Part shown: one piece after another, positions 1 through 64,000 of the stretch
Numbering within the stretch: the stretch's first letter is position 1
Layout: every line of letters begins with the position of its first letter
Assembly (NCBI RefSeq): GCF_900188205.1
Contig: NZ_FZOH01000010.1
Coordinates: 1 to 64,000, forward strand
Length of the DNA stretch: 64,000 bases
Direction of reading: 5' to 3'
Source of the DNA: Geodermatophilus saharensis
GTDB taxonomy: Bacteria > Actinomycetota > Actinomycetes > Mycobacteriales > Geodermatophilaceae
Position numbers and translations under genes: made by a program
The notes under the pieces: model-generated
Database searches by the model: none
What the model was told of the DNA's origin: nothing
The model's input: the letters and a program-made list of their open reading frames with translations, nothing else

Positions 1-37
1 GGAGCTGACCGGTACTAACAGGCCGAGGGCTTGACCA
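1..37 (+). rRNA. 23S ribosomal RNA, 3' end (partial)
   Basis: The first bases read GAGCTGACCGGTACTAACAG followed by GCCGAGGGCTTGACC, which is the conserved 3' terminus of bacterial 23S rRNA in the actinobacterial form. The rest of the gene lies outside the window. A 5S gene follows about 120 bases later on the same strand, as expected for a 16S-23S-5S operon. The exact mature end cannot be fixed from sequence alone. Confidence 0.9.
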
Positions 38-155
38 CACCCCTACCTGCGCGCAGTCGAGTTCTGCGTCAGGGGTGACTCACACACATGCGTCCACTGT
101 GCGGTTCTGAACGCACCAACCCGCCCGAGGGGCCAGCGGTTGGTTTGTTCACAGT

Positions 156-274
156 GTTACGGCGGTCATGGCGAGAGGGAAACGCCCGGTCCCATTCCGA
201 ACCCGGAAGCTAAGCCTCTCAGCGCCGATGGTACTGCCCTGGAGACGGGGTGGGAGAGTAGGACACCGCCGGAC
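156..274 (+). rRNA. 5S ribosomal RNA
   Basis: About 118 bases begin with GTTACGGCGGTCATGGCG and end with GACACCGCCGGACA. The 5' and 3' ends pair (CGGCGGT with CACCGCCG) to form helix I. The internal stretch CCCATTCCGAACCCGGAAGC is the near-invariant 5S loop B/helix III sequence, and GGGAGAGTAGG is the conserved loop E/helix V region. It lies downstream of the 23S end and before a strong hairpin. Ends are accurate to a few bases. Confidence 0.95.
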
Positions 275-283
275 AACCATTCA

Positions 284-326
284 CGAGGACGGGAGTCGGA
301 GCCGATGGCTCCGGCCCCCGTCCTCG
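284..326 (+). terminator. rRNA operon terminator hairpin
   Basis: Arms CGAGGACGGG (284-293) and CCCGTCCTCG (317-326) are perfectly complementary and enclose a second stem, GGAGCC/GGCTCC (298-303 with 307-312). It begins ten bases after the 5S gene, so it is the likely rRNA terminator. There is no long T-run, as is common in high-GC Actinobacteria. Confidence 0.75.
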
Positions 327-433
327 CGCATTTCCGGCCCTTCGAGCGTATTCCCCGCGAGCGTTCTCCCGCGACCAGTCACCGGCGACGGGACTCCGTC
401 GTGACCGGCCGCGACCGTGGCGGGTACACGGAA

Positions 434-467
434 CGGCCCCGCTCCCGTCAGGACGGGAACGGGGCCG
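434..467. terminator. Hairpin between the rRNA operon and the ABC operon
   Basis: CGGCCCCG (434-441) pairs with CGGGGCCG (460-467), and an inner stem CCCGTC/GACGGG (444-449 with 452-457) leaves a two-base loop. It sits 18 bases beyond the stop of the minus-strand permease gene. It probably ends that operon and may also block read-through from the rRNA side. Confidence 0.65.
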
Positions 468-484
468 CTCGTGCCGGTCGGGCG

Positions 485-1183
485 TCAGGGGACGACTCGG
501 CGGAGGCCGGCGAACGCCAGGGCGGCCGTGACGAGGACCACCACCAGCGGGATGGCCACTGCCAGCGTGACCACCGACTGCGCGACGAGCCAGGAGCCGA
601 CGTCGCCCCACGCCCGCTGCCAGGACACCAGGATCGCCAGGCCGCCGAAGAACAGGATGGCGCCGACGACCAGGGACCACAGTCCGGTCGGGCCCCACCG
701 CTTCACGACCACGCCGATGGCGACCCCCAGGAAGGCAGCGGCCAGCAACGGGGCGCCGGAGACGAGGACCTGCAGCGCGGCGTTGTCGACGTCGAGACGC
801 CCGGGCGCCCAGAAGGACAGCCCGACCCCCCACCCGCCGGTCGCGCCCTCGACGGCCGCGAGGACGGCGAGGACGGCCCCGTAGGCCAGGGCCACCCCGA
901 CGGCGGCCAGGGCAGTGCCCAGGTAGAACGTGCGCCGGCTCAGGCTCATCCCCATCGCGAACGGCATGATCTGGGTGACCGACTGGACGAAGACCACCAG
1001 GACGGTGATGTACAGCGAGGCGACACCCCCGGTCGTGGCACCGGGGGACTCCTCCCCGACGCCGACGGTCGCCCACAGCGCCAGGTTGACGCAGAAGCTG
1101 AGCAGGGCGATGCCCCAGGGGATCCCGACGGTCAGCACCGGGTTCATCAGGTGCAGCCGGGCGGCGGCCAGGACGCGGTTCAC
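485..1183 (-). CDS. ABC transporter permease, ABC-2-like membrane subunit
   Basis: A 232-residue protein with about six hydrophobic segments (roughly residues 17-40, 52-75, 85-115, 140-165, 175-195 and 205-228) and few charged residues, consistent with a small exporter permease. The GTG start overlaps the TGA of the upstream ATP-binding gene by GTGA, which indicates translational coupling. It is the last gene of a GntR regulator-ATPase-permease operon like the ytr type of Gram-positive bacteria. The substrate is unknown; such systems often respond to cell-envelope stress or antimicrobials. I recognise the architecture rather than a named family. Confidence 0.8.
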   Translation of the reverse strand: MNRVLAAARLHLMNPVLTVGIPWGIALLSFCVNLALWATVGVGEESPGATTGGVASLYITVLVVFVQSVTQIMPFAMGMSLSRRTFYLGTALAAVGVALAYGAVLAVLAAVEGATGGWGVGLSFWAPGRLDVDNAALQVLVSGAPLLAAAFLGVAIGVVVKRWGPTGLWSLVVGAILFFGGLAILVSWQRAWGDVGSWLVAQSVVTLAVAIPLVVVLVTAALAFAGLRRVVP

Positions 1184-2106
1184 GGGGTGACCTCCTCGAA
1201 GGCGGTGCGGCCGCGCTCCCCGGCCTGCGCCGGCACTCCCGCCGGGCGCCTGCTCAGAGCGACGACGAGCTGCTGCAGGGGCGTGGGTTCGGCCGTGAGT
1301 CCCCAGGCGAGCAGGTCGGCGGCGTCCACGGGCCCGGAGAGGCGGACGACCGCGCGGCCGGCGCCGCCGAGGGTGTCGGAGGTCAGCACCGAGTGCCGCC
1401 GGCCGAAGGCGGCGACCCGGTCAGCGGGACCGGTGACCGTGAGCGCCGCGGCGCGCAGGTCCTCGGCGTCGGCGTCGAGCAGCACCCGGCCGGCGTCGAG
1501 GAGCAGGACGTGCTCGAGCAGGCCGCTGATCTCCTCGATGAGGTGGGTGGAGAGGATGACCGTGCGCGGGACCTCGGCGTAGTCGGCGATCAGCCGGTCG
1601 TAGAACAGCTGCCGGGCCACCGCGTCGAGGCCCAGGTACGGCTCGTCGAACAGCGTCACCGGCGCGCGGGAGGCCAGGCCGATGGTGATGCCCACCGCCG
1701 AGACCATGCCGCGGGAGAGCTTGTTGACCGGGCGCCGGGCGGGCAGGTCGAAGTCGGCGACGAGCGAGCGGGCCAGGTCGTCGTCCCACCCCGGGAACAG
1801 GGTGGCCGCGGCCGAGAGGGCGTCGCGGACCCGGAAGTGGTCGGGGTAGCGCTGGCTCTCCTTCACGAAGCAGACCTGCTGCAGGACGGCGTCGTTCTCG
1901 TACGGGTCGGCGCCGAGGACCGCCACGCGCCCGCGGGTGGGGACCCGGTGGCCGGTGAGCAGCTGCATGAGCGTCGTCTTGCCGGCGCCGTTGCGGCCGA
2001 GCAGGCCGGTGATGCCGTCGGTGGCGAAGGCCGCCGTGACGCCGTCGAGGGCCGTGTGGTCCCGGTAGCGCATGGTGACGTCGGTGAGGGTGGCGACGGC
2101 GCTCAC
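1180..2106 (-). CDS. ABC transporter ATP-binding protein
   Basis: A 308-residue nucleotide-binding subunit. Walker A is GRNGAGKT near residues 36-43, the signature is a variant LSRGM in place of LSGGQ, and Walker B is TLFDEP followed by the D-loop GLD. A switch histidine is present in LSTHL. It should energise the downstream permease. The start is GTG in VSAVATLTDV, overlapping the TGA of the regulator gene by four bases. The reading frame stays open far upstream, but that part is a shadow of the regulator gene. Confidence 0.9.
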   Translation of the reverse strand: MSAVATLTDVTMRYRDHTALDGVTAAFATDGITGLLGRNGAGKTTLMQLLTGHRVPTRGRVAVLGADPYENDAVLQQVCFVKESQRYPDHFRVRDALSAAATLFPGWDDDLARSLVADFDLPARRPVNKLSRGMVSAVGITIGLASRAPVTLFDEPYLGLDAVARQLFYDRLIADYAEVPRTVILSTHLIEEISGLLEHVLLLDAGRVLLDADAEDLRAAALTVTGPADRVAAFGRRHSVLTSDTLGGAGRAVVRLSGPVDAADLLAWGLTAEPTPLQQLVVALSRRPAGVPAQAGERGRTAFEEVTP

Positions 2107-2465
2107 CGCTCGTGCTCCCAGCGGTCGATCATGCTGCTCAGCTCCCGGGTGGAGATGCCGAGCTTGTGCGCCTCGGCCATGAGGGGGCGGACGTACTGGT
2201 CGGCGAACTCGCTGCGGCGGCGCTTGAGCAGCTGCTCGCGGGCGCCCGTGGCGACGAACATCCCGACTCCTCGTCTCTTGTAGAGGACCCCGTCGGCGAC
2301 CAGCTGGTTGAGTCCCTTGGCCGCGGTCGCGGGGTTGATGCGGTGGAAGGCGCTGAGCTCGTTGGACGAGGGCGCCTGGCTCTCCTCGGGGAGGGAGCCG
2401 TCGACGATCGCGCTCTCGATCTGCGCGGCGACCTGCCGGAAGATCGGGCCGGCGTCCTCGTTCAC
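2103..2465 (-). CDS. GntR-family transcriptional regulator, YtrA type
   Basis: A 120-residue protein with an N-terminal winged helix (PIFRQVAAQIESAI, then PSSNELSAFHRINPATAAKG as the recognition region, about residues 7-75). A short helical C-terminal tail replaces the ligand domain of larger GntR proteins, which is the YtrA subfamily layout. It is the first gene of the ABC operon and likely represses it, with release by a cell-envelope signal. A 24-base perfect palindrome lies just upstream of the GTG start and is the obvious operator. Confidence 0.88.
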   Translation of the reverse strand: MNEDAGPIFRQVAAQIESAIVDGSLPEESQAPSSNELSAFHRINPATAAKGLNQLVADGVLYKRRGVGMFVATGAREQLLKRRRSEFADQYVRPLMAEAHKLGISTRELSSMIDRWEHER

Positions 2466-2486
2466 CCCGGACCGCCCTGGTCCTCG

Positions 2487-2510
2487 GGTTCATTACTCAT
2501 GTAATGAACC
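2487..2510. promoter_or_regulatory. Palindromic operator for the YtrA-type regulator
   Basis: GGTTCATTAC and GTAATGAACC form a perfect 10-base inverted repeat around TCAT. It ends 21 bases before the regulator start and lies 35 bases before the promoter element of the divergent epoxide hydrolase gene. It is strikingly AT-rich for this genome. Position and symmetry fit autoregulation by the GntR protein, possibly also influencing the divergent gene. Confidence 0.75.
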
Positions 2511-2544
2511 GTAGAGGTGGCTGTCCGCGGCCGTCAAGCGCCGA

Positions 2545-2550
2545 TACGGT
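2545..2550 (+). promoter_or_regulatory. -10 element for a probable leaderless epoxide hydrolase transcript
   Basis: TACGGT fits the actinobacterial -10 pattern TANNNT and is followed by exactly six bases before the GTG start. Transcription would begin at or next to the start codon, and no Shine-Dalgarno sequence lies between. Confidence 0.5.
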
Positions 2551-2556
2551 CCCCTC

Positions 2557-3690
2557 GTGGACGACGCCGTCGAGCCCTTCGCCGTCGACGTGCCGGCCGG
2601 GGAGGTCGACGACCTGCGGCGCCGGCTGCGGGCCACCCGCTGGCCGGAGCAGGAGACGGTCGGCGACTGGTCGCAGGGCGTCCCGCTGGAGTGGCTGCGC
2701 GAGGTCTGCCGGTACTGGGCCGGGGAGCACGACTGGCCGGCCCGGCAGGCCCTGCTCAACGCCCACCCGCAGGTGCGCACCGTGGTCGACGGGTTGCCGG
2801 TGCACCTGCTGCACGTCCCCTCACCGCACCCGGGCGCGCTGCCCCTGGTCCTCACCCACGGCTGGCCCGGGTCGGTCGTGGAGTTCCTCGACGTCGTCGG
2901 ACCGCTCACCGAGCCCGAGGACCCGCAGGACGCCTTCTCGCTCGTCGTGCCGTCGCTGCCGGGCTTCGGCTGGAGCGGCAGGCCGGACGCCCCCGGCTGG
3001 GGGCCGGCGCGGACCGCCGACGCGTGGGCCGAGGTGATGCGCCGGCTCGGCTACGAGCGCTTCGGGGCGCAGGGCGGGGACATCGGCTCGTTCGTCTCGG
3101 CGAACCTCGGCGCCCGCCATCCCGACCGGGTGGTCGGGGTGCACCTCAACATGGTGGTGACCGGCCCGCCGGAGGGGCAGACGGAGTTCAGCGAGCGCGA
3201 GCAGCGGGCGCTGGAGCGCGAGCGCGCCTTCCGGGCCGAGGCGGCGGCCTACAGCCAGCAGCAGCGCACCCGCCCGCAGACCCTCGGCTACGGCCTCACC
3301 GACTCCCCCGCCGGGCAGGCCGCGTGGATCCTCGAGAAGTTCGCCGCCTGGACCGACGGCGACCCGGTGGCGACCATCGGGCTGGACCGGCTGCTCGACG
3401 ACGTCTCGGTGTACTGGTTCACCGCGACGGCGACGTCGTCGGCGCGGATGTACTGGGAGATGGCCCGGGCGCCGGGGGAGCGGGCACCGCGGGTGGACGT
3501 GCCCACCGGCGTCTCGCTGTTCGCCCACGAGATCTTCCAGCCGCCGCGCGAGTGGGTGCAGCGGCAGCTGACCGACCTGCGGGCCTGGCGCGAGCACGAC
3601 CGCGGCGGGCACTTCGCGGCGCTGGAGCGGCCCGACGCCCTGGTCGCCGACGTCCGGGAGTTCTTCCGGCCGCTGCGGGGCCGCGCGTGA
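2557..3690 (+). CDS. Epoxide hydrolase, microsomal type (EHN family)
   Basis: A 377-residue alpha/beta-hydrolase with the N-terminal EHN domain ([19 protein letters not shown], tryptophan-rich stretch to about residue 60). HGWPGS at 101-106 is the oxyanion region, the nucleophile is Asp175 in GGDIGS, and a C-terminal histidine lies in GGHFAALE near 352. The family opens epoxides to diols with water. It overlaps the allantoinase start by GTGA, so the two are co-translated although no shared pathway is obvious. The native substrate cannot be inferred. Confidence 0.9.
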
Positions 3691-4994
3691 GCCTCGTGGT
3701 CCGCGCCCGGCGGGTGGTGCTGCCCGGGGGTGAGCGCGCCGCGACGGTGCACACCGCAGACGGCGTCGTCACCGCGGTCACCGCCTTCGACGACGCCCCG
3801 GCCGGCGCGGTCACCCTCGCCGACGACGAGGTGCTGCTGCCCGGGCTGGTCGACAGCCACGTGCACGTCAACGAGCCCGGCCGCACCGAGTGGGAGGGCT
3901 TCGCCACCGCCACGCGCGCCGCGGCCGCCGGGGGCGTCACCACCGTCGTGGACATGCCGCTGAACTCCGTGCCCGCCACCACCACCCTCGACGCGCTGCG
4001 CGTGAAGCAGGAGGCGGCGGCCGGGCAGGTCGCCGTCGACGTCGCGTTCTGGGGCGGTGCGGTGCCCGGCAACGTCGCCGAGCTGCGGGGCATGCACGAG
4101 GCCGGCGTCGTCGGGTTCAAGTGCTTCCTGCTCGACTCCGGCATCCCGGAGTTCCCGCCGCTGGACGACGCCGGGCTGCGCGCGGCGCTGACCGAGCTGG
4201 CGACGTTCGACGCGCTGCTGATCGCGCACGCCGAGGACGAGCAGGTCATCGCCGCCGCGCCGGAGCCGGCCGGCGCCAGCTACGCGGCGTTCCTCGCCTC
4301 CCGGCCCCCCGCGGCAGAGGAGACGGCGATCGGCCGGCTGGTGGCGGCGACGCGGGACACCGGCGCGCGCAGCCACGTCGTCCACCTCGCCGACGGCGAC
4401 GCGCTGCCACTGCTGCGGGCGGCGCGGGCCGGGGGTGTGCGCATCACGGTGGAGACCTGCCCGCACTACCTGACCTTCGCCGCCGAGGACGTGCCCGACG
4501 GCGACACCGCGTTCAAGTGCTGCCCGCCGATCCGGGAGTCGGCGCACCGCGAGGCGCTGTGGGGCGCGTTGCGGGCCGGCGACGTCGACCTGGTCGTCAG
4601 CGACCACTCGCCGTGCACGCCCGAGCTCAAGCGGCTCGACGTCGGCGACTTCGGGCTGGCGTGGGGCGGGATCGCCGGGCTGCAGGTGGCGCTGCCGGCG
4701 GTGTGGACCGGCGCGCGGGCGCGCGGGGTGCCGCTGGCGGAGGTGGCCGGCTGGATGTCGGCGGCGCCGGCGCGGCTGGCCGGGTTGCCCGGCAAGGGCG
4801 CGATCGCCGTCGGCCGGGACGCCGACCTGGTGGCCTTCGCGCCGGAGGAGCGCTCCACCGTCGGCCGGCTCGAGCACCGCAACCCGGTGACCCCCTACGC
4901 GGGCCGGGAGCTCACCGGCGTGGTGCGGCGGACCTGGCTGCGCGGGCGGGAGGTCGACGGCAGCCCCCTCGGCCGGCTGCTGCGCCGAGGGTAG
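3687..4994 (+). CDS. allB: Allantoinase
   Basis: A 435-residue cyclic amidohydrolase that opens allantoin to allantoate in purine breakdown. Metal ligands are visible: HVH at 58-60 in [11 protein letters not shown], the carboxylated lysine in GFKCF (Lys145), His181 in IAHAED, His233 in VVHLADG and Asp306 in SDHSPC. The EPGR and ETCPHYL motifs match allantoinase rather than dihydroorotase. The GTG start overlaps the epoxide hydrolase stop. An allantoicase gene follows downstream, separated by a small convergent gene. Confidence 0.93.
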
Positions 4995-5004
4995 GAGGGC
5001 CCTC

Positions 5005-5063
5005 CTCCCCACCCCTCGCTCCGCTCGGGGCGGTGCCCCTGGAGGGGGCCGAGGCGTGGGGAG
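5005..5063. terminator. Terminator hairpin after allantoinase
   Basis: CTCCCCAC (5005-5012) pairs with GTGGGGAG (5056-5063) and CCTCG (5014-5018) with CGAGG (5050-5054). A further GGGGC/GCCCC pair lies inside. It separates convergent allB and the small minus-strand gene and can serve both. The inner segment, CCCC and GGGG around TCGCTCCGCTC, resembles the loop of the repeated hairpin family elsewhere in the window. Confidence 0.6.
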
Positions 5064-5074
5064 AGGTCCTGCCG

Positions 5075-5233
5075 CTACTGCTGCTCCCCCTCCTCGCGGG
5101 CGGCCTCGTCGAGGATCTTCGGGTCGTCCATGGAGCCGCCCGCGGGGTCGGGGTTGCCCAGCGCGGTCTCGGCGGGCAGCTGCCGGACGTGCTCGCGGGC
5201 GCGCTCGCGCAGGTCGTCGGTGGGTTCGGACAC
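5075..5233 (-). CDS. Small conserved-looking hypothetical protein (52 aa)
   Basis: A short, highly charged protein: SEPTDDLRERAREHVRQLPA, then a Gly/Pro/Asp segment ending in DEAAREEGEQQ. It has no membrane segment, cysteine or recognised motif and may be largely helical or disordered. The GTG start is preceded by a full AGGAGG Shine-Dalgarno four bases upstream, the strongest ribosome site in this area, which is the main reason to accept it. It is convergent with allB and divergent from the allantoicase gene. Function unknown. Confidence 0.65.
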   Translation of the reverse strand: MSEPTDDLRERAREHVRQLPAETALGNPDPAGGSMDDPKILDEAAREEGEQQ

Positions 5234-5318
5234 GGGTCCTCCTCGGGTCTCGCGGGACGCGGTGCCCCTACCCCGCCCGTGCGAGAGTGACCCGCGACCG
5301 CCCGCGACGAGGAGCCCG

Positions 5319-6314
5319 ATGTCCGACCCGTTCGACCTGCCCGACCTCGCCGTCCGCACGCAGGGCGGCGCCGTGGTGGCCGCCAACGACGAGTTCTTCG
5401 CCGGCAAGGAGAACCTGGTCCGCCCCGAGCCGGCGCGGGCCCGCGACGACTTCGGCGCGCGCGGCAAGGAGTACGACGGCTGGGAGACCCGCCGCCGCCG
5501 CGAGCCGGGGCACGACTGGGCGGTCGTGCGGCTCGGCATGCCGGGCGTGGTGCGCGCCGTCGTCGTCGACACCGCGTTCTTCCTCGGCAACTACCCGCCA
5601 CGCGCCTCGCTGGAGGGCGCCGCGGTCGGGGTCCATCCGCCGGCGTCCGCGCTGGCCGGCGCCGACTGGGTGCCGCTGCTGCCGCTGTCGGACCTCGCCG
5701 GCGGCACGGCCAACCGCTTCGCCGTCGAGCCGGGGCCGCGGGTGACGCACGTGCGGCTGTCCATCCACCCTGACGGCGGCGTCGCGCGGCTGCGGGTGCA
5801 CGGCGAGGTGGTGCCCGACCCGCAGCTGCTCGACGCCGGCCCGTGCGACCTGGCGGCGCTGGAGAACGGCGGGCGGGTCACCGGGGTGAGCAACGCCTTC
5901 TACGGCAGCCCGCACCAGCTCATCGGCCGCGGCGACGCCCGCTCGATGGGCGAGGGTTGGGAGAACGCCCGCCGCCGCGACGACGGCAACGACTGGGTCG
6001 AGGTGGCGCTGACCTGCGAGGGCACGGTGACCCTGGCCGAGCTCGACACCTCCTGGTTCCTCGGCAACGCGCCCGCTGCGGCGTCGCTGACCGGCACCAC
6101 CGCCGACGGGCGTGCGGTGGAGCTGCTGCCTCGCGCGCCGCTGCAGCCCGACACCCGGCACCGCTTCCTGCTGCCCGGCGACGCCGGCGTCACCCGGGTG
6201 CGGATGGACGTCTTCCCCGACGGCGGCATGGCCCGGCTGCGGCTGTGGGGCCGCCCCACCGAGGCCGGCCGCGCCGCGCTGCACCGCCGGTGGGAGGAGA
6301 CCTCGGCCGGGTGA
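5319..6314 (+). CDS. alc: Allantoicase
   Basis: A 331-residue protein that hydrolyses allantoate to ureidoglycolate and urea. Two tandem copies of the allantoicase jelly-roll are visible. The first has GKEYDGWETRRRR, VDTAFFLGNYP and HPDGGVARLRVHGE; the second has GEGWENARRRDDGNDW, DTSWFLGNAP and PDGGMARLRLWG. Start ATG with GAGGAG upstream. It follows allantoinase in the pathway and faces the xanthine dehydrogenase operon, sharing a long hairpin with it. Confidence 0.93.
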   Translation: MSDPFDLPDLAVRTQGGAVVAANDEFFAGKENLVRPEPARARDDFGARGKEYDGWETRRRREPGHDWAVVRLGMPGVVRAVVVDTAFFLGNYPPRASLEGAAVGVHPPASALAGADWVPLLPLSDLAGGTANRFAVEPGPRVTHVRLSIHPDGGVARLRVHGEVVPDPQLLDAGPCDLAALENGGRVTGVSNAFYGSPHQLIGRGDARSMGEGWENARRRDDGNDWVEVALTCEGTVTLAELDTSWFLGNAPAAASLTGTTADGRAVELLPRAPLQPDTRHRFLLPGDAGVTRVRMDVFPDGGMARLRLWGRPTEAGRAALHRRWEETSAG

Positions 6315-6372
6315 GCGTGTGCGCCGGCGCCGCACTCCTCCGCCAGGAACCCGGCGCCGGCGCACACGCTCA
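6312..6372. terminator. Bidirectional terminator spanning both stop codons (alc / xanthine dehydrogenase)
   Basis: A perfect 21-base stem, 6312-6332 with 6352-6372, encloses a 19-base loop. The left arm starts with the TGA of alc and the right arm ends with the TGA, on the other strand, of the molybdopterin subunit, so both convergent genes end inside the same symmetrical hairpin. The arms contain GTGTGCGCCGGCGCCG. It should terminate both transcripts. Confidence 0.8.
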
Positions 6373-8739
6373 GGTGCCCGTGAGGTGCTCCGGTCGCACC
6401 GGGACGCGCCGCAGCGGCAGGCCGGTCGCCTGCCGGATCGCGGCCAGCACCGCCGGCCCGGAGGAGATGTTGGGCGCCTCGCCCACGCCCCGCAGGCCGT
6501 AGGGGGCGTGCGGGTCGGCGTACTCCAGCACCTCGATCCGCATCGGCGGCATGTCGAGCACGGTGGGGATGAGGTAGTCGGTGAACGACGGGTTCTGCAC
6601 CCGCCCGTCGCGCACCAGGATCTCCTCCATCACCGCCAGCCCGAGCCCCTGCGCGGTGCCGCCCTGGATCTGCCCGACGACGGCCTGCGGGTTGATCGCC
6701 TTGCCGACGTCCTGGGTGCAGGCCATCTCCACCACCTTGACCAGCCCGAGCTCGGTGTCGACGTCGACCACCGCCCGGTGCGCGGAGAAGGCGTACTGCA
6801 CGTGCGCGAAGCCCTGGCCGGTGTCCGGGTCGAGCGCCTGGGTGGGCCGGTGCCGCCACTCCACGGTCTCCTCGACCGCGTCGTCGCCGAGCACGTCGGC
6901 CAGCGGCAGCGCGACCCCCTCGAGGTCGGACACCACCTTCCCGCCGTCGAGCCGCAGGTCGCCGGCAGGCCGGCCGACCAGGCCCCGCGCCCGCTCCAGC
7001 ACCCGCCCGCGGACCGCCTCGCACGCCGCCTTGACCGCCCCGCCGGTGACGTACGTCTGCCGCGACGCCGAGCTCGAGCCCGCCGACCCGACGGCGGTGT
7101 CCTTCGGGTGCACCACGACGGCGTCGACGCCGAGCTCGGTGCGGGCGATCTGCTGCTCGACGGTGACCAGGCCCTGGCCCACCTCGGCCGCGGCGGTGTG
7201 CACGGTGGCCACCGCCTCGCCGCCGACGACCTCCAGCCGCACCCGCGCCGTCGAGTAGTCGTCGAAGCCCTCGGAGAAGGCGACGTTCTTGTAGGCCACG
7301 GCGTACCCGACGCCGCGCCGGACGCCCTCGCCGTGCGTGGTGTTGGAGACCCCGCCGGGCATGTGCCGCAGGTCGACGTCGTCACCGGTCGCCGGCTCCG
7401 GCGGCAGCGGCATGGCCACCAGCCGGCGCAGCAGCTCCGCCACCGGCGCCGGGCTGTCGACGACCTGGCCGGTGGGCGTCTCCGAGCCCAGCTCCATCGC
7501 GTTGCGGCAGCGCAGCTCCACCGGGTCCATGCCCAGCTCGGCGGCCAGCGCGTCCATCTGTGCCTCGTAGGCGAAGGCGGTCTGCACCGACCCGAACCCG
7601 CGCATGGCGCCGCACGGGGGGTTGTTGGTGTAGGCGCCGTAGCAGTCGACGTGCACGTTCGGGACGACGTAGGGGCCCAGGCCCATCGTGCCGGCGTTGC
7701 CGACGACCGCCGGCGTGCTGGAGGCGTAGGCGCCGCCGTCGAGGAAGATCTCGGCCTTGACGTAGACCAGGTCGCCGTCGCGGGTGGCGCCGTGCTCGTA
7801 GCGCATCGTCGCCGGGTGCCGGTGCACGTGGCCGAAGAACGACTCCTCGCGGTTGTAGGACATCTTCACCGGCTTGCCCGTGTGCAGCGCGAGCAGGCAG
7901 GCGTGCACGTGCATCGAGAGGTCCTCGCGGCCGCCGAACGCGCCGCCGACACCGGCCAGCGTCAGCCGCACCTTCTCGGGCGGCATGGCCAGCGCCGAGC
8001 AGATCTGCCGCTGGTCGACGTGCAGCCACTGGGTGGCCACGTACAGGTCGACGCCGCCGTCCTCGCCCGGCACCGCCAGGCCGGACTCCGGGCCCAGGAA
8101 GGCCTGGTCCTGCATGCCGACCTCGTACTCGCCGACCACGACGACGTCCGCGGTGGGCTCGGGGTCGCCCTTGCGGACCTTCAGGTGGCGCACCAGGTTG
8201 CCGTGCGGGTGCAGGTGGGCGCTCTCCCGGCTGAGCTCGGTGACCGCGGCGGGGGCGTCGTGCACCTGGTTCCAGGTGGGGTGGCCCAGGGCCGCGCGGG
8301 CGTCGGTGACCGGCTCCCAGACGTCGTAGTCGACGACGATCCGGGCCGCGGCCCGGCGGGCGGTGTCGGGGTGGTCGGCGGCGACCAGCGCCACCGGCTC
8401 GCCCTGGTAGCGGACGACGTCGAGGGCGAGCACCGGCTGGTCGGCGAGCTCGAGGCCGTAGACCTTCTCGCCGGGGACGTCGTCGGAGGTGAGGACGGCG
8501 TGCACGCCCGGGACGGCCAGCGCCGGACCCACGTCGACCGAGCGGATCCGGGCGTAGGGGTGCGGGCTGCGCAGCGTGACGCCCCACAGCATGTCGTCCA
8601 TCCACAGGTCGCTGGCGTAGGCGAACTCGCCGCGGACCTTGAGGACGCCGTCGGGGCGCTGCGCGTCGTCACCGATGCGGCCGCCGGGGCCGCCCACGGA
8701 GGACGGCGCACCGGCGGGCGTGCGGGTGGGGGTGCTCAC
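6370..8739 (-). CDS. Xanthine dehydrogenase, molybdopterin-binding subunit
   Basis: A 789-residue large subunit of the molybdenum hydroxylase family that oxidises hypoxanthine and xanthine toward urate. The N-terminal Ald_Xan_dh a/b hammerhead region begins at DGVLKVRGEFAYASD. MPPEKVRLTLAGVGGAFGGR, CGAMRGFG, AEVGQGLVTVEQQIA and GVGEAPNISSGPA are molybdopterin- and substrate-site motifs. The GTG start (VSTPTRTPAG) overlaps the [2Fe-2S] subunit stop by GTGA. The order FAD, FeS, Mo on one strand makes a full three-subunit enzyme of the PucC/PucE/PucD style. A CO- or aldehyde-oxidising homologue is less likely given the allantoin genes next door. Confidence 0.9.
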   Translation of the reverse strand: MSTPTRTPAGAPSSVGGPGGRIGDDAQRPDGVLKVRGEFAYASDLWMDDMLWGVTLRSPHPYARIRSVDVGPALAVPGVHAVLTSDDVPGEKVYGLELADQPVLALDVVRYQGEPVALVAADHPDTARRAAARIVVDYDVWEPVTDARAALGHPTWNQVHDAPAAVTELSRESAHLHPHGNLVRHLKVRKGDPEPTADVVVVGEYEVGMQDQAFLGPESGLAVPGEDGGVDLYVATQWLHVDQRQICSALAMPPEKVRLTLAGVGGAFGGREDLSMHVHACLLALHTGKPVKMSYNREESFFGHVHRHPATMRYEHGATRDGDLVYVKAEIFLDGGAYASSTPAVVGNAGTMGLGPYVVPNVHVDCYGAYTNNPPCGAMRGFGSVQTAFAYEAQMDALAAELGMDPVELRCRNAMELGSETPTGQVVDSPAPVAELLRRLVAMPLPPEPATGDDVDLRHMPGGVSNTTHGEGVRRGVGYAVAYKNVAFSEGFDDYSTARVRLEVVGGEAVATVHTAAAEVGQGLVTVEQQIARTELGVDAVVVHPKDTAVGSAGSSSASRQTYVTGGAVKAACEAVRGRVLERARGLVGRPAGDLRLDGGKVVSDLEGVALPLADVLGDDAVEETVEWRHRPTQALDPDTGQGFAHVQYAFSAHRAVVDVDTELGLVKVVEMACTQDVGKAINPQAVVGQIQGGTAQGLGLAVMEEILVRDGRVQNPSFTDYLIPTVLDMPPMRIEVLEYADPHAPYGLRGVGEAPNISSGPAVLAAIRQATGLPLRRVPVRPEHLTGT

Positions 8740-9224
8740 CGGGCCTCCCCTGCCATGCGGTCGGCGGCCAGCCGGACGGCGTCCAGGATCTTCTCGTAGC
8801 CGGTGCAGCGGCAGAGGTTGCCGGCCAGCGCCTCGCGGATCTCGGCGTCGGCGGGCCTCCTGCCCTCGGCCCGCGAGCGGCGGACCAGGTCGTCGGTGGC
8901 CACCAGCAGCCCGGGTGTGCAGAAGCCGCACTGGACCGCGCCGGCCTCGAGGAAGGCCTCCTGGACCGGGTGCAGCTCACCGGGTCCGGCCAGCCCCTCC
9001 ACGGTGCCGACCTCGCGGCCCTGCGCCTGCCCGGCGGCGACCAGGCAGGCGCACACCGGCACCCCGTCGAGGTAGACGGTGCACGAGCCGCACTCGCCCT
9101 GCTCGCAGGCGTTCTTCGAGCCGGGCAGGCCCATCCGCTCGCGCAGCACGTAGAGCAGGCTCTCGCCCTCCCAGACGTCGTCCACCTCGTGCCGGTCGCC
9201 GTTGACGGTGCAGGTCAGGCGCAC
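8736..9224 (-). CDS. Xanthine dehydrogenase, [2Fe-2S] iron-sulfur subunit
   Basis: A 162-residue electron-transfer subunit. The plant-type [2Fe-2S] cysteines are in CEQGECGSC and the later VCAC, and the second cluster uses CGFCTPG and CRCTG. Length fits the CoxS/PucE family. The GTG start (VRLTCTVNG) lies ten bases inside the end of the FAD-subunit gene, and the stop overlaps the Mo-subunit start. It passes electrons from the molybdenum site to FAD. Confidence 0.93.
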   Translation of the reverse strand: MRLTCTVNGDRHEVDDVWEGESLLYVLRERMGLPGSKNACEQGECGSCTVYLDGVPVCACLVAAGQAQGREVGTVEGLAGPGELHPVQEAFLEAGAVQCGFCTPGLLVATDDLVRRSRAEGRRPADAEIREALAGNLCRCTGYEKILDAVRLAADRMAGEAR

Positions 9225-10090
9225 GCCGGGTCTCCCTTCCGGTAGTCGGCCCAGGCCCAGGTCAGCGTCCGGCGGGCCATGACCGAGAGCGCGTGGACGC
9301 GGTAGCGGGCGGTGCCGCGCACGTCGTCGATGGGGGCGGCGGCCCCGGCCACCAGCTCGCCGAAGCGGGCGGCGGTCGCGGGCGGCAGCTCGGCGCGGGA
9401 CTCCCACAGCCCGTCGAGCTCGCCGGCGAGGAACTCCTCGGCGGCGGGAGCGCGGCGCGGCGTCGGCGCGGCCGACCCGATGCCGGTGCCGACCGCGCGG
9501 CGGTCGGGGTGCAGCGCCAGCCCGAACGCCGCGACGGCGATGACCATCGCGTTGCGGGTGCCGATCTTGCTGTACTGCTGCGGGCCCGTGCGCGGGGGGA
9601 TCCGGACGGCGGCGACCAGCTCGTCGTCGGCCAGCGCCGAGCGCTTGACGCCGCGGTAGAAGTCGGCGACCGGGATGCGGCGGGTGCCGCGGACCGAGGC
9701 CACCTCGACCTCGGCGCCGGCGGCCAGCAGCGCGGGGTGGGCGTCACCGGCCGGGGAGGCGGTGGCCAGGTTGCCGCCGACGGTGCCCCGGTTGCGGATC
9801 TGCGGCGACCCGATGGTGCGCGCGGCCATCGCCAGCCCGGGCAGCCGGTCGCCGAGCTCGGTGATCACCCGGGCGTAGGGGACGCCGGCGCCGAGCCGCA
9901 CCGCGCCGTCGTCGGTGCCCCACTGCTGCAGCTCGGGGACCCGGGTGAGGTCGAGCAGCAGCGCCGGGCGCAGCCGGCCGAAGTTGATGCCGACCATGAC
10001 GTCGGTGCCCCCGGCGATGGGGACGGCGTCGCGGGAGGCGGCCCTGGCCTCCAGCGCCTCCTCCCACGTCGCGGGTTGCAGGAACTCCAT
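9215..10090 (-). CDS. Xanthine dehydrogenase, FAD-binding subunit
   Basis: A 291-residue CoxM/PucC-type subunit. FAD contacts are recognisable in AGGTDVMVGI, GSPQIRNRGTVGGNLATASPAGD and KIGTRNAM. The ATG start is preceded by GAGGGAG. It is the first gene of the three-subunit operon, so the promoter must lie in the 88-base gap shared with the divergent deaminase gene. Confidence 0.92.
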   Translation of the reverse strand: MEFLQPATWEEALEARAASRDAVPIAGGTDVMVGINFGRLRPALLLDLTRVPELQQWGTDDGAVRLGAGVPYARVITELGDRLPGLAMAARTIGSPQIRNRGTVGGNLATASPAGDAHPALLAAGAEVEVASVRGTRRIPVADFYRGVKRSALADDELVAAVRIPPRTGPQQYSKIGTRNAMVIAVAAFGLALHPDRRAVGTGIGSAAPTPRRAPAAEEFLAGELDGLWESRAELPPATAARFGELVAGAAAPIDDVRGTARYRVHALSVMARRTLTWAWADYRKGDPACA

Positions 10091-10178
10091 GGGCACTCCC
10101 TCGTGCGGTGTGGGGACGGTCACGGTAACGCCGTCGCGTTCCGGGGAGGTCGCACCTCGCGGCGGGCAGGATGCGTCC

Positions 10179-11552
10179 GTGGAGACCACTGCCGACCTGC
10201 TGGTGCACTCGGCCGAGCTGCTGGCCACCGTCGACGACGACCGGCGCGAGATCGCCGGCGGGTGGGTCGCCGTCACCGGAGGGGTGGTGAGCGGGGTGGG
10301 CGGCCCCGGGGACCCGCGGCCCGGCGCCGTCCGCGCGGTGGACGCGCGCGGCTGCCTGGTGACGCCGGGGCTGGTCAACACCCACCACCACCTGTACCAG
10401 AACCTCACCCGCTCCTTCGCCCCGGCGCTGACCGGCGGGCTGTTCGACTGGCTGGTCACCCTCTACCCGCTGTGGGCGCGGCTGGACGAGGAGGCCGCGT
10501 ACACGTCGGCCTACGTCGGGCTCACCGAGCTGGCGCTGGCCGGCTGCACCACCTCCACCGACCACCTCTACGTGCACCCGCGCGGCGCCGGGGACCTGAT
10601 CGGCGCCGAGGTGCGGGCGGCGCGGGACCTGGGGGTGCGGTCGCAGTTCACCCGCGGCTCGATGTCGCTGTCGGTCAAGGACGGCGGGCTGCCGCCGGAC
10701 TCCGTCGTGCAGGACGACGACGAGGTCCTGGCCGAGTCGCAGCGGCTGGTGGAGGCCCACCACGACCGCTCGCCGCACGCGCTCACCCGGCTGGCGCTGG
10801 CGCCCTGCTCGCCGTTCAGCGTGTCGACGTCGCTCATGACGCGCACCGCCGAGCTGGCCGAGCGGCTCGACGTCCGGCTGCACACCCACCTCGCCGAGAC
10901 CCGCGACGAGGACGCGTTCTGCCTCGAGCGCTTCGGCCGCCGTCCGGTCGAGTACCTGGCCGACGTCGGGTGGATGTCCGACCGGGTGTGGCTGGCGCAC
11001 GTGGTGTGGCCCTCGGCCGACGAGGTGACCCGGCTGGGCGCCGCGGGGGTCGGGGCGGCGCACTGCCCGTCGTCGAACATGGTGCTCGGCAGCGGGCTGG
11101 CGCCGGTGGCCGAGCTGCGGGCGGCCGGGGCGCCGGTCGGGCTGGGCGTGGACGGGTCGTCGTCGGCGGACGCGGCGTCGCTGTGGCTGGAGGCCCGCAC
11201 GGCGATGCTGCAGGGCAAGCTGCGGCACGGCGCGGGGTCGTTCACCGCCCGCGACGCACTGGAGATCGCCACCCGCGGCGGCGCGGCGTGCCTCGGGCGC
11301 ACCGGCGAGATCGGGCAGCTGTCGGTGGGCGCGTGCGGCGACCTCGCCGTCTGGCCGCTGACCGGGCCGGCCTTCGCGGGGGCGCTGTCGGACCCGGTGG
11401 AGGCGTGGCTGCGCTGCGGGCCGGTGGCCGCGCGGCACACCGTCGTCGGCGGGCGGTTCGTGGTGGAGGACGGCGTGCCCGTGCACCCGGCGCTCGACGA
11501 GCAGCTCGCCGTCCACCGCCGGGTGTCGCAGCGCATCCAGGCTCCCTTCTGA
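10179..11552 (+). CDS. 8-oxoguanine / guanine deaminase, amidohydrolase family
   Basis: A 457-residue metal-dependent deaminase with NTHHHLYQN (metal HxH), HLAETRDED, LAHVVWPS, and VGLGVDGSSSADAASLW near the catalytic aspartate. The NTHHHLYQNLTRSF and DHLYVHPRG segments look most like 8-oxoguanine deaminase; guanine deaminase activity is an alternative. Either makes urate or xanthine and feeds the adjacent dehydrogenase and allantoin genes. The start GTG (VETTADLLVH) was chosen because the frame upstream enters the divergent promoter region. Confidence 0.85.
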   Translation: METTADLLVHSAELLATVDDDRREIAGGWVAVTGGVVSGVGGPGDPRPGAVRAVDARGCLVTPGLVNTHHHLYQNLTRSFAPALTGGLFDWLVTLYPLWARLDEEAAYTSAYVGLTELALAGCTTSTDHLYVHPRGAGDLIGAEVRAARDLGVRSQFTRGSMSLSVKDGGLPPDSVVQDDDEVLAESQRLVEAHHDRSPHALTRLALAPCSPFSVSTSLMTRTAELAERLDVRLHTHLAETRDEDAFCLERFGRRPVEYLADVGWMSDRVWLAHVVWPSADEVTRLGAAGVGAAHCPSSNMVLGSGLAPVAELRAAGAPVGLGVDGSSSADAASLWLEARTAMLQGKLRHGAGSFTARDALEIATRGGAACLGRTGEIGQLSVGACGDLAVWPLTGPAFAGALSDPVEAWLRCGPVAARHTVVGGRFVVEDGVPVHPALDEQLAVHRRVSQRIQAPF

Positions 11553-11588
11553 GCGTGCACTTCCGCGGAAGTGCTCGGCTAGAGGGAG
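11542..11588. terminator. Palindromic terminator, copy 1 of the GTGCACTTC family
   Basis: GTGCACTTC and GAAGTGCTC surround CGCG (11555-11576), with one mismatch. Outer CTCCCT and AGGGAG extend the stem. It overlaps the deaminase stop and precedes the convergent TetR stop, so it probably terminates both genes. Confidence 0.65.
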
Positions 11589-11592
11589 TGGC

Positions 11593-12228
11593 TCAGCCCT
11601 GACCCGGGACGCCGACGAGGGTCCTGACGGCGGGCCCGACGTCGGCCCAGGCGTCCCGCCACGGGAAGCCCGGCTTGTTGATCCGCAGCGAGACCGCGCC
11701 GTGGAGGAGCTGCCAGAGCAGGATCGTGGTCGCCCGGGCGTCCCCGGCGGGGAGGTGCTGACCGCCCTGCACGGCCTCCTGGAGGTCACCGGCTGCGGCC
11801 TCGATCAGTGCCCGGCCCGGGACGCCGCCGTCGGGCAGGTCGAGTGCGGGCAGCACCCGGCCCTCGTAGAGGACCTTGTACCGGCCGGGTGAGCCCAGGC
11901 CGAAGGCCAGGTAGGCGCGGGCGAGGGCCAGCACGCGCTCCACCGGGCCGCCGCTGCCGGCCTGGCTGCGGGCGACGTCCCGCTCGAGGTCGGAGAACAG
12001 CCGCTCGACGACGGCGCGCAGGAGCGCGCTCTTGTCCGGGAAGTGCAGGTACAGCGAGGGCGGCGTGACACCGACGGCGTCGGCGACCGAGCGGATGGAG
12101 ACGGCCTGCTCGTCGCCCGACTCGGCCAGCAGCGTCGCAGCGGTGTCGACGATGCGCTCCCGCAGCTCTCCGCCCTGGCCCCGCCGCGCTCGCCGTCGCC
12201 GCTGTCCGTCGGGTCCTGTCGAAGTCAC
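11593..12228 (-). CDS. TetR-family transcriptional regulator
   Basis: A 211-residue protein. An arginine-rich N-terminus is followed by a TetR helix-turn-helix (about residues 22-68: RERIVDTAATLLAESG, then TPPSLYLHFPDKSALL) and a C-terminal ligand domain of the WHG type (LLWQLLHGAVSLRINKPGFPW). It is divergent from the darcynin-like gene, with two short palindromes in the 69-base gap, which suggests it represses that gene and itself. The inducing ligand is unknown. Confidence 0.9.
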   Translation of the reverse strand: MTSTGPDGQRRRRARRGQGGELRERIVDTAATLLAESGDEQAVSIRSVADAVGVTPPSLYLHFPDKSALLRAVVERLFSDLERDVARSQAGSGGPVERVLALARAYLAFGLGSPGRYKVLYEGRVLPALDLPDGGVPGRALIEAAAGDLQEAVQGGQHLPAGDARATTILLWQLLHGAVSLRINKPGFPWRDAWADVGPAVRTLVGVPGQG

Positions 12229-12250
12229 TTGACGGATCCTAGGACGGCCC

Positions 12251-12285
12251 CGATAACTTATCGAGCGTTAACCTAACGACCGATA
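12251..12285. promoter_or_regulatory. Operator region between the TetR gene and the darcynin-like gene
   Basis: CGATAA-C-TTATCG (12251-12263) and CGTTA-ACC-TAACG (12266-12278) are adjacent perfect palindromes. The second is the core of a longer imperfect inverted repeat, TATCG...CGATA, spanning 12259-12285. The region is AT-rich compared with its surroundings and lies in the divergent promoter, as expected for TetR control. Confidence 0.7.
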
Positions 12286-12297
12286 GGAGAACACGCC

Positions 12298-12648
12298 ATG
12301 TCCCGGACCTTCACCGTCGTGGCCCTGGTGACCCTGGCTCCCGCGTGGTTGCGGATGACCCGCACGGAGCGCGAGGAGTTCAACGACGAGCACGTGGCGC
12401 CGGTCCTCGCCCGGCACGCCGGGCGCGTCGGCATGCGCCACGTGGACGTCGAGGCCTTCACCGGCACCTGCTCCGACGTCCTGATCTTCACCACGGACGA
12501 CCTGGCGGCGTTCGCGTCGCTGTGGGACGACCTGCGGGACACCCCGCTGTTCGCCCGGCCGCTGCTCGAGGTCGTCGACGTGCTCGTCGGCCTGGACGCG
12601 GAGTGGGTCCGCCGGCCGGATCCGGCGCCCCTCGCGGCGGGGGTCTGA
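12298..12648 (+). CDS. Darcynin-like protein
   Basis: A 116-residue protein beginning SRTFTVVALVTLAPAWLRMT. I recognise it as similar to the small darcynin family, named but functionally uncharacterised. The compact alpha/beta pattern (RHVDVEAFTGTCSDVLIF, then LWDDLRDTPLFARPLLEVVD) suggests a ferredoxin-like dimeric barrel that might bind a small ligand; that is inference. The ATG is preceded by TAGGAGA. Divergent TetR control is likely. Family assignment is moderately sure. Confidence 0.75.
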   Translation: MSRTFTVVALVTLAPAWLRMTRTEREEFNDEHVAPVLARHAGRVGMRHVDVEAFTGTCSDVLIFTTDDLAAFASLWDDLRDTPLFARPLLEVVDVLVGLDAEWVRRPDPAPLAAGV

Positions 12649-12688
12649 CCGGTGTCCGCGAGCCCCCCGCCCGGGCGAGTGTGAGCCT

Positions 12689-12728
12689 CCTCTGACCGTG
12701 CACTTCCGCGGAAGTGCACGGTCAGAGG
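12689..12728. terminator. Palindromic terminator, copy 2 of the GTGCACTTC family
   Basis: A perfect 40-base palindrome: the shared core (GTGCACTTC-CGCG-GAAGTGCAC) with CCTCTGACC and GGTCAGAGG added outside, giving an 18-base stem around CGCG. It lies between the convergent darcynin-like and egtE genes and contains the egtE stop codon, so it can end both transcripts. Confidence 0.8.
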
Positions 12729-13852
12729 GCGGCGGCGAGGGCCTCGAGCTCCTCCACGGTGCCGTCGACGTGCGGCGACACCCGCAGCACCGGGCCGGTC
12801 ATCTCCCCGGGCGCCCGCTCGGGGCCGGCCGCGGTGGTCACGATGCCGTGCTCGGTGAGCAGCCGGGCGCGGGTGGCGACGACGTCGACGCCGTCGGGCG
12901 GGCGCAGCGTGGTGGTGGCCGTCGGCTCGTCGACCGGCTCCACCACCCGCCAGCCGCCGGCGCCGTCGAGCACCTGCCGCCCGGCCCGGCCCAGCGCGGC
13001 CAGCCGCTCGCGGACCCGCTGCGGCCCGGCGGCCAGGTGCTCCCCGACCGCCAGCACCAGCCCGATCCGGCCGGCGACGTGCGCCTCGCCGCTCTCCAGC
13101 GCCCGCAGCGGCGGGAGATCGGCCGGCGCGGGCAGCGCCGGCACCAGCTGCGCGGCCACCGCCGGGCGCACGCAGAGCAGACCGACCCCGCGCGGCCCGG
13201 CCAGCCACTTGCGGGAGGTCGAGTAGACGACGTCGGCGCCGAGGTCGACGTCGACGTGGCCCAGCGACTGCGCCGCGTCGAGCACCAGCGGCACGCCGTG
13301 CGCCCGGCACAGCGCCGCGACCTCCGCGGCCGGCTGCACGACGCCGCGGTGGCTGGCCAGCTGGGTCAGGTGCACGAACCGCGGCGGGTCGGCGGCCAGC
13401 GACCGCTCCAGCGCCGCCAGGTCGGCCCGGCCGTCGCCGTCGACGGCCAGCGGCTCGAGCGCCAGGCCGGCCGCGCGCAGCATCGCCGCGTTCGGCGCGT
13501 ACTCGCCGGGCAGGCAGGCCACCCGGGCGGCGGGCCCCAGCGGCCAGGCCGCCAGCAGCGCCGCGAGCGCGGCCTGCGCCGACTCGACGAAGACGACGTC
13601 GGCGGCGGCCATGCCGACCAGCCCGCCGATGACGCTGCGCCCCTGCTGCAGCAGGTCGCCGGCGGTCGCCTCGGCCACGTAGCCGCCGAGCTCGGCCTCG
13701 TGCCGCGCGTGGTGCGCGACCGCCTCGAGCACCCGGTTGCTCTGCCGGCTGCACGCGGCCGAGTCCAGGTGCGTGCCGGCCGGCCGCGGGCGGGCGGCAC
13801 GCCAGGAGCCGGCGAGGTCGGCGTGCGGCAGGCGGAGGTCGAGCGCGGTCAC
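12722..13852 (-). CDS. egtE: Ergothioneine biosynthesis PLP-dependent C-S lyase EgtE
   Basis: A 376-residue class V aminotransferase-fold enzyme. The N-terminal HLDSAACSRQS and HARHEAELGGY blocks are characteristic of EgtE, which cleaves hercynylcysteine sulfoxide to ergothioneine. The PLP lysine is in STSRKWLAGPRG, and LVLDAAQSLGHVD carries the PLP-contacting aspartate. The other egt genes are not in this window, so it is an orphan here. It lies directly downstream of the ECF sigma/anti-sigma pair. Start GTG: GGGAGG lies just upstream, and a TAGCGT overlapping the anti-sigma stop sits seven bases before the start. Confidence 0.85.
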   Translation of the reverse strand: MTALDLRLPHADLAGSWRAARPRPAGTHLDSAACSRQSNRVLEAVAHHARHEAELGGYVAEATAGDLLQQGRSVIGGLVGMAAADVVFVESAQAALAALLAAWPLGPAARVACLPGEYAPNAAMLRAAGLALEPLAVDGDGRADLAALERSLAADPPRFVHLTQLASHRGVVQPAAEVAALCRAHGVPLVLDAAQSLGHVDVDLGADVVYSTSRKWLAGPRGVGLLCVRPAVAAQLVPALPAPADLPPLRALESGEAHVAGRIGLVLAVGEHLAAGPQRVRERLAALGRAGRQVLDGAGGWRVVEPVDEPTATTTLRPPDGVDVVATRARLLTEHGIVTTAAGPERAPGEMTGPVLRVSPHVDGTVEELEALAAAL

Positions 13853-13862
13853 CCCTCCCACG

Positions 13863-14651
13863 CTAGGACAGCTGCCCCCGGGCGACGGAGAGGCCGGAGT
13901 GCGCGGGGTCGCCGTCGAGCGGCTCGACCGAGACGTCGACCACCGGGTACTCACCCAGGTCGAGACCGGCGGGGAGCTGGAAGTCCTCGGTGCCCGGGCG
14001 GACGACACCCAGCGGCACCAGCCCGGTCACCGACTCGGTGAGCAGCCACGCCTCGTAGTAGCCCTCGGGCGGGGCGTCGGCGGCGAGCTCGACCCGCAGC
14101 ACGCGGGTGCCGTCCTCCCGCTCGACGACGGCCGCGCTGCCGGAGGCGCCACTGTCCTCCAGCGGGTCGAGCACCGCCTCGGCCACAGCGACGCCGTCGT
14201 CGTCCCGGCCGGACAGCGCCACCGCACCCGCCCCGATCCCGAGCCCCACGACCAGCGCCGCCGCGGCGGCGAGCAGCAGGCGGGACCGGCGCGGCCGCAG
14301 CGGCACCACCGGCGCGACCGGCCCGGGCTCCGGGCGGGCGGCGGGGACCAGGGGCGCGGGTGGGACGTCGGGCACCGGGTCCGCGGGCGGGGCCGACGCC
14401 GCCACGACGCCGGGGCGTGGGGCCGTCGCGACGCCGGTCGCGGCGGCGATGCCGGCCCACAGCGCCGGCGGGGGCGCGACCGGCGGGCCGGGGTCGGCCA
14501 GCTCGGGCACGGCCAGCACGTCGACGGCGCGGCGCAGCCGGGACACCTCGCCGGTGCAGGACGCGCAGCCGGCCAAGTGCGCGGCGGCGTCGTCGGGCAG
14601 CGGCTCGCGGAGGGCGGCCAGCGCGAGCTCCTCAGGCGTGCAGTGCGGCAC
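13863..14651 (-). CDS. Anti-sigma factor, RskA type with zinc finger
   Basis: A 262-residue single-pass membrane protein. The N-terminal zinc-binding HxxxCxxC is HLAGCASC (about residues 25-32) and should hold the sigma factor. A proline-rich linker leads to one transmembrane helix near 124-146 (LLLAAAAALVVGLGIGAGAV). The extracytoplasmic RskA-like domain has EAWLLTESVTGLVPLGVV and VSVEPLDGDPAHSG. The GTG start overlaps the end of the sigma gene by 20 bases. Release would come by regulated proteolysis, as known for the family. Confidence 0.88.
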   Translation of the reverse strand: MPHCTPEELALAALREPLPDDAAAHLAGCASCTGEVSRLRRAVDVLAVPELADPGPPVAPPPALWAGIAAATGVATAPRPGVVAASAPPADPVPDVPPAPLVPAARPEPGPVAPVVPLRPRRSRLLLAAAAALVVGLGIGAGAVALSGRDDDGVAVAEAVLDPLEDSGASGSAAVVEREDGTRVLRVELAADAPPEGYYEAWLLTESVTGLVPLGVVRPGTEDFQLPAGLDLGEYPVVDVSVEPLDGDPAHSGLSVARGQLS

Positions 14652-15228
14652 CGTCCACCTCCAACCGGTCTCGCAGGCGCTCCAGGGTGCGCCGGATGTG
14701 GCTCTTGACCGTCCCCAGCGGCAGGCCGGTGCGCTCGGCGATCTGCGTGTGGGTGAGGTCGGCGAAGAACGCCAGCTCGATGATGCCGCGCTGCGGCTGA
14801 CCGAGGCGGTCCAGCTCGCCGAGCAAGAGGACGCGGTCGGCGACGGTGGCGTCGACCGGGGCGGGACCGGCGACGGGTGACTGCGCCTCGGCGAGCGCGG
14901 CCTCCGCGGCGCGGCGCTGCCGGTCCCGCCGCGCCCACGTGTCGGCGATCTTGTGGCGGCAGACGCCGGTCAGCCAGGCCGGCAGCGGGCCCTGCTCGGG
15001 CCGGTAGCCGGCGCGGCCGGTCCAGGCGGAGACGAAGACCTGCTGCGTGACGTCCTCGGCGTCGGGGCCGGGACCGAAGGCGCGCACCGCCATGCCGTGC
15101 ACCCGGGCCGCGTACCGCTCGTAGGCCCAGGCCAGCGCCTGCTCGTCGCCGGCCGCGAAGCGGCGGGCGACCTCGTCGTCGTCGGGCTCGGCCGCGCCGT
15201 ACGGCGCCGGCTCCGCCACGGTGTCCAC
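14632..15228 (-). CDS. ECF RNA polymerase sigma factor, SigK-like
   Basis: A 198-residue group 4 sigma factor with only regions 2 and 4. Region 2 (about 25-95) includes YERYAARVHGMAVRAFG, DAEDVTQQVFVSAW and WLTGVCRHKIADTWARRDR. Region 4 (about 130-190) includes IIELAFFADLTHTQIAERTG and GTVKSHIRRTLERLRDRL. The RskA-type partner overlaps its 3' end. The start GTG is supported by a TAGGGT element exactly seven bases upstream, consistent with a leaderless mRNA; a second GTG lies three codons in. Likely targets include its own operon and the DUF4397-sortase genes (inference). Confidence 0.9.
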   Translation of the reverse strand: MDTVAEPAPYGAAEPDDDEVARRFAAGDEQALAWAYERYAARVHGMAVRAFGPGPDAEDVTQQVFVSAWTGRAGYRPEQGPLPAWLTGVCRHKIADTWARRDRQRRAAEAALAEAQSPVAGPAPVDATVADRVLLLGELDRLGQPQRGIIELAFFADLTHTQIAERTGLPLGTVKSHIRRTLERLRDRLEVDGAALHA

Positions 15229-15235
15229 CCGGCCG

Positions 15236-15241
15236 ACCCTA
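15236..15241 (-). promoter_or_regulatory. -10 element for the sigma/anti-sigma operon
   Basis: On the minus strand TAGGGT is followed by seven bases and then the GTG start of the sigma gene. This spacing puts the transcription start on the start codon. TAGGGT is a common actinobacterial housekeeping -10, so basal expression may not need the ECF factor. Confidence 0.5.
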
Positions 15242-15267
15242 GGCGACCGGCGCCCCGCCCGGGATGG

Positions 15268-15318
15268 CCTCCCTGCAGGGTCCCGCTGCGAGCGTGCGAG
15301 CAGCGGGGGGCAGGGAGG
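15268..15318. repeat. Two-storey hairpin with conserved loop, copy A
   Basis: The outer stem is CCTCCCTG/CAGGGAGG (15268-15275 with 15311-15318). The inner stem is CCCGCTGC/GCAGCGGG (15282-15289 with 15300-15307), and the loop is GAGCGTGCGA. It lies between the sortase stop and the sigma promoter and probably terminates the sortase transcript. The same architecture and loop occur at 31468-31518 and 31662-31709. Confidence 0.75.
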
Positions 15319-15329
15319 TCCTTCGACCG

Positions 15330-15989
15330 TCACGGCGCCGGCTCCGCCACGACGACGACGTTGTCGCGGTAACCGCCGACCTCGGGGAGGAACGGTCCGC
15401 CACAGGTGACCAGGGTCAGCCGCGGCGGCCCGTCGCGGCGGAACAGGACGTCGACCGGCAGCGCCTGCTTGTCCAGCAGCTCGCGGGAGACGACCCGCCA
15501 GCGGGTGACGGCGCCGGCGGCGTCGGTGACGACCACCTCGTCGCCGGGCTCGACACCGCGCAGCGCCGCCATCGCCCCGAGCCCCTGCTCGGCGTCGTCG
15601 ACGTGCCCGGCGACCACCGCCGAGCCCGGCGCGCCGGGCGCCGGGCCGAAGCGGTACCAGCCGGCCCGCCCGACGTCGTCGGGGAGGGCCATCTGCCCGT
15701 CGGGAGCGGTGCCCACCGGGTCGACGGGGGCGTCGAGCCCGCGGGCCGGGACGGCGACCCGCGCCGGCGGCACGACGGCGGGGGCGGGGCTCGGCGCGGC
15801 GTCGCGGACGGCCACGGCGGGGGCGGGGCTCGGTGCGGCGGGCGGTCCGGCGGGCTGCGGCGCGGGCGCGCCGAGCACCTGCTCGACCGGGGCGCCCGCC
15901 GCCGCCGGGGGGCGGGACAGCACCCACACCGCGGGCGTGCCCACGGCGAGGGCCAGGCCCAGGACCACCCCGGCGGCAGCGGGTCGCAC
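15330..15989 (-). CDS. Class F sortase
   Basis: A 219-residue membrane-anchored transpeptidase. It has an N-terminal helix (about residues 6-26), a Pro/Ala-rich linker to about 85, then the sortase domain with catalytic His129 (VVAGHVDD), Cys196 (LVTCGG) and Arg208 (YRDN). The short extracellular domain with an N-terminal anchor matches actinobacterial class F enzymes, whose roles are poorly known. GTG start with GGGAGGA upstream. It follows the DUF4397 gene by 13 bases, making that protein its probable substrate. Confidence 0.88.
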   Translation of the reverse strand: MRPAAAGVVLGLALAVGTPAVWVLSRPPAAAGAPVEQVLGAPAPQPAGPPAAPSPAPAVAVRDAAPSPAPAVVPPARVAVPARGLDAPVDPVGTAPDGQMALPDDVGRAGWYRFGPAPGAPGSAVVAGHVDDAEQGLGAMAALRGVEPGDEVVVTDAAGAVTRWRVVSRELLDKQALPVDVLFRRDGPPRLTLVTCGGPFLPEVGGYRDNVVVVAEPAP

Positions 15990-16002
15990 GTCGGTCCTCC
16001 CG

Positions 16003-16818
16003 TCAGGCGCGGCTGCCGGCCAGCCGGCGCGCGGCCACCGCCGCACCGGCCAGACCCAGCGCGGACAGGCCGACCACCGGCAGCGGCACGCCCCCGTCGT
16101 CGGCCAGCCCGGCGCTGCCGCCGGGGACGCCGGACGGCGAGGAGGAGCTGCCCGAGATCGTCTGGACGGCGAGCTCGTAGCCGGCCTCCTGCGAGCCCCA
16201 CGCGTAGACGATCGTGGTGGCGCCCTCGGCCACGTCGAGGTCGGCCGGGCCGATCGCGACGGTGTCGGTGCCGGCGAGGACGACGTCGGCGCTGACCGTG
16301 CCGGCCGGCACCTCGAGGGAGGCCTCGTTCGGGTTGGTCAGGTTCGGGGCGACCACCTGGCCGCCGGCGCGGACGTCGACCGCCGGCGCGGCGGCGACGT
16401 GCCGCACGACGACCCGGCCCTGGCCGGCGGGCACCGCGGAGGTGTCGTTGACGAACGGGGTGAGCGCGGGCTGGCCCTCGGCGGTCAGGTGGGCGACCAC
16501 GGTGGCGTTGGCGCCGGCGGGCACCGCCACGCCGTCGGCCGACAGCAGCGGCGTGCCCGAGCCGTCGGCGGCGTCGGCGGGGAACAGCGCCAGGTCGTAG
16601 GAGCCGGCGGGCAGCTCCAGCGGGCCGGCGAGCGTGCCCGGCGCGAAGTCGTCGATCAGCCGCTCGCCGTTCGCGTAGACGTCGACCGGGGTGTCCGGGA
16701 CGCCGTGCAGCACGGAGACGGTGGCGGTGTCCGCCGCCGAGGCGGGTGCGACGCCGAGCGCGAGCAGCGCGCCGGCTCCGGCGACGGTGGCGAGGCCGAG
16801 GGTGCGGGTCCGGGTCAC
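16003..16818 (-). CDS. Secreted DUF4397 protein with sorting-signal-like tail
   Basis: A 271-residue exported protein. The signal peptide has a cleavage-type ASAAD near residue 29. Two DUF4397 beta-rich repeats follow (VSVLHGVPDTPVDVYANGE and VVVRHVAAAPAVDVRAGG). A Ser/Gly/Pro linker precedes the C-terminus, which has LPVVG, a hydrophobic helix and the basic tail RRLAGSRA. That tripartite end resembles a cell-wall sorting signal, although it departs from LPXTG. It is co-transcribed with a class F sortase. Function unknown, probably cell-surface. Confidence 0.85.
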   Translation of the reverse strand: MTRTRTLGLATVAGAGALLALGVAPASAADTATVSVLHGVPDTPVDVYANGERLIDDFAPGTLAGPLELPAGSYDLALFPADAADGSGTPLLSADGVAVPAGANATVVAHLTAEGQPALTPFVNDTSAVPAGQGRVVVRHVAAAPAVDVRAGGQVVAPNLTNPNEASLEVPAGTVSADVVLAGTDTVAIGPADLDVAEGATTIVYAWGSQEAGYELAVQTISGSSSSPSGVPGGSAGLADDGGVPLPVVGLSALGLAGAAVAARRLAGSRA

Positions 16819-17064
16819 GAGGTCCTCCGGGGTCGGGGGTTGCTGACACCCCTCCTTCCGGCGTCCCCGCAGGTCCGGATGCAGCCACCGCGCGCGGTCG
16901 TGGGGTTCACGCGATCGGGTGCACCACGGGGCGGGGGAGGGCAGGTCAGGCGGCGGCGGGCTCCCGGCTCAGCCACCCGGCAGCGGCGAGGCCCGATCGC
17001 GCGGAGGCGTTCCGGACCTCCCGCTCCGGGGTGGGACCGGGCGTGTCCGCGGGAGGATGCGGGG

Positions 17065-17526
17065 GTGACCTCGCCGCGCGACCGGGACACCCAGGGGCGG
17101 GCGCGCAACGCCCGTCCGCGCGACGCGCTGGGCCGGCCGCTGCCGCGCGGCGCCGAGGGGGTCGAGCGCGCGCCGGAGGGGGTGCCCCGGACGCCGGACG
17201 AGGCGGTCGCCGAGGCCCAGCGGCTGCTCGACGCCGGCCGTCCCTTCCACGCCCACGAGGTGCTCGAGGACGCGTGGAAGGCCGCACCCGAGGACGAGCG
17301 GCAGCTGTGGCGCGGGCTGGCGCAGCTCGCCGTCGGGCTGACCCACGCCGCCCGAGGCAACGCCCGCGGCGCGGCGACGCTCGTCGAGCGGGGGGCGGGC
17401 AACGTCGCGCCCTACGCGCAGGCGCCCCCGCACGGCCTCGACGTCGGCGGGCTGCTCGCCTGGGCGCGCGGGCCGCTGCGCGCCGACCGGCCGTTCCGGC
17501 TGCGCGGCCCTGGTCCGGCCTCGTGA
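17065..17526 (+). CDS. DUF309 family protein
   Basis: A 153-residue protein. After a basic disordered N-terminus, the DUF309 helical core runs from about 45 to 130 with AQRLLDAGRPFHAHEVLEDA, then WKAAPEDERQLWRGLAQLAVG and LTHAARGNARGA. The H-x-HEVLE-x-W pattern is the family hallmark. Its role is unknown and no catalytic residues are established. The GTG start follows GGAGG. Just downstream and in the same direction lies an SRPBCC gene. Confidence 0.85.
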   Translation: MTSPRDRDTQGRARNARPRDALGRPLPRGAEGVERAPEGVPRTPDEAVAEAQRLLDAGRPFHAHEVLEDAWKAAPEDERQLWRGLAQLAVGLTHAARGNARGAATLVERGAGNVAPYAQAPPHGLDVGGLLAWARGPLRADRPFRLRGPGPAS

Positions 17527-17560
17527 CCGCGGGCAGACTGCGGGCGGCGGGAGGGGACCC

Positions 17561-17986
17561 ATGAGGAGCTACGAGGCGGCCACGCGCATCGACGCCGGCC
17601 CGGACCAGGTGTGGCCGCACCTGGTCGACGTCGGCACCTGGCGGGACTGGGACTCCGGCGTCGACCGGGTCGAGGGCCGGGTCGCGCTGGGGGAGCGGCT
17701 GACGCTGTACGCGACGATGCTGCGCAGCCGGCCGTTCTCCGTCGTCGTCACCGAGCTGCGGCCGGGGGAGGCGATGCGCTGGCGCGGCGGGCTGCCGTTC
17801 GGGCTGGCGGTCATCGAGCGCACCTACTCACTCGACCGGCAGGACGACGGCGGCACCGTGCTCACCGTCCGCGAGGACCAGACCGGCCCGCTGGCGTGGG
17901 TGACCGAGCGCTCGACGCCGGACCTCAACCCGTCGTTCCGCCGGTTCTGCGCCGGGATCAAGGCCCGCGCCGAGCAGGCGGGCTGA
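17561..17986 (+). CDS. SRPBCC (START-like) family protein
   Basis: A 141-residue helix-grip protein of the polyketide cyclase/START-like fold: EAATRIDAGPDQVWPHLVDV, WRDWDSGVDRVEG, then RPGEAMRWRGGLPFGL and a C-terminal helix LNPSFRRFCAGIKARAEQ. Members bind hydrophobic ligands in a cavity, but the ligand here cannot be told. The ATG start, with GGAGGGGACCC upstream, lies 34 bases after the DUF309 stop, so the two are probably co-transcribed. Confidence 0.85.
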   Translation: MRSYEAATRIDAGPDQVWPHLVDVGTWRDWDSGVDRVEGRVALGERLTLYATMLRSRPFSVVVTELRPGEAMRWRGGLPFGLAVIERTYSLDRQDDGGTVLTVREDQTGPLAWVTERSTPDLNPSFRRFCAGIKARAEQAG

Positions 17987-18026
17987 CCCCCACCCGTGCC
18001 CGTCCGCGGGAGCCCACGGGCGGGGA

Positions 18027-21000
18027 TCAGCAGAACTCGCCGAGCAGGGCCCGGGTGCGGGCAGCGAACGGCGCGAAGCCGAACAGCCCGCAGACCTCCA
18101 GCCCGCGCCGCAGCTCCGCCTCGGCGCCGGGCAGGCCCAGCAGACCCAGCAGGCCCCCGCGGTAGAGCGCCGTGGGACCGAGCACCGTCGTCCCGGCCCA
18201 GAGGACCACCACCGTGTCGCCGTACGTGCGCAGTGCGGGCAGCACGGTGGCGGCCAGGTCGCGGTCGCGCAGCTCCAGGGCGACGTCGGCCAGCAGCACC
18301 GCGCGCACCGGCTCGCGGGCGCCGTGCGCGGGGAAGGTGAGCCACCGCTCGACGACGGCGCGGGCCTGCTCGCGACGGCCGGCCTGCGCGTGCGCCTGGG
18401 CGAGGACGGCCAGCCAGCCCGGGTCGACGGTGGCGGCCAGGTCGACCACCTCCGGCAGCAGGTCGGGCATCCGGTGCTCGTGCCAGGCGGCGATGCCCTC
18501 GATCGTCTGACGGGACATCCGGGTGACGTCGGCCGCGGCGGGGGAGCTGGTCGGGGCGTCGGCGACGGCGGCGTCGGCGAGCCGCCGGGCCTCGTCGGCC
18601 TCCCCGCGCGCCAGCGCCAGCCCGGCCGCCCACCACGCGTCCAGCTGCAGCAGGTCGCCGTCGCCGCGGCGGGTGGCCAGCTCGGTGAACCGCCGGCTCG
18701 CCGCGGCCGCCTCCTCCACCTGCACGGTCTCGGTGAGCGCGCAGCGCAGCAGGTGCAGGGCGGTCGCCTCGGCGGCCGGGTCGCCCGTCGACTCGCGCAG
18801 CATCGTCCGGGCCAGCGCCACCCGCCCGTGCGCGTGCGCGGGCGTCCAGTCGGCCACGAAGCGGGCCACCCGGGCGCGCGGGCGGGCGGCGGGGGAGGCG
18901 CCGGCGGCGGCCAGCGCCCGGTCGGCCAGTTCCCGGCCGCCCGGCTCGCCCGAGGAGGAGCGCTGCACGGCCAGCGCGGCCAGCACCGCAGAGGCGAGGC
19001 CCGGCGGCAGCTCGCCGGCCCGGGCGGCGGCCTCCTCCAGCAGCGCGACGTCGGTGGCCGCGGGGGCGCCCACCGACGCCCAGTAGCCGCCGAGCCCGCC
19101 GCCGGCGGAGGCGACGGCCGCGCGGGCCAGGCGGGCGGGGTCGTCGAGGACGCGGGCGAGGTCCGCGGCGGTGCGCAGGGCGCCGCCGCTGTCCTCCAGC
19201 AGCCCGAGCCGGCGCAGCCCCTCGCCGCGGACCAGGTGCAGGTCGGCGGCGAGGACGTCGGCTCCCGCGGGGACGTGGACCAGGCCGCGCGCGGCCAGGG
19301 CGACCGCCTCGTCGACACCGGCACGGGCCAGTGCCTCGGCGGCGGCACGCAGGCACGCCCGCGCCGCGGCCACGTCGGGTCCGCCGGCGGCGGCCTCGCT
19401 CCGGTGGACGGCGATCGCGCCGGCCGAGGTGGCCGCGGCCGCGCCGGCCTCCAGGGAGTCGGCGAGCCGGCCGTGCACGCGGGCGCGGGCGACCGGGCCG
19501 AGGTCGGCCAGCAGCACCTCGCGCACCAGGTCGTGGGCGACCCGCACCCGCCCCGGCGAGGGCTCCACCAGCAGGCCGGTCCGCAGCGCCCCGGTCACCG
19601 CGTCCCCGCTCCCGCCGTCGAGCGCCGCGCCGAGCAGCGCCAGCGACACCTCCCGGCCGGCCACGGCCGCCGTCGCCAGCACCTCCCGGGCGTCGGCGGG
19701 CAGCCGGCCGACCCGCAGGCGGACGACGTCGCGCACGCCCTCCGGCACCGTCTCCCCGGCCGCCCCGGGCAGCGCGGCCAGCTCCGTCACGAAGAACGGG
19801 TTGCCGCCGGTGCGCTCGGCCAGCGCCGCTGCGTCCCCGGCGGGGACGCCGCGCAGGCCGGTGACCAGGTCGGCGACCTCGCCGGGACTCAGGCCGCCGA
19901 GCCGGATCCGGCGGGCGCCCGGCAGCCGGGCGGCCAGGCCGAGGACGCGGGTCACGGCCGGCTCCGCGGTGGCCTCCTCCCGGCAGGTGACGGCGAGCAG
20001 CACGCGGCTGGCGTGCAGCTGGGAGAGGACGACCTCCAGGACGTGCAGTGAGTCCCCGTCGGCCCACTGCAGGTCGTCGAGCACCACGAGCAGGGGCGCG
20101 TCGCCGGCCAGGGCGTGCAGCCGGCGGGCGGTGTCGAGGCCGAGCGCGAAGCGGGCTCCGGTGTCGGTACCGGGCGCGGTCTCGGGCAGGCCGCCGAGGA
20201 CCTGCTGCCACGGCCAGTACGGCGGTGCGCCGCCGATCTCGGCGCACCGCCCCCAGCGGACCGCGGCACCGGCGCGCGCGGCGAACGCCTCGACCAGCCG
20301 TGTCTTCCCGATGCCCGGCTCGCCGGTCACCACGACCGCGGTCCCGCGCCCTCCCCTCGCCGCCGACCACGCGCCGGCCAGGGTGGCCAGCTCGGCCGGG
20401 CGCCCGACGAAGCCGTCGCCCACCGGTGCCGCGGGAGGGCCCGGCGCGGCTCCCGCGGCCGGTGCCGGCGCCCCGAGCGACGGGTCCTGGCGCAGCACCG
20501 CCGCCTCGAGGTCGCGCAGCTCGGCGGAGAGGTCCAGGCCCAGCTCGTCGGCGACCTGCTCCCGGGTGCGGCGCAGCACGTCCAGCGCGTCGCCCTGGCG
20601 GCCAGCCCGGACCAGCGCCCGGGCGAGCAGGCCGGCCGTGCGCTCGCGCAGCGGCGCGACCGCCACTGCCTCGGTCAGGTCCGGGACCAGTTCCGCGCCG
20701 GCCCCCAGGGCCAGCCGGGCCTCGGTCAGCCGCTCGACCGCCGCCCGCCGCATCTCCTCCAGGCGGGCGACCACCGGGACGACGTCGCCGACGTCCGCGA
20801 CGTCGGCGTAGGGGCGGTCCTGCCAGCGGGCCAGCGCCCCGGGCAGCAGCCGGGCGGCCTCCCGGTCGTCCCCGGCGCTGCCGGCGGTCACCAGGTCGAC
20901 GAACGCGTGCGCGTCGACGGCGGCGCGGGGCAGGACGAGGGCGTACCCGTCCCCGCGGGTCACCAGCACCGCGGCGTCGCGCGCGGTGCGGCCCGGGTCG

Positions 21001-21224
21001 ACCAGCCGGCGCAGGCGGCTGATGTGTCCCTGCAGCGTCGTGGTCGCGGTCGCGGGTGGGGTGCCGCGCCACAGCCGGTCGGCGAGCGCGGCGGTCGGCA
21101 CGGTCCGGCCCTCGGCCGCGGCCAGGAGCGCCAGGACCTCGGCGGGTCGGCGCCCGCCGAGGTCCAGCTCGGTGCCGTCGCGGTGCAGCCGCGTCGGCCC
21201 GAGGACGTCCAGCCGCAGCTCCAC
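18027..21224 (-). CDS. BTAD-domain/AAA transcriptional regulator (AfsR/SARP-like), first of two
   Basis: A 1065-residue regulator. The N-terminal OmpR-type winged helix (about 1-95, LRLDVLGPTRLHRDG...GHISRLRRLVD) and BTAD helical domain (about 100-245, ending SAELRDLEAAVLRQDPSLG) are followed by an AAA/NACHT-like ATPase. Walker A is GEPGIGKT at 301-308, Walker B is LLVVLDDLQWAD, and GNPFFVTEL follows as in LuxR-family ATPases. The C-terminal half is alanine-rich helical repeats resembling TPR. The start is GTG in VELRLDVLGP. It faces the DUF309/SRPBCC pair convergently. Confidence 0.85.
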   Translation of the reverse strand: MELRLDVLGPTRLHRDGTELDLGGRRPAEVLALLAAAEGRTVPTAALADRLWRGTPPATATTTLQGHISRLRRLVDPGRTARDAAVLVTRGDGYALVLPRAAVDAHAFVDLVTAGSAGDDREAARLLPGALARWQDRPYADVADVGDVVPVVARLEEMRRAAVERLTEARLALGAGAELVPDLTEAVAVAPLRERTAGLLARALVRAGRQGDALDVLRRTREQVADELGLDLSAELRDLEAAVLRQDPSLGAPAPAAGAAPGPPAAPVGDGFVGRPAELATLAGAWSAARGGRGTAVVVTGEPGIGKTRLVEAFAARAGAAVRWGRCAEIGGAPPYWPWQQVLGGLPETAPGTDTGARFALGLDTARRLHALAGDAPLLVVLDDLQWADGDSLHVLEVVLSQLHASRVLLAVTCREEATAEPAVTRVLGLAARLPGARRIRLGGLSPGEVADLVTGLRGVPAGDAAALAERTGGNPFFVTELAALPGAAGETVPEGVRDVVRLRVGRLPADAREVLATAAVAGREVSLALLGAALDGGSGDAVTGALRTGLLVEPSPGRVRVAHDLVREVLLADLGPVARARVHGRLADSLEAGAAAATSAGAIAVHRSEAAAGGPDVAAARACLRAAAEALARAGVDEAVALAARGLVHVPAGADVLAADLHLVRGEGLRRLGLLEDSGGALRTAADLARVLDDPARLARAAVASAGGGLGGYWASVGAPAATDVALLEEAAARAGELPPGLASAVLAALAVQRSSSGEPGGRELADRALAAAGASPAARPRARVARFVADWTPAHAHGRVALARTMLRESTGDPAAEATALHLLRCALTETVQVEEAAAASRRFTELATRRGDGDLLQLDAWWAAGLALARGEADEARRLADAAVADAPTSSPAAADVTRMSRQTIEGIAAWHEHRMPDLLPEVVDLAATVDPGWLAVLAQAHAQAGRREQARAVVERWLTFPAHGAREPVRAVLLADVALELRDRDLAATVLPALRTYGDTVVVLWAGTTVLGPTALYRGGLLGLLGLPGAEAELRRGLEVCGLFGFAPFAARTRALLGEFC

Positions 21225-21262
21225 GGCGACGGAGGGTAGGCGCTCGGGTGCGTGCGGCGGGG

Positions 21263-22153
21263 TCAGCGCGCGATCGTGCCGCCGCCGGCCGCCCGGACCA
21301 GCGGGGCGACCCGCCACCACGCCAGGGCCGCGAGCAGCAGGGTCACCGCTCCCATGGCGCCGGTCTCGGTGGACAGCCACTCGGTGGGCCCGCTGTCGGC
21401 GGTCAGCGGTGCGAGCACGTGGTAGAGCAGCGCGTTGAGCACCGCGTGGGCCAGAACGCCCGGCCAGATCCCCCATCGCAGCTGCATCGAGGCGAGCACC
21501 GCGCCCAACGAGGTGGTGCCCACCGTCAGGCACGCCAGCGCGAACCAGACCGGGACGCCCGCGGGCGCGCCGCCGAGGAAGAGCACCAGCGGCCAGTGGA
21601 ACAGCGACCACGCCAGGCCGCTGACCAGGACGACGGTGAGCGGACCGGCGACCTCGGCCAGCCGCTGCACGAGCAGGCCGCGCCAGCCGACGTCCTCGGC
21701 CAGCGCCAGCACGACGTAGGGCAGCACCAGCACGGTCAACCCGAGCGGGACCACGGGCGTGAGGCCGCCGGCAGCGAAGCCGGCGAGCCCGGTGACCCAG
21801 AGGAGCACACCGGCAGCCAGCGTGGGCAGCAGCGCCCACAGCCAGGCGGTGCCCAGGCTGCGCCACGACGTGCGGCGGAAGCCCCAGCCCGGCCGCCGCA
21901 GCGTCCCGGTGGTCGCCAGGCGGGCGAGGACGGCCGCGAGCAGCGGGATCAGCGCCTGGCCGTAGAGCAGCGCCTGCACCAGTGGCGGGGCCTGCTCGAC
22001 GCGCGTGACGTCGGCGCCGGCGGCCGCGGCCACCGAGGTGGTCAGCGTGAGCAGTCCGGCGACCGTGCCGAGGTAGACGCCCACCTCCCGCCACGGGGAG
22101 GGGCGGACGGCGGCGGCCGGCGCGGGGGTGGACAGGGACGGGGTGGCGGTCAT
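21263..22153 (-). CDS. CPBP-family intramembrane metalloprotease
   Basis: A 296-residue polytopic protein with about eight hydrophobic helices. The Abi/CPBP motifs are present in diverged form: EDVGWRGLLVQRL (family EExxxR) near residue 167 and LAWSLFHWPLVLF (FxxxH) near 195, then a late GVLAHAVLNALLYH. The family includes prenyl-protein-type CAAX proteases and bacteriocin-immunity proteins. The EE pair appears as ED, so activity is not certain. The ATG start (MTATPSLSTP) lies 64 bases from a large hairpin. Confidence 0.85.
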   Translation of the reverse strand: MTATPSLSTPAPAAAVRPSPWREVGVYLGTVAGLLTLTTSVAAAAGADVTRVEQAPPLVQALLYGQALIPLLAAVLARLATTGTLRRPGWGFRRTSWRSLGTAWLWALLPTLAAGVLLWVTGLAGFAAGGLTPVVPLGLTVLVLPYVVLALAEDVGWRGLLVQRLAEVAGPLTVVLVSGLAWSLFHWPLVLFLGGAPAGVPVWFALACLTVGTTSLGAVLASMQLRWGIWPGVLAHAVLNALLYHVLAPLTADSGPTEWLSTETGAMGAVTLLLAALAWWRVAPLVRAAGGGTIAR

Positions 22154-22216
22154 GCGGGCGGCTCCGGGGTCGGGGTCGGGAGTGTGTCGGCAGCACCGTC
22201 GGGCCCGTGCCTGGTG

Positions 22217-22267
22217 GGGCGCTGGTGGGCGGCTGGTCGGCGTCCGACCAGCCGCCCACCAGCGCCC
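22217..22267. repeat. 24-base perfect inverted repeat between divergent genes
   Basis: The arms 22217-22240 and 22244-22267 are perfectly complementary over 24 bases, with a three-base spacer CGT. They contain GCTGGTGGGCGGCTGGTC. It lies 19 bases before the ATG of the cupin-like reading frame, and the CPBP gene leads away on the other side, so a terminator is not the expected feature here. It may be a remnant terminator of a lost gene, an operator, or a repeat element. Confidence 0.8.
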
Positions 22268-22285
22268 GGGTGGACCGTGCGCCGC

Positions 22286-22798
22286 ATGGAACCGCTCGAC
22301 GCCGTCCTCCCCGTCCTCCCCGGCGCGGAGGAGCTGTGCCTGCCGGCCGGCACGCCGCCGCACCGCTACGTGGCCCGCGGCGCCGACCTGGTGCTCGTCG
22401 TCCTCGCCGGCGACCCGTGCGTGGGTGTCGGCACCGCGTCACCGCGGCGGCGGCCGGCGGGCTCGGCCGTCGTCTGCCCGCGCGGGGTGCCGTGGTCGGT
22501 GGGCGGCGGCGAGGAGCCGGCGCGCGTGGTGGCCGTCGGATTCCCCTCCGGGCCCGAGCGGACGCTCACCGCGCTGGTGGGACCACCGCCGCTCGACGGC
22601 GCGGCCCTGGTGGCCGCCGCGGCCGACGGCGGGCTGGAGGTCGTGCTGGAGCCGCTGCCCCCACCCGTCGACCGGCCCGGCAGGGCCGGCGTCCGGTCAG
22701 GCGCTGGTCAGCGCGGCCGCCAGGGCGGTGACCACCATCAGCAGGAGGAGGACCACGGTCATCGCGAGGACCACCCGCCCGCGGCCCGGGCTGAGTGA
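22286..22798 (+). CDS. Possible cupin-like/AraC N-terminal fragment, doubtful gene
   Basis: An open frame of 170 residues. The first ~115 residues (AEELCLPAGTPPHRYVARGA, then SAVVCPRGVPWSVGGGEEPA) have the look of an AraC-type N-terminal cupin, and no helix-turn-helix follows. The last ~34 residues, from about 22697 on, are Gln/His/Glu-rich and lie antisense to the neighbouring membrane-protein gene, so they look like frame read-through. It could be a truncated AraC regulator. No good ribosome site is visible. Low confidence as a functional gene. Confidence 0.35.
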   Translation: MEPLDAVLPVLPGAEELCLPAGTPPHRYVARGADLVLVVLAGDPCVGVGTASPRRRPAGSAVVCPRGVPWSVGGGEEPARVVAVGFPSGPERTLTALVGPPPLDGAALVAAAADGGLEVVLEPLPPPVDRPGRAGVRSGAGQRGRQGGDHHQQEEDHGHREDHPPAARAE

Positions 22799-23200
22799 CC
22801 GGCCGGTCCGCGGGTCGCGCACCGGGGCGTGGCGCCGCGCCTGGACCACCACCGCGGGCACCCACAGCAGCCACCCGGCGACGAGCGCGTAGCCCTCTGG
22901 CAGGCCGAGCACCGGCTCGTTGCGGAACACGCCGAGGACCCCCTCGGCGATGAGCCAGCCGCAGACGGCGCCCAGCGCGACGAGCGCCCACAGCGAGACC
23001 CGCGAGCGGGCCGACGGCGGCACCGCGAAGCCCGCCGCGTACTCGCGGGCCGGGCCGAACGCCTCACGCGGGTCCTCCCCGGTGTCGGCGACGTGGCTCT
23101 CCACCTCGGCGACGATCTCGCCGATCCGCTCCGGTGGCACGTTCCCCGCCCGCAGGGCCTGGACGAGGTCACGCCGGTAGGTGTCGGTGCCGGTGGTCAT
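22697..23200 (-). CDS. HAAS/DUF1700-like membrane protein
   Basis: A 167-residue protein. The N-terminal cytoplasmic helical part (YRRDLVQALRAGNVPPERIGEIVAEVESHVAD, about 8-40) has the HAAS-like layout often encoded beside PadR regulators. Three to four hydrophobic helices follow (about 73-93, 105-120 and 144-165). The ATG overlaps the PadR stop by ATGA, so the pair is co-translated. By analogy it may transmit or respond to an envelope signal; that is inference. Confidence 0.8.
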   Translation of the reverse strand: MTTGTDTYRRDLVQALRAGNVPPERIGEIVAEVESHVADTGEDPREAFGPAREYAAGFAVPPSARSRVSLWALVALGAVCGWLIAEGVLGVFRNEPVLGLPEGYALVAGWLLWVPAVVVQARRHAPVRDPRTGRSLSPGRGRVVLAMTVVLLLLMVVTALAAALTSA

Positions 23201-23541
23201 CGGGGACTCCCCACGGACGGGAGCAGGCCGGCGGCCCGCTCGGTGAAGGTGTGCCAGGCGGCGACGCGCCCGGTCAGGTGGGCGCGGCCGTGCGGGGTGA
23301 CGGTGAAGAACTTCCGGCCGGGGCCGCCCGCGCCCTCGCGCCAGGACGACGTGACCAGCCCGTCCTGCTCGAGCCGGTTGAGCACCGGGTAGAGCGTCCC
23401 GCCCTTGACCGCTCCCAGGCCGGCCGCCTGCAGGCGCTGGGCGATCGCGTAGCCGTAGGTCTCCTCCTCGGCGACGACGGCCAGCACCGCCAGCGGCAGC
23501 GCCGCCCGCATCCACTCGGCGGGCCAGGTCTCGGTGGGCAC
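23197..23541 (-). CDS. PadR-family transcriptional regulator
   Basis: A 114-residue winged-helix protein with the PadR hallmarks LAVLAVVAEEETYGYAIAQRL, GTLYPVLNRLEQDGLVTSSW and GRKFFTVTPHGRAHL. The short length matches the small PadR class found with HAAS membrane proteins. The GTG start is preceded by two GACTAG copies and a palindrome that may be its operator. It likely represses its own two-gene operon. Confidence 0.9.
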   Translation of the reverse strand: MPTETWPAEWMRAALPLAVLAVVAEEETYGYAIAQRLQAAGLGAVKGGTLYPVLNRLEQDGLVTSSWREGAGGPGRKFFTVTPHGRAHLTGRVAAWHTFTERAAGLLPSVGSPR

Positions 23542-23568
23542 GACTAGACGGTATCGCTGACTAGTCAG
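23542..23568. promoter_or_regulatory. Candidate PadR operator
   Basis: CTGACTAGTCAG (23557-23568) is a perfect 12-base palindrome, and GACTAG is repeated at 23542-23547, 17 bases earlier. It is immediately upstream of the PadR start and on the malic enzyme promoter side. The sequence does not match the classic ATGT/ACAT PadR site, so the assignment rests on position and symmetry. Confidence 0.5.
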
Positions 23569-23642
23569 TGAGGCAACCTATTGGTGGTGACCACTGTGAC
23601 CGCAAGTCCCGGCGCTGTCGGGCCGGTGTCACGATGGGGGCC

Positions 23643-25145
<1,503 letters not shown>

Positions 25146-25152
25146 CCGGACC

Positions 25153-25174
25153 GTGCACTTCCGCGGAAGTGCAC
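25153..25174. terminator. Palindromic terminator, copy 3 of the GTGCACTTC family
   Basis: GTGCACTTC and GAAGTGCAC surround CGCG, identical to the core of copy 2. It begins eight bases after the malic enzyme stop and lies 47 bases before the next co-directional gene. Here it can only act on plus-strand transcription, which supports a terminator role for the family. Confidence 0.75.
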
Positions 25175-25220
25175 ACGATGGGGGACGACGCCGGGCGGGC
25201 GCGGCGGGGATCATGGCCGG

Positions 25221-26075
25221 GTGCCCGAGTTGCCCGAGGTGGAGGCGCTGGCGGCGTTCCTCCGCGAGAACGCCGTCGGCCGGGTGGTCGCGCGCGCCGA
25301 CCTGACCGCCCTGCAGGCGCTCAAGACCTTCGACCCGCCGCTGTCGGCGCTGGCCGGGCTGGAGGTCACCGGCGCCGCGCGGCACGGCAAGTTCCTCGAC
25401 CTCGACGTCTCCGGCCTGCACCTGGTCGTGCACCTGGCCCGCGCCGGGTGGCTGCACTGGCGCACCGGGCTGCCCGACGCGCCGCCCAAGCCGGGCAGGG
25501 GGCCGCTCGCCCTGCGCGTCCACCTCGACACCGGTGACGGCTTCGACCTCACCGAGCAGGGCACCCGCAAGGGCCTGGCGGTGTACGTCGTCCGCTCACC
25601 GGCCGAGGTCCCCGGCGTCGCCCGGCTCGGCCCGGACGCGCTCGAGGTCGACCGCGACACCTTCGCCCGGCTGCTGGCCGGCCGCTCCGGCCAGGTCAAG
25701 GGGGCGCTGACCGACCAGACGCTGCTGTCCGGGATCGGCAACGCCTACTCCGACGAGATCCTGCACGCCGCCCGCCTGTCGCCGTTCAAGATGGCCGACC
25801 GGCTGACCGACGACGAGGTCGTCCGCCTGCACGACGCCGTCCGCGCCACGCTCACCGACGCGCTCGGCCGCCAGGTCGGGCAGAAGGCGGCCACGCTCAA
25901 GGGCGAGAAGCGCTCGGGGCTGCAGGTGCACGCCCGCACCGGCCTGCCCTGCCCGGTCTGCGGCGACACCGTGCGCGAGGTCAGCTTCGCCGACACCTCG
26001 CTGCAGTACTGCCCGACCTGCCAGACCGGCGGCAAGCCGCTGGCCGACCGGCGGATGTCGAAGCTGCTGCGCTGA
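25221..26075 (+). CDS. Fpg/Nei-family DNA glycosylase
   Basis: A 284-residue base-excision repair enzyme. The mature N-terminus PELPEVE provides the catalytic proline and glutamate, and HGKFLDL holds the conserved lysine loop. The helix-two-turn-helix is in TLLSGIGNAYSDEILHAA. A C-terminal zinc finger is CPVCGDTVREVSFADTSLQ followed by YCPTCQ. It should excise oxidised bases and nick the strand. Residues KTFDPP and the long insert differ from classical MutM, so Nei-like or Fpg2-like specificity is possible. GTG start. Confidence 0.9.
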   Translation: MPELPEVEALAAFLRENAVGRVVARADLTALQALKTFDPPLSALAGLEVTGAARHGKFLDLDVSGLHLVVHLARAGWLHWRTGLPDAPPKPGRGPLALRVHLDTGDGFDLTEQGTRKGLAVYVVRSPAEVPGVARLGPDALEVDRDTFARLLAGRSGQVKGALTDQTLLSGIGNAYSDEILHAARLSPFKMADRLTDDEVVRLHDAVRATLTDALGRQVGQKAATLKGEKRSGLQVHARTGLPCPVCGDTVREVSFADTSLQYCPTCQTGGKPLADRRMSKLLR

Positions 26076-26081
26076 GCGCGG

Positions 26082-27314
26082 TCAGGACGCGCGCGAGGCC
26101 CGCCAGGCCGCCAGCCGGGCGATCGTCGCGCTGCCCGCGCCGCCGTCGTCCACCGAGCCGGGCTCCGCGGAGCCGACCGCCGTCCACCAGTCCTCCAGCG
26201 GCGGCGGGGCCAGGACGTCGACCCGCTGCCCCGGCCGCGGCACGAGGACCTGCACGTCCGAGCGGGCGGCCGCGGCCAGCAGCCGCTGCACCGGCTCGGC
26301 CCACCGGTGGAAGGCCAGGTTGAACGTGGCCCAGTGGACCGGCAGCAGCGCTCCGCCGCCGAGGTCGCCGTGCGCGCGCACCGCCTCCTCGGGGTCCATG
26401 TGGACGTGCGCCCAGGCCTCGTTGTAGGCCCCGATCGGCAGCAGCGTCAGGTCGAAGGGGCCCAGCCGGGCGCCGATGCCGGCGAACGCGGGCGTGTAGC
26501 CGGTGTCCCCGCCGAAGAACACCCGGTGCCGCGGCCCGGCCACCACCCACGACGACCACAGCGTGGTGTCGCGGGTGAGGTAGCGGCCGGAGAAGTGCCG
26601 CGCCTCGGTGCAGGTGATGGTCAGGTCACCGACGGTGGTGGTGCCGTCCCAGTCCAGCTCGACGACGCGCTCGGCGGGCACGCCCCAGTGCCGCAGGTGC
26701 ACGCCCACGCCCAGCGGCACGACGAACGGCGCGTCCTGCTGCTCGACCAGCGCCCGCACGGTGGGCAGGTCGAGGTGGTCGTAGTGGTCGTGGGAGACCA
26801 GGATCGCGTCGAGCCGCGGCAGCGACTCCAGCGGCACCGGGGGCTCGTGCAGCCGGGTCGGGCCGAACACCGGCGACGGCGAGACGCGGAAACCCCACAC
26901 CGGGTCGACGAGCACCCGGGCGCCGTCGACCTCCAGCAGCGCGCTGGAGTGCCCGAACCAGGTGACGGCGAGGTCGCCGGCCGCGGCGGGGAGCTCGGAC
27001 TGCGCCAGCGGCACCGGCCCGGCGGGCAGGCCCACGTGCCGGTCGTCGTGCCACTGCCGCAGCAGCCCGCGGCGGGCGTTGGGCGGGGGCAGCGCCGGCG
27101 TCGGCAGGGTGTTGTGGAACCGGCCCTGCGACCACTGCGGGGACCCGGCGACGGTCGGGCGGATCTCGCGCCGGCCGGCGCCGATCGCCGTCGGCAGGCC
27201 CCACAGGGCGCGGCCGAGGAAGCCGGCGGGCACGGCGAGGGCGGCGGCGGTCAGGGTGAGGCGGCGACGGGTTCGGCCGCGGTTCCCGGAGAGTGACGGC
27301 ACGCCCTCCAGCAT
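26082..27314 (-). CDS. Metallo-beta-lactamase-fold hydrolase, NAPE-PLD-like
   Basis: A 410-residue protein with an N-terminal twin-arginine-like/hydrophobic segment (RRRLTLTAAALAVPAGFLGRAL, written in two parts: RRRLTLTAAALA and VPAGFLGRAL, about 17-38), suggesting export or membrane attachment. The MBL core begins near 115: WFGHSSALLEV, then SHDHYDHLD (metal ligands), ARHFSGR, GGDTGYTP and LPIGAYNE, with a late PVHWATF. These are the signatures of the NAPE-hydrolysing phospholipase D-like/UlaG group. Substrate unknown; lipid hydrolysis is only inference. It faces the Fpg gene with a six-base gap. Confidence 0.85.
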   Translation of the reverse strand: MLEGVPSLSGNRGRTRRRLTLTAAALAVPAGFLGRALWGLPTAIGAGRREIRPTVAGSPQWSQGRFHNTLPTPALPPPNARRGLLRQWHDDRHVGLPAGPVPLAQSELPAAAGDLAVTWFGHSSALLEVDGARVLVDPVWGFRVSPSPVFGPTRLHEPPVPLESLPRLDAILVSHDHYDHLDLPTVRALVEQQDAPFVVPLGVGVHLRHWGVPAERVVELDWDGTTTVGDLTITCTEARHFSGRYLTRDTTLWSSWVVAGPRHRVFFGGDTGYTPAFAGIGARLGPFDLTLLPIGAYNEAWAHVHMDPEEAVRAHGDLGGGALLPVHWATFNLAFHRWAEPVQRLLAAAARSDVQVLVPRPGQRVDVLAPPPLEDWWTAVGSAEPGSVDDGGAGSATIARLAAWRASRAS

Positions 27315-27360
27315 CCCAGCCGCCGCCGGGCGGCGACCGGTCCCGGCGGCGAGGCGGTCG

Positions 27361-27903
27361 TCACGGGCTGACGTCCTCGGCCGGGTCGGGGAAGTCGAAC
27401 GGCGGCGCCGGCGTCTGGCGCTCGGCGGAGACCATCGCCTCGACGGTGACCTCCCCGGCCTCCCGGAAGACCAGGGTCACCGGCAGCGACTGCGAGGAGC
27501 GCAGCGGGCGCTCGAGGTCGACCAGCGTGATCGTCGGCGCGCCCTCGGCGCCGACGTAGACGTTGTCGTTCGCCGGGACCGGGACGTCGACGTCGCCGCC
27601 GTCGTCGTCCACCGCGTCGGCGAAGCCGGGGCCGGTGACGTCGACCAGCTCGTCGTCGGTGCCGCCGCTGTTGGCGATGCCGAGGAAGAGCCGGGCGTCC
27701 TCGCCCTCCTCGTACACGCCGTCGAGCGGGTACTCCAGCTGGACCTGCAGGACCGAGAGGTCGCCGGTCACGGCCTCGTCCGGGCCGATCGCGCCGCCGG
27801 AGACCTCGGGTCCGGGCACCGACAGGGGCTGCTCGGCGCTGCAGCCGCAGGCCAGGACCAGGGCGGCGGCTGCGACAGGGGCGGCCAGGGCGGTGCGGGG
27901 CAT
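27361..27903 (-). CDS. Lipoprotein of unknown function
   Basis: A 180-residue exported protein. A short hydrophobic signal (LAAPVAAAALVLACGCS) contains a lipobox-like VLAC at about 16-19, with a second cysteine two residues later. The mature part is acidic and probably beta-rich (LSVLQVQLEYPLDGVYEEGE, RPLRSSQSLPVTLVFREAG). The general layout resembles small actinobacterial lipoproteins related to copper-chaperone folds, but the Met/His copper ligands are not visible, so I do not assign that function. ATG start. Confidence 0.75.
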   Translation of the reverse strand: MPRTALAAPVAAAALVLACGCSAEQPLSVPGPEVSGGAIGPDEAVTGDLSVLQVQLEYPLDGVYEEGEDARLFLGIANSGGTDDELVDVTGPGFADAVDDDGGDVDVPVPANDNVYVGAEGAPTITLVDLERPLRSSQSLPVTLVFREAGEVTVEAMVSAERQTPAPPFDFPDPAEDVSP

Positions 27904-27970
27904 GCTCGTCCTCCTCGTCTCGGGGTCCGGTGCCGTACGGTTACCCACCTGGTGCTGCCCGAGGCCAACT

Positions 27971-27986
27971 GTTGCCGTACTGCAAC
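27971..27986. promoter_or_regulatory. Candidate MarR operator
   Basis: GTTGC-CGTACT-GCAAC is an inverted repeat (27971-27975 with 27982-27986), 16 bases before the MarR gene start and within the divergent gap to the lipoprotein gene. TTGC-N6-GCAA spacing fits MarR-type sites, suggesting autoregulation and possibly lipoprotein control. Confidence 0.55.
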
Positions 27987-28001
27987 ATCCCGGGAGGGGT
28001 C

Positions 28002-28562
28002 GTGGACGCCGACGAGGTGCTGCTGGACCTGGCTCGCGCGGTCGTGGGCGTGTCCACCCGCGCGGCGTCGGGGCTGGGCCCGGTCTCGGTGGTGCAGCTG
28101 CGGGCGCTGACCGTGTTGCGGCGCAGCCCCGACGCGTCGCTCGCCGAGCTGGCCCGCGGGGTCGGCGGCGGGGTCTCCACCACCAGCCGGCTCGTCGACC
28201 GGCTGGTCGTCGCCGGCCTCGCCGACCGCCGGCCCTCACCGGCCAGCCGGCGCGCGGTGAGCCTGCGGCTGTCCCCGGCCGGCGAGGACCTGCTCGACCG
28301 CTACGACGCGCTGCGGCTGACCGAGCTGCGGGCGGCGCTGGCCGCGGTCGGCGGGCAGCGGCGCGACGACGTGCTCGCCGTCCTGGGCCGGTTCGCCGCG
28401 GCGCTGGGCGGTGAACGGCCCGCTCCCGTGCCCGCCCGCGTCGACGAGGGCGGGGATCCCGCGTGCTTCCTGCACCGGGTGTGCCCGGCGTGCGGGCGGG
28501 TGGCCGACGAGGACCCGCCGACCGTCTGCGCCGCGTGCGGGGAGGAGCTGACCGCCGACTGA
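28002..28562 (+). CDS. MarR-family regulator with C-terminal zinc ribbon
   Basis: A 186-residue protein. The MarR winged helix spans about 15-135: SVVQLRALTVLRRSPDASLA, GGGVSTTSRLVDRLVVAGLA, then the wing DRRPSPASRRAVSLRLSPAG. The C-terminus carries CPACGRVADEDPP and VCAACGEE, two CxxC pairs 17 residues apart, a zinc-ribbon pattern not usual in MarR proteins. The GTG start has GGGAGGGG upstream. The ribbon may bind metal, sense redox state, or contact a partner. Divergent from a lipoprotein gene with a palindrome in the gap. Confidence 0.85.
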   Translation: MDADEVLLDLARAVVGVSTRAASGLGPVSVVQLRALTVLRRSPDASLAELARGVGGGVSTTSRLVDRLVVAGLADRRPSPASRRAVSLRLSPAGEDLLDRYDALRLTELRAALAAVGGQRRDDVLAVLGRFAAALGGERPAPVPARVDEGGDPACFLHRVCPACGRVADEDPPTVCAACGEELTAD

Positions 28563-28567
28563 GGCGC

Positions 28568-28649
28568 CGTCCTGGCTCACCCCGACGCGTCCTGGCTCAC
28601 CGCCCACCGCGGGTCAGGACACCGCACGATCAGGTGACCTGATCGTGCG
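28568..28649. terminator. Repeat plus hairpin between convergent MarR and Rieske-like genes
   Basis: CGTCCTGGCTCACC occurs twice, 20 bases apart (28568 and 28588), and GTCCTG of the second pairs with CAGGAC at 28615-28620. A perfect palindrome follows with arms CGCACGATCAGGT and ACCTGATCGTGCG (28623-28635 with 28637-28649), covering the stop codon of the minus-strand gene. Together these look like a bidirectional terminator. Confidence 0.7.
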
Positions 28650-29283
28650 CGGCCCACCGCGCGCACCGCGAGACGGCCTCGGCCAGCAGTCGCTGCTGGC
28701 GCGCGACCTCCGCGGCGACGGCGTCCGGCCCCGGGAGCGGCCGGCCGGGACCGGCGGCGAGGTACACGCCGGTGTAGACGCGGGTGGAGTCGCCGTCCTC
28801 GGGGTGCAGCAGGTGCAGGACCGTCGTCGCCGCGCCGGCGTCGCGGAGGTCCAGGCGCACCCGGAACGGCTCGCGGAGGACGGCGGGGCGCCGGTGCTGC
28901 GCGACGGCGAGGAGGGCGTCGGCCAGCGGACCGGCCGGCCCCGCCGCCCGGGTGGGCGCCAGCCAGCGGCGCACGAACCGCCGGTCCTCGTGCTCGGGCA
29001 GCTCCAGGGGGACGTCGCGGGGGCACGCCGGCGCCAGCCAGACGACGCCGAACCGCTCTCGCACGGCCCACGCCGGTGGATCGGCCACGAGCCCCCCGTC
29101 GTCACGGCGCAACCGCCACGTCCGGCCGAGCAGGCACACCTGCAGCCAGCCACCGGGCCGCAAGTCCCGGGAGAGCGCGACCGCGTGCCAGGCGTGCTCC
29201 GGCGCGCGGCCGGGGTGCGGGGTCGGGGCGTGCACGGAGCGGCCCGTCGTCGAGGTGGTCGCCGTGGGCGCCGTCGCGGCCAT
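28630..29283 (-). CDS. Rieske oxygenase-like protein lacking the Rieske cluster
   Basis: A 217-residue protein. The start of the recognisable part, HAWHAVALSRDLRPGGWLQV then LLGRTWRLRRDDGG, looks like the entry to a Rieske ring-hydroxylating oxygenase. The next residues, AWAVRERFGVVWLAP and ELPEHEDRRFVRRW, resemble what follows the Rieske domain. The C-x-H and C-x-x-H cluster ligands that should lie between are absent; only three residues (LVA) separate the blocks. No catalytic mononuclear-iron motif is seen in the remaining ~110 residues. It could be a substrate-binding relic or a repurposed scaffold. Moderate confidence in the relation. Confidence 0.7.
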   Translation of the reverse strand: MAATAPTATTSTTGRSVHAPTPHPGRAPEHAWHAVALSRDLRPGGWLQVCLLGRTWRLRRDDGGLVADPPAWAVRERFGVVWLAPACPRDVPLELPEHEDRRFVRRWLAPTRAAGPAGPLADALLAVAQHRRPAVLREPFRVRLDLRDAGAATTVLHLLHPEDGDSTRVYTGVYLAAGPGRPLPGPDAVAAEVARQQRLLAEAVSRCARWAAHDQVT

Positions 29284-29382
29284 GACCCATCGCAGCGCGC
29301 AGCGGTTCCGGCGGCGTTACGGACGGCAGAAGGTCAGGTCACGGCTGAGTCCCGGTCGTTCGCGACCCGACCGCCCACGACT

Positions 29383-29388
29383 TAGGGT
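29383..29388 (+). promoter_or_regulatory. Candidate -10 element for the DUF485-symporter operon
   Basis: TAGGGT, preceded at 18 bases by TTCGCG as a weak -35, lies 48 bases upstream of the DUF485 start codon in the 153-base divergent gap. The same hexamer stands before the sigma and P450 genes. Prediction by pattern only. Confidence 0.4.
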
Positions 29389-29436
29389 GAGCGCCGTCAC
29401 AGACCGACGACGTTCCGCTGACGAGGGGGCCCACCC

Positions 29437-29823
29437 GTGACCGATCCCGCCGACCGGCGGTTGCTGACGCCTGAGGAGTACCGGCAGGCGCAGGACTCGC
29501 CGGAGTTCACCGAGCTGCGCCGTCGCTTCCGCCGCTTCGCGTTCCCGATGACGGTGGCCTTCCTGGCCTGGTACCTGCTCTACGTCCTGCTGTCGACCTA
29601 CGCGCCGGACTTCATGGCCACCCGGGTCTTCGGCAACGTCAACCTCGGCCTGCTGCTGGGGCTCGGGCAGTTCGTCTCGACGTTCCTCATCACCCACCTC
29701 TACGTGGCGCACGCGAACCGTCAGACCGACCCCATCGCCGACGAGATGCGCGAGCGGCTGGAGTCCCACCAGTACGCCGGCGGCGACCGGACCGACCTCG
29801 GGAAGGGAGCGACCCGTGCCTGA
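29437..29823 (+). CDS. DUF485 small membrane protein
   Basis: A 128-residue protein with two transmembrane helices (about 37-57 and 73-93) and a DUF485 core: RRRFRRFAFPMTVAFLAWYL, then FGNVNLGLLLGLGQFVSTFL. The family is nearly always next to ActP-type solute:sodium symporters, as here, where the genes overlap by eight bases. It is thought to be a partner or accessory of the symporter. GTG start preceded by GAGGGGGC. Confidence 0.9.
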   Translation: MTDPADRRLLTPEEYRQAQDSPEFTELRRRFRRFAFPMTVAFLAWYLLYVLLSTYAPDFMATRVFGNVNLGLLLGLGQFVSTFLITHLYVAHANRQTDPIADEMRERLESHQYAGGDRTDLGKGATRA

Positions 29824-31462
29824 GGCCCAGGTCCTCGCGGCCGAGGCCACGATCGGCAGCCCGGCCGTCAACATCTCCATCTTCGGCGCGTTCGTGCTGA
29901 TCACGCTGGTCATCACCTTCCGCGCCAGCCGCAACAACAAGAGCGCCGCCGACTACTACGCGGCCGGCCGCAACATCAGCGGGACCCAGAACGGCCTGGC
30001 CATCGCCGGGGACTACCTGTCGGCGGCGTCGTTCCTGGGCATCGCCGGGGCCATCGCCGTCTACGGCTACGACGGCTTCCTGTACTCGATCGGCTTCCTC
30101 GTCGCCTGGCTGGTCGCGCTGCTGCTGGTCGCCGAGCTCATGCGCAACACCGCCCGGTACACGATGGCCGACGTCCTGGCCTTCCGGATGCGGCAGGGCC
30201 CGGTGCGCACCGCGGCGGCCATCTCGACGCTGGCGGTGTCGCTGTTCTACCTGCTGGCGCAGATGGCCGGCGCCGGCGGCCTGGTGACCCTGCTGCTCGG
30301 GGTCACCGGCGAGGCGGCGCAGGCGCTCGTCGTCGTCCTGGTCGGCGCGCTGATGATCATCTACGTGCTGGTCGGCGGCATGCGGGGCACCACGTGGGTG
30401 CAGATCATCAAGGCCTCGCTGCTGATCGCCGGCGCGCTGGTCATGACCCTGTGGGTGCTGGCCGAGTTCGGGTTCAACCTGTCCTCGCTGCTCGGCGGCG
30501 CGGTCGACAACGCCGTCGAGGGCCGTGACGTGCTCGCCCCCGGCGCCCAGTACGGCGCCACGAGCACCTCCAAGCTGGACTTCGTCTCCCTCGGCCTGGC
30601 CCTGGTCCTCGGGACGGCGGGCCTGCCGCACGTGCTCATGCGCTTCTACACCGTGCCCACGGCGAAGGACGCCCGCCGCTCGGTGGTCTGGGCGATCTGG
30701 CTGATCGGCGTCTTCTACCTGTTCAGCCTGGTGATCGGGTACGGCGCCGGCGCCCTCGTCGGGCCGGAGCGGATCCTCGGCGCGCCCGGTGCGGTCAACT
30801 CCGCCGCGCCGCTGCTGGCCTTCGAGCTCGGCGGCACGATCCTGCTGGGCATCATCGCCGGCGTCGCCTTCGCGACGATCCTCGCGGTGGTCGCGGGCCT
30901 CACCATCACCGCGTCGGCGTCCTTCGCCCACGACGTCTACGCGTCGGTGATCAAGAAGGGCAACGTGCCGCCCAACGGGGAGGTGCGCATCGCCCGCATC
31001 ACCGCCGTCGTCATCGGGGCGATCTCGATCGGCCTGGGCATCCTGGCGCTGCAGGCCGGGCTGAACATCGCCTTCCTCGTGGCGCTGGCGTTCGCGGTGG
31101 CCGCCTCGGCGAACCTCCCGACGATCCTCTACACGCTGTTCTGGAAGCGGTTCACCACCCAGGGCGCGCTGTGGTCGATGTACGGCGGGCTCATCGCCTG
31201 CATCGTGCTGATCGTCTTCTCGCCGGTCGTCTCGGGAGCGCCGGTCAACCCGGCCACCGGCCTGTCCCCGTCCCTGTTCCAGGACGTGGACTTCCACTGG
31301 TTCCCGCTGAACAACCCCGGCATCGTGTCGATCCCGCTGTCGTTCTTCCTCGGCTGGCTCGGCACCGTGCTGTCCAAGGAGCGGCCCGACCTCGACAAGA
31401 ACGCCGAGCTCGAGGTCCGCTCGCTCACCGGCATCGGGGCGGAGAAGGCCGTCCAGCACTGA
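29816..31462 (+). CDS. actP: Solute:cation symporter, ActP (acetate permease) type
   Basis: A 548-residue SSS-family transporter with about 13 helices. SRNNKSAADYYAAGRNISGTQ, NGLAIAGDYLSAASFLGIAG, YDGFLYSIGFLVAWLVAL and GTAGLPHVLMRFYTVP are typical of the ActP group, which takes up acetate, glyoxylate or related carboxylates with sodium or protons. Seven or eight residues of the start overlap the DUF485 gene end. The C-terminus is a cytoplasmic tail ending GIGAEKAVQH. The substrate is most likely acetate but is not proven by sequence. Confidence 0.88.
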   Translation: MPEAQVLAAEATIGSPAVNISIFGAFVLITLVITFRASRNNKSAADYYAAGRNISGTQNGLAIAGDYLSAASFLGIAGAIAVYGYDGFLYSIGFLVAWLVALLLVAELMRNTARYTMADVLAFRMRQGPVRTAAAISTLAVSLFYLLAQMAGAGGLVTLLLGVTGEAAQALVVVLVGALMIIYVLVGGMRGTTWVQIIKASLLIAGALVMTLWVLAEFGFNLSSLLGGAVDNAVEGRDVLAPGAQYGATSTSKLDFVSLGLALVLGTAGLPHVLMRFYTVPTAKDARRSVVWAIWLIGVFYLFSLVIGYGAGALVGPERILGAPGAVNSAAPLLAFELGGTILLGIIAGVAFATILAVVAGLTITASASFAHDVYASVIKKGNVPPNGEVRIARITAVVIGAISIGLGILALQAGLNIAFLVALAFAVAASANLPTILYTLFWKRFTTQGALWSMYGGLIACIVLIVFSPVVSGAPVNPATGLSPSLFQDVDFHWFPLNNPGIVSIPLSFFLGWLGTVLSKERPDLDKNAELEVRSLTGIGAEKAVQH

Positions 31463-31467
31463 GAGAA

Positions 31468-31518
31468 CCCCCGTGCCCCCCGCCGCTCGCACGCTCGCGG
31501 CGGGGCCCTGCACGGGGG
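31468..31518. repeat. Two-storey hairpin with conserved loop, copy B (minus orientation)
   Basis: Read on the minus strand, the outer stem CCCCCGTG/CACGGGGG, a left-side CAGGG bulge, the inner stem CCCCGCCGC/GCGGCGGGG and the loop GAGCGTGCGA repeat the architecture of copy A exactly, with compensating differences in the stems. It begins five bases after the symporter stop and is the first of four hairpins in this gap. Confidence 0.78.
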
Positions 31519-31537
31519 CCGTTCCAGCCACTCGCCT

Positions 31538-31565
31538 GGCGCGCGTCCCTGCGGGGGCGCGCGCC
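31538..31565. repeat. Second hairpin of the intergenic array
   Basis: GGCGCGCG (31538-31545) pairs with CGCGCGCC (31558-31565), with CCC/GGG inside and a short loop. Very stable, but without the conserved loop of its neighbours. Confidence 0.6.
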
Positions 31566-31589
31566 TCGCGCGTTCCCGTCCCCGGCGCT

Positions 31590-31645
31590 GCGTCCTCCCT
31601 CACCGCAGTGCGTCCTCCCCCACGGTGGGCGGTGAGGGAGGACGC
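31590..31645. repeat. Third hairpin of the intergenic array, with nested repeat
   Basis: GCGTCCTCCCTCACCGC (31590-31606) pairs perfectly with 31629-31645 over 17 bases. The 22-base loop contains a second partial copy, GCGTCCTCCCCCAC (31610-31623), that could compete for the same right arm. The tandem-then-inverted order parallels the element at 28568-28620. Confidence 0.7.
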
Positions 31646-31661
31646 GCCACGACCGGGGTGG

Positions 31662-31709
31662 CCTGCCCGCAGGGGCCCGCGGCGAGCCTGCGAGCCGTGG
31701 GGGGGCAGG
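31662..31709. repeat. Two-storey hairpin with conserved loop, copy C
   Basis: The outer stem is CCTGCCC/GGGCAGG (31662-31668 with 31703-31709), and the inner stem CCCGCGGC/GCCGTGGG contains one G-T pair. The loop GAGCCTGCGA differs from copies A and B by one base. It is followed by GAGAGGTCCT, similar to the AGGTCCT that follows copy A and the 5005-5063 hairpin. Confidence 0.75.
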
Positions 31710-31748
31710 GGAGAGGTCCTCCCTCTGATCACCGCCCGCCGGCGCGGG

Positions 31749-32006
31749 TCAGGCGGCGCGGACGGCGGGAGCCGGGTCGGCCAGCGGAGCGACGGGGAGG
31801 GCGGCGTCGACGGTGGCGACGGCGGCCCCGGTCGAGGGGGCGGTCCGGCGCGAGCGGCGCACCGCCCAGCGGGCGGCGAGGGCGGTGAGGACGACGAGGC
31901 CGGCGAGCGCCTCGCGGGCGGAGCCGGCGGCGGCGCCGGCCACCGCGACGGCGAGCGCCGCGGCGTGGACGACCGTCAGCAGGACGGCCGGGGTGGGCAG
32001 GTGCAC
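31749..32006 (-). CDS. Small membrane protein, hypothetical (85 aa)
   Basis: Two hydrophobic helices (about 7-27 and 33-48: AVLLTVVHAAALAVAVAGAA and AREALAGLVVLTALAARWAV), then a basic RRSRRTAP stretch and an Ala/Pro-rich tail. GTG start; GGAGGTCCCC lies just upstream as a ribosome site. It is followed by the hairpin array and preceded by the manganese catalase gene on the same strand. No family recognised; coding status is plausible rather than certain. Confidence 0.5.
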   Translation of the reverse strand: MHLPTPAVLLTVVHAAALAVAVAGAAAGSAREALAGLVVLTALAARWAVRRSRRTAPSTGAAVATVDAALPVAPLADPAPAVRAA

Positions 32007-32116
32007 GGGGACCTCCGGGACTGCCGGGCGAGCGGGAGGCGCCCGCCGGGCCGGTGCCCGGACCGCGGGGTCCGGCCACCGGCGCGGCGACGGCGCGGTG
32101 GGGCGAGGTCAGCCCC

Positions 32117-32977
32117 TCACTTGAGCAGGTCCTTGGCCTTCTGCAGCATCGTGTGGGCCTCGGTCTGCGGGGTGTCGTAGAGCCGCGGGTCACCGGGGAC
32201 CAGCGTCGGGGCGTCGGCGGTGGCCTCGATGGCCGCGGCGCGGAAGGTGCCCTTGCCGTCGATCGAGGGGCCGGAGGCCCAGCGGCCGTTGGCGGCCTCG
32301 GGGCCGTCGGAGGCCTGGATGAAGGTGTAGCCCAGGTCGCCGACCTCCTCGTCCAGCGGGAACGCCTCGGGCACCGGCAGCCCCTCCAGGCCGTCCTCCT
32401 TGAGCTGCTCGACGGCGGCCAGCCACTGCTGCTGGTGCATGTGGTCGCGGGTGATGAGGAACCGGAGCATGTCCTTGACGCCCGGGTCGTCGGTCATGTT
32501 GTAGAGCCGGGCGACCTGCAGCCGGCCCTGCATCTCGGCGGTGGCGTTGTAGTAGAAGTCCGCCATCAGGTTGCCGCTGGCGGTCACGTAGGCGCCGGAC
32601 CAGGGGTTGCCCATGGAGTCCATGTACGAGGCGCCCTGCCCGTTCTGGATGAGGTGCTGCGGGTTGTGCTGGCCGTAGCCGGCGGCGGCCTCCTTGGTGC
32701 GGTCGGCCGAGTCGGGCTTGAGCGGCACGTGGTCGAGCAGCCGGTCGATCATCGTGACGATCATCTCGACGTGGGCCAGTTCCTCCGTGCCGATCGAGAG
32801 GAGCATGTCCTTGTACTTGCCGGGCAGTCGGCAGTTCCAGCCCTGCAGCAGGTACTGGGTGGCGACGGTCATCTCGCCCCACTGACCGCCGAGGATCTCC
32901 TGCATCTTGCGGGCGAAGTCCGGGTCGGGACCGTCGGGCTTGGCCTCGTACTGCAGGGCGTGGGTGTGCGTGAACAC
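32117..32977 (-). CDS. Manganese catalase
   Basis: A 286-residue ferritin-like di-manganese enzyme that breaks down hydrogen peroxide. Carboxylate/histidine ligands appear in GGQWGEMTVATQYLLQGW, TEELAHVEMI, AEMQGRLQVARLYN and TRDHMHQQQWLAA. SMGNPWSGAYVTASGNLMAD is also typical. The start is GTG (VFTHTHALQYEA) with GAGGGG upstream; a ten-codon longer frame exists. Two 22-base direct repeats in the upstream gap may be promoter or regulator sites. Confidence 0.93.
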   Translation of the reverse strand: MFTHTHALQYEAKPDGPDPDFARKMQEILGGQWGEMTVATQYLLQGWNCRLPGKYKDMLLSIGTEELAHVEMIVTMIDRLLDHVPLKPDSADRTKEAAAGYGQHNPQHLIQNGQGASYMDSMGNPWSGAYVTASGNLMADFYYNATAEMQGRLQVARLYNMTDDPGVKDMLRFLITRDHMHQQQWLAAVEQLKEDGLEGLPVPEAFPLDEEVGDLGYTFIQASDGPEAANGRWASGPSIDGKGTFRAAAIEATADAPTLVPGDPRLYDTPQTEAHTMLQKAKDLLK

Positions 32978-33115
32978 GGGCTTCCCCTCACTGCGTCGTC
33001 GCGTCACCGCTCCTGCGGTGACACCGGGGATCTGCCCGCGCCCGCTGGCCCACCGGTGCCGTCCCGTGGCCCCCCGGTGCCATTCCGATCGTCGGCCTCC
33101 CGGCCGACACCGCGG

Positions 33116-33137
33116 CCAATTGCGCTACGAAGGCACC
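33116..33137. repeat. Direct repeat upstream of manganese catalase, proximal copy
   Basis: CCAATTGCGCTACGAAGGCAC plus one base matches the distal copy at 33180-33201 in 18 of 22 positions. It is 139 bases before the catalase start. The spacing between copies is 64 bases, about six helical turns, so a protein could bind both on one DNA face. Confidence 0.55.
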
Positions 33138-33179
33138 CCTCCTCGAGGCCGGGCGGCGGGCGCCGGATCCCCGTCGCAG

Positions 33180-33201
33180 CCAATAGCGTTACAAAGGCAC
33201 C
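33180..33201. repeat. Direct repeat upstream of manganese catalase, distal copy
   Basis: CCAATAGCGTTACAAAGGCAC plus one base, the second member of the pair. It is AT-rich relative to the surroundings. On the minus strand it reads GGTGCCTTTGTAACGCTATT, which could hold promoter elements for the catalase gene. It lies between the histidine kinase stop and the catalase start. Confidence 0.55.
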
Positions 33202-33252
33202 ACCCCTCGGCATCGGGTGGGCATCAGCCCTGCACAGGCACCACGACGGACG

Positions 33253-33999
33253 TCAGCGGTCGGGGAGCTCCACGCGCAGGGTCAGCCCCGCCTCGGTCAC
33301 CGCCCAGGTCACCCGGCCGCCGAGGTCGTGGGCGTGCCGCTGCACCGACCACAGGCCCAGCCCGGTGAGGTCGACCGGCGGGGTGTCCCCGCGCAGGTAC
33401 TGCACCACCCGGTCGGGCGAGGCGACGTCCTGGGTGAGGGCCAGGCGCACCCACCCGCTGCGGCAGGTGACGCAGAGCAGCGCCGGCGCGCCGTCGCCGT
33501 GCCGGTGGGCGTTCTCCAGCAGGTTGGTGAGGATCCGCTGCACCCGGGCGTCGGCCACCCCGACGTCGCCCGCGCACTCCTGCAGGGCCAGCGTCAGCTT
33601 TCCCGCGGGCAGCCCGGAGGCGGCGAGCGACGCGCGCACGACGTCGCCGAGCAGCCGCCCGCCCGCCGCCCGCCGCGTCGCCCCGCCGCTGGCATCGGCG
33701 GTGCGCAGCATCGACGACAGGTGCGCGGTCTGCTCGCGGGCCAGCTCCAGCACCTCCCGGCGGTCGGCCGCCGTGCGGTCGAGGCTGCCCAGCAGCGCCT
33801 CCAGCGAGGCCAGGGGGCTGCGCATGTCGTGGCACATGGCCGCCAGCAGCGCACCCTCGGGCGTGGCCGGCGGCTCCGGCTCGGGACCCCGGGTGGCGCG
33901 GGCGACGTGCTCGCGCACCACCCGGGCCAGGTCGGCCAGCAGCCGGCCGGAACCGGACCGGGCGGTACGGGGTGTGTCGGGGGCGAGGGTCACGGGCAC
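33253..33999 (-). CDS. Soluble histidine kinase-like protein
   Basis: A 248-residue protein with no transmembrane segment or recognised sensor domain. The dimerisation helix carries His57 in AAMCHDMRSPLASLEALL. The ATP-binding domain has the N box LLENAHRHGDG (Asn163) and a GLGLWSVQRHAHDLGG G2 box near 212, but the DxGxG G1 box is replaced by SPDRVVQYLRG, so kinase activity is uncertain. It is divergent from a response regulator gene, which is the likely partner. It may sense through another protein. Confidence 0.8.
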   Translation of the reverse strand: MPVTLAPDTPRTARSGSGRLLADLARVVREHVARATRGPEPEPPATPEGALLAAMCHDMRSPLASLEALLGSLDRTAADRREVLELAREQTAHLSSMLRTADASGGATRRAAGGRLLGDVVRASLAASGLPAGKLTLALQECAGDVGVADARVQRILTNLLENAHRHGDGAPALLCVTCRSGWVRLALTQDVASPDRVVQYLRGDTPPVDLTGLGLWSVQRHAHDLGGRVTWAVTEAGLTLRVELPDR

Positions 34000-34052
34000 C
34001 TCCGGGGTGCGGTCGGCCGGGTCCGCCGGGCGACGGGCCGGTGAGGAGGGTC

Positions 34053-34742
34053 GTGGGGACCGACGCCGGGTCTGGGCGTCCCGAGCACGTGGACGTGGTG
34101 GTCGTCGACGACCACCCGCTGTTCAGCCGGGGCCTGTCGCTGCTCCTGCCCGGGGTCAGCGAGGGGCGGGTGCGGGTCGTGGCCACCACCGACGACGCCT
34201 CCGCGGCCGCCGCGCTGGTCCGCCGGCACCACGCCGACGTCGCCGTCGTCGACCTGCACATGCCGCCACCGGGCGGGGTGCGGGCGATCGCCGCCATCCG
34301 CCGGGCCGACCCGGTGGTGCGCGTCGTGGCGCTGTCCGGGCTGGCCGAGGCCGACGCCGCGCTGGAGGCGCTGCGCGCCGGCGCGGCCGGCTTCCTGCCC
34401 AAGACCGCCGACCCCGAGCACCTGGTGCGCCCGCTGCTGGCGGTGCTCGACGGCTGGTCGGTGGTGCCCGAGGCGCTGCTGCGCCAGCTGCTCGACGACG
34501 CCGCCCCGACCGGCGAGCAGACCGTCGCCGACCGGCTGACCAGCGACGAGCGCCGGCTGTGGCGGCTGGTGGCCGACGGCACGAGCACCGTCGACATCGC
34601 CACGACGCTGCACGTCTCCGAGCGCACCGCCAAGCGGCTGGTCGCCGCGCTGCTGCGCCGCCTCGGGGTGGCCACCCGGGTGGAGGCGGCCGCACTCGCC
34701 GGCCGCGTCGGTCTCGGCACGGGGACCGGCGGAGCGGGCTGA
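34053..34742 (+). CDS. Response regulator with LuxR-type HTH
   Basis: A 229-residue regulator. The receiver domain has the acidic pair VVDDHPLF (19-20), phosphoacceptor Asp67 in VVDLHMPP, and Lys in GFLPKTADPEHL. The C-terminal helix-turn-helix (about 165-220) is DERRLWRLVADGTSTVDIAT then SERTAKRLVAALLRRLGV, GerE/LuxR-like. Several in-frame GTG starts exist (34041, 34053, 34089); 34053 is a compromise. Divergent from the soluble kinase gene, and the 53-base gap would contain both promoters. Confidence 0.85.
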   Translation: MGTDAGSGRPEHVDVVVVDDHPLFSRGLSLLLPGVSEGRVRVVATTDDASAAAALVRRHHADVAVVDLHMPPPGGVRAIAAIRRADPVVRVVALSGLAEADAALEALRAGAAGFLPKTADPEHLVRPLLAVLDGWSVVPEALLRQLLDDAAPTGEQTVADRLTSDERRLWRLVADGTSTVDIATTLHVSERTAKRLVAALLRRLGVATRVEAAALAGRVGLGTGTGGAG

Positions 34743-34770
34743 GCGGCGGACGTGCCGCAGCGCGGTCGTC

Positions 34771-34799
34771 ATCACGCCCGGGCTACCCGGGGGCGTGAT
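34771..34799 (+). terminator. Terminator after the response regulator
   Basis: ATCACGCCC (34771-34779) pairs with GGGCGTGAT (34791-34799), and the middle can extend with GGG/CCC. It is 28 bases past the response regulator stop and before the convergent PH-domain gene. Confidence 0.65.
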
Positions 34800-34852
34800 C
34801 GACACGCGGCCGTCTCGGTGAACTGGCCCCGACGGGCCAGCGACGGGGCGGG

Positions 34853-36388
34853 TCAGCCGGCGGGGCGGTCCCCGGGACCGGACGCGGTGGCCCAGGGGCC
34901 GGAGGCGGCGGCGGTGAAGGCGGCGACGTCGGCGGCGGCCATGTCCACCGCGGCGTAGCCCCCGGTGCCCGCCCCCACGCACGCCACCACCGTGGCCAGG
35001 CCCGCGCGGCGCTGGAAGAACGTCTGGCGCACCTGCCAGCCGACGACGGCCCGCCGCTGCAGCACCGCCTGCTCGCGCACCAGCAGCCCGCTGCGCACGC
35101 TGAACGAGCGCGGGCCGGCCGCGTGGCCGAGCGCGGCGTAGCGGCCCAGGCCCAGCGGCACGCTGAGCACGGTCAGGACGACGCCGAGGGCGAGCAGCCC
35201 CCAGAAGCCGGTGGTCGCCTGCAGCGCCGCGCCGGCCGCCGCGACGGCGAGCCCGGCCAGCAGCGCTCGCACCACCGCCCGGCGCCGGGCGGCCGGCGGG
35301 TGCGCGCGCAGCGGGCCGGGGTCGTCGACGAGCAGGCCCAGCAGCCGGACCGCCTCCCCGCGCGGCCCGAGGGGGAACAGCTGCCCGCGCCGGCTGGCCG
35401 CGCCGAGCCCGGTGACCAGGGCGTTGACCCGGGCGGCCCGCACCAGCCGCATGCCCAGCCCCTCGGCGAGCGTGCCGCCGCGGATCCGGTCGACCTCCAG
35501 CTCGGTGTGCCGCCGGGTCACCAGGCCGCGGACGGCGCTCAGCGACCCGCCGCGGCGGACCAGCCGGAATCCCCAGTTGACCACCGCCGCCCCGAGCACC
35601 GCCCCGATGGCGAGCAGCACCAGAGCGGCCACCGCGGCGACGACGAGGACGCGGACGTCGCTGAGGTCGGGGCCGGAGAGGTCGGGCCGCAGGTCGCGGG
35701 GCAGCTCCTGCAGCAGCCGGGACAGCGCGCCGACCGCGGCCAGCGGCACCGCGAGGTAGCTGGCGACCAGCGGCGCGTAGAGCAGCCACCGCGGGTCGAA
35801 GCGGGCCAGCTCCACCTCGGCCGGCTCCTCCGGTGCCGCCGACGGGTCGGCCCCGGCAGGGACCGGCCGCGCCGCCCGGCGGTGGGTGAGCACCGAGACG
35901 CGCAACCGGTCGCCCTCGGCCCGCGGGACGCCGTCGACGACGACCTCCTCGTCGCTGCCGGCCACCGTCCCCGCCGCGGCGTCGATGCGGACCCGCACCA
36001 GTCCGAAGAGCCGGTGCAGCGCCGGCGCCTCGACCTCGACGCCGCGGATGCGGTCGTTGGGCACGGTGCGCACCGACCGCGCCAGCAGCCCGCGGGTGAC
36101 CACCACCGCCGACGGGGTGTCGGCGTAGGTCGTGCGCCACCAGGTCAGGCCGGCGAACAGCAGCGACAGCGCCGTCACCGCCGCCACCAGCGCGACGACG
36201 ACGCCCGGGCCGTCGATCCCGATGGCGGCCACCAGGGGGATCGCCGCGGGCACGACCTGCCGGGCCTGCTTGAACGTCACCGTGTGCACCAGGACGACCA
36301 GCGGCGAGGTGCGGCGGGCCCCGGCCGGTCCGCCGTCGCCGGGCGGCACGACCGCGACGGCCGGGGGAGGTGGCGCGGGCTCGGTCAC
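34853..36388 (-). CDS. PH-domain membrane protein, YdbT-like
   Basis: A 511-residue protein with several hydrophobic helices arranged in pairs (about 45-80, 197-220, 240-265 and 380-415) separating three bacterial PH (bPH2) domains: SAVVVTRGLLARSVRTVPND, SAVRGLVTRRHTELEVDRIR and RSFSVRSGLLVREQAVLQRR. YdbS/YdbT-type pairs occur widely in Gram-positive bacteria, and in Bacillus have been linked to resistance to some bacteriocins; the molecular role is unsettled. The GTG start overlaps the stop of its partner by GTGA. Confidence 0.85.
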   Translation of the reverse strand: MTEPAPPPPAVAVVPPGDGGPAGARRTSPLVVLVHTVTFKQARQVVPAAIPLVAAIGIDGPGVVVALVAAVTALSLLFAGLTWWRTTYADTPSAVVVTRGLLARSVRTVPNDRIRGVEVEAPALHRLFGLVRVRIDAAAGTVAGSDEEVVVDGVPRAEGDRLRVSVLTHRRAARPVPAGADPSAAPEEPAEVELARFDPRWLLYAPLVASYLAVPLAAVGALSRLLQELPRDLRPDLSGPDLSDVRVLVVAAVAALVLLAIGAVLGAAVVNWGFRLVRRGGSLSAVRGLVTRRHTELEVDRIRGGTLAEGLGMRLVRAARVNALVTGLGAASRRGQLFPLGPRGEAVRLLGLLVDDPGPLRAHPPAARRRAVVRALLAGLAVAAAGAALQATTGFWGLLALGVVLTVLSVPLGLGRYAALGHAAGPRSFSVRSGLLVREQAVLQRRAVVGWQVRQTFFQRRAGLATVVACVGAGTGGYAAVDMAAADVAAFTAAASGPWATASGPGDRPAG

Positions 36389-36900
36389 GTCGCCTCGTCC
36401 CGCACCTGCTCGGCGCGGCGGGCGAGGTCCTCGGCGACCCGCTCGGCGACGGCGACCTCCAGGTGCGGCACCCGCACGGTGCCCTGCGAGGAGGCGGTGA
36501 GCACGGCGACGCTGGCCAGGCCGTAGAGCTGCTGCAGCACGCCGCGGGTGACGTCGACGGTCTGGATCCGGGCGACCGGCACCAGCGTCCAGGTGCGGGT
36601 CAGCCAGCCGGTCAGGGTGTGCACCGTCTCCGCGGTGACCTCCCACCGGTGCACCCGGTACCGGATCCACGGCCGGACGCCGATCGCCACCACCGCGTAC
36701 ACGGCGACCAGCACCGGCAGCAGCCACCGCAGCACGGGCACCGGACCACCCACCGACGCCGGCACCAGCAGCACGCCGACGCCGACGAGCACGCCGTAGA
36801 CGAGGGTCCCGATCACGCCCTCGGTCACCCAGAGCCAGATCGCCGAGCGCGACAGCTGCCAGGCCGGCTCGTGGACCGGGGGCGCGGGGGGAGCGGTCAT
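36385..36900 (-). CDS. PH-domain membrane protein, YdbS-like
   Basis: A 171-residue protein with two transmembrane helices (about 21-45 and 57-76) followed by one bPH2 domain: WEVTAETVHTLTGWLTRTWT, LVPVARIQTVDVTRGVLQQL, GTVRVPHLEVAVAERVAEDL. It is the short partner of the following YdbT-like gene and is co-translated with it. The ATG at 36900 is preferred because GAGG lies nine bases upstream; an earlier ATG at 36909 is possible. Confidence 0.85.
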   Translation of the reverse strand: MTAPPAPPVHEPAWQLSRSAIWLWVTEGVIGTLVYGVLVGVGVLLVPASVGGPVPVLRWLLPVLVAVYAVVAIGVRPWIRYRVHRWEVTAETVHTLTGWLTRTWTLVPVARIQTVDVTRGVLQQLYGLASVAVLTASSQGTVRVPHLEVAVAERVAEDLARRAEQVRDEAT

Positions 36901-36969
36901 CACGTCCATCCTCGCAGCCGGGACGCGGCGGGGCCCGCACCCGCCGGACCTGGGACAGTGGGCGGCGTG

Positions 36970-37299
36970 ATGCCGCAGCAGGTCCCGACCGTGCCCGCCG
37001 CCGAGGTGCCCGAGGACGCCGTGGTGCTCGACGTCCGCGAGGACGGCGAGTGGGTGACCGGCCACGTCGAGGGTGCGACGCACATCCCGATGGGCGACGT
37101 CCCGGCCCGGCTCGGCGAGGTCCCCGAGGGCGACCCGCTCTACGTCGTCTGCCGCAGCGGGGGCCGGTCGGCGCGGGTGGCCGCCTGGCTCAACCACAAC
37201 GGCTACGACGCGGTGAACGTCGGCGACGGCATGGGCGGCTGGGAGGCGGCCGGGCGGCCCATGGTGAGCGAGACCGGGCAGCCGCCGTTCGTGCGCTGA
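36970..37299 (+). CDS. Rhodanese-like sulfurtransferase
   Basis: A 109-residue single-domain rhodanese. The catalytic loop is VVCRSGGRS, with Cys near residue 61. AVVLDVREDGEWVTGHVEGA and GDGMGGWEAAGRPM are the conserved flanks. It would carry sulfane sulfur in thiosulfate or persulfide metabolism. GTG three bases upstream is an alternative start and lies seven bases after GACAGT, consistent with a leaderless start there. Divergent from the PH-domain operon. Confidence 0.9.
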   Translation: MPQQVPTVPAAEVPEDAVVLDVREDGEWVTGHVEGATHIPMGDVPARLGEVPEGDPLYVVCRSGGRSARVAAWLNHNGYDAVNVGDGMGGWEAAGRPMVSETGQPPFVR

Positions 37300-37302
37300 G
37301 CG

Positions 37303-38529
37303 CTACGCGCCGCGCACCAGCCCGATCGCGTACGAGTCCCAGAACGTCCCCGCGGGCGGCCCGCCGTTGCACGTGCCGTCGGACTCGCCGGCCCGCTTGA
37401 CCCACAGGTAGGCGTCGACCCGGTCCTCCCCGGTGGCCGCGGTGGGGCGCTCGCCCAGCGCCCGGCCCGGGGGGTTGCACCAGTCGGTGCCCGGGCCGTT
37501 GCCGTTGCGGCTGGTGTCCACCACGAAGTGGGCGCCGCCGAGCAGCGAGGACACCTGCCGGCCGTAGGCCAGGTTGCTCGCGGTGGTCTCGAAGTTGGAG
37601 ACGTTGAGGGCGAACCCGTCGGCGTCGGTGGCCCCGGCGGCGCGCAGCCGCCCGGCCATGGTGGCGGCGTCGACCCAGGTCGGGTTGCCGGCGTCGAGGT
37701 AGGTGTGCGTGCCGGGGTTGGCCTCCAGCAGGCCGACGGCGGTCCGCAGCAGCTGCGTCCGCTCCGCGGTGTCGCCGCACCGCTGCGCGAGGGCGTCGGG
37801 CTCGACGACGACCACCGCCTGCGCCGTCCCGATGCCGGCGACGACCGCGCGCACCCAGTCGAGGTAGGCCGCGGACGAGCCGGCGCCACCGGCGGAGTAC
37901 CCGCCGCAGTCGCGGCCGGGGACGTTGTAGGTGACGAGGACGGGCACGGCGCCGGCGGCGCGGGCGGCGGCGACCTCCTGCCGGACGGTGGCGGTGACGT
38001 CCCCGCTCCACGCGCCCAGCCAGGTCGCCACCGGCACGCTCGCCAGCTCGGTGAGGGCGGCGGTGTCCGCGGCGCTGCGGCCGGGCCGGGCCGCGGCGAG
38101 CGCCGCGCCGGTGTTGGGGCCGTGGAAGGCCATCCCGGTCAGCGGGTTGCCCGGTTGCGCCGGCCCGCCGGCGGCGCCGGCCGGGTCCGCCGCGCTGGTG
38201 GCAGTGGGCTGCGCGGTGGTCGGCGGTGCGGTGGTGGGCGGGACCCGGGACGCGGTGGGGGCGGCGGTGGTCGCCGGAGCGGCGCTGGTGGGCACCGGCG
38301 ACCGCGGCGCGGGAGGTGCCGACGGTGCGCGCCGGACGTCGCGTGCCTGCTCGAGGGCCGGCTGGGCGGCCACCTCGGCGGCCGGTGGGGACCCGGCGGT
38401 CGTCAGCCACGGCACGACCAGCCCGGCGGCGAGGCCGGCGGCCGCCAGGCCGCCGGCCCAGGACCGGCGGCGGACCCGGCCCGCCCGGTGCCGGCCGGGG
38501 GAGGAGGACGGCGCAGGCGCGGGGGTCAC
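37303..38529 (-). CDS. Secreted glycoside hydrolase family 6 (cellulase-type)
   Basis: A 408-residue exported enzyme. An N-terminal membrane/signal segment (about 25-43, GGLAAAGLAAGLVVPWLT) is followed by a Pro/Thr/Ala linker to about 115 and the GH6 catalytic barrel. Catalytic-region motifs are PGRDCGGYSAGG (aspartate after R), VVVEPDALAQ and the substrate loop ALNVSNFETT; the C-terminal GDRVDAYLWVK is approximated here by EDRVDAYLWVKRAGESDG. GH6 enzymes cleave cellulose beta-1,4 links by inversion. No carbohydrate-binding module is present. The stop lies four bases from the rhodanese stop. Confidence 0.88.
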   Translation of the reverse strand: MTPAPAPSSSPGRHRAGRVRRRSWAGGLAAAGLAAGLVVPWLTTAGSPPAAEVAAQPALEQARDVRRAPSAPPAPRSPVPTSAAPATTAAPTASRVPPTTAPPTTAQPTATSAADPAGAAGGPAQPGNPLTGMAFHGPNTGAALAAARPGRSAADTAALTELASVPVATWLGAWSGDVTATVRQEVAAARAAGAVPVLVTYNVPGRDCGGYSAGGAGSSAAYLDWVRAVVAGIGTAQAVVVVEPDALAQRCGDTAERTQLLRTAVGLLEANPGTHTYLDAGNPTWVDAATMAGRLRAAGATDADGFALNVSNFETTASNLAYGRQVSSLLGGAHFVVDTSRNGNGPGTDWCNPPGRALGERPTAATGEDRVDAYLWVKRAGESDGTCNGGPPAGTFWDSYAIGLVRGA

Positions 38530-38642
38530 GTGCGCACCGTAGTCAGCCGATCGCTACAGGTCACCGGCGATCGGAACGCGCGTCACACCCGCCCCACGGG
38601 TGTGCCGAACGGGGCCCGCCCGCGCGGGCGGGCCCCTGACGG

Positions 38643-40259
38643 TCAGCTCTTGACGGGGTACTCGGCGAACCGGTTGCGGAGGTCCTTCTTGGAGAACTTG
38701 CCGACGCTGGTCTTGGGCACCTCGTCGATGAACTCGACGGCGTCGGGCATCCACCACTTGGCCACCAGCGGCTTCAGGTGCTCGAGGATCTCCTCCTCGG
38801 TCGCCTCCTCACCCTCCCGGAGGACGACGCAGGCCAGCGGCCGCTCGTCCCACTTCGGGTGCGGGATGCCGACGACGGCGGCCTCCTTCACCTTCGGGTG
38901 GCTCATGATCGCGTTCTCCAGGTCGACCGAGCTGATCCACTCCCCGCCGGACTTGATGAGGTCCTTGGTGCGGTCGGCGATCCGGATCGAGCCGAAGGAG
39001 TCCATCGCCGCGACGTCGCCGGTGCGCATCCAGCCGTCCTCGGTGGTCAGCACGACGCCGGCGTCGGGGTTGTAGTAGTCCTGCGCGCACCAGGGGCCGC
39101 GGACCTGCAGCTCACCGGTGGCCTCGTCGTCCCAGGGCTGCGGCTCGAGGGTGTCGGCGTCGACGATGCGCGCCTCGACGCCGAGGAACGGGATGCCGGC
39201 GCGGGCGCGCTGGGCGGCCTTGCCCTCGTCGTCGAGGTCGTCGAAGCGGGGCGGCAGGATCCCCGAGGAGGCGACCGGGTGGGTCTCGGTCATGCCCCAC
39301 GCCTGCAGGATCGGCAGGCCCACCTGCTCGCGGTAGGCCTCCGACAGCGCCTTGGGCACCGCCGAGCCGCCGCAGCCGATGTCGCGCAGCTTGTGCGGCT
39401 TGCCGGCGAGGTGGGGCAGCACGCCCTGCCAGATGGTCGGGACGCCGGCGGTGAAGGTGACGCCCTCGTCGACGATCAGCTTCGCCAGCGCCTCGGGCTG
39501 CATCATCGGGCCGGGCATGACCAGCGAGGCGCCGGCGGCCGGGGCGGCCTGCGCGATGCCCCAGGCGTTGGCGTGGAACATCGGCACGACCGGCATGGCG
39601 ACATCGCGGATGCCCAGCCCGAAGGCGTTGGGCATCAGCACGCCCATGGTGTGCAGGAACGTCGAGCGGTGGGAGTAGACGACGCCCTTGGGGTTGCCGG
39701 TGGTGCCGGACGTGTAGCACATCGAGGCCGCGCTGTCCTCGTCGGTGACGTGGAACTCGACCGGGGAGGCCTCGGCCAGCAGGGTCTCGTAGTCGGCGAC
39801 GCGGGGGTCGTCGGGGATCTCGTTGTCCCCGCCGTCGTCCATGACCACCACGTGCCGGACTGTCTTCATGGTGTCGATCAGCGGCCACAGCAGCGGCAGC
39901 ACGGTGCGGTCGACGAAGACGACCTCGTCCTCGGCGTGGTTGGCGATGTAGGTCAGCTGCTCGGGGAACAGCCGGATGTTGAGCGTGTGCAGCACGCGGC
40001 CGGTGGACGGCGCGGCGAAGTACAGCTCCAGGTGTCGCTGGCTGTTCCAGCCGAAGGTGCCCACCCTGCCGTCGGCGCTGATCCCCAGGGTGTCGAGGAC
40101 GCCACCGAGCCGGCGGGTGCGCTCGGCCCACTCCGCGTAGGTCACCCTGGTGACCCCGGTGGGGCTGTTGGTCGCGATCGTCCCGTCGCCGTAGTGCTGC
40201 TCGACGTGCCGGAAGATGGCGTCGACGGTGAGGGGGAAGTGCTGCATGAGCCCGCGCAT
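38643..40259 (-). CDS. Long-chain acyl-CoA ligase (AMP-binding), tandem copy 1
   Basis: A 538-residue ANL-family enzyme activating fatty acids with ATP and CoA. The P-loop is [12 protein letters not shown], with [25 protein letters not shown] and [19 protein letters not shown]; the catalytic lysine is in [11 protein letters not shown]. The start MRGLMQ aligns exactly with the neighbouring paralogue, which is why ATG at 40259 was chosen over the longer frame. Most of the two proteins is identical, and about 35 bases upstream of the starts are also duplicated. Medium- or long-chain specificity cannot be told. Confidence 0.92.
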
Positions 40260-40348
40260 GGCCGCATCGTGCCAGTGACGCCGCTCACGTTCCACACGCG
40301 ACCGCCCCGGGGCGGACGGCGCCGTCCGGCCGGTCGGCCGTCAGCGGG

Positions 40349-41965
40349 TCAGGACGGGAGCCGGTAGTCGGCGAAGCGGGACCGCAGGTCCTTCTTGCTG
40401 AACTTGCCGACGCTGGTCTTGGGGACCTCGTCGATGAACTCGACGGCGTCGGGCAGCCACCACCTCGCGACGAGCGGGCGGAGGTGGTCGACGAGCTCCT
40501 CGGCGGTCAGCGTGGCGCCGGGGCGCAGCACGACGCAGGCCAGCGGCCGCTCGTCCCACTTCGGGTGCGGGACCCCGACGACGGCGGCCTCCGCGACCGC
40601 CGGGTGGCTCATGATCGCGTTCTCCAGGTCGACCGAGCTGATCCACTCCCCGCCGGACTTGATGAGGTCCTTGGTGCGGTCGGCGATCCGGATCGAGCCG
40701 TACCCGTCGATCGCCGCGACGTCGCCGGTGCGCATCCAGCCGTCGGGGGTCGACAGGACCACGCCGGGGTCGGGGTCGTGGTACTCCGCGGCGCACCAGG
40801 GGCCGCGGACCTGCAGCTCGCCGGTCGCCGTGTCGTCCCACGGCAGCTCCTCAGCGGTGCCGGGCTCGACGATGCGCGCCTCGACGCCGAACACCGGGAC
40901 GCCGGCCCGGGCCCGCTGCGCCGCCTTCGTGTCCTCGTCGGCGTCGGCGAAGCGGCGCGGCAGCACGGCCAGGGAGGCGACCGGGGAGGTCTCGGTCATG
41001 CCCCAGCCCTGCAGCAGCGGCAGGCCCACCTGCTCGCGGTAGGCCTCCGACAGCGCCCGGGGCACCGCGGAGCCGCCGCAGGTGATCAGTCGCAGCCGGT
41101 GGTCGCGGCCGGCCAGGTGCGGCAGCGCGCCCTGCCAGATGGTCGGCACCCCGGCGGTGACGGTGACGCCCTCGGCCACCAGGAGGTCGACCAGCGCCTC
41201 GGGCTGCATCAGCGGCCCGGGGAAGACCAGGCCCGCCCCCGCGGCCGGTGCGGCGTAGGGCAGGCCCCAGGCGTTGGCGTGGAACATCGGGACGATCGCC
41301 ATCGCGACGTCGTGCTCGGAGAGCCCCAGCGCGTTGCCGCTGAGCACGGCCATCGTGTGCAGGTACGTCGACCGGTGGGAGTACACGACGCCCTTGGGGT
41401 TGCCGGTCGTGCCGCTCGTGTAGCACATGGAGGCCGCCTGCCACTCGTCGCGGACGGCGAACTCGACGGGGGAGGCCCCGGCGAGCAGCGTCTCGTAGTC
41501 GTGCACGCGGGGGTCGTCGGGGATCTCGGCGTCGCCGCCGTCGTCCATGACGACGACGTGGTGCACGGTCTTCATGGTGTCGACCAGCGGCCACAGCAGC
41601 GGCAGCAGCGTGCGGTCGACGAAGACGACCTCGTCCTCGGCGTGGTCGGCGATGTAGGTCAGCTGCTCGGGGAACAGCCGGATGTTGAGCGTGTGCAGCA
41701 CGCGGCCCGTGCACGGAGCGGCGAAGTAGAGCTCCATGTGGCGGCTGGAGTTCCAGGCGAAGGTGCCCACCCGCCCGTCGGCGGTGATCCCCAGGGTGTC
41801 GAGGACCCCGCCCAGCCGGCGGGTGCGCTCGGCCCACTCGGCGTAGGTGGTGCGCCGGACGCCGGCCGGGCCGTTGGTGGCCAGCGTCCGGTCGCCGAAG
41901 TGCCGCTCGGCGTGGCGGAAGACCGCGTCGATGGTCAGCGGGGTGTCCTGCATGAGGCCGCGCAT
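40349..41965 (-). CDS. Long-chain acyl-CoA ligase (AMP-binding), tandem copy 2
   Basis: A 538-residue paralogue of copy 1 with identical length and motifs: [46 protein letters not shown], the lysine in [11 protein letters not shown]. Differences cluster in the N-terminal region (DTPLTIDAVFRHAERHFGDR against [20 protein letters not shown]) and the middle. It lies 89 bases upstream of copy 1. A recent tandem duplication that kept both copies intact suggests a shift in substrate or expression. Confidence 0.92.
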   Translation of the reverse strand: MRGLMQDTPLTIDAVFRHAERHFGDRTLATNGPAGVRRTTYAEWAERTRRLGGVLDTLGITADGRVGTFAWNSSRHMELYFAAPCTGRVLHTLNIRLFPEQLTYIADHAEDEVVFVDRTLLPLLWPLVDTMKTVHHVVVMDDGGDAEIPDDPRVHDYETLLAGASPVEFAVRDEWQAASMCYTSGTTGNPKGVVYSHRSTYLHTMAVLSGNALGLSEHDVAMAIVPMFHANAWGLPYAAPAAGAGLVFPGPLMQPEALVDLLVAEGVTVTAGVPTIWQGALPHLAGRDHRLRLITCGGSAVPRALSEAYREQVGLPLLQGWGMTETSPVASLAVLPRRFADADEDTKAAQRARAGVPVFGVEARIVEPGTAEELPWDDTATGELQVRGPWCAAEYHDPDPGVVLSTPDGWMRTGDVAAIDGYGSIRIADRTKDLIKSGGEWISSVDLENAIMSHPAVAEAAVVGVPHPKWDERPLACVVLRPGATLTAEELVDHLRPLVARWWLPDAVEFIDEVPKTSVGKFSKKDLRSRFADYRLPS

Positions 41966-42014
41966 GAGCGCATCGTGCCAGTGACGCCGGTCACGCTCCA
42001 GGAGCCGTGGACAG

Positions 42015-43301
42015 TCAGCCGTACACCGGGAGGAGCGTCTCCACCAGCACGGCCAGCACCTCCGCCGACGACCGCGGGGCCTCGTGCTGGGCGGCCGCGG
42101 ACAGGACCCACACCCCGGCTCCGCGGGCGTCGGGGACGGCGAGGACGAGCGGCGTCGCCGTGCTCCCGCCGGGGCCGGTGCAGCCGATCAGCGCCCCACC
42201 GCCGGGCACGTCGGCCGCCAGGCAGGGGCTGTCGCGGTGCGCGGCTGCGGGCAGGACCTCGGTCCGCAGCCGCTCGATCGCCGTCCCGTCCTCGTCCGCG
42301 AGGAAGCCGACCCCGACCAGCTGGGCGTCGTCGTAGGGACCGCCCTCGGACAGCGACCGGGGCTCCGGCACCCACGTGCAGCCCACCGGGCCCCGCGGCA
42401 GCGCGCCGCCGCCGTAGCCCATCGGCACCCCGAGCCGCGCCGTCAGCGGGTCGGCCAGCGGCGGGCAGGAGCCCTCGTCGTCCCGGGCCGGCCGGCCTCC
42501 GGGCAGCCACCGGTCCCACTCGGCCGGGGAGGTGAGGGTGAGCGGCGCGGCCAGCGTGAGGACGGCGGCCTCCAGGCGGGGCTGGACGACCGGCTCGTCC
42601 TCCGGCGGGACCGCCCGGTCCGCGACCGGGCCCTCGCGCTCGCCGGGGGCGGCGGTCACCGACCGGACGGCGGCGGGCACCCCGGCCGCCAGGACCGCGG
42701 CCAGCAGCGCCCCGACGGCGACGGCCGCCGCGCGGGCGCGCCGACGCCGCCGGTACCCGTCGGCGACCGCGTCGGGGGAGACGGCGGACTCCGGCCAGGT
42801 CAGCTCGTCGGCCAGGTCGTGGAGCCGGGCGCTCAGGCCGGAGCCGCCGTCCTCCCCGGACGCGCCGAGGGCGGCCCTGCCCCCGGCGAGGTCGTCGCGC
42901 ACCGCGTCCGCCGGGCTCCGCACGAGCCGCGCGACCTCCGCCTCCCCGAGGCCGTCGGCGTGCCGCAGCACCAGGGCCGCGCGCACCGCCGGCTCGAGCC
43001 GCAGCAGCGCCGTCCGCAGCTCCTCGGCGCGGGGGTCGGCGAGCGGGCCGGGGACGTCGGCCACCACCTGCCCGTCCGCCGGGCCGCGCCGCCGGCCGAG
43101 GGCGAGGTCGACGAGCGCCTGCCGGGCCGCAGTGGCCGGGTCCGCCGCGGCCCGCCACCCGCCCACGGCGCGGACCAGGGCCGCGGACGCGAGGTCCTCG
43201 CCGGCCTGCCGGCTGCCGGTGAGCAGGACGGCGGTGCGCATCAGCGCGGGCCCGGCGTCGCGCACGAGCGCGGCCAGCTCCGCGTCCCGCCGCGCCGTCA
43301 C
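42015..43301 (-). CDS. Sigma factor-like domain fused to a membrane anchor and extracytoplasmic domain
   Basis: A 428-residue protein. Residues 1-~150 resemble actinobacterial SigE-type ECF factors (RDAELAALVRDAGPALMRTA, LLTGSRQAGEDLASAALVRA, then LRLEPAVRAALVLRHADGLG and EAEVARLVRSPADAVRDDLA). A basic stretch RRRRRARA leads to one transmembrane helix near 200-222 and a Pro/Asp-rich outside domain with paired cysteines (GSCPPL, GCTWVP, SPCLAAD, IGCTGPG). Region 2.4 is weak, so DNA binding is doubtful. The GTG start overlaps the upstream gene by GTGA. Confidence 0.7.
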   Translation of the reverse strand: MTARRDAELAALVRDAGPALMRTAVLLTGSRQAGEDLASAALVRAVGGWRAAADPATAARQALVDLALGRRRGPADGQVVADVPGPLADPRAEELRTALLRLEPAVRAALVLRHADGLGEAEVARLVRSPADAVRDDLAGGRAALGASGEDGGSGLSARLHDLADELTWPESAVSPDAVADGYRRRRRARAAAVAVGALLAAVLAAGVPAAVRSVTAAPGEREGPVADRAVPPEDEPVVQPRLEAAVLTLAAPLTLTSPAEWDRWLPGGRPARDDEGSCPPLADPLTARLGVPMGYGGGALPRGPVGCTWVPEPRSLSEGGPYDDAQLVGVGFLADEDGTAIERLRTEVLPAAAHRDSPCLAADVPGGGALIGCTGPGGSTATPLVLAVPDARGAGVWVLSAAAQHEAPRSSAEVLAVLVETLLPVYG

Positions 43302-43948
43302 CGCTGGAGCTCCCGCAGCACGTCGGCGGCGACCCAGCGGGCGCCCGGGCCCGCCGACCGCAGTCCGGAGGCGGTCTCGACGGCGCGGGCGTGCAGGCCC
43401 GGGCTGCGCTTGCCCATCTGCCGCAGTGCCCAGCTCGCTCCCTTCCGGACCAGCGGCCGGTCGTCGTCGGCCCGCTCGGCGACCGCGCGCAGGAACGGCT
43501 CGAACCGGGCGTCGTCGGCCCGCTCGTCGGCCACCGCGAGCCCGGCCATGACGGCGAAGCCGGCGCGCTTGACGAACGGCTCGGGCCGCGCGCTCCACTC
43601 CAGCGCCTTCGCCCAGGCGAGCGGGGTGCGCCGGACGAGGTTCTGGCAGACCTGGTCGCACAGGTCCCACGAGTCGAAGCCGGCCGCCCACGCGTCGAGC
43701 TGCCGCCCGTCGACCGCCGCCGGCTCCTCCACCATGCTGGCGAGGATCCGCGCCTCGTGGACGCCGGAGTCCCACAGCCCCCCGGCCAGCGTGTGGTCGC
43801 GGCCGAGGTCCCGGGCCAGCGCGCGCAGCTCCGCGACGGTGACGCCGAGGACGTCGGCGCCGCCGATGCCGGAGCGGGCCATCCCCGGCAGCCGCGCCGG
43901 GTCGGCCAGCGCCCGCAGCCGGCCGAGCACCTCGGCGACGCCGGCCAC
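43298..43948 (-). CDS. DNA alkylation repair protein (AlkD-like HEAT repeat)
   Basis: A 216-residue all-helical protein matching the DNA_alkylation family: DVLGVTVAELRALARDLGRD, SGVHEARILASMVEEP, FDSWDLCDQVCQNLVRRTPL, PFVKRAGFAVMAGLAV and KGASWALRQMGKRSPGLHAR. AlkC/AlkD enzymes flip out or hydrolyse N3- and N7-alkylated bases. The GTG start overlaps the P450 stop by one base (TAGTG), and the 3' end overlaps the sigma-like fusion gene, so P450, repair protein and fusion form one operon. Confidence 0.85.
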   Translation of the reverse strand: MAGVAEVLGRLRALADPARLPGMARSGIGGADVLGVTVAELRALARDLGRDHTLAGGLWDSGVHEARILASMVEEPAAVDGRQLDAWAAGFDSWDLCDQVCQNLVRRTPLAWAKALEWSARPEPFVKRAGFAVMAGLAVADERADDARFEPFLRAVAERADDDRPLVRKGASWALRQMGKRSPGLHARAVETASGLRSAGPGARWVAADVLRELQR

Positions 43949-45144
43949 TACCGCGTCAGGACGACCGGCAGCTCGGCCAGGCCGCGGATGACGAACTCCG
44001 GCCGCCGCCGCGCCGGGCGGGCGAGCTGCAGGTCGGTGGTGCGGGCCAGCAGCGCGCCGAAGGAGGCCTGCAGCTCCACCCGGGCCAGCGGTGCCCCGAT
44101 GCAGAAGTGCACGCCCGCGCCGAAGGAGATGTGCGGGTTGTCGGCGCGGCCGACGTCGAGGGTGTCGGGTGCGGCGAAGACGGCGGGGTCGCGGTTGGCC
44201 GCGCCGAGCAGTGCGGCGACCTTCTGGCCCCGGCGCACGGTCACGCCGCCGACCTCGACGTCCTCGGTGGCGGTGCGCTCGAACAGCTGCAGCGGCGAGT
44301 CGAAGCGCATGAGCTCCTCGATCGCCGTCGGCAGCAGGGCCGGGTCGGCGCGCAGCCGGTCGAGCTGGTCGCGGTGCTCGAGGAGGGCGAGCAGCCCGTT
44401 GCCGCTGACGTTGACCGTCGCCTCGTGGCCGGCGTTGAGCAGCAGGATGCAGGTGGTGACCAGCTCGTCCTCGGTCAGCCGGTCGCCGTCGGAGTCGCGG
44501 ACGGTGACCAGGTGGGTGAGCAGGTCCTCGCCCGGGCTCCGGCGCCGCTCGGCGGCCAGCCCGCGCAGGTAGCCGACGAACTCCGCCGCGGCCCGCTCGG
44601 CGGCGTCCTCGACGGCCTCGGTGCGGCCGTACTCGTACATCTTCACGATCGCGTTGGACCACGGCCGCAGCAGCGGCCGGTCGGCCTCCGGGACGCCGAG
44701 CAGCTCGGCGATGACCGCGACGGGGAGCTCCTCGGCCATCCCCGACAGGACGTCGACCTCCGCCGCGCCGCCGGAGCGCTCGACCAGCCCGTCGACCAGG
44801 GAGTCGGCCAGCTCCTGCACCCACGGCCGCAGCCGCTCGACGTGCCCCCGCGCGAAGGCGGCGCTGACCAGCCGCCGCAGCCGGGTGTGCTCGGGCGGCT
44901 CCATCTCCAGCAGGGCGTTGCGGTGGATCAGGTTGAACGAGCCGAAGCGCTCCCCCGGCGTGCGGTCGCGCCAGATCCGGCCCAGCCGGCGGTCGCGCAG
45001 GACGGCGTTGCTCTCGGCGTGGGTGAACGCCAGCCACAGCCCCAGCCCCTCGTGCCACTGCACCGGCGCGACCGCCCGGGCGGCGGCGAAGGCGGGGTAG
45101 GGGTCGGCGACGACGGCCGGGTCGGTGAGGTCGAGCGGGGTCAC
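43948..45144 (-). CDS. Cytochrome P450
   Basis: A 398-residue soluble bacterial P450. The heme ligand is Cys348 in FGAGVHFCIGAPLAR, and the I-helix oxygen-activation motif is LNAGHEATVN, with the acid-alcohol pair shown as E-A rather than the usual E/D-T at that position. The ExxR is EELMR. Electron partners are not encoded nearby. TAGGGT stands six bases before the GTG start, so the mRNA is probably leaderless. Substrate unknown. Confidence 0.92.
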   Translation of the reverse strand: MTPLDLTDPAVVADPYPAFAAARAVAPVQWHEGLGLWLAFTHAESNAVLRDRRLGRIWRDRTPGERFGSFNLIHRNALLEMEPPEHTRLRRLVSAAFARGHVERLRPWVQELADSLVDGLVERSGGAAEVDVLSGMAEELPVAVIAELLGVPEADRPLLRPWSNAIVKMYEYGRTEAVEDAAERAAAEFVGYLRGLAAERRRSPGEDLLTHLVTVRDSDGDRLTEDELVTTCILLLNAGHEATVNVSGNGLLALLEHRDQLDRLRADPALLPTAIEELMRFDSPLQLFERTATEDVEVGGVTVRRGQKVAALLGAANRDPAVFAAPDTLDVGRADNPHISFGAGVHFCIGAPLARVELQASFGALLARTTDLQLARPARRRPEFVIRGLAELPVVLTR

Positions 45145-45150
45145 GGCGGC

Positions 45151-45156
45151 ACCCTA
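45151..45156 (-). promoter_or_regulatory. -10 element for the P450 operon
   Basis: On the minus strand TAGGGT is followed by six bases and the GTG start. It lies 39 bases from the divergent DUF5926 start, so the two promoters share this short gap. Confidence 0.5.
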
Positions 45157-45185
45157 GGCGGCGCAGGGCGCCGCCCGGCCCCACA

Positions 45186-45191
45186 TACCCT
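45186..45191 (+). promoter_or_regulatory. -10 element for the DUF5926 gene
   Basis: TACCCT is followed by six bases and the ATG start, consistent with a leaderless transcript. No Shine-Dalgarno sequence is present between. Confidence 0.5.
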
Positions 45192-45197
45192 GGCCGC

Positions 45198-46133
45198 ATG
45201 GCTCGATCCGCGACCCGCCGCCGTCCCGCGCCCGCCCGCACCGAGGAGGGGGTCAACCCCAAGGCCCCCTGCCCCTGCGGGTCCGGTCGCCGGTACAAGC
45301 ACTGCCACGGCTCGGGTTACGCACCGCCGGTGACCCGCCCGTTCGAGGGCCTGCCCGGCGAGCCGGACTGGGTGGCGCTGCGCGAGCTGGTGCCCGCCGC
45401 CACCGCGCCGCTGACGACGACCGACGGCCGCGAGGTCACCCTGGCCAGCGTGCTGCCCGGCGGCGCGCCCGCGCTGGTGCGCACCAGCGGGGAGATCCTG
45501 CTCGGCGTGCAGCTGCCGGCCTCCTCCGACGACGTCAGCCGCGACATCGGCACCGCCCTCGCCGCCGCGCTGGAGGCCCCGGCCGGCGCGCCGGTCGACC
45601 CGGGCCCGATCGGTGCCGCCGGCTCGGCCGGGCCGCGGCTGCAGGAGCTGCTCGACCTGTCCGCGCCGCTCGAGGTGACCGTGCACGAGGACTTCGGCTT
45701 CTGGCTGGAGGGCACCGACGCCGGCCCCGCCGCCCGGGCCGGGTTGCAGCAGGCCAACGAGGCGGTGCTGCCCACCGAGCGGCTCGAGGGGCTGGGCGCG
45801 GCCTACTGGGTGCGCCCGGGCAACGAGCGGGCGCACCTGCGGTGGGTGCGGCCCGAGGCCGAGGAGCCGCTGCTCGACGCGCTGGCCCGGCTCTCGGCGG
45901 CCGAGCAGCTGCTGCTGGGCGAGGGGACCCGCTACGCCGGCGCCTTCCGCGCGCACGGGCTGGTCGTGCCGGTGTGGGACCTGCCCGCCGACACCCCGGC
46001 GCAGGAGTGGAACGGCCCCGCCGCGGAGTTCGGCACCCGGCTGGAGGAGGCGCTGGCCGCGACCGGCCCGCTCACCGCCGACGAGCGCCGCGCCCGCGCC
46101 GGCCTGCTCTCGCGCCAGGTCACGCTGCGCTGA
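45198..46133 (+). CDS. DUF5926 protein with SEC-C zinc-binding motif
   Basis: A 311-residue protein conserved in Actinobacteria. The SEC-C motif CPCGSGRRYKHCHG (about residues 24-37) binds zinc, as in the SecA C-terminus. The rest is DUF5926: PFEGLPGEPDWVALRELVPA, EDFGFWLEGTD, QQANEAVLPTERLEGLGAAY, WVRPGNERAHLRWVRPEAEE. Function unknown; the motif suggests ribosome or protein-quality-control contacts (inference). The ATG is consistent with leaderless translation. A 17-base-stem hairpin follows. Confidence 0.88.
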   Translation: MARSATRRRPAPARTEEGVNPKAPCPCGSGRRYKHCHGSGYAPPVTRPFEGLPGEPDWVALRELVPAATAPLTTTDGREVTLASVLPGGAPALVRTSGEILLGVQLPASSDDVSRDIGTALAAALEAPAGAPVDPGPIGAAGSAGPRLQELLDLSAPLEVTVHEDFGFWLEGTDAGPAARAGLQQANEAVLPTERLEGLGAAYWVRPGNERAHLRWVRPEAEEPLLDALARLSAAEQLLLGEGTRYAGAFRAHGLVVPVWDLPADTPAQEWNGPAAEFGTRLEEALAATGPLTADERRARAGLLSRQVTLR

Positions 46134-46170
46134 CGCCCTGAGCCGCCGACCCGGGCTGTCCACTCCGGGT

Positions 46171-46209
46171 CGCTCGTGCTCTGCCCCGATCGGGGGCAGA
46201 GCACGAGCG
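46171..46209 (+). terminator. Terminator hairpin after the DUF5926 gene
   Basis: CGCTCGTGCTCTGCCCC (46171-46187) pairs perfectly with 46193-46209 around GATCG, a 17-base stem. It lies 37 bases past the stop and before the promoter of the next gene on the same strand. Confidence 0.8.
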
Positions 46210-46256
46210 CGCCGGATCTCCCCACGACGGCGTCCGGCGCCGTACCTTCCCGCGCC

Positions 46257-46892
46257 GTGTCGACGGTGCAGACGGACAAGACGCCGCGGGAGCGGCGCGG
46301 ATGGCGCAGCGGGGAGCCGCTGCCGCCCCTCGACGGTCCCGAGGCGGTCGGGCCGCCGCTGCGCTGGGCCCGCCGCCTCACCCCGCTGGGCATCGGCCGC
46401 CGCGCGGTCCGCCTGCAGGTCTCCGGCGGCCGGCTGTCGATCACCCGCACCGCGACGTGGCGCGGCCGGCGGCCGGTGGTCGACGCCCCGCTGGCGGAGT
46501 TCCACAGCGCCGCACCCTCCCGGGGCGGCCGGGGACTGCACCTGTGGCACGGGGACCGGCTGTTCCGGCTGACCGGGGTGTCGACCGCGCCGTCCTCCGG
46601 CACGGTCGACCTCGGCGGCGGGGACGACCCGATCAGCGGGCTGATCGCCCTGGTCCTCCTGCCCGTCCTGCTGGTCGGCGCCCTGGGGGACTACACCGAC
46701 AAGCTGGCGTCCCAGCGCGAGACCGTGCAGGCGACGCTGCGCTGGCTCGGCCCGGTGCTCGGGCCGCCCCCGCCCGGGCTGCAGGTGCGCCCGCCGCTGC
46801 CCGGCGGCCCGCTGACCGCCGCTCGCTGGCTGCTGCGGTCGGCCGTCGTCGGCGCCGTGGTCGCCGGATTCGTGTGGCTGCTGCTGCGGTGA
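46257..46892 (+). CDS. Membrane protein, hypothetical (211 aa)
   Basis: A cytoplasmic-looking N-terminal half, possibly a PH-like beta domain (GRRAVRLQVSGGRLSITRTA, then AAPSRGGRGLHLWHGDRLFR), is followed by a hydrophobic helix near 126-142 (ISGLIALVLLPVLLVGALG) and a C-terminal helix (VVGAVVAGFVWLLLR). The GTG start has TACCTT eight bases upstream, suggesting a leaderless mRNA. It is convergent with the M20 peptidase gene. No family recognised. Confidence 0.65.
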   Translation: MSTVQTDKTPRERRGWRSGEPLPPLDGPEAVGPPLRWARRLTPLGIGRRAVRLQVSGGRLSITRTATWRGRRPVVDAPLAEFHSAAPSRGGRGLHLWHGDRLFRLTGVSTAPSSGTVDLGGGDDPISGLIALVLLPVLLVGALGDYTDKLASQRETVQATLRWLGPVLGPPPPGLQVRPPLPGGPLTAARWLLRSAVVGAVVAGFVWLLLR

Positions 46893-46898
46893 CCCCGC

Positions 46899-48335
46899 TC
46901 AGAGCGAACGGATCAGGTGCCGGAAGAAGACCGCGCCGCGGTGCAGCGCCGCGACGCTGATCCGCTCGTCGGCGGCGTGCAGCGCGTCGAGCTCGCCGCG
47001 CGAGAGGTCGAAGGGCATGAACCGGTAGACGCTGTCGCTGATCTGCGCGAAGTGCCGGGCGTCGCTGGCCTGCACCATGAGGTACGGCGCCACCGCCGCC
47101 TCCGGGTACACCGCCCGGACGGCGGCCTGCAGCGCCGCGTAGGCCTCGGTATCGGTGCGCGAGACCGGTGACGGGTCGGTCCCCGACAGCACGGTGACCT
47201 CGACCGAGGGGTCGGCGACCACCCAGCGCAGCCGCGCGACGGTCGACTGCACCGTCTCGCCCAGTGCGATGCGGACGTTCAGGTGCGCCCGCGCCCGGGT
47301 GGCCAGCACGTTGCGCGCGCCGCTGCCCTCCAGCTCGGTGACCGCGACCGTGGTCCGCACCAGCGCGTTGGCCTCGCGGCTGGCCCGCGCCAGCGCCGTC
47401 GCCAGCACCGGCCGCAGCACGGGGGCGTGGGCGAACAGCGCGCGGTACGCGCCCGAGGCGTGCCGGCCGGCGGCGTCGACCATGCGCAGGACGACGTCGT
47501 GCAGCCGGGCCGGGAAGGGCGCGGCGTCCAGCCGCACGATCGCGCGCGCCAGGCGGGCCGGGGCGCCGTCCGGCGTCGGCGAGGAGGCGTGCCCGCCGGG
47601 GTCGGTGGTGACCAGCTCGACGTCGAGCAGCCCCTTCTCGGCCAGCCCGACGACGGCGATCTGCCCCGGCACCCCCGGGAAGACGCCGGTCACCACGGCG
47701 CCGCCCTCGTCGACCACCGCCCACGGCCGGATGCCGCGGTCGCGGAGGGCCTGCACCGCCAGCTCGGCGCCGACGCCGAGGACCTCCTCGTCGTTGCCCG
47801 AGAAGACGTACAGGTCGCGGGCGGGGACGTGGCCGGTCGCGGCCAGCGACTCGACCGCCTCGAGCACGGCGACCAGCGAGCCCTTGTCGTCGACGGCGCC
47901 GCGGCCGTGCACGACGCCGTCCTCGACCGCGCCGGAGAACGGGTCGCGCGTCCACGCCTGGCCGGTGACCGGGACGACGTCGTGGTGGGCCATGAGCACC
48001 AGCGGCGGCCGGTCGGTGCCGCTGCGCCAGCGGTAGAGCAGCGCCCCGTCGCCCAGGACCTCCCGCTCGAGCACCCGGTGGGTGTGCGGGTAGAGCTCGG
48101 CCAGCCGCTCCCGGAACCGCCGGAACGCCGCGGCGTCGACCTGGCCGGGGTCGCGGGAGGACACGGTGGGGATGCGGATGAGCTCGGCGAGGCGCGCCGC
48201 GGCGGCGTCGGCGTCCAGGCCCGCGGCGTCCGCGGGCGGGACGGGGGTGTGCAGCGGCCGGAAGCGGGCCACCCGGCGGGCGGCCGCGGCGGCGACGGCG
48301 GCGGTGCAGCCCAGGGCGAGCGGGGCGACCCTCAC
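46899..48335 (-). CDS. M20-family peptidase (carboxypeptidase S / PM20D1-like)
   Basis: A 478-residue di-zinc peptidase with an N-terminal hydrophobic segment that may anchor it. Metal and catalytic motifs are LMAHHDVVPV, GRGAVDDKGS and SGNDEEVLGVG; VTTDPGGHASSPTPDGAP is the dimerisation-domain histidine region. The C-terminal YLMVQASDARHFAQISDSVYR is typical of the CPS1 group, which releases amino acids from N-acyl or dipeptide substrates. It overlaps the MFS gene by GTGA and may act on what that protein transports. Confidence 0.88.
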   Translation of the reverse strand: MRVAPLALGCTAAVAAAAARRVARFRPLHTPVPPADAAGLDADAAAARLAELIRIPTVSSRDPGQVDAAAFRRFRERLAELYPHTHRVLEREVLGDGALLYRWRSGTDRPPLVLMAHHDVVPVTGQAWTRDPFSGAVEDGVVHGRGAVDDKGSLVAVLEAVESLAATGHVPARDLYVFSGNDEEVLGVGAELAVQALRDRGIRPWAVVDEGGAVVTGVFPGVPGQIAVVGLAEKGLLDVELVTTDPGGHASSPTPDGAPARLARAIVRLDAAPFPARLHDVVLRMVDAAGRHASGAYRALFAHAPVLRPVLATALARASREANALVRTTVAVTELEGSGARNVLATRARAHLNVRIALGETVQSTVARLRWVVADPSVEVTVLSGTDPSPVSRTDTEAYAALQAAVRAVYPEAAVAPYLMVQASDARHFAQISDSVYRFMPFDLSRGELDALHAADERISVAALHRGAVFFRHLIRSL

Positions 48336-49819
48336 GCCGCCTCCCGCACGCCCACGGCCTCCGGCCGGTCGGAGAACGCCAGCCGCGGCACGAACACCAG
48401 CGACAGCGCGGCCAGCCACGCCGTCGCCCCGCAGACGGCCCACACCGTGACGTAGCCGGCCAGCGACCCCGCGGTGCCCTCGGACCCGTCGGCGGCGGCC
48501 GGGGCCCCGGCGGCCAGGGCGACGGCGAACACCGCCGAGGCGAAGCTGCCGCCGAGCACCTTGGTGGTGTTGGTCAGCCCGGTGGCCACGCCGGTGCGCC
48601 CGGGCGGGGCCGCCGCGGCCGCCGCGGCGGGCAGCGCCGCGACCAGCGCACCCGAGCCGAGGCCGGCGACCACCATGGCCCCGAGGACCTGCGGCAGCGT
48701 GTCGTGCAGCGGCACCAGCAGCAGGTACCCGAGGCCGGTGAGCCCGGCCGCGCCGATGAGCGTGACCCGCGGGGTGGTGGCCTGCGACACCCGGGAGAAC
48801 TGGCCGGCGCCCACCAGCATCGACACCACGTAGCCGCCGATGACGATCGACACCTCGCTGGTCGACAGGCCCAGCCCGTAGCCGTAGACCTCCGGGTCGG
48901 TGCGGGCGTACGTCGACAGCGGCCCCTGGGCGCCGAGCACGCTGACGCCGAAGAGCCCGGCGGTGAGCTGCACCGGCCACATGCTGGGGGAGCGCAGCAC
49001 CCGGAAGTCGACCAGCGGGTCCGGGCGGCGCAGCTCGTAGCGGACGAACGGCACGACCAGCAGCACGCCGAGCGCGGTCACCAGCCAGGGCCACGGCTCG
49101 GCGGCCCCGTTGACCCGGACGAACGTCAGCCCGCCGGTGATCACCAGCAGGACGACGCTGAGCAGGGCGACGCCGGTGACGTCGACCTGCCCGCCCGTGC
49201 GGTCGGTGCTCTCCGGCACGCGGGTGAGCACGACGACGCAGACACCGACGACCAGCAGGCCCGGGAGCAGCAGCACCAGCCAGAACCGCCCGGCGAGCGC
49301 GGCGCCGACCTGCCCGCCGCCGAGCGCGCCCACGATCGCGCCGGCCTGCAGCGCGGCGACGATCATCCCGGTGGCCCGCCGGGTGCTCGCCGCGGCGTCG
49401 GGCCGGCCGCGCGAGCGCGAGTGGATGAGCGCCACCTGCAGCGGCAGCCACGCGGAGTAGACGCCCTGCACCGCCCAGGCGACGAGAAAGACGCCGAAGT
49501 CCTGCGCGAACGCCAGCACGACCGTCGCCGCCGCGGTGACGGCCGCCGAGACCAGCAGCATCCGGCGGTGGCCGTGGAGGTCCCCGAGCTTGGCCAGCAC
49601 CGGCACCGCGATCGCCGAGAGCATCAGCTGGGCGGCCTCGAGCCAGTTGACGTCGGCGTCGTGGATGCCGAGGTGGCGGGCGACGTCGGTGAGCAGCGGG
49701 ACGTAGTAGCCCTGCAGCACGCCGCTGGTGAACTCGACGAAGACCAGCCAGCCGACCAGCCCCCCGCCGAGCCCGGCGATGCGCCCGGCCCGCGGCGCGG
49801 TGCCCGTTCCACCCGTCAC
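48332..49819 (-). CDS. MFS transporter, DHA2-like
   Basis: A 495-residue polytopic protein with about 14 predicted helices. The N-terminal half holds LLTDVARHLGIHDADVNWLE and the motif-A region AKLGDLHGHRRMLL, and the fifth helix has ALQAGAIVGALGGGQVGAAL (motif C-like). The second half has GLTNTTKVLGGSFASAVFAV. Fourteen-helix MFS proteins of this type are often drug or metabolite exporters. The start lies 38 bases from a GTACGG/CCGTAC inverted repeat. Confidence 0.88.
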   Translation of the reverse strand: MTGGTGTAPRAGRIAGLGGGLVGWLVFVEFTSGVLQGYYVPLLTDVARHLGIHDADVNWLEAAQLMLSAIAVPVLAKLGDLHGHRRMLLVSAAVTAAATVVLAFAQDFGVFLVAWAVQGVYSAWLPLQVALIHSRSRGRPDAAASTRRATGMIVAALQAGAIVGALGGGQVGAALAGRFWLVLLLPGLLVVGVCVVVLTRVPESTDRTGGQVDVTGVALLSVVLLVITGGLTFVRVNGAAEPWPWLVTALGVLLVVPFVRYELRRPDPLVDFRVLRSPSMWPVQLTAGLFGVSVLGAQGPLSTYARTDPEVYGYGLGLSTSEVSIVIGGYVVSMLVGAGQFSRVSQATTPRVTLIGAAGLTGLGYLLLVPLHDTLPQVLGAMVVAGLGSGALVAALPAAAAAAAPPGRTGVATGLTNTTKVLGGSFASAVFAVALAAGAPAAADGSEGTAGSLAGYVTVWAVCGATAWLAALSLVFVPRLAFSDRPEAVGVREAA

Positions 49820-49857
49820 GTCGGGTCCTCCCGTCCGGACCCCCGGGAGGAGGTCCG

Positions 49858-49871
49858 GTACGGCACCGTAC
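49858..49871. promoter_or_regulatory. Short inverted repeat upstream of the MFS gene
   Basis: GTACGG and CCGTAC flank CA. It is 39 bases before the MFS start and within the gap to the arginine deiminase stop. Possible operator; no cognate regulator is adjacent, so the assignment is weak. Confidence 0.4.
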
Positions 49872-49886
49872 GGTCCCGCGCGGCCG

Positions 49887-51146
49887 CTACGGGAGAGGCG
49901 TCACCGGGTCGCGCCACACGGGGCAGGACATGCACCGCGGGCCGCCCCGGCCGCTGCCCAGCTCCGAGCCCGCGATCCGCACCACCTCGATGCCGGCCGC
50001 CTCCAGCGCGGCGTTGGTCACCGTGTTGCGCTCGTAGGCCACGGCCAGCCGCGGCGCCAGGGCGAGGGTGTTGTTGCCGTCGTCCCACTGCTCGCGCTCG
50101 GCGGTGACCGGGTCCAGCCCGGTGTCGATCACCCGCAGCCGCTCGATGCCCATCGCCTCGGCGGCCGCCACGACGAAGGGCCGCGGCCCGGTCACCGACA
50201 GCTCGGCGGTGTCGGCGTCGTCGGGCGGCTCGTCCCCGGCGGTGACCGTCCAGGCGACCAGCGAGTCGGCGACGGCGGGGTACATGACCATCGCGTCGAC
50301 GTCGACCATCGTGGCGATCGTGTCCAGGTGCATCGTCGCCCGCTCCTGCGCGATCGGGACGACGAGCACCGTGTGCGCCAGGCCGCGGGCGAACGCGCGG
50401 CGCGCCAGCCGCTCCGCCCCGCCCGGCGTGGTGCGCTCCCCGACGCCGACGGCCAGCACGCCCGGTGCCAGCAGCAGCACGTCCCCGCCCTCGAGGTGCT
50501 CCAGCGAGGCGTCGTAAAGCTGCCCGCTGCCGGCGAAGCGCGGGTGGTGGGTGGCGATCGCGCGGAGGATGGTGCTCTCCCGGTGCCGCGCCGGCATCGC
50601 CAGCGAGGTGATCGCCACCTGGTCGCCGACCCACACCGACGAGTCGCGGGTGAACAGCAGGTTGGGCAGCGGCGGGACCACGAAGTCCGAGCGGTCCATG
50701 ATCTGGTAGGCCAGCCCGCGGCCGCCGCGCAGCTCGTCGTGGGCGAGCCCGCCCATGAGCGTGCCGGCCAGGTCGTCGGCCGCGAGGCCGGCGAGGTGGT
50801 CGGTCGCGGCGTGCTTGAGCGTGGCCCCCAGCCGGGGGTCGTCGACGGCGGCCGCGATGAGCTCGCTGCGCGCGGCGGGGTCGTCGAGCACGTCGGTCAG
50901 CAGCCGGCCGAGGTACAGCACCTCGACGCCGCGGCCGGTCAGCGCCGCGGCGAAGGCGTCGTGCTCCTCCTGCGCGCGGGACACCCACGGCACGCCGTCG
51001 AACAGCAGCTGGTCGTTGTTGCGCGGGGTGAGCCGGCGCAGCTCGGCGCCGGGACGGTGCAGGACCACCGTCCTCAGCGGGCCGACCTCGCTGGTCACGC
51101 CCAGGGACGTGGGGGCCGTGACGTTCACGGGGACAGAGGCTGGCAC
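49887..51146 (-). CDS. arcA: Arginine deiminase
   Basis: A 419-residue guanidino-modifying enzyme converting arginine to citrulline and ammonia. Catalytic Cys is near residue 408 in [51 protein letters not shown] (His) and [10 protein letters not shown] are the other active-site regions. Arginine-pathway partners (ornithine carbamoyltransferase, carbamate kinase) are absent from the window. GTG start at the far end of the frame; GTG 18 bases inside ([11 protein letters not shown]) is an alternative. Confidence 0.93.
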
Positions 51147-51208
51147 AGTGGCCCGGCCGCCGCCGGACGGGGTCCTCCGATCGGGGCGGACGACACCCGG
51201 AGGCTCCC

Positions 51209-51976
51209 GTGGACCTGTTCGACCTGACCGGGAAGGTCGCCGTCGTCACCGGCGGCAGCCGCGGCATCGGCCTGATGATGGCCCGCGGCCTGCTGCAGGC
51301 CGGGGCGTCGGTGTACGTCTCGTCCCGCAAGCCCGAGGCCGGTGAGCAGGCGGTGGCGGAGCTGTCGCCGCACGGCCGGGTCGAGTCGATCCCCGCCGAC
51401 GTGAGCACCGAGGCCGAGTGCCTCCGGCTGGCCGAGGAGGTCGCCCGGCGCGAGGAGCGGGTGCACGTGCTGGTGAACAACGCCGGCGCCACCTGGGGCG
51501 AGCCGTTCGAGACCTTCCCCGCCTCGGCCTGGGACAAGGTCCTCGACCTCAACGTGAAGGCGCCGTTCTTCCTGACCCGCGCGATGGTCCCGCTGCTGGC
51601 GGCCGCCGCCACCGACGACGACCCGGCGCGGGTGGTCAACGTCGGCAGCATCGACGGCCTGCACGTGCCGCAGCTGCCGACCTACTCCTACTCGTCGAGC
51701 AAGGCCGCGCTGCACCAGCTCACCCGCCACCTGGCCAAGGAGCTCGGGCCGCGCCGGATCACGGTGAACGCCGTCGCGCCGGGGCCCTTCGAGTCGAAGA
51801 TGATGGCCGCCACGCTCGCCGCCCGCGGCGACGAGATCGCCGCCAGCTCGCCGCTGGGCCGCATCGGCCGCCCCGACGACATGGCCGGCGTCGTCGTCTA
51901 CCTGTCCAGCCGCGCCGGTGCCTACGTCACCGGCGCGGTCATCCCCGTGGACGGCGGCCGCGCCACCACGCTCTAG
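51209..51976 (+). CDS. Short-chain dehydrogenase/reductase, RhlG/FabG-like
   Basis: A 255-residue classical SDR. The cofactor motif is TGGSRGIG (about 14-21), with SSRKPEAGE indicating NADP(H) preference. NNAG lies near 92, and the catalytic Ser-Tyr-Lys are in VGSIDG and [19 protein letters not shown] follows. The substrate is unknown; 3-ketoacyl reduction or a xenobiotic ketone is plausible. The GTG start follows CGGAGGCTCCC. The stop shares the bases CTAG with the convergent regulator's stop. Confidence 0.9.
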
Positions 51977-54900
51977 GCAGGGCGTTCCTGGACCGGGGGC
52001 TGCGCGGCCGGCCGCGGCGCGGGCGGCGCGGACCGGCGACGGCGGGGCCGGCGGGCCTCCTCGGCCGGGACGCGGGCCAGGTGCGACTCGGCCAGCGCCA
52101 CCTGGTGCGGGGAGCCGACCTTGCGGCCCTGCTCGCGGGCGCCGGCCCACCAGTCGCGGGCGGCCACGGTGTCCCCGGTCTGCTCGGCGATGCGGCCCAG
52201 CAGCTCGTCATAGGCGCCCAGGCTGAACGCCGGCGTCCCCAGCACCGCCTGGCGGCCGCGGAAGGGCAGCAGCGCGACGGTGGCCATGGTGATCTCGGGC
52301 TCGTCACCGAGGTGCAGCGCGGTCTCGGCCTGCAACAGCACCGCGACGTCGCTGGCCCAGTCGCGGATCTGGGTGCGCCCCCAGCGGGCGCGCAGCCGCC
52401 GGGCCTCGGCCAGGTCGCCGGACTCCGCGGCGGCCAGCACCGCCATCAGCTGCAGCAGCGGGTTGCCCTCGTCGCCGGTCTCGACGAGCAGGTCGATCGC
52501 CGCGGGCAGCCGGCCGTCGCCGCGGCGCAGCGCGAACTGGTGGGCGGCGTAGGCGTGCCGCGAGTGCGGCGTCACCCGGCGGTACAGCTCGTGGGCCTCG
52601 GTGGTCAGCTCCTCGGCGCGGGCGGCGTCACCGGCGAGCCAGGCGGCGCCGGCCTGCTGCCACAGCACGTGCGGGCGCACCTCGGGGCCCGACAGCGAGA
52701 ACGCCAGCCGCCGCCCGGCCTCCAGGTCGGCCTCGAAGCCGGCCCGGTCGGTGAGGTGCAGCCGGATCGCGGCGCGGTGCAGCCGCGCGTAGAACTCGGT
52801 GCGCCGCGGCAGCCCGCGGCCGGCCAGCGCCAGCGCCTCGTCGGTGGCGGCCAGCCGCAGCTCCGCCGCGCCCGGCCGCCCCCACACCGCCAGCGAGTAG
52901 TTGTTGAGCACCCGGCCCAGCAGCTCGGGGTCGCCGGCGCCGCGGGCCAGCGCCACCGCCCGCTCGGCGTACCGGACGCCGCGCTGCAGGTCCTCGCTGA
53001 AGGCCAGCTCGACGCCGAGGGTGCCGAGCAGCCGCGCAGTCAGCCGGTCGCGCTCGGCCTCCGTGGCGTCCGGTGCGATGTCGTCGCGGTGCTCGAGCAG
53101 GTCCTCCAGCAGCGCCACCATCTCGGTGTCGACGACGCCGTGCGGCCGCCAGTTCCACAGGGTCACCGACCCCCAGACCGCGGCCGACTCGAGCATGCAG
53201 CGCCGGTCGCCGAGCTCGCGGGCCAGCGCGAGCGCCTCGCCGACCACCTCGTGCGCCTCGGTGCGCTGCCCGCTGCGCAGCAGGTCGTTGCCGAGCGCGG
53301 TGAGCAGGTCGTGCCGGGTGCGGGTGGCGTCGGGCGCGGTCGGGTCGAGCAGCCGCAGCGCGCGCCGGGTGTGCAGGGCCGCCTCGCCGTCGGCCAGCCG
53401 GGCGCGGGCCACCTCCGCGGCCGCGGTCGACCACCGCAGCCCGGGTCCGGGCCCGGAGATCGGGGCCGCCTCGACGAAGTGGTGCGCCAGCCGCTCGACG
53501 AGCGCGTCGTCGGCGCGGCCGCCGGTCACCCGCTGCTCCAGCGCGGCGCCGAGCCGGGCGTGCAGCTGCGCGCGGCGCAGCGCCGGCAGGTCCTCGGCGA
53601 GCACCTCCTGCACCAGGGCGTGGGTGAACCGCCAGCTCCACGGCGCCGAGCCCTCGCCCACCAGGCCGGCCGCGGCCGCGGCGTCCAGCGCCGCCAGCAC
53701 GGCCTCGGCCGGCTCCCCGGCGCTGCGCAGCAGGTCGAGGGTGACCTCCCGGCCGGCGACGGCGGCCAGCTCCAGCACCGGGCGGGCGCCCTCGGGCAGC
53801 CGGGCCAGGCGGGTGCGCAGCACCTCGACCACCGACGGCGGCACCGGCACCCGGTCCAGCCGCAGGTGGCGGGCACCGCGCATCCAGCGGGTCAGCTCGA
53901 CGACGAAGAACGGGTTGCCCGCCGTGCGGTCGTGCACCGTGGCGGCCAGCGCCGGGTCCCCGCCCCGTCCGAGCTGCGCGGCCAGCAGCGAGCCGACGTC
54001 GTCGGGCGTCAGGCCGTCCAGGGCGAGGGTGACGGCGGCCGGCTCGCGGGTCAGCCGCGCCAGGCAGTCGCCCACGGCCTCGGGCAGGTCCTCCCCGACG
54101 CTGCGGACGGTGACCACCACCAGCAGCGGCACCCGCGGCAGGTGGCGGGCCAGCAGGCCGAGCAGCTGCACGGAGGTCTCGTCGGCGCCCTGCAGGTCGT
54201 CGAGCACGACCAGCACCGGCCGGGACCCGGCGGCGGCCACCAGCCGCGAGCGCACGTCCTGGAACAGCCGGAAGCGCGCGGCGTCGGCGTCGGTCTCGCC
54301 GTCCTCGGCGACCGGGGCCGGCGGCTCCTGGCCCAGCTGCTCGAACACCTGCGTCCACGGCCACAGCGGCGGAGCGCCGGCGTCGTCGGCGCAGCGGCTC
54401 TCGGCCACCGCCCACCCGGCGGCCCGGCTCATCGCGGCGACCGCCTCGGCCAGCCGGGTCTTGCCGATGCCGGCCTCCCCGCCGAGCACGACGACGGCCG
54501 GCCTGCCGGCGGCCACCCCCTCGGCGACCGCCTGCAGGCGGGCCAGCTCGTCGCGCCGGCCGACCAGCGTGTCGTCGGCGGGCGCGGCCAGGGGCGCCGG
54601 TGCCGCCGGCGGGGGCGGCACGACCGTCAGCGCCGGGCGTGGCGGGCGGCGGGCCAGCGCCGGGTCCTGGCGGAGGACCCGCCGCTCCAGCTCGCGCAGC
54701 TCGGGACCGGGGTCGATGCCCAGCTCCTCGCGCAGCAGCTCGGTGCAGCGGCGCAGCGCGTCGAGGGCGTCGGCCTGCCGGTCGGCGGAGTACAGGGCGG
54801 TCACCAGCCGGGCCCACAGCCGCTCGCGCAGCGGGTGCTCGGCGACCAGGCGCTGCAGGTCGCTCACCGCGGCGTCGGCCCGCCCGGCGGCCAGCAGCGC

Positions 54901-55410
54901 GTCGCAGCGGCGCTCGCGGGCCCGCACGTGCAGCTCGGTCAGCCGGTGCCGGTCGGCGGCGCCCGGACCGTCGCCGAGCTCGGGCAGCGGCTCGCCCCGC
55001 CACAGCTCCAGTGCCCGGTCGAGTGCGGCGACAGCGGCGTCGGGGTCGGTGTCGGCGGCGCGGTCGCCCTCCTCCACCAGCCGGGCGAAGCGCAGGCTGT
55101 CGAGGTCGTCGGCGTCGACGGCGATGCGGTACCCCGGTGCCCGGGTGAGCAGCACCGTCGCCGGCTCGCGCGGCCCGCGCTGGGGCTCGAGCACCCGCCG
55201 CAGGTGGGAGACGTAGGCCTGCAGGGTGCCGGTGACGGTGGGCGGCGGCTCGTCGCCCCACAGCGTCTCGACGATGCGGTCGACGGCGACCACGCGGCCG
55301 GCCTCGGCGAGCAGCAGGGCCAGCAGGGCGCGGGGCTTGGCGCCGCCGACGTCGACCGGCCGGCCGTCGGGGCCCGTGACCTCGAGGGGTCCGAGGACGC
55401 GGTACCGCAC
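51973..55410 (-). CDS. BTAD-domain/AAA transcriptional regulator (AfsR/SARP-like), second of two
   Basis: An 1145-residue regulator with the same domain order as the one at 18027-21224. The winged helix (1-95, YRVLGPLEVTGPDGRPVDVG) and BTAD domain (100-245, ending ELRELERRVLRQDPALAR) lead to an ATPase with Walker A GEAGIGKT at 311-318 and Walker B VLVVLDDLQGAD. DRTAGNPFFVVEL follows, then long helical TPR-like repeats. The proline-rich C-terminal tail RPRRRRSAPPAPRP is distinctive. GTG start; divergent from the FAD-oxidase gene, which it may control. Confidence 0.88.
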   Translation of the reverse strand: MRYRVLGPLEVTGPDGRPVDVGGAKPRALLALLLAEAGRVVAVDRIVETLWGDEPPPTVTGTLQAYVSHLRRVLEPQRGPREPATVLLTRAPGYRIAVDADDLDSLRFARLVEEGDRAADTDPDAAVAALDRALELWRGEPLPELGDGPGAADRHRLTELHVRARERRCDALLAAGRADAAVSDLQRLVAEHPLRERLWARLVTALYSADRQADALDALRRCTELLREELGIDPGPELRELERRVLRQDPALARRPPRPALTVVPPPPAAPAPLAAPADDTLVGRRDELARLQAVAEGVAAGRPAVVVLGGEAGIGKTRLAEAVAAMSRAAGWAVAESRCADDAGAPPLWPWTQVFEQLGQEPPAPVAEDGETDADAARFRLFQDVRSRLVAAAGSRPVLVVLDDLQGADETSVQLLGLLARHLPRVPLLVVVTVRSVGEDLPEAVGDCLARLTREPAAVTLALDGLTPDDVGSLLAAQLGRGGDPALAATVHDRTAGNPFFVVELTRWMRGARHLRLDRVPVPPSVVEVLRTRLARLPEGARPVLELAAVAGREVTLDLLRSAGEPAEAVLAALDAAAAAGLVGEGSAPWSWRFTHALVQEVLAEDLPALRRAQLHARLGAALEQRVTGGRADDALVERLAHHFVEAAPISGPGPGLRWSTAAAEVARARLADGEAALHTRRALRLLDPTAPDATRTRHDLLTALGNDLLRSGQRTEAHEVVGEALALARELGDRRCMLESAAVWGSVTLWNWRPHGVVDTEMVALLEDLLEHRDDIAPDATEAERDRLTARLLGTLGVELAFSEDLQRGVRYAERAVALARGAGDPELLGRVLNNYSLAVWGRPGAAELRLAATDEALALAGRGLPRRTEFYARLHRAAIRLHLTDRAGFEADLEAGRRLAFSLSGPEVRPHVLWQQAGAAWLAGDAARAEELTTEAHELYRRVTPHSRHAYAAHQFALRRGDGRLPAAIDLLVETGDEGNPLLQLMAVLAAAESGDLAEARRLRARWGRTQIRDWASDVAVLLQAETALHLGDEPEITMATVALLPFRGRQAVLGTPAFSLGAYDELLGRIAEQTGDTVAARDWWAGAREQGRKVGSPHQVALAESHLARVPAEEARRPRRRRSAPPAPRPAAQPPVQERPA

Positions 55411-55598
55411 GAGGCGGGATCTTCGCAGGTCCGGGGCGGAAACGGGAGGGGGTCGCGCGCGGGACACCGGGATCGGCCGCGGATGCGAGACGTGCAAGTC
55501 CTCTCCAAGTGGCAGGCAAGACCGCGTCGCGAGGGTCGTCGCCGATCCGGACCACCGCCGTCCACCCCACCGCCCGAGGAAGCCCGAGGAAGCCCGCC

Positions 55599-57014
55599 AT
55601 GACCCTGACCGAGGCCGCCCCCGCCCTCCCCGTCCCCTCCGACCTCGACGTCGACGACCTGCGCCTGGAGGTCCGCGGCCCCGTCCTCGCCGCGGGCGAC
55701 GCCGGCCTGGCCGCCGAGGTCGCCACCTGGAACACCGCGGTCACGCACACGCCCGCCGTCGCGGTCGGCGCGGTCTGCGCCGCCGACGTCGTCGCCGCCG
55801 TCCGCTTCGCCACCGCCCACGGCCTGCCGGTCGCCGTGCAGGCCACCGGCCACGGCCCGGTGCGCAACGCCGACGGCGCGGTGCTGGTGACCACGTCCCG
55901 GATGCAGGGCGTGCGGATCGACCCGGGAGCCCGCACCGCCCGCGTCGAGGCCGGCGTCAAGTGGGCGACGGTGCTCGCGGCCGCCGCCGAGCACGGGCTG
56001 GTCGGGCTGTGCGGCTCGTCGTCCGACGTCGGAGTGGTCGGCTACACCCTCGGCGGAGGCGTCGGCCCGCTCGGCCGCCGGTTCGGCTTCGCCGCCGACT
56101 CCGTGCTCGCCGTCGAGATCGTCACCGCCGACGGCGAGCTGCGCACCGTCACCGCCGGGTCCGACCCCGAGCTGTTCTGGGCCGTCCGCGGCGGCAAGGG
56201 CAGCTTCGGCGTGGTCACCGCCCTGGAGTTCCGCCTCTTCTCCGTGCCCGCGCTCGTCGGCGGCGGCTACTTCTTCGCCGGGCGCGACGCGGCCGCGGTG
56301 CTGCACGCCTACCGCGCGTGGGCGCCGACGCTGCCGGAGGAGGCCAGCTCGTCGGTCGCCGTCCTGCGGATGCCGCCGCTGGAGGAGCTGCCCCCGCCGC
56401 TGCGCGGGCAGACCGTGGTGCACCTGCGCTTCCTCTACGCGGGGGACGACCCCGAGGCCGCCGCCGCGCTGCTGGCGCCGATGACGGGCGCCGGTGAGGT
56501 GCTGCTCGGCGGGGTCGGGCCGATGCCGCCCACCGCGCTCGACGCCGTCCACATGGACCCGACCGAGCCGATGCCCGCCTGGGAGAAGGGGGCGCTGCTC
56601 GCCGAGCTGACCGAGGAGACCGTCGACGCGCTGCTCGCCGTCGCCGGCCCGGAGGTGCAGGTGCCGCTGGTGATGGTGGAGGTCCGCCAGCTCGGCGGGG
56701 CGCTGGGCCGGCCCGCGCCGGTGCCGGACGCGGTCACCGGACGGCACGCCCCCTGGTCGGTGTTCGTGGTCGCGCCGATGGTGCCCGAGCTGGCCGAGGT
56801 CGTGCCGCACGTCGGGCGGGGCGTGCTGGCCGCGCTGGCGCCGTGGACCGCGCCCGGCGGGCTGGTCAACTTCCTCGGCGACGTCGACGGGCCCGCGGAG
56901 GTGCTGGCCGCGTGGGACGAGGAGTCGCGCGAGCGGCTGCTGGCCGTCAAGCGCGCGGTCGACCCCGGCGACGTCTTCTCCGGCGGTCACGCCGTGCGGG
57001 CCTCCGGTGCCTGA
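55599..57014 (+). CDS. FAD-binding oxidoreductase, berberine-bridge-like
   Basis: A 471-residue VAO-family flavoprotein. The FAD-binding PCMH region spans about 45-210: AVQATGHGPVRNADGAVLV, VEAGVKWATVLAAAAEHGLV, GSSSDVGVVGYTLGGGVGPL, GKGSFGVVTALEF. The histidine in TGHG is at the place where many family members attach FAD covalently. The C-terminal BBE-type end includes NFLGD and RLLAVKRAVDPGDVF. Natural substrate unknown. The ATG is preceded by a tandem GAGGAAGCCC. A BTAD regulator is divergent. Confidence 0.88.
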   Translation: MTLTEAAPALPVPSDLDVDDLRLEVRGPVLAAGDAGLAAEVATWNTAVTHTPAVAVGAVCAADVVAAVRFATAHGLPVAVQATGHGPVRNADGAVLVTTSRMQGVRIDPGARTARVEAGVKWATVLAAAAEHGLVGLCGSSSDVGVVGYTLGGGVGPLGRRFGFAADSVLAVEIVTADGELRTVTAGSDPELFWAVRGGKGSFGVVTALEFRLFSVPALVGGGYFFAGRDAAAVLHAYRAWAPTLPEEASSSVAVLRMPPLEELPPPLRGQTVVHLRFLYAGDDPEAAAALLAPMTGAGEVLLGGVGPMPPTALDAVHMDPTEPMPAWEKGALLAELTEETVDALLAVAGPEVQVPLVMVEVRQLGGALGRPAPVPDAVTGRHAPWSVFVVAPMVPELAEVVPHVGRGVLAALAPWTAPGGLVNFLGDVDGPAEVLAAWDEESRERLLAVKRAVDPGDVFSGGHAVRASGA

Positions 57015-57244
57015 CGCCCCGCGGCTGCCCCGCTCGCTGCGGCGGCGCGCGGGGACGCCCCCGGCCCTGCCCCCGCCGGGCTGGGCGCCTCCCGCCGACC
57101 GGGCGCTGCACGCGTGCCCGGACCCGGCCGAGGACTCCGCCGAGGAGACCCCGGGCCGGGGAGGGGAGCCCCCGGATCGCAGGTACCCCCAGGATCGGGT
57201 CGCCGCCTGACCTGACCACCCGCAGCACCTCGACGCGGACGTGC

Positions 57245-58702
57245 TCAGGACTCCTGGGGAGCGGGTACCACGGTGACCTCCAGCCAGCTCTCGCTCCTGA
57301 AGTGCACGGTGTTGCGCGACAGGTACGGCGGCACCGGCAGGTCGAACTGCGCGTAGCCGTGGCCGACGCTCTCCCGCAGCAGGTCCGTGCGGCTGCCCAG
57401 TTCCAGCCGGAGCCTCTCCCCGGCCCGCAGCAGCACCGGAGCGGGCGTGAGGCTGAAGCGCAGCACGACCGGCGCGCCAGGGGTCAGCGGTTCGCGGCGG
57501 TCGGCGTCGACGGCGATCTCGACGGCCGAGCCGCGGGTGGGGTCGGCGGTGCGGGTCACCGGCCGCACACCGCCCGGGGACAGCAGGTGCGGGCGGCCCG
57601 CCACGTCGACGCGGCTGAGCCGCGCCAGCACGTGGGAGTCGATCTCGGAGCAGCTGAAGGACAGGTGCACGGTCACCGCGCCGGCCAGCCGGAGGTCCTC
57701 GTCGACGGAGCTGCTCGGCGTAGCCGTTGTCGGTGCCCCGGAGCACGTGGTCGAAGAAGGCGAGCGCCTCGCCCTGCCAGCCGTAGACCGGCAGGTCGTA
57801 CACCGGCGGCCCGATGACGAGCCACGTGTCCCCGCGGGCGTGCCGGCGTGCTCCACGAGGTCGTAGGCGCCGAACTGGTGCAGGTTGAAGTAGCCGGTGT
57901 TCTGCACCGCGACGAAGGGCACGTCGATGGCGGCGAGCTCGGCGCGGGCGACCTCGCGGGCGGTGCTCCCCGTGCGGGTCTTCTCGTCGAACAGCCACCG
58001 CGCGTAGACCTCCGCGTAGTCGCGGGCGGGGGTGTGGGTGAGGAAGGTGGCGAACAGGCGCTCCACGTGGGCGTGCACCGCCTCCTCCAGCAGCGGGTGC
58101 GCCGCCCCGTTGGTCAGCCGGCTCAGCAGCGCCCGCCGCTCCGGCGACACGCGCAGCTCCTCCTGCCCCTCCGTGAAGTCCGCGCCCATCCACAGTCCGA
58201 GGAAGAAGCTGGCGGGGACGCCGCCGAACTGCACCACGTGGCGGAACAGGTCGGTGGACAGCTCGGTGGCGAGGAACGCCCTCAGCGCCGGAGGCCGGCG
58301 GGCGGCGACGGCCGGCTGGGTCAGCGCGTAGCAGGAGGTGCCGAACAGCACCACCTCGCCGGTGCACCACGGCTGCTCCGCGGCCCAGGCGATGACGGCC
58401 TCGTGGTCGTCGACGTCCCGCGGGTCGAGGAACGGCAGTGGCTGCCCGCTCGACCGGCCCGTGCCGCGGCGCTCGGCGACGACCGGGCAGTAGCCGCGGT
58501 CGGTGAACACCGGCGGGGAGCCGATCTCGTTGGACCCGGTCGGCACGCCGGCGGTGTGCAGCTCGGTGCTGTACGGCCCGAAGGACACCACCGCCGGGTA
58601 CCGGCCGGGTGCCGCCGGGGTGTAGACGTCGGCGTTCAGCTCGGCACCGCCGGCCACCGGGACGCGCTGACCGGCCAGCACCCGGTTGCCCAGCCCCTCC
58701 AT
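57245..58702 (-). CDS. CocE/NonD-family hydrolase, damaged by frameshift and internal deletion
   Basis: A 485-residue open frame. The N-terminal part is a clear serine hydrolase (PAVVSFGPYSTEL, AERRGTGRSSG, nucleophile in VVLFGTSCY, FVAVQNTGYFNLHQFGAYD) and the C-terminal part a jelly-roll (AGAVTVHLSFSCSEIDSHVL, SRVDVAGRPH, LRLELGSRTDLL). Between about 57830 and 57710 the good protein sequence (DTWLVIGPPVYDLPVYGWQG, then FFDHVLRGTDNGYAEQ) is in another frame. One G appears missing from a G-run at 57830-57833. After YAEQ about 60 residues usual in the family are lost, and the frame returns. Probably inactive or misassembled. Confidence 0.7.
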   Translation of the reverse strand: MEGLGNRVLAGQRVPVAGGAELNADVYTPAAPGRYPAVVSFGPYSTELHTAGVPTGSNEIGSPPVFTDRGYCPVVAERRGTGRSSGQPLPFLDPRDVDDHEAVIAWAAEQPWCTGEVVLFGTSCYALTQPAVAARRPPALRAFLATELSTDLFRHVVQFGGVPASFFLGLWMGADFTEGQEELRVSPERRALLSRLTNGAAHPLLEEAVHAHVERLFATFLTHTPARDYAEVYARWLFDEKTRTGSTAREVARAELAAIDVPFVAVQNTGYFNLHQFGAYDLVEHAGTPAGTRGSSSGRRCTTCRSTAGRARRSPSSTTCSGAPTTATPSSSVDEDLRLAGAVTVHLSFSCSEIDSHVLARLSRVDVAGRPHLLSPGGVRPVTRTADPTRGSAVEIAVDADRREPLTPGAPVVLRFSLTPAPVLLRAGERLRLELGSRTDLLRESVGHGYAQFDLPVPPYLSRNTVHFRSESWLEVTVVPAPQES

Positions 58703-58778
58703 CGCGACCGCACGCGGCTGCCACCCCGCCTACTGCATCCCGCTGGTCGAGCCCTTCAGGGGAACGTGCGGGGTCACC

Positions 58779-60443
58779 TCACGAGAATCCCTCCCGGTCG
58801 GGCAGCAGGACACCGGGGTTGCAGACGCCCCGAGGGTCGAGCCGCTGCTTGACCGCCCGCAGCACCTCGACGCCGAGCGGGCCGACCTCGCGCTCCAACC
58901 AGGGGCGGTGGTCGGCCCCGACGGCGTGGTGGTGGGTCAGCGTGCCGCCGGCGGCCAGCAGCGCGTCGGTGGCCGCCCGCTTGGCCGTGAGCCACTGCTG
59001 CAGCGGCAGGGCGTCGTCACGGTCGGCGAGCACCGTGACGTAGAGCGAGGCGCCGGTGGGGTAGCCGTGCGAGACGTGGCTCATCACCAGCGGCTGCCTC
59101 CCCTCGCGGCCCAGCGACGCGCGCAACGCCGCGCGGACGGCGTCGTACACCGCGGGCAGGTCGGTCCAGGTGGCCGCCGTCTCCAGCGTCTCCACCAGCA
59201 GCCCGGCGTCCATCAGCCGGTCGCGCAGGTACGGGGCGGCGTAGCGGTGCCGGCGCCACGACTCGCCGACCCGCCGGCCGATCGGCACCGCCCCGTGCTC
59301 GCGCAGCACCGGCCGCGCCGCGCCGCGGCGGGCGCGCACCAGCGGCGCCAGGCCCTCCCACCCGACGACGAGCAGGCAGCCCCCGCCGCGGCCGCGCGCC
59401 CGCAGCGCCCCGCGCAGCAGCCGCGCACCGGTGCCGCCGGCGTTGAGCAGGGTGGCGCGGGTCTCGTCGGGGTCGGACAGCCGGACGACGTCGGGCAGCA
59501 GGTCGTGCCGCGCCAGCCGCTGCAGACCGGCCAGCCCGTCGGCCCAGCTGCGGAACGACCAGCCCTCGTAGCGGGCGGCCCGCGGTGCCGGCCGCACCCG
59601 CAGCCGCAGCTCCGTGACCACGCCGAACGCGCCCTCCGAGCCCAGCGCCAGCCCCAGGAGGTCCGGCCCGGCGGCCGACGCCGGCGGGTGGCCCAGCTCC
59701 AGCACGCCCGACGGCGTGGCCAGCGTCAGCCCGGCCACCAGGTCGTCGAAGCGGCCGACGCCGGTGGAGGCCTGACCGGCCGAGCGGGTGGCCGCGTAGC
59801 CGCCGACGGTGGCGAACTCCCAGCTCTGCGGCAGGTGGCCGAGGGCCAGGGCGTGCGGGGCCAGCGCCGCCTCCAGCGCCGGGCCGCGCATTCCCGGGCC
59901 CACGGTGACCAGCGACGATGCGACGTCGACGTCGGCCAGCGAGGCCATCCGCGCCAGGTCCACCGCCAGCGACGGCCGGTCGTCGGGGTCGGCGCCGGCC
60001 AGCCCGCCGACGACGCTCGTCCCGCCACCGAACGGCACCACCAGGACGCCGCGCTCGCTGCACAGCGCCAGCAGCGCCGCCGTCTGCGCGGTGCCGCCGG
60101 GCAGGACGACGGCGTCCGGGGCGCCGGAGGCGTCGCCCGCGCGCCGGCGCAGCAGGTCGGTGTAACTCCGGCCGCCGGCCCGGCGCAGCCGCGCGTCGCG
60201 GTCGGTGCGCACGTGGTCCTCGCCCAGCAGCGCGACCAGCTCCGCGTGCACGTCGGCGGGCAGCCGGGAGGGCGGCAGCCGGATCTCGTCGACGGCGACC
60301 GGGGGCGTGGGTCGCGGGGTCCAGCCCAGCTCGCGGGCCAGGTGCCGGCGGGCGGCCTTCGGCAGCACCGCGGCGAGGTCGGGCGCCTCGGAGGCGCCGC
60401 CGGGTCCCCACCCCTGCACGGTCAGTTCCGGCTGCTCGGACAC
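58779..60443 (-). CDS. FAD-linked oxidase, alkyl-DHAP synthase/GlcD-like
   Basis: A 554-residue flavoprotein. The FAD-binding part (about 110-300) has AVVLPGGTAQTAALLALCSE, VPFGGGTSVVGGL, TVGPGMRGPALEAAL, GHLPQSWEFATVGGYAATRS and GSEGAFGVVTELRLRV. The cap and C-terminus contain SHVSHGYPTGASLYVTVL, HHHAVGADHRPWL and LDPRGVCNPGVLLP. The HHH stretch and tail are characteristic of the alkyldihydroxyacetonephosphate synthase-like group, so an ether-lipid or hydroxy-acid substrate is possible. Divergent from the glycerol-3-phosphate dehydrogenase gene with a 38-base gap. Confidence 0.88.
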   Translation of the reverse strand: MSEQPELTVQGWGPGGASEAPDLAAVLPKAARRHLARELGWTPRPTPPVAVDEIRLPPSRLPADVHAELVALLGEDHVRTDRDARLRRAGGRSYTDLLRRRAGDASGAPDAVVLPGGTAQTAALLALCSERGVLVVPFGGGTSVVGGLAGADPDDRPSLAVDLARMASLADVDVASSLVTVGPGMRGPALEAALAPHALALGHLPQSWEFATVGGYAATRSAGQASTGVGRFDDLVAGLTLATPSGVLELGHPPASAAGPDLLGLALGSEGAFGVVTELRLRVRPAPRAARYEGWSFRSWADGLAGLQRLARHDLLPDVVRLSDPDETRATLLNAGGTGARLLRGALRARGRGGGCLLVVGWEGLAPLVRARRGAARPVLREHGAVPIGRRVGESWRRHRYAAPYLRDRLMDAGLLVETLETAATWTDLPAVYDAVRAALRASLGREGRQPLVMSHVSHGYPTGASLYVTVLADRDDALPLQQWLTAKRAATDALLAAGGTLTHHHAVGADHRPWLEREVGPLGVEVLRAVKQRLDPRGVCNPGVLLPDREGFS

Positions 60444-60481
60444 GGCTACAGTCTGCCGGTGCGCCGAGGGCGACCCCGCAG

Positions 60482-61999
60482 GTGAGCGGCGACCCCGACC
60501 TCACCCCGGCCCGCCGCGCGGCCGACCTCGAGGCCCTGGCCCGCGGCGCCGACGTCGTCGTGGTGGGCGGGGGAGTGACCGGCGCCGGGGTGGCGCTCGA
60601 CGCCGCCGCGCGCGGCCTGTCGGTGGTGCTGCTCGAGCGCGCCGACCTCGCCGCCGGCACCAGCCGCTGGTCGAGCAAGCTCGTGCACGGCGGGCTGCGC
60701 TACCTCGCCCACGGCGAGCTCGGGCTGGCGCGGGAGTGCGCCCGCGAGCGGGCCGTCCTCATGGGGACCACCGCGCCGCACCTGGTGCGGCCGCTGCCCT
60801 TCCTGGTGCCCGACGCCGCCGGCCGGGACGTCAGCGCGGTCGGCGCGCTGGGCGGGCGGCTCGGCGACGCGGTGCGGCTGTCGGTGCGCGGCGGGCCCGG
60901 CTCACTGCCGGGAACCCGGCGGGTGGGCGCCGCCGAGGCCGCCCGGCTGGTGCCGGCGCTGCGGCCCGGCGGGGGCGGCGCGCTGTTCTGGGACGGCCAG
61001 CTCACCGACGACGCCCGGCTCGTCGTCGCCCTGGCCCGCACCGCCGCCGCGCTGGGCGCGCGGGTGCTGACCGGCGCGCGGGTGGTCGCCGTCGACGGGC
61101 GGGAGGTGGCCGCCGTCGTCGACGGGGAGCCGGTGACGGTCCGGGCCGGCGCGGTCGTCAACGCCACCGGCGTGTGGGCGCAGGCGCTCGCGCCCGGGAT
61201 CCGGCTGGCGCCCTCCCGCGGCTCGCACCTGGTCGTGCGGGCCGGCCGGCTCGGCGACCCGCTCGCCGCGCTGACCGTGCCGCTGCCCGGCTCGCGGTCG
61301 CGGTACGTGTTCGCGCTGCCGCAGCCCGGCGGGCTGGTGTACCTGGGCCTCACCGACGAGCCGGTGCCGGGGCCGGTCCCCGACGAGGACCCGCGGCCGG
61401 GCCCGGCCGAGGTCGACCAGCTGCTCGGCACGGTGGGCCGGGTGCTGGCGGTGCCGCTCACCCGCGACGACGTCGTCGGCGCCTACGCCGGGCTGCGGCC
61501 GCTGGTGCTGCCGGAGTCGGCGGGGAGGGGACCCGGCGACGCGACCGCCGACCTCTCCCGCCGGTACCTGCTGCGCTGGGACGGACCGGTCCTGTCCGTG
61601 GTCGGCGGCAAGCTCACCACCTACCGCGCCATGGCCGCCGACGCCGTCGACGCCGTCGTGGCGCGCCTGGGCCGGGGCGCCCCCCGCTCGCCCACCGCCT
61701 CCCTGCCGCTGGTGGGCGCCGCGCCGCCGGCCGAGCTGGCCCGGGTGCGCGCCCCGGCCCGGCTGGTCGCCCGCTACGGCACCGAGGCGCCGCGGGTCGC
61801 CGCGCTGGGCACCGAGCCGGTGGTCGGAGGCCGGCCGGAGACGGTGGGGGAGCTGCGGTTCGGAGTGCTCGCCGAGGGTGCCCGCACGGTGGCCGACCTG
61901 CTCGACCGGCGGGTGCGGCTGGGGCTGGTCCCCGCCCACCGCGAGCGTGCCGTGGCCGCCGCGCAGGCCGCGGTCGCGGCTGGGGGTGGCGACCGGTAG
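60482..61999 (+). CDS. glpD: Glycerol-3-phosphate dehydrogenase (FAD, GlpD/GlpA-like)
   Basis: A 505-residue flavoenzyme oxidising glycerol 3-phosphate to dihydroxyacetone phosphate at the membrane. The dinucleotide motif is VVVGGGVTGAGVALDAAARG, then SRWSSKLVHGGLRYLAHGEL (GlpD signature), NATGVWAQAL, SRGSHLVV and VVGGKLTTYRAMA. The start GTG (VSGDPDLTPARR) was chosen because upstream sequence is the divergent promoter; TACAGT lies 29 bases before it. A GH65 gene begins ten bases after the stop. The neighbouring alkyl-DHAP synthase-like gene would use related metabolites. Confidence 0.9.
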   Translation: MSGDPDLTPARRAADLEALARGADVVVVGGGVTGAGVALDAAARGLSVVLLERADLAAGTSRWSSKLVHGGLRYLAHGELGLARECARERAVLMGTTAPHLVRPLPFLVPDAAGRDVSAVGALGGRLGDAVRLSVRGGPGSLPGTRRVGAAEAARLVPALRPGGGGALFWDGQLTDDARLVVALARTAAALGARVLTGARVVAVDGREVAAVVDGEPVTVRAGAVVNATGVWAQALAPGIRLAPSRGSHLVVRAGRLGDPLAALTVPLPGSRSRYVFALPQPGGLVYLGLTDEPVPGPVPDEDPRPGPAEVDQLLGTVGRVLAVPLTRDDVVGAYAGLRPLVLPESAGRGPGDATADLSRRYLLRWDGPVLSVVGGKLTTYRAMAADAVDAVVARLGRGAPRSPTASLPLVGAAPPAELARVRAPARLVARYGTEAPRVAALGTEPVVGGRPETVGELRFGVLAEGARTVADLLDRRVRLGLVPAHRERAVAAAQAAVAAGGGDR

Positions 62000-62009
62000 G
62001 ACAGGGCCC

Positions 62010-64000
62010 GTGACCGCCCCGACCCTCGACGTCGACCCCTGGACGGTCCGCGAGCCGCGCGTGGACCCGGCGACCCTGCCCGTCGCGGAGTCGCTGTTCG
62101 CCCTGTCCAACGGCTTCCTCGGCGTCCGGGGCACCCTCGACGAGGTCGAGCCCTGCGGCATGCGCGGCACCTTCCTCTCCGGCGTCTTCGAGACCCACCC
62201 GCTGTCCTATCCCGAGGGCGGCTTCGGGCACCCCGAGGAGGGGCAGGCGCTGCTCACCGTCGCCGACGGCACCCCGCTGCGGCTGCTGGTCGACGGGGTC
62301 CCGCTCGACGTGCGCGAGGCCCCGCCCCAGGAGCACGAGCGCACGCTGGACCTGCGCGCCGGCACGCTCGACCGCCGGGTGCGCTGGAGGGCGCCGTCCG
62401 GGAGGTCGGTGGAGCTGACCTCGCGGCGGCTGGTGTCCCTGGCCGAGCGGTCGGTCCTCGCGGTGCGGTACGAGGTCCGGGTCCTGGACGGTCCGGCGCA
62501 CGTGGTGGTGCGGTCCGAGCTCGCCGCGGGGGCGGTGGTGCCGACGGGCGTGGACAACGACGACCCGCGGGTCGCCGACGCCCTCGACGGCGCCTTCGAG
62601 CCGCACGCGCAGATCGGCTCGGAGACCGGCGGCGCCCTGGTCGAGCGGACGCGCCGCTCGGGCATCACGGTCGCGGCCGCGGTCGCCCACCGGGTCGAGG
62701 GCGGGCGGACGCGCACCGACGTCGACGAGCAGCACGTCGTCACCACCGTCGCCGCCGACCTGCAGCCCGGCGAGACCCTGACGATCGTCAAGGTCGTCGG
62801 GTACGGCTGGTCGCGCGACGCCGGGTCGGACTCGGTCCTGGGGCAGGCCGCGGCGGCCGTGGACTCCGCGCTCGACCTCGGCTGGGAGGGCCTGCTCGAC
62901 CGGCAGCGCGCCGCGCTCGACGAGGTGTGGGCCACCGGCGACGTCGAGGTCGACGGCGACCCGGAGCTGCAGCAGGCGCTGCGCTACAGCGTCTTCCAGC
63001 TCGTCTGCTCGGCCGCCTGCATCTCGGGGGCCGCCGTGGGCGCCAAGGGGCTGACGGGGGTCGGCTACAGCGGCCACACCTTCTGGGACGTCGAGGGGTT
63101 CGTGCTGCCCGCCCTCACCCTCCTGCGTCCGGACGCGGCGGCCCGGCTGCTGCGCTGGCGCGCCTCGACGCTCGACGCCGCGCGGGACCGCGCCCGGACC
63201 CTGGGGCGGTCGGGGGCGGCCTTCGCCTGGCGGACGATCGACGGGCGGGAGACGTCGGCCTACTGGCCGGCCAGCAGCGCGGCGGTGCACGTCAGCGCCG
63301 ACGTCGCCCGGGCGTTCTGGCTGTACGAGAACGTCACCGGTGCCGACCTCGACTCCGTCAGGGGCCTGGAGGTGCTGGTCCAGACGGCGCGGATGTGGGC
63401 GTCGCTGGGCCACGAGGACGTCGCCGGCGCCTGGCACCTGTTCGGCGTGACCGGGCCGGACGAGTACACCGGCGTCGTCAACGACAACGTGTTCACCAAC
63501 CTGATGGCGCGGGCCAACCTCCGGCGCGCCGCCGAGGCCTGCCGGCGGCACGAGGCGCGCGCCGCGGAGCTCGGTGTCGACCACACCGAGACCGCCGCCT
63601 GGCGCGCGGCGGCCGACGCCGTGTGCGTCCCGTGGGACGAGAGCCTGGGCGTGCACCCGATGAACGACGACTTCACCGCCTTCGCGGAGTGGCCCTTCGA
63701 GGAGGAGCGGGACCGCTATCCGGTGCAGGAGCACCACCACTACGACGAGTTCTACCGCCGCCAGGTGCTCAAGCAGGCCGACCTGGTGCAGGCGCTGTGG
63801 TGGTGCCGGGAGGAGTTCACGCCCGAGCAGGTGGCCCGCGACGTCGAGTACTACGAGGCGCGCACGGTGCGGGACTCCTCGCTGTCGGCGGCGGTCCAGG
63901 CGGTGGTGTGCGCCCAGGCCCAGCACCCCGACCTGGCGCTGCGCTACCTGCGCGAGGCCGCGCTCGTGGACCTGCGCGACCTGCAGCAGGGCACCGCGAA
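62010..64000 (+). CDS. Glycoside hydrolase family 65 phosphorylase (maltose/trehalose/kojibiose type), partial at window end
   Basis: At least 663 residues; the frame is open to the last base and no stop was reached. The N-terminal beta domain includes ESLFALSNGFLGVRGTLDE and SGVFETHPLSYPEGGFG. The (alpha/alpha)6 barrel has GYSGHTFWDVEGFVLPALTL, RTIDGRETSAYWPASSAAVH and the general acid Glu485 in VTGPDEYTGVVNDN; EEERDRYPVQEHHHYDEFYR and KQADLVQALW follow. These enzymes phosphorolyse alpha-glucosyl disaccharides to beta-glucose 1-phosphate. Which disaccharide is used cannot be told. GTG start; AGGACAGGG upstream. Confidence 0.9.
   Translation, partial: MTAPTLDVDPWTVREPRVDPATLPVAESLFALSNGFLGVRGTLDEVEPCGMRGTFLSGVFETHPLSYPEGGFGHPEEGQALLTVADGTPLRLLVDGVPLDVREAPPQEHERTLDLRAGTLDRRVRWRAPSGRSVELTSRRLVSLAERSVLAVRYEVRVLDGPAHVVVRSELAAGAVVPTGVDNDDPRVADALDGAFEPHAQIGSETGGALVERTRRSGITVAAAVAHRVEGGRTRTDVDEQHVVTTVAADLQPGETLTIVKVVGYGWSRDAGSDSVLGQAAAAVDSALDLGWEGLLDRQRAALDEVWATGDVEVDGDPELQQALRYSVFQLVCSAACISGAAVGAKGLTGVGYSGHTFWDVEGFVLPALTLLRPDAAARLLRWRASTLDAARDRARTLGRSGAAFAWRTIDGRETSAYWPASSAAVHVSADVARAFWLYENVTGADLDSVRGLEVLVQTARMWASLGHEDVAGAWHLFGVTGPDEYTGVVNDNVFTNLMARANLRRAAEACRRHEARAAELGVDHTETAAWRAAADAVCVPWDESLGVHPMNDDFTAFAEWPFEEERDRYPVQEHHHYDEFYRRQVLKQADLVQALWWCREEFTPEQVARDVEYYEARTVRDSSLSAAVQAVVCAQAQHPDLALRYLREAALVDLRDLQQGTA

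Follow-up and report, generated by a model that had tools for sequence, protein, structure and literature searches.

A REP-like palindromic repeat that adjoins stop codons in Geodermatophilaceae is probably a mobile element

What are the hairpins that recur between the genes of Geodermatophilus saharensis? The stretch of DNA analyzed here, 64,000 nucleotides in length and called the window, contains three intergenic palindromes that share a left bulge and a ten-base loop. A preliminary description suggested that the loop may be read by a protein or RNA, or that the elements may be a REP-like mobile repeat. The three hairpins are present where they were placed, and the suspected degenerate fourth copy is genuine, lying slightly to the left of the interval 5005-5063 first proposed. 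The coordinates are collected in Table 1. Our best explanation, to which we assign a probability of roughly 0.7, is that the hairpins are a non-autonomous, REP-like mobile palindrome that resides next to stop codons and would be moved in trans by an enzyme.

Table 1. Positions of the repeat copies and of the other hairpins considered in this study
Feature	Position	Strand	Description
Copy A	15262..15325	+	64-nt hairpin; head GAGCGTGCGA at 15290-15299
Copy B	31461..31524	-	head GAGCGTGCGA, minus strand, 31487-31496
Copy C	31656..31723	+	head GAGCCTGCGA at 31684-31693
Copy D	4993..5054	-	head GAGC-GGA-GCGA; degenerate
Separate GC hairpin	31538..31565	+	GGCGCGCGTCCC-TGC-GGGGGCGCGCGCC; downstream of copy B
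Related element, family f18	L249:5849-5908
Related element, family f18	L250:6869-6931
Related element, family f18	L251:6493-6556
Related element, family f18	L252:7875-7930

The extent of the family was examined with a covariance model (R1) built from 11 copies, these being A, B and nine others from the genome, with C and D left out. As members of the training set, A and B match the model with 89.5 bits (E = 1.5e-19) and 81.1 bits (E = 2.1e-17) respectively; C and D, which lie outside it, score 42.1 bits (E = 2.1e-7) and 36.1 bits (E = 7.8e-6). As a guard against circularity the model was rebuilt with the ten loop bases masked (R2), giving E = 1.3e-5 for C and E = 4.8e-4 for D. The search of the genome with R1 returned at least 150 matches at E ≤ 1.2e-8. 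Over 864 kb of this genome, covered in full, there are 53 matches, including all four window copies, most of them intergenic and situated after stop codons. Over those 864 kb R2 gives 55 matches, nearly identical in membership to those of R1. Extrapolation to the genome of 4.89 Mb gives a total of roughly 300 copies.

Simple sequence counts were also made. Genome-wide the loop 12-mer stands out, CGAGCGTGCGAG occurring 64 times compared with 34 for its reversed control, and the degenerate pattern AGGGNCCCNNNNYGAGCNNGCGARNNNNGGG comprising bulge, stem and loop occurs 101 times, with no occurrence of the reversed pattern. Within the window itself the loop 12-mer is not unusual (3 matches at no more than one mismatch, 3.4 expected). 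The one Rfam family to exceed its gathering score over the window was 5S rRNA, and copies B and C were without a match even when E values up to 1 were admitted.

Read along the strand that carries the head, the predicted anatomy begins with a GGCC foot, an outer stem of 8-11 pairs, the left bulge AGGGG and an inner stem of 8 pairs. The head GAGC-NN-GCGA follows, and then the returning inner stem, GG, outer stem, a GGTCC foot and TCCTTC, beyond which the complement of a stop codon is found within a few bases. At the foot, one side has the consensus NGAAGGACC, while the opposite side has GGCCGTTCC or varies. The unit is about 64 nt in size; part of the family carries a GTTCCAGCAC(G/C)TCACC tail, which brings it to about 80 nt. 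There are two subfamilies: a CTGCAGGG type that often has the tail, and a GTCC-GAGGCTC type from which the tail was absent in the copies examined.

The loop had been described as a fixed ten-base sequence. This holds for its halves GAGC and GCGA, carried by 44 of the 55 loop-masked matches, whereas the two to four bases between them vary (GT, CT, TC, GGA, GG, CC, CG and others). Among 85 copies, C-G and G-C pairs swap freely at stem positions 2 and 3 while the half-sites stay. The head in full is GCGAGC-NN-GCGAGC, and its two halves can pair, judging by their sequence, through G-C pairs and a tandem G·A step (5′-GA-3′ facing 5′-GA-3′) in a 5′-C_G-3′ context. Tandem G·A in this context forms stable sheared pairs in both RNA and DNA, and folding with ViennaRNA gives a 2x2 GA/GA step with a four-base loop as cap. 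The supposed loop thus fits better with an extended stem capped by tandem G·A pairs, a pairing deduced from the sequence together with the known preferences of the motif. There are two rare head variants, GCGC-GGA-GCGC, where complementary bases take the place of GA/GA, and TCGC-GGA-GCGT, with T·T plus C-G. On the complementary strand the GA/GA step becomes UC/UC.

The better fold lies on the head strand for 82 of the 85 copies, by a mean of -5.2 kcal/mol. This asymmetry arises mainly from one fixed G·U column and the head; elsewhere in the inner stem there are 13 G·T and 8 A·C cells. The loop-bearing strands of copies A and B fold with -41.4 kcal/mol (z = -3.9) and -43.6 kcal/mol (z = -3.4). 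Copy C alone folds no better than shuffled sequences (z = 0.0), and its assignment consequently rests on the match to the model.

The placement of the copies is highly regular. Forty-five of the 53 (about 85%) start 0-10 nt after a same-strand stop codon, compared with an expectation of 3.8% of intergenic positions (p about 1e-55), and the gene whose stop is abutted lies on the strand opposite to the head. Genes were taken from a custom codon-usage caller, and single distances may err where an alternative stop exists. Copy C is such a case: it ends a few nt away from position 31729, where the minus-strand ORF 31729-32193 has its stop, but the caller chose a shorter ORF ending at 31749. A distance of 4 nt separates the TCCTTC end of copy A from the stop of a sortase gene (PF04203; stop codon 15330-15332, minus strand); copy B comes directly after a sodium:solute symporter gene (PF00474; stop codon 31460-31462), and the left end of copy D is itself the TAG stop of a plus-strand amidohydrolase gene that ends at 4994. 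In two other genera 22 of 30 copies are likewise placed 0-10 nt after a stop. The copies had been said to occur in both orientations. That is so along the chromosome, whereas about 85% of copies keep a fixed orientation with respect to the gene that they adjoin. Placement directly after stop codons in a fixed orientation is the strongest regularity of the family, and was missing from the preliminary description.

For 48 copies that face such a gene the other neighbor is convergent in 25 and in tandem in 23, so each copy is tied to that one stop, and in convergent gaps of about 100-230 nt a copy still abuts one stop. The spacing is discrete. A regular-expression detector produced many false positives in coding sequence, and its stop-adjacent tally alone was used; this gave TGA-N-GAAGGACC 48 times and TAG-NN-GAAGGACC 12 times, together with stops formed at the junction itself, TAG-AAGG in eight cases and TGA-AGG in five. 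Of 48 TGA codons adjoined by a copy, 41 are preceded by C, a share that is 62% among TGA stops in general (p = 5e-4), which hints at a preference for CTGA. A plain TGA target motif was excluded as the explanation, as none of five copies examined that lie far from a stop follows TGA.

Such placement could reflect either target choice or survival under selection. Target choice is favored by the copies in convergent gaps of about 100-230 nt, by the junctions that re-form a stop and by the enrichment of CTGA; selection is favored by the failure to find any DNA signal common to stops and to the heads of resident copies. We regard only as tentative, with the odds against it, the idea that insertion is itself aimed at translation stops, in gene-relative orientation, by an enzyme recognizing the tandem-G·A head. 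We know of no such target choice at stop codons for small bacterial repeats. The near-exact placement makes the distinction between insertion targeting and selection acting on terminating ribosomes testable.

Very stable hairpins at the 3′ ends of genes might alternatively be sequence-conserved transcription terminators expanded in one lineage, acting for the abutted gene or against antisense transcription towards it. The T-enriched TCCTTC that follows the hairpin on the head strand is consistent with this, as is the near absence of copies from tandem gaps of 20 nt or less, where they occupy one of 248 stops (0.4%). However, there is no U-tract, the sense 3′ side being GTTCCAGC or variable, and no terminator-like site was found around copies A, B and C. 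Tandem gaps of more than 20 nt carry copies at 22 of 296 stops (7%) and convergent gaps at 22 of 268 (8%); there is neither an excess at convergent pairs nor a depletion at tandem gaps of 21-60 nt, which are often within operons, and most sites have orthologs that lack the copy. Moreover, within the 864 kb perfect stems of at least 9 bp lie downstream of 8 of 27 copies; for 371 copy-free stops the proportion is 28%, and for shuffled sequence 1.5%. Since independent downstream hairpins are equally common with and without a copy, the copies are improbable as the terminators of their genes.

The symporter gene provides an example. The separate GC hairpin downstream of copy B is also present in the congeners compared, and in a similar form in Modestobacter (symporter 3′ ends L181-L202, L101 and L105 aligned), where the symporter gene has the hairpin and no repeat. 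This hairpin probably belongs to the symporter gene itself as its 3′ hairpin, and copy B separates it from the stop codon, a position at odds with a terminator function for the repeat. On the gap statistics, the downstream hairpins and the missing U-tract the ordinary terminator was rejected as the main reading; from their sequences, copies are unlikely to terminate the genes that they abut, and we consider the lineage-expanded terminator quite unlikely overall. Annotators of genomes should be warned that gene-end hairpins of such a kind are not necessarily terminators. The interval between copies B and C also holds another palindromic repeat, at 31590-31645 (GCGTCCTCCCTCACCG ... CGGTGAGGGAGGACGC); its GCGTCCTCCCTCACC is found ten times in the genome and never reversed, with at least two close pairs.

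The occupancy of the sites varies between species. When orthologous stops were compared in eleven congeners, the symporter site was filled in most of them, whereas at most of the other sites one to three species carried a copy and the remaining species had none. The site of copy A is empty in G010, G002, G009, G005, G019 and G023 and filled in G001 and G013. Amidohydrolase orthologs in other species lack copy D, and have their stop a few codons later. In a comparison of G024 with G025 a unit lies directly after TAG in G024, and the flanks otherwise join. In protein sequence the symporter encoded beside copies B and C shares 95% identity with its counterpart in Geodermatophilus dictyosporus, which places the genome in the Geodermatophilaceae.

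Copies also lie inside one another. Two such cases occur in this genome (C10:109185, and C17 near 210500, L291), each inside the head of a resident copy, and others in G013 and G024. At four symporter 3′ ends (L198, L199, L200 and L201) units are nested in the head of the resident copy, and three-level nests are present in L199 and G024. In all of the nested cases examined the inner unit has the orientation of the resident, whose head is partly lost. Nested copies were called from sequence only, a fold-based detector being useless since random GC-rich positions score as highly. As a point against the mobile reading, no clear target-site duplication was detected, and some filled sites are minus a few target bases. 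Polymorphic sites, our test of mobility, are seen both as empty orthologous sites and as nested copies, and together with the high copy number and the family-wide distribution described below they bear out the suggestion of a REP-like mobile repeat.

Integron attC sites lie after stop codons in fixed orientation, fold from the bottom strand and have RYYYAAC/GTTRRRY ends. Recombination sites of this kind would account for the after-stop placement, the bulged imperfect hairpin and the bias in folding towards the bottom strand. Yet the RYYYAAC/GTTRRRY ends are missing, the sense 5′ end being NGAAGGACC and the 3′ end GGCCGTTCCAG or variable, and the copies are dispersed between syntenic genes that occur with or without the site, with no cassette arrays. 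We regard this explanation as extremely improbable.

The Geodermatophilaceae are a group of soil bacteria, and within them the repeat was found in 34 of 37 genomes and in nine of 12 sampled genera, with low numbers in two genera. None was found in 24 genomes from other families of the order. A class-wide scan of 297 genomes gave weak matches in only two genomes (G062 and G338), both of another family (f18), and a phylum-wide pattern scan matched only this genome and one of those two. Plasmid and phage collections gave no match. The f18 element has the same AGGG bulge, a CCC stem and the GAGC-NN-GCGA head, with different outer stems. By manual reading at least two of the four adjoin stop codons, and L252 has two copies in tandem. 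The conserved left bulge of the preliminary description is retained, as AGGG, even in another bacterial family, and together with the GAGC/GCGA halves it supports a conserved recognition feature, which may be read by a protein or RNA.

Could that recognition be exerted on the messenger? The copies might be 3′-UTR elements under selection, in which a protein or the terminating ribosome reads head and bulge, controlling mRNA decay or translation termination. The fixed orientation at 0-10 nt from the stop and the conservation of head halves and bulge elsewhere in the class are in keeping with such a role, and in E. coli terminating ribosomes reportedly stall at REPs that lie within 15 nt of a stop codon (PMC12306157). 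Against it, the well-folding strand is the antisense one with respect to the gene, the sense strand having A·C and UC/UC mismatches; the same gene in close relatives often lacks the copy, and such a function leaves the nested copies unexplained. We judge it improbable as the primary role. A consequence of the copies at the mRNA level is nevertheless plausible.

Returning to a mobile palindrome, the unit would be copied into new places by an enzyme acting in trans. This would read the hairpin in single-stranded form, through the AGGG bulge and the head of two GCGAGC half-sites closed by tandem G·A, on the strand antisense to the neighboring gene. Insertion would occur at a stop codon, leaving it intact or restoring it at the junction, and also inside the heads of copies already in place. 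In mRNA the hairpin begins within about 8 nt of the stop codon, and any effects on ribosomes would be a by-product. The RAYT-type transposase anticipated for such a repeat was not found: no match to Y1_Tnp (PF01797) was obtained in the 37 Geodermatophilaceae genomes, while three genomes elsewhere in the order and five of 14 controls did match. Two other candidates were rejected. Reverse transcriptase is dispensable, since this genome and several others with high copy numbers have none, and IS110 is patchy and uncorrelated, and likewise absent from several high-copy genomes. That no mobilizing enzyme was found among these candidates counts against the mobile reading.

Literature searches gave no palindromic repeat family for Geodermatophilaceae and no description of this element. 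How does it compare with known systems? REP elements of the GTAG class, with their RAYT (TnpA-REP) proteins, are short extragenic palindromes present in more than 100 copies, mostly near gene 3′ ends, that turn over between strains (PMC2817692, PMC3733652). The present family is likewise a short interspersed extragenic palindrome with more than 100 copies per genome, a 3′-end location and turnover. In contrast to REPs it has no RAYT, and no GTAG (or CGTC) tag at its foot; the copies examined form no arrays of alternating orientation, and orientation is fixed to the gene with a spacing of 0-10 nt. The hairpin is also longer, is in two parts and has a conserved head. Because the transposase and the GTAG tag were both sought and are both missing, we class the family as REP-like and not as a canonical REP/RAYT system. 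Most of what is known of REP biology comes from GTAG repeats with RAYT, and a large RAYT-free family with nested insertions and clean empty sites makes it testable which enzyme moves REPs that lack one.

The nearest precedent without a transposase gene is the class of CGTC-tagged REP-like palindromes, which combine stems of 8-9 bp with loops of 4-5 nt and the CGTC tag, have no associated transposase gene and frequently lie near the 3′ ends of ORFs (PMC3733652). Our family shares the last two properties, and differs in having about 19 pairs in two stems, the AGGG bulge and the GAGC-NN-GCGA head.

The TRIT motif of M. tuberculosis, from the RNIE paper, is reportedly a repeated terminator motif expanded in one lineage. 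Like that motif, which is mentioned in PMC3526491, the repeat is a lineage-specific, sequence-conserved hairpin downstream of many actinobacterial genes; unlike it, it is without a U-tract, coexists with the native downstream hairpins, forms nests and is missing from most orthologous sites. Lastly, PMC8450116 describes IS elements, such as ISPpu9, that insert into REP hairpins. Here too resident repeat hairpins are the sites of insertion, but what inserts is a further member of the repeat family itself, in the orientation of the resident.
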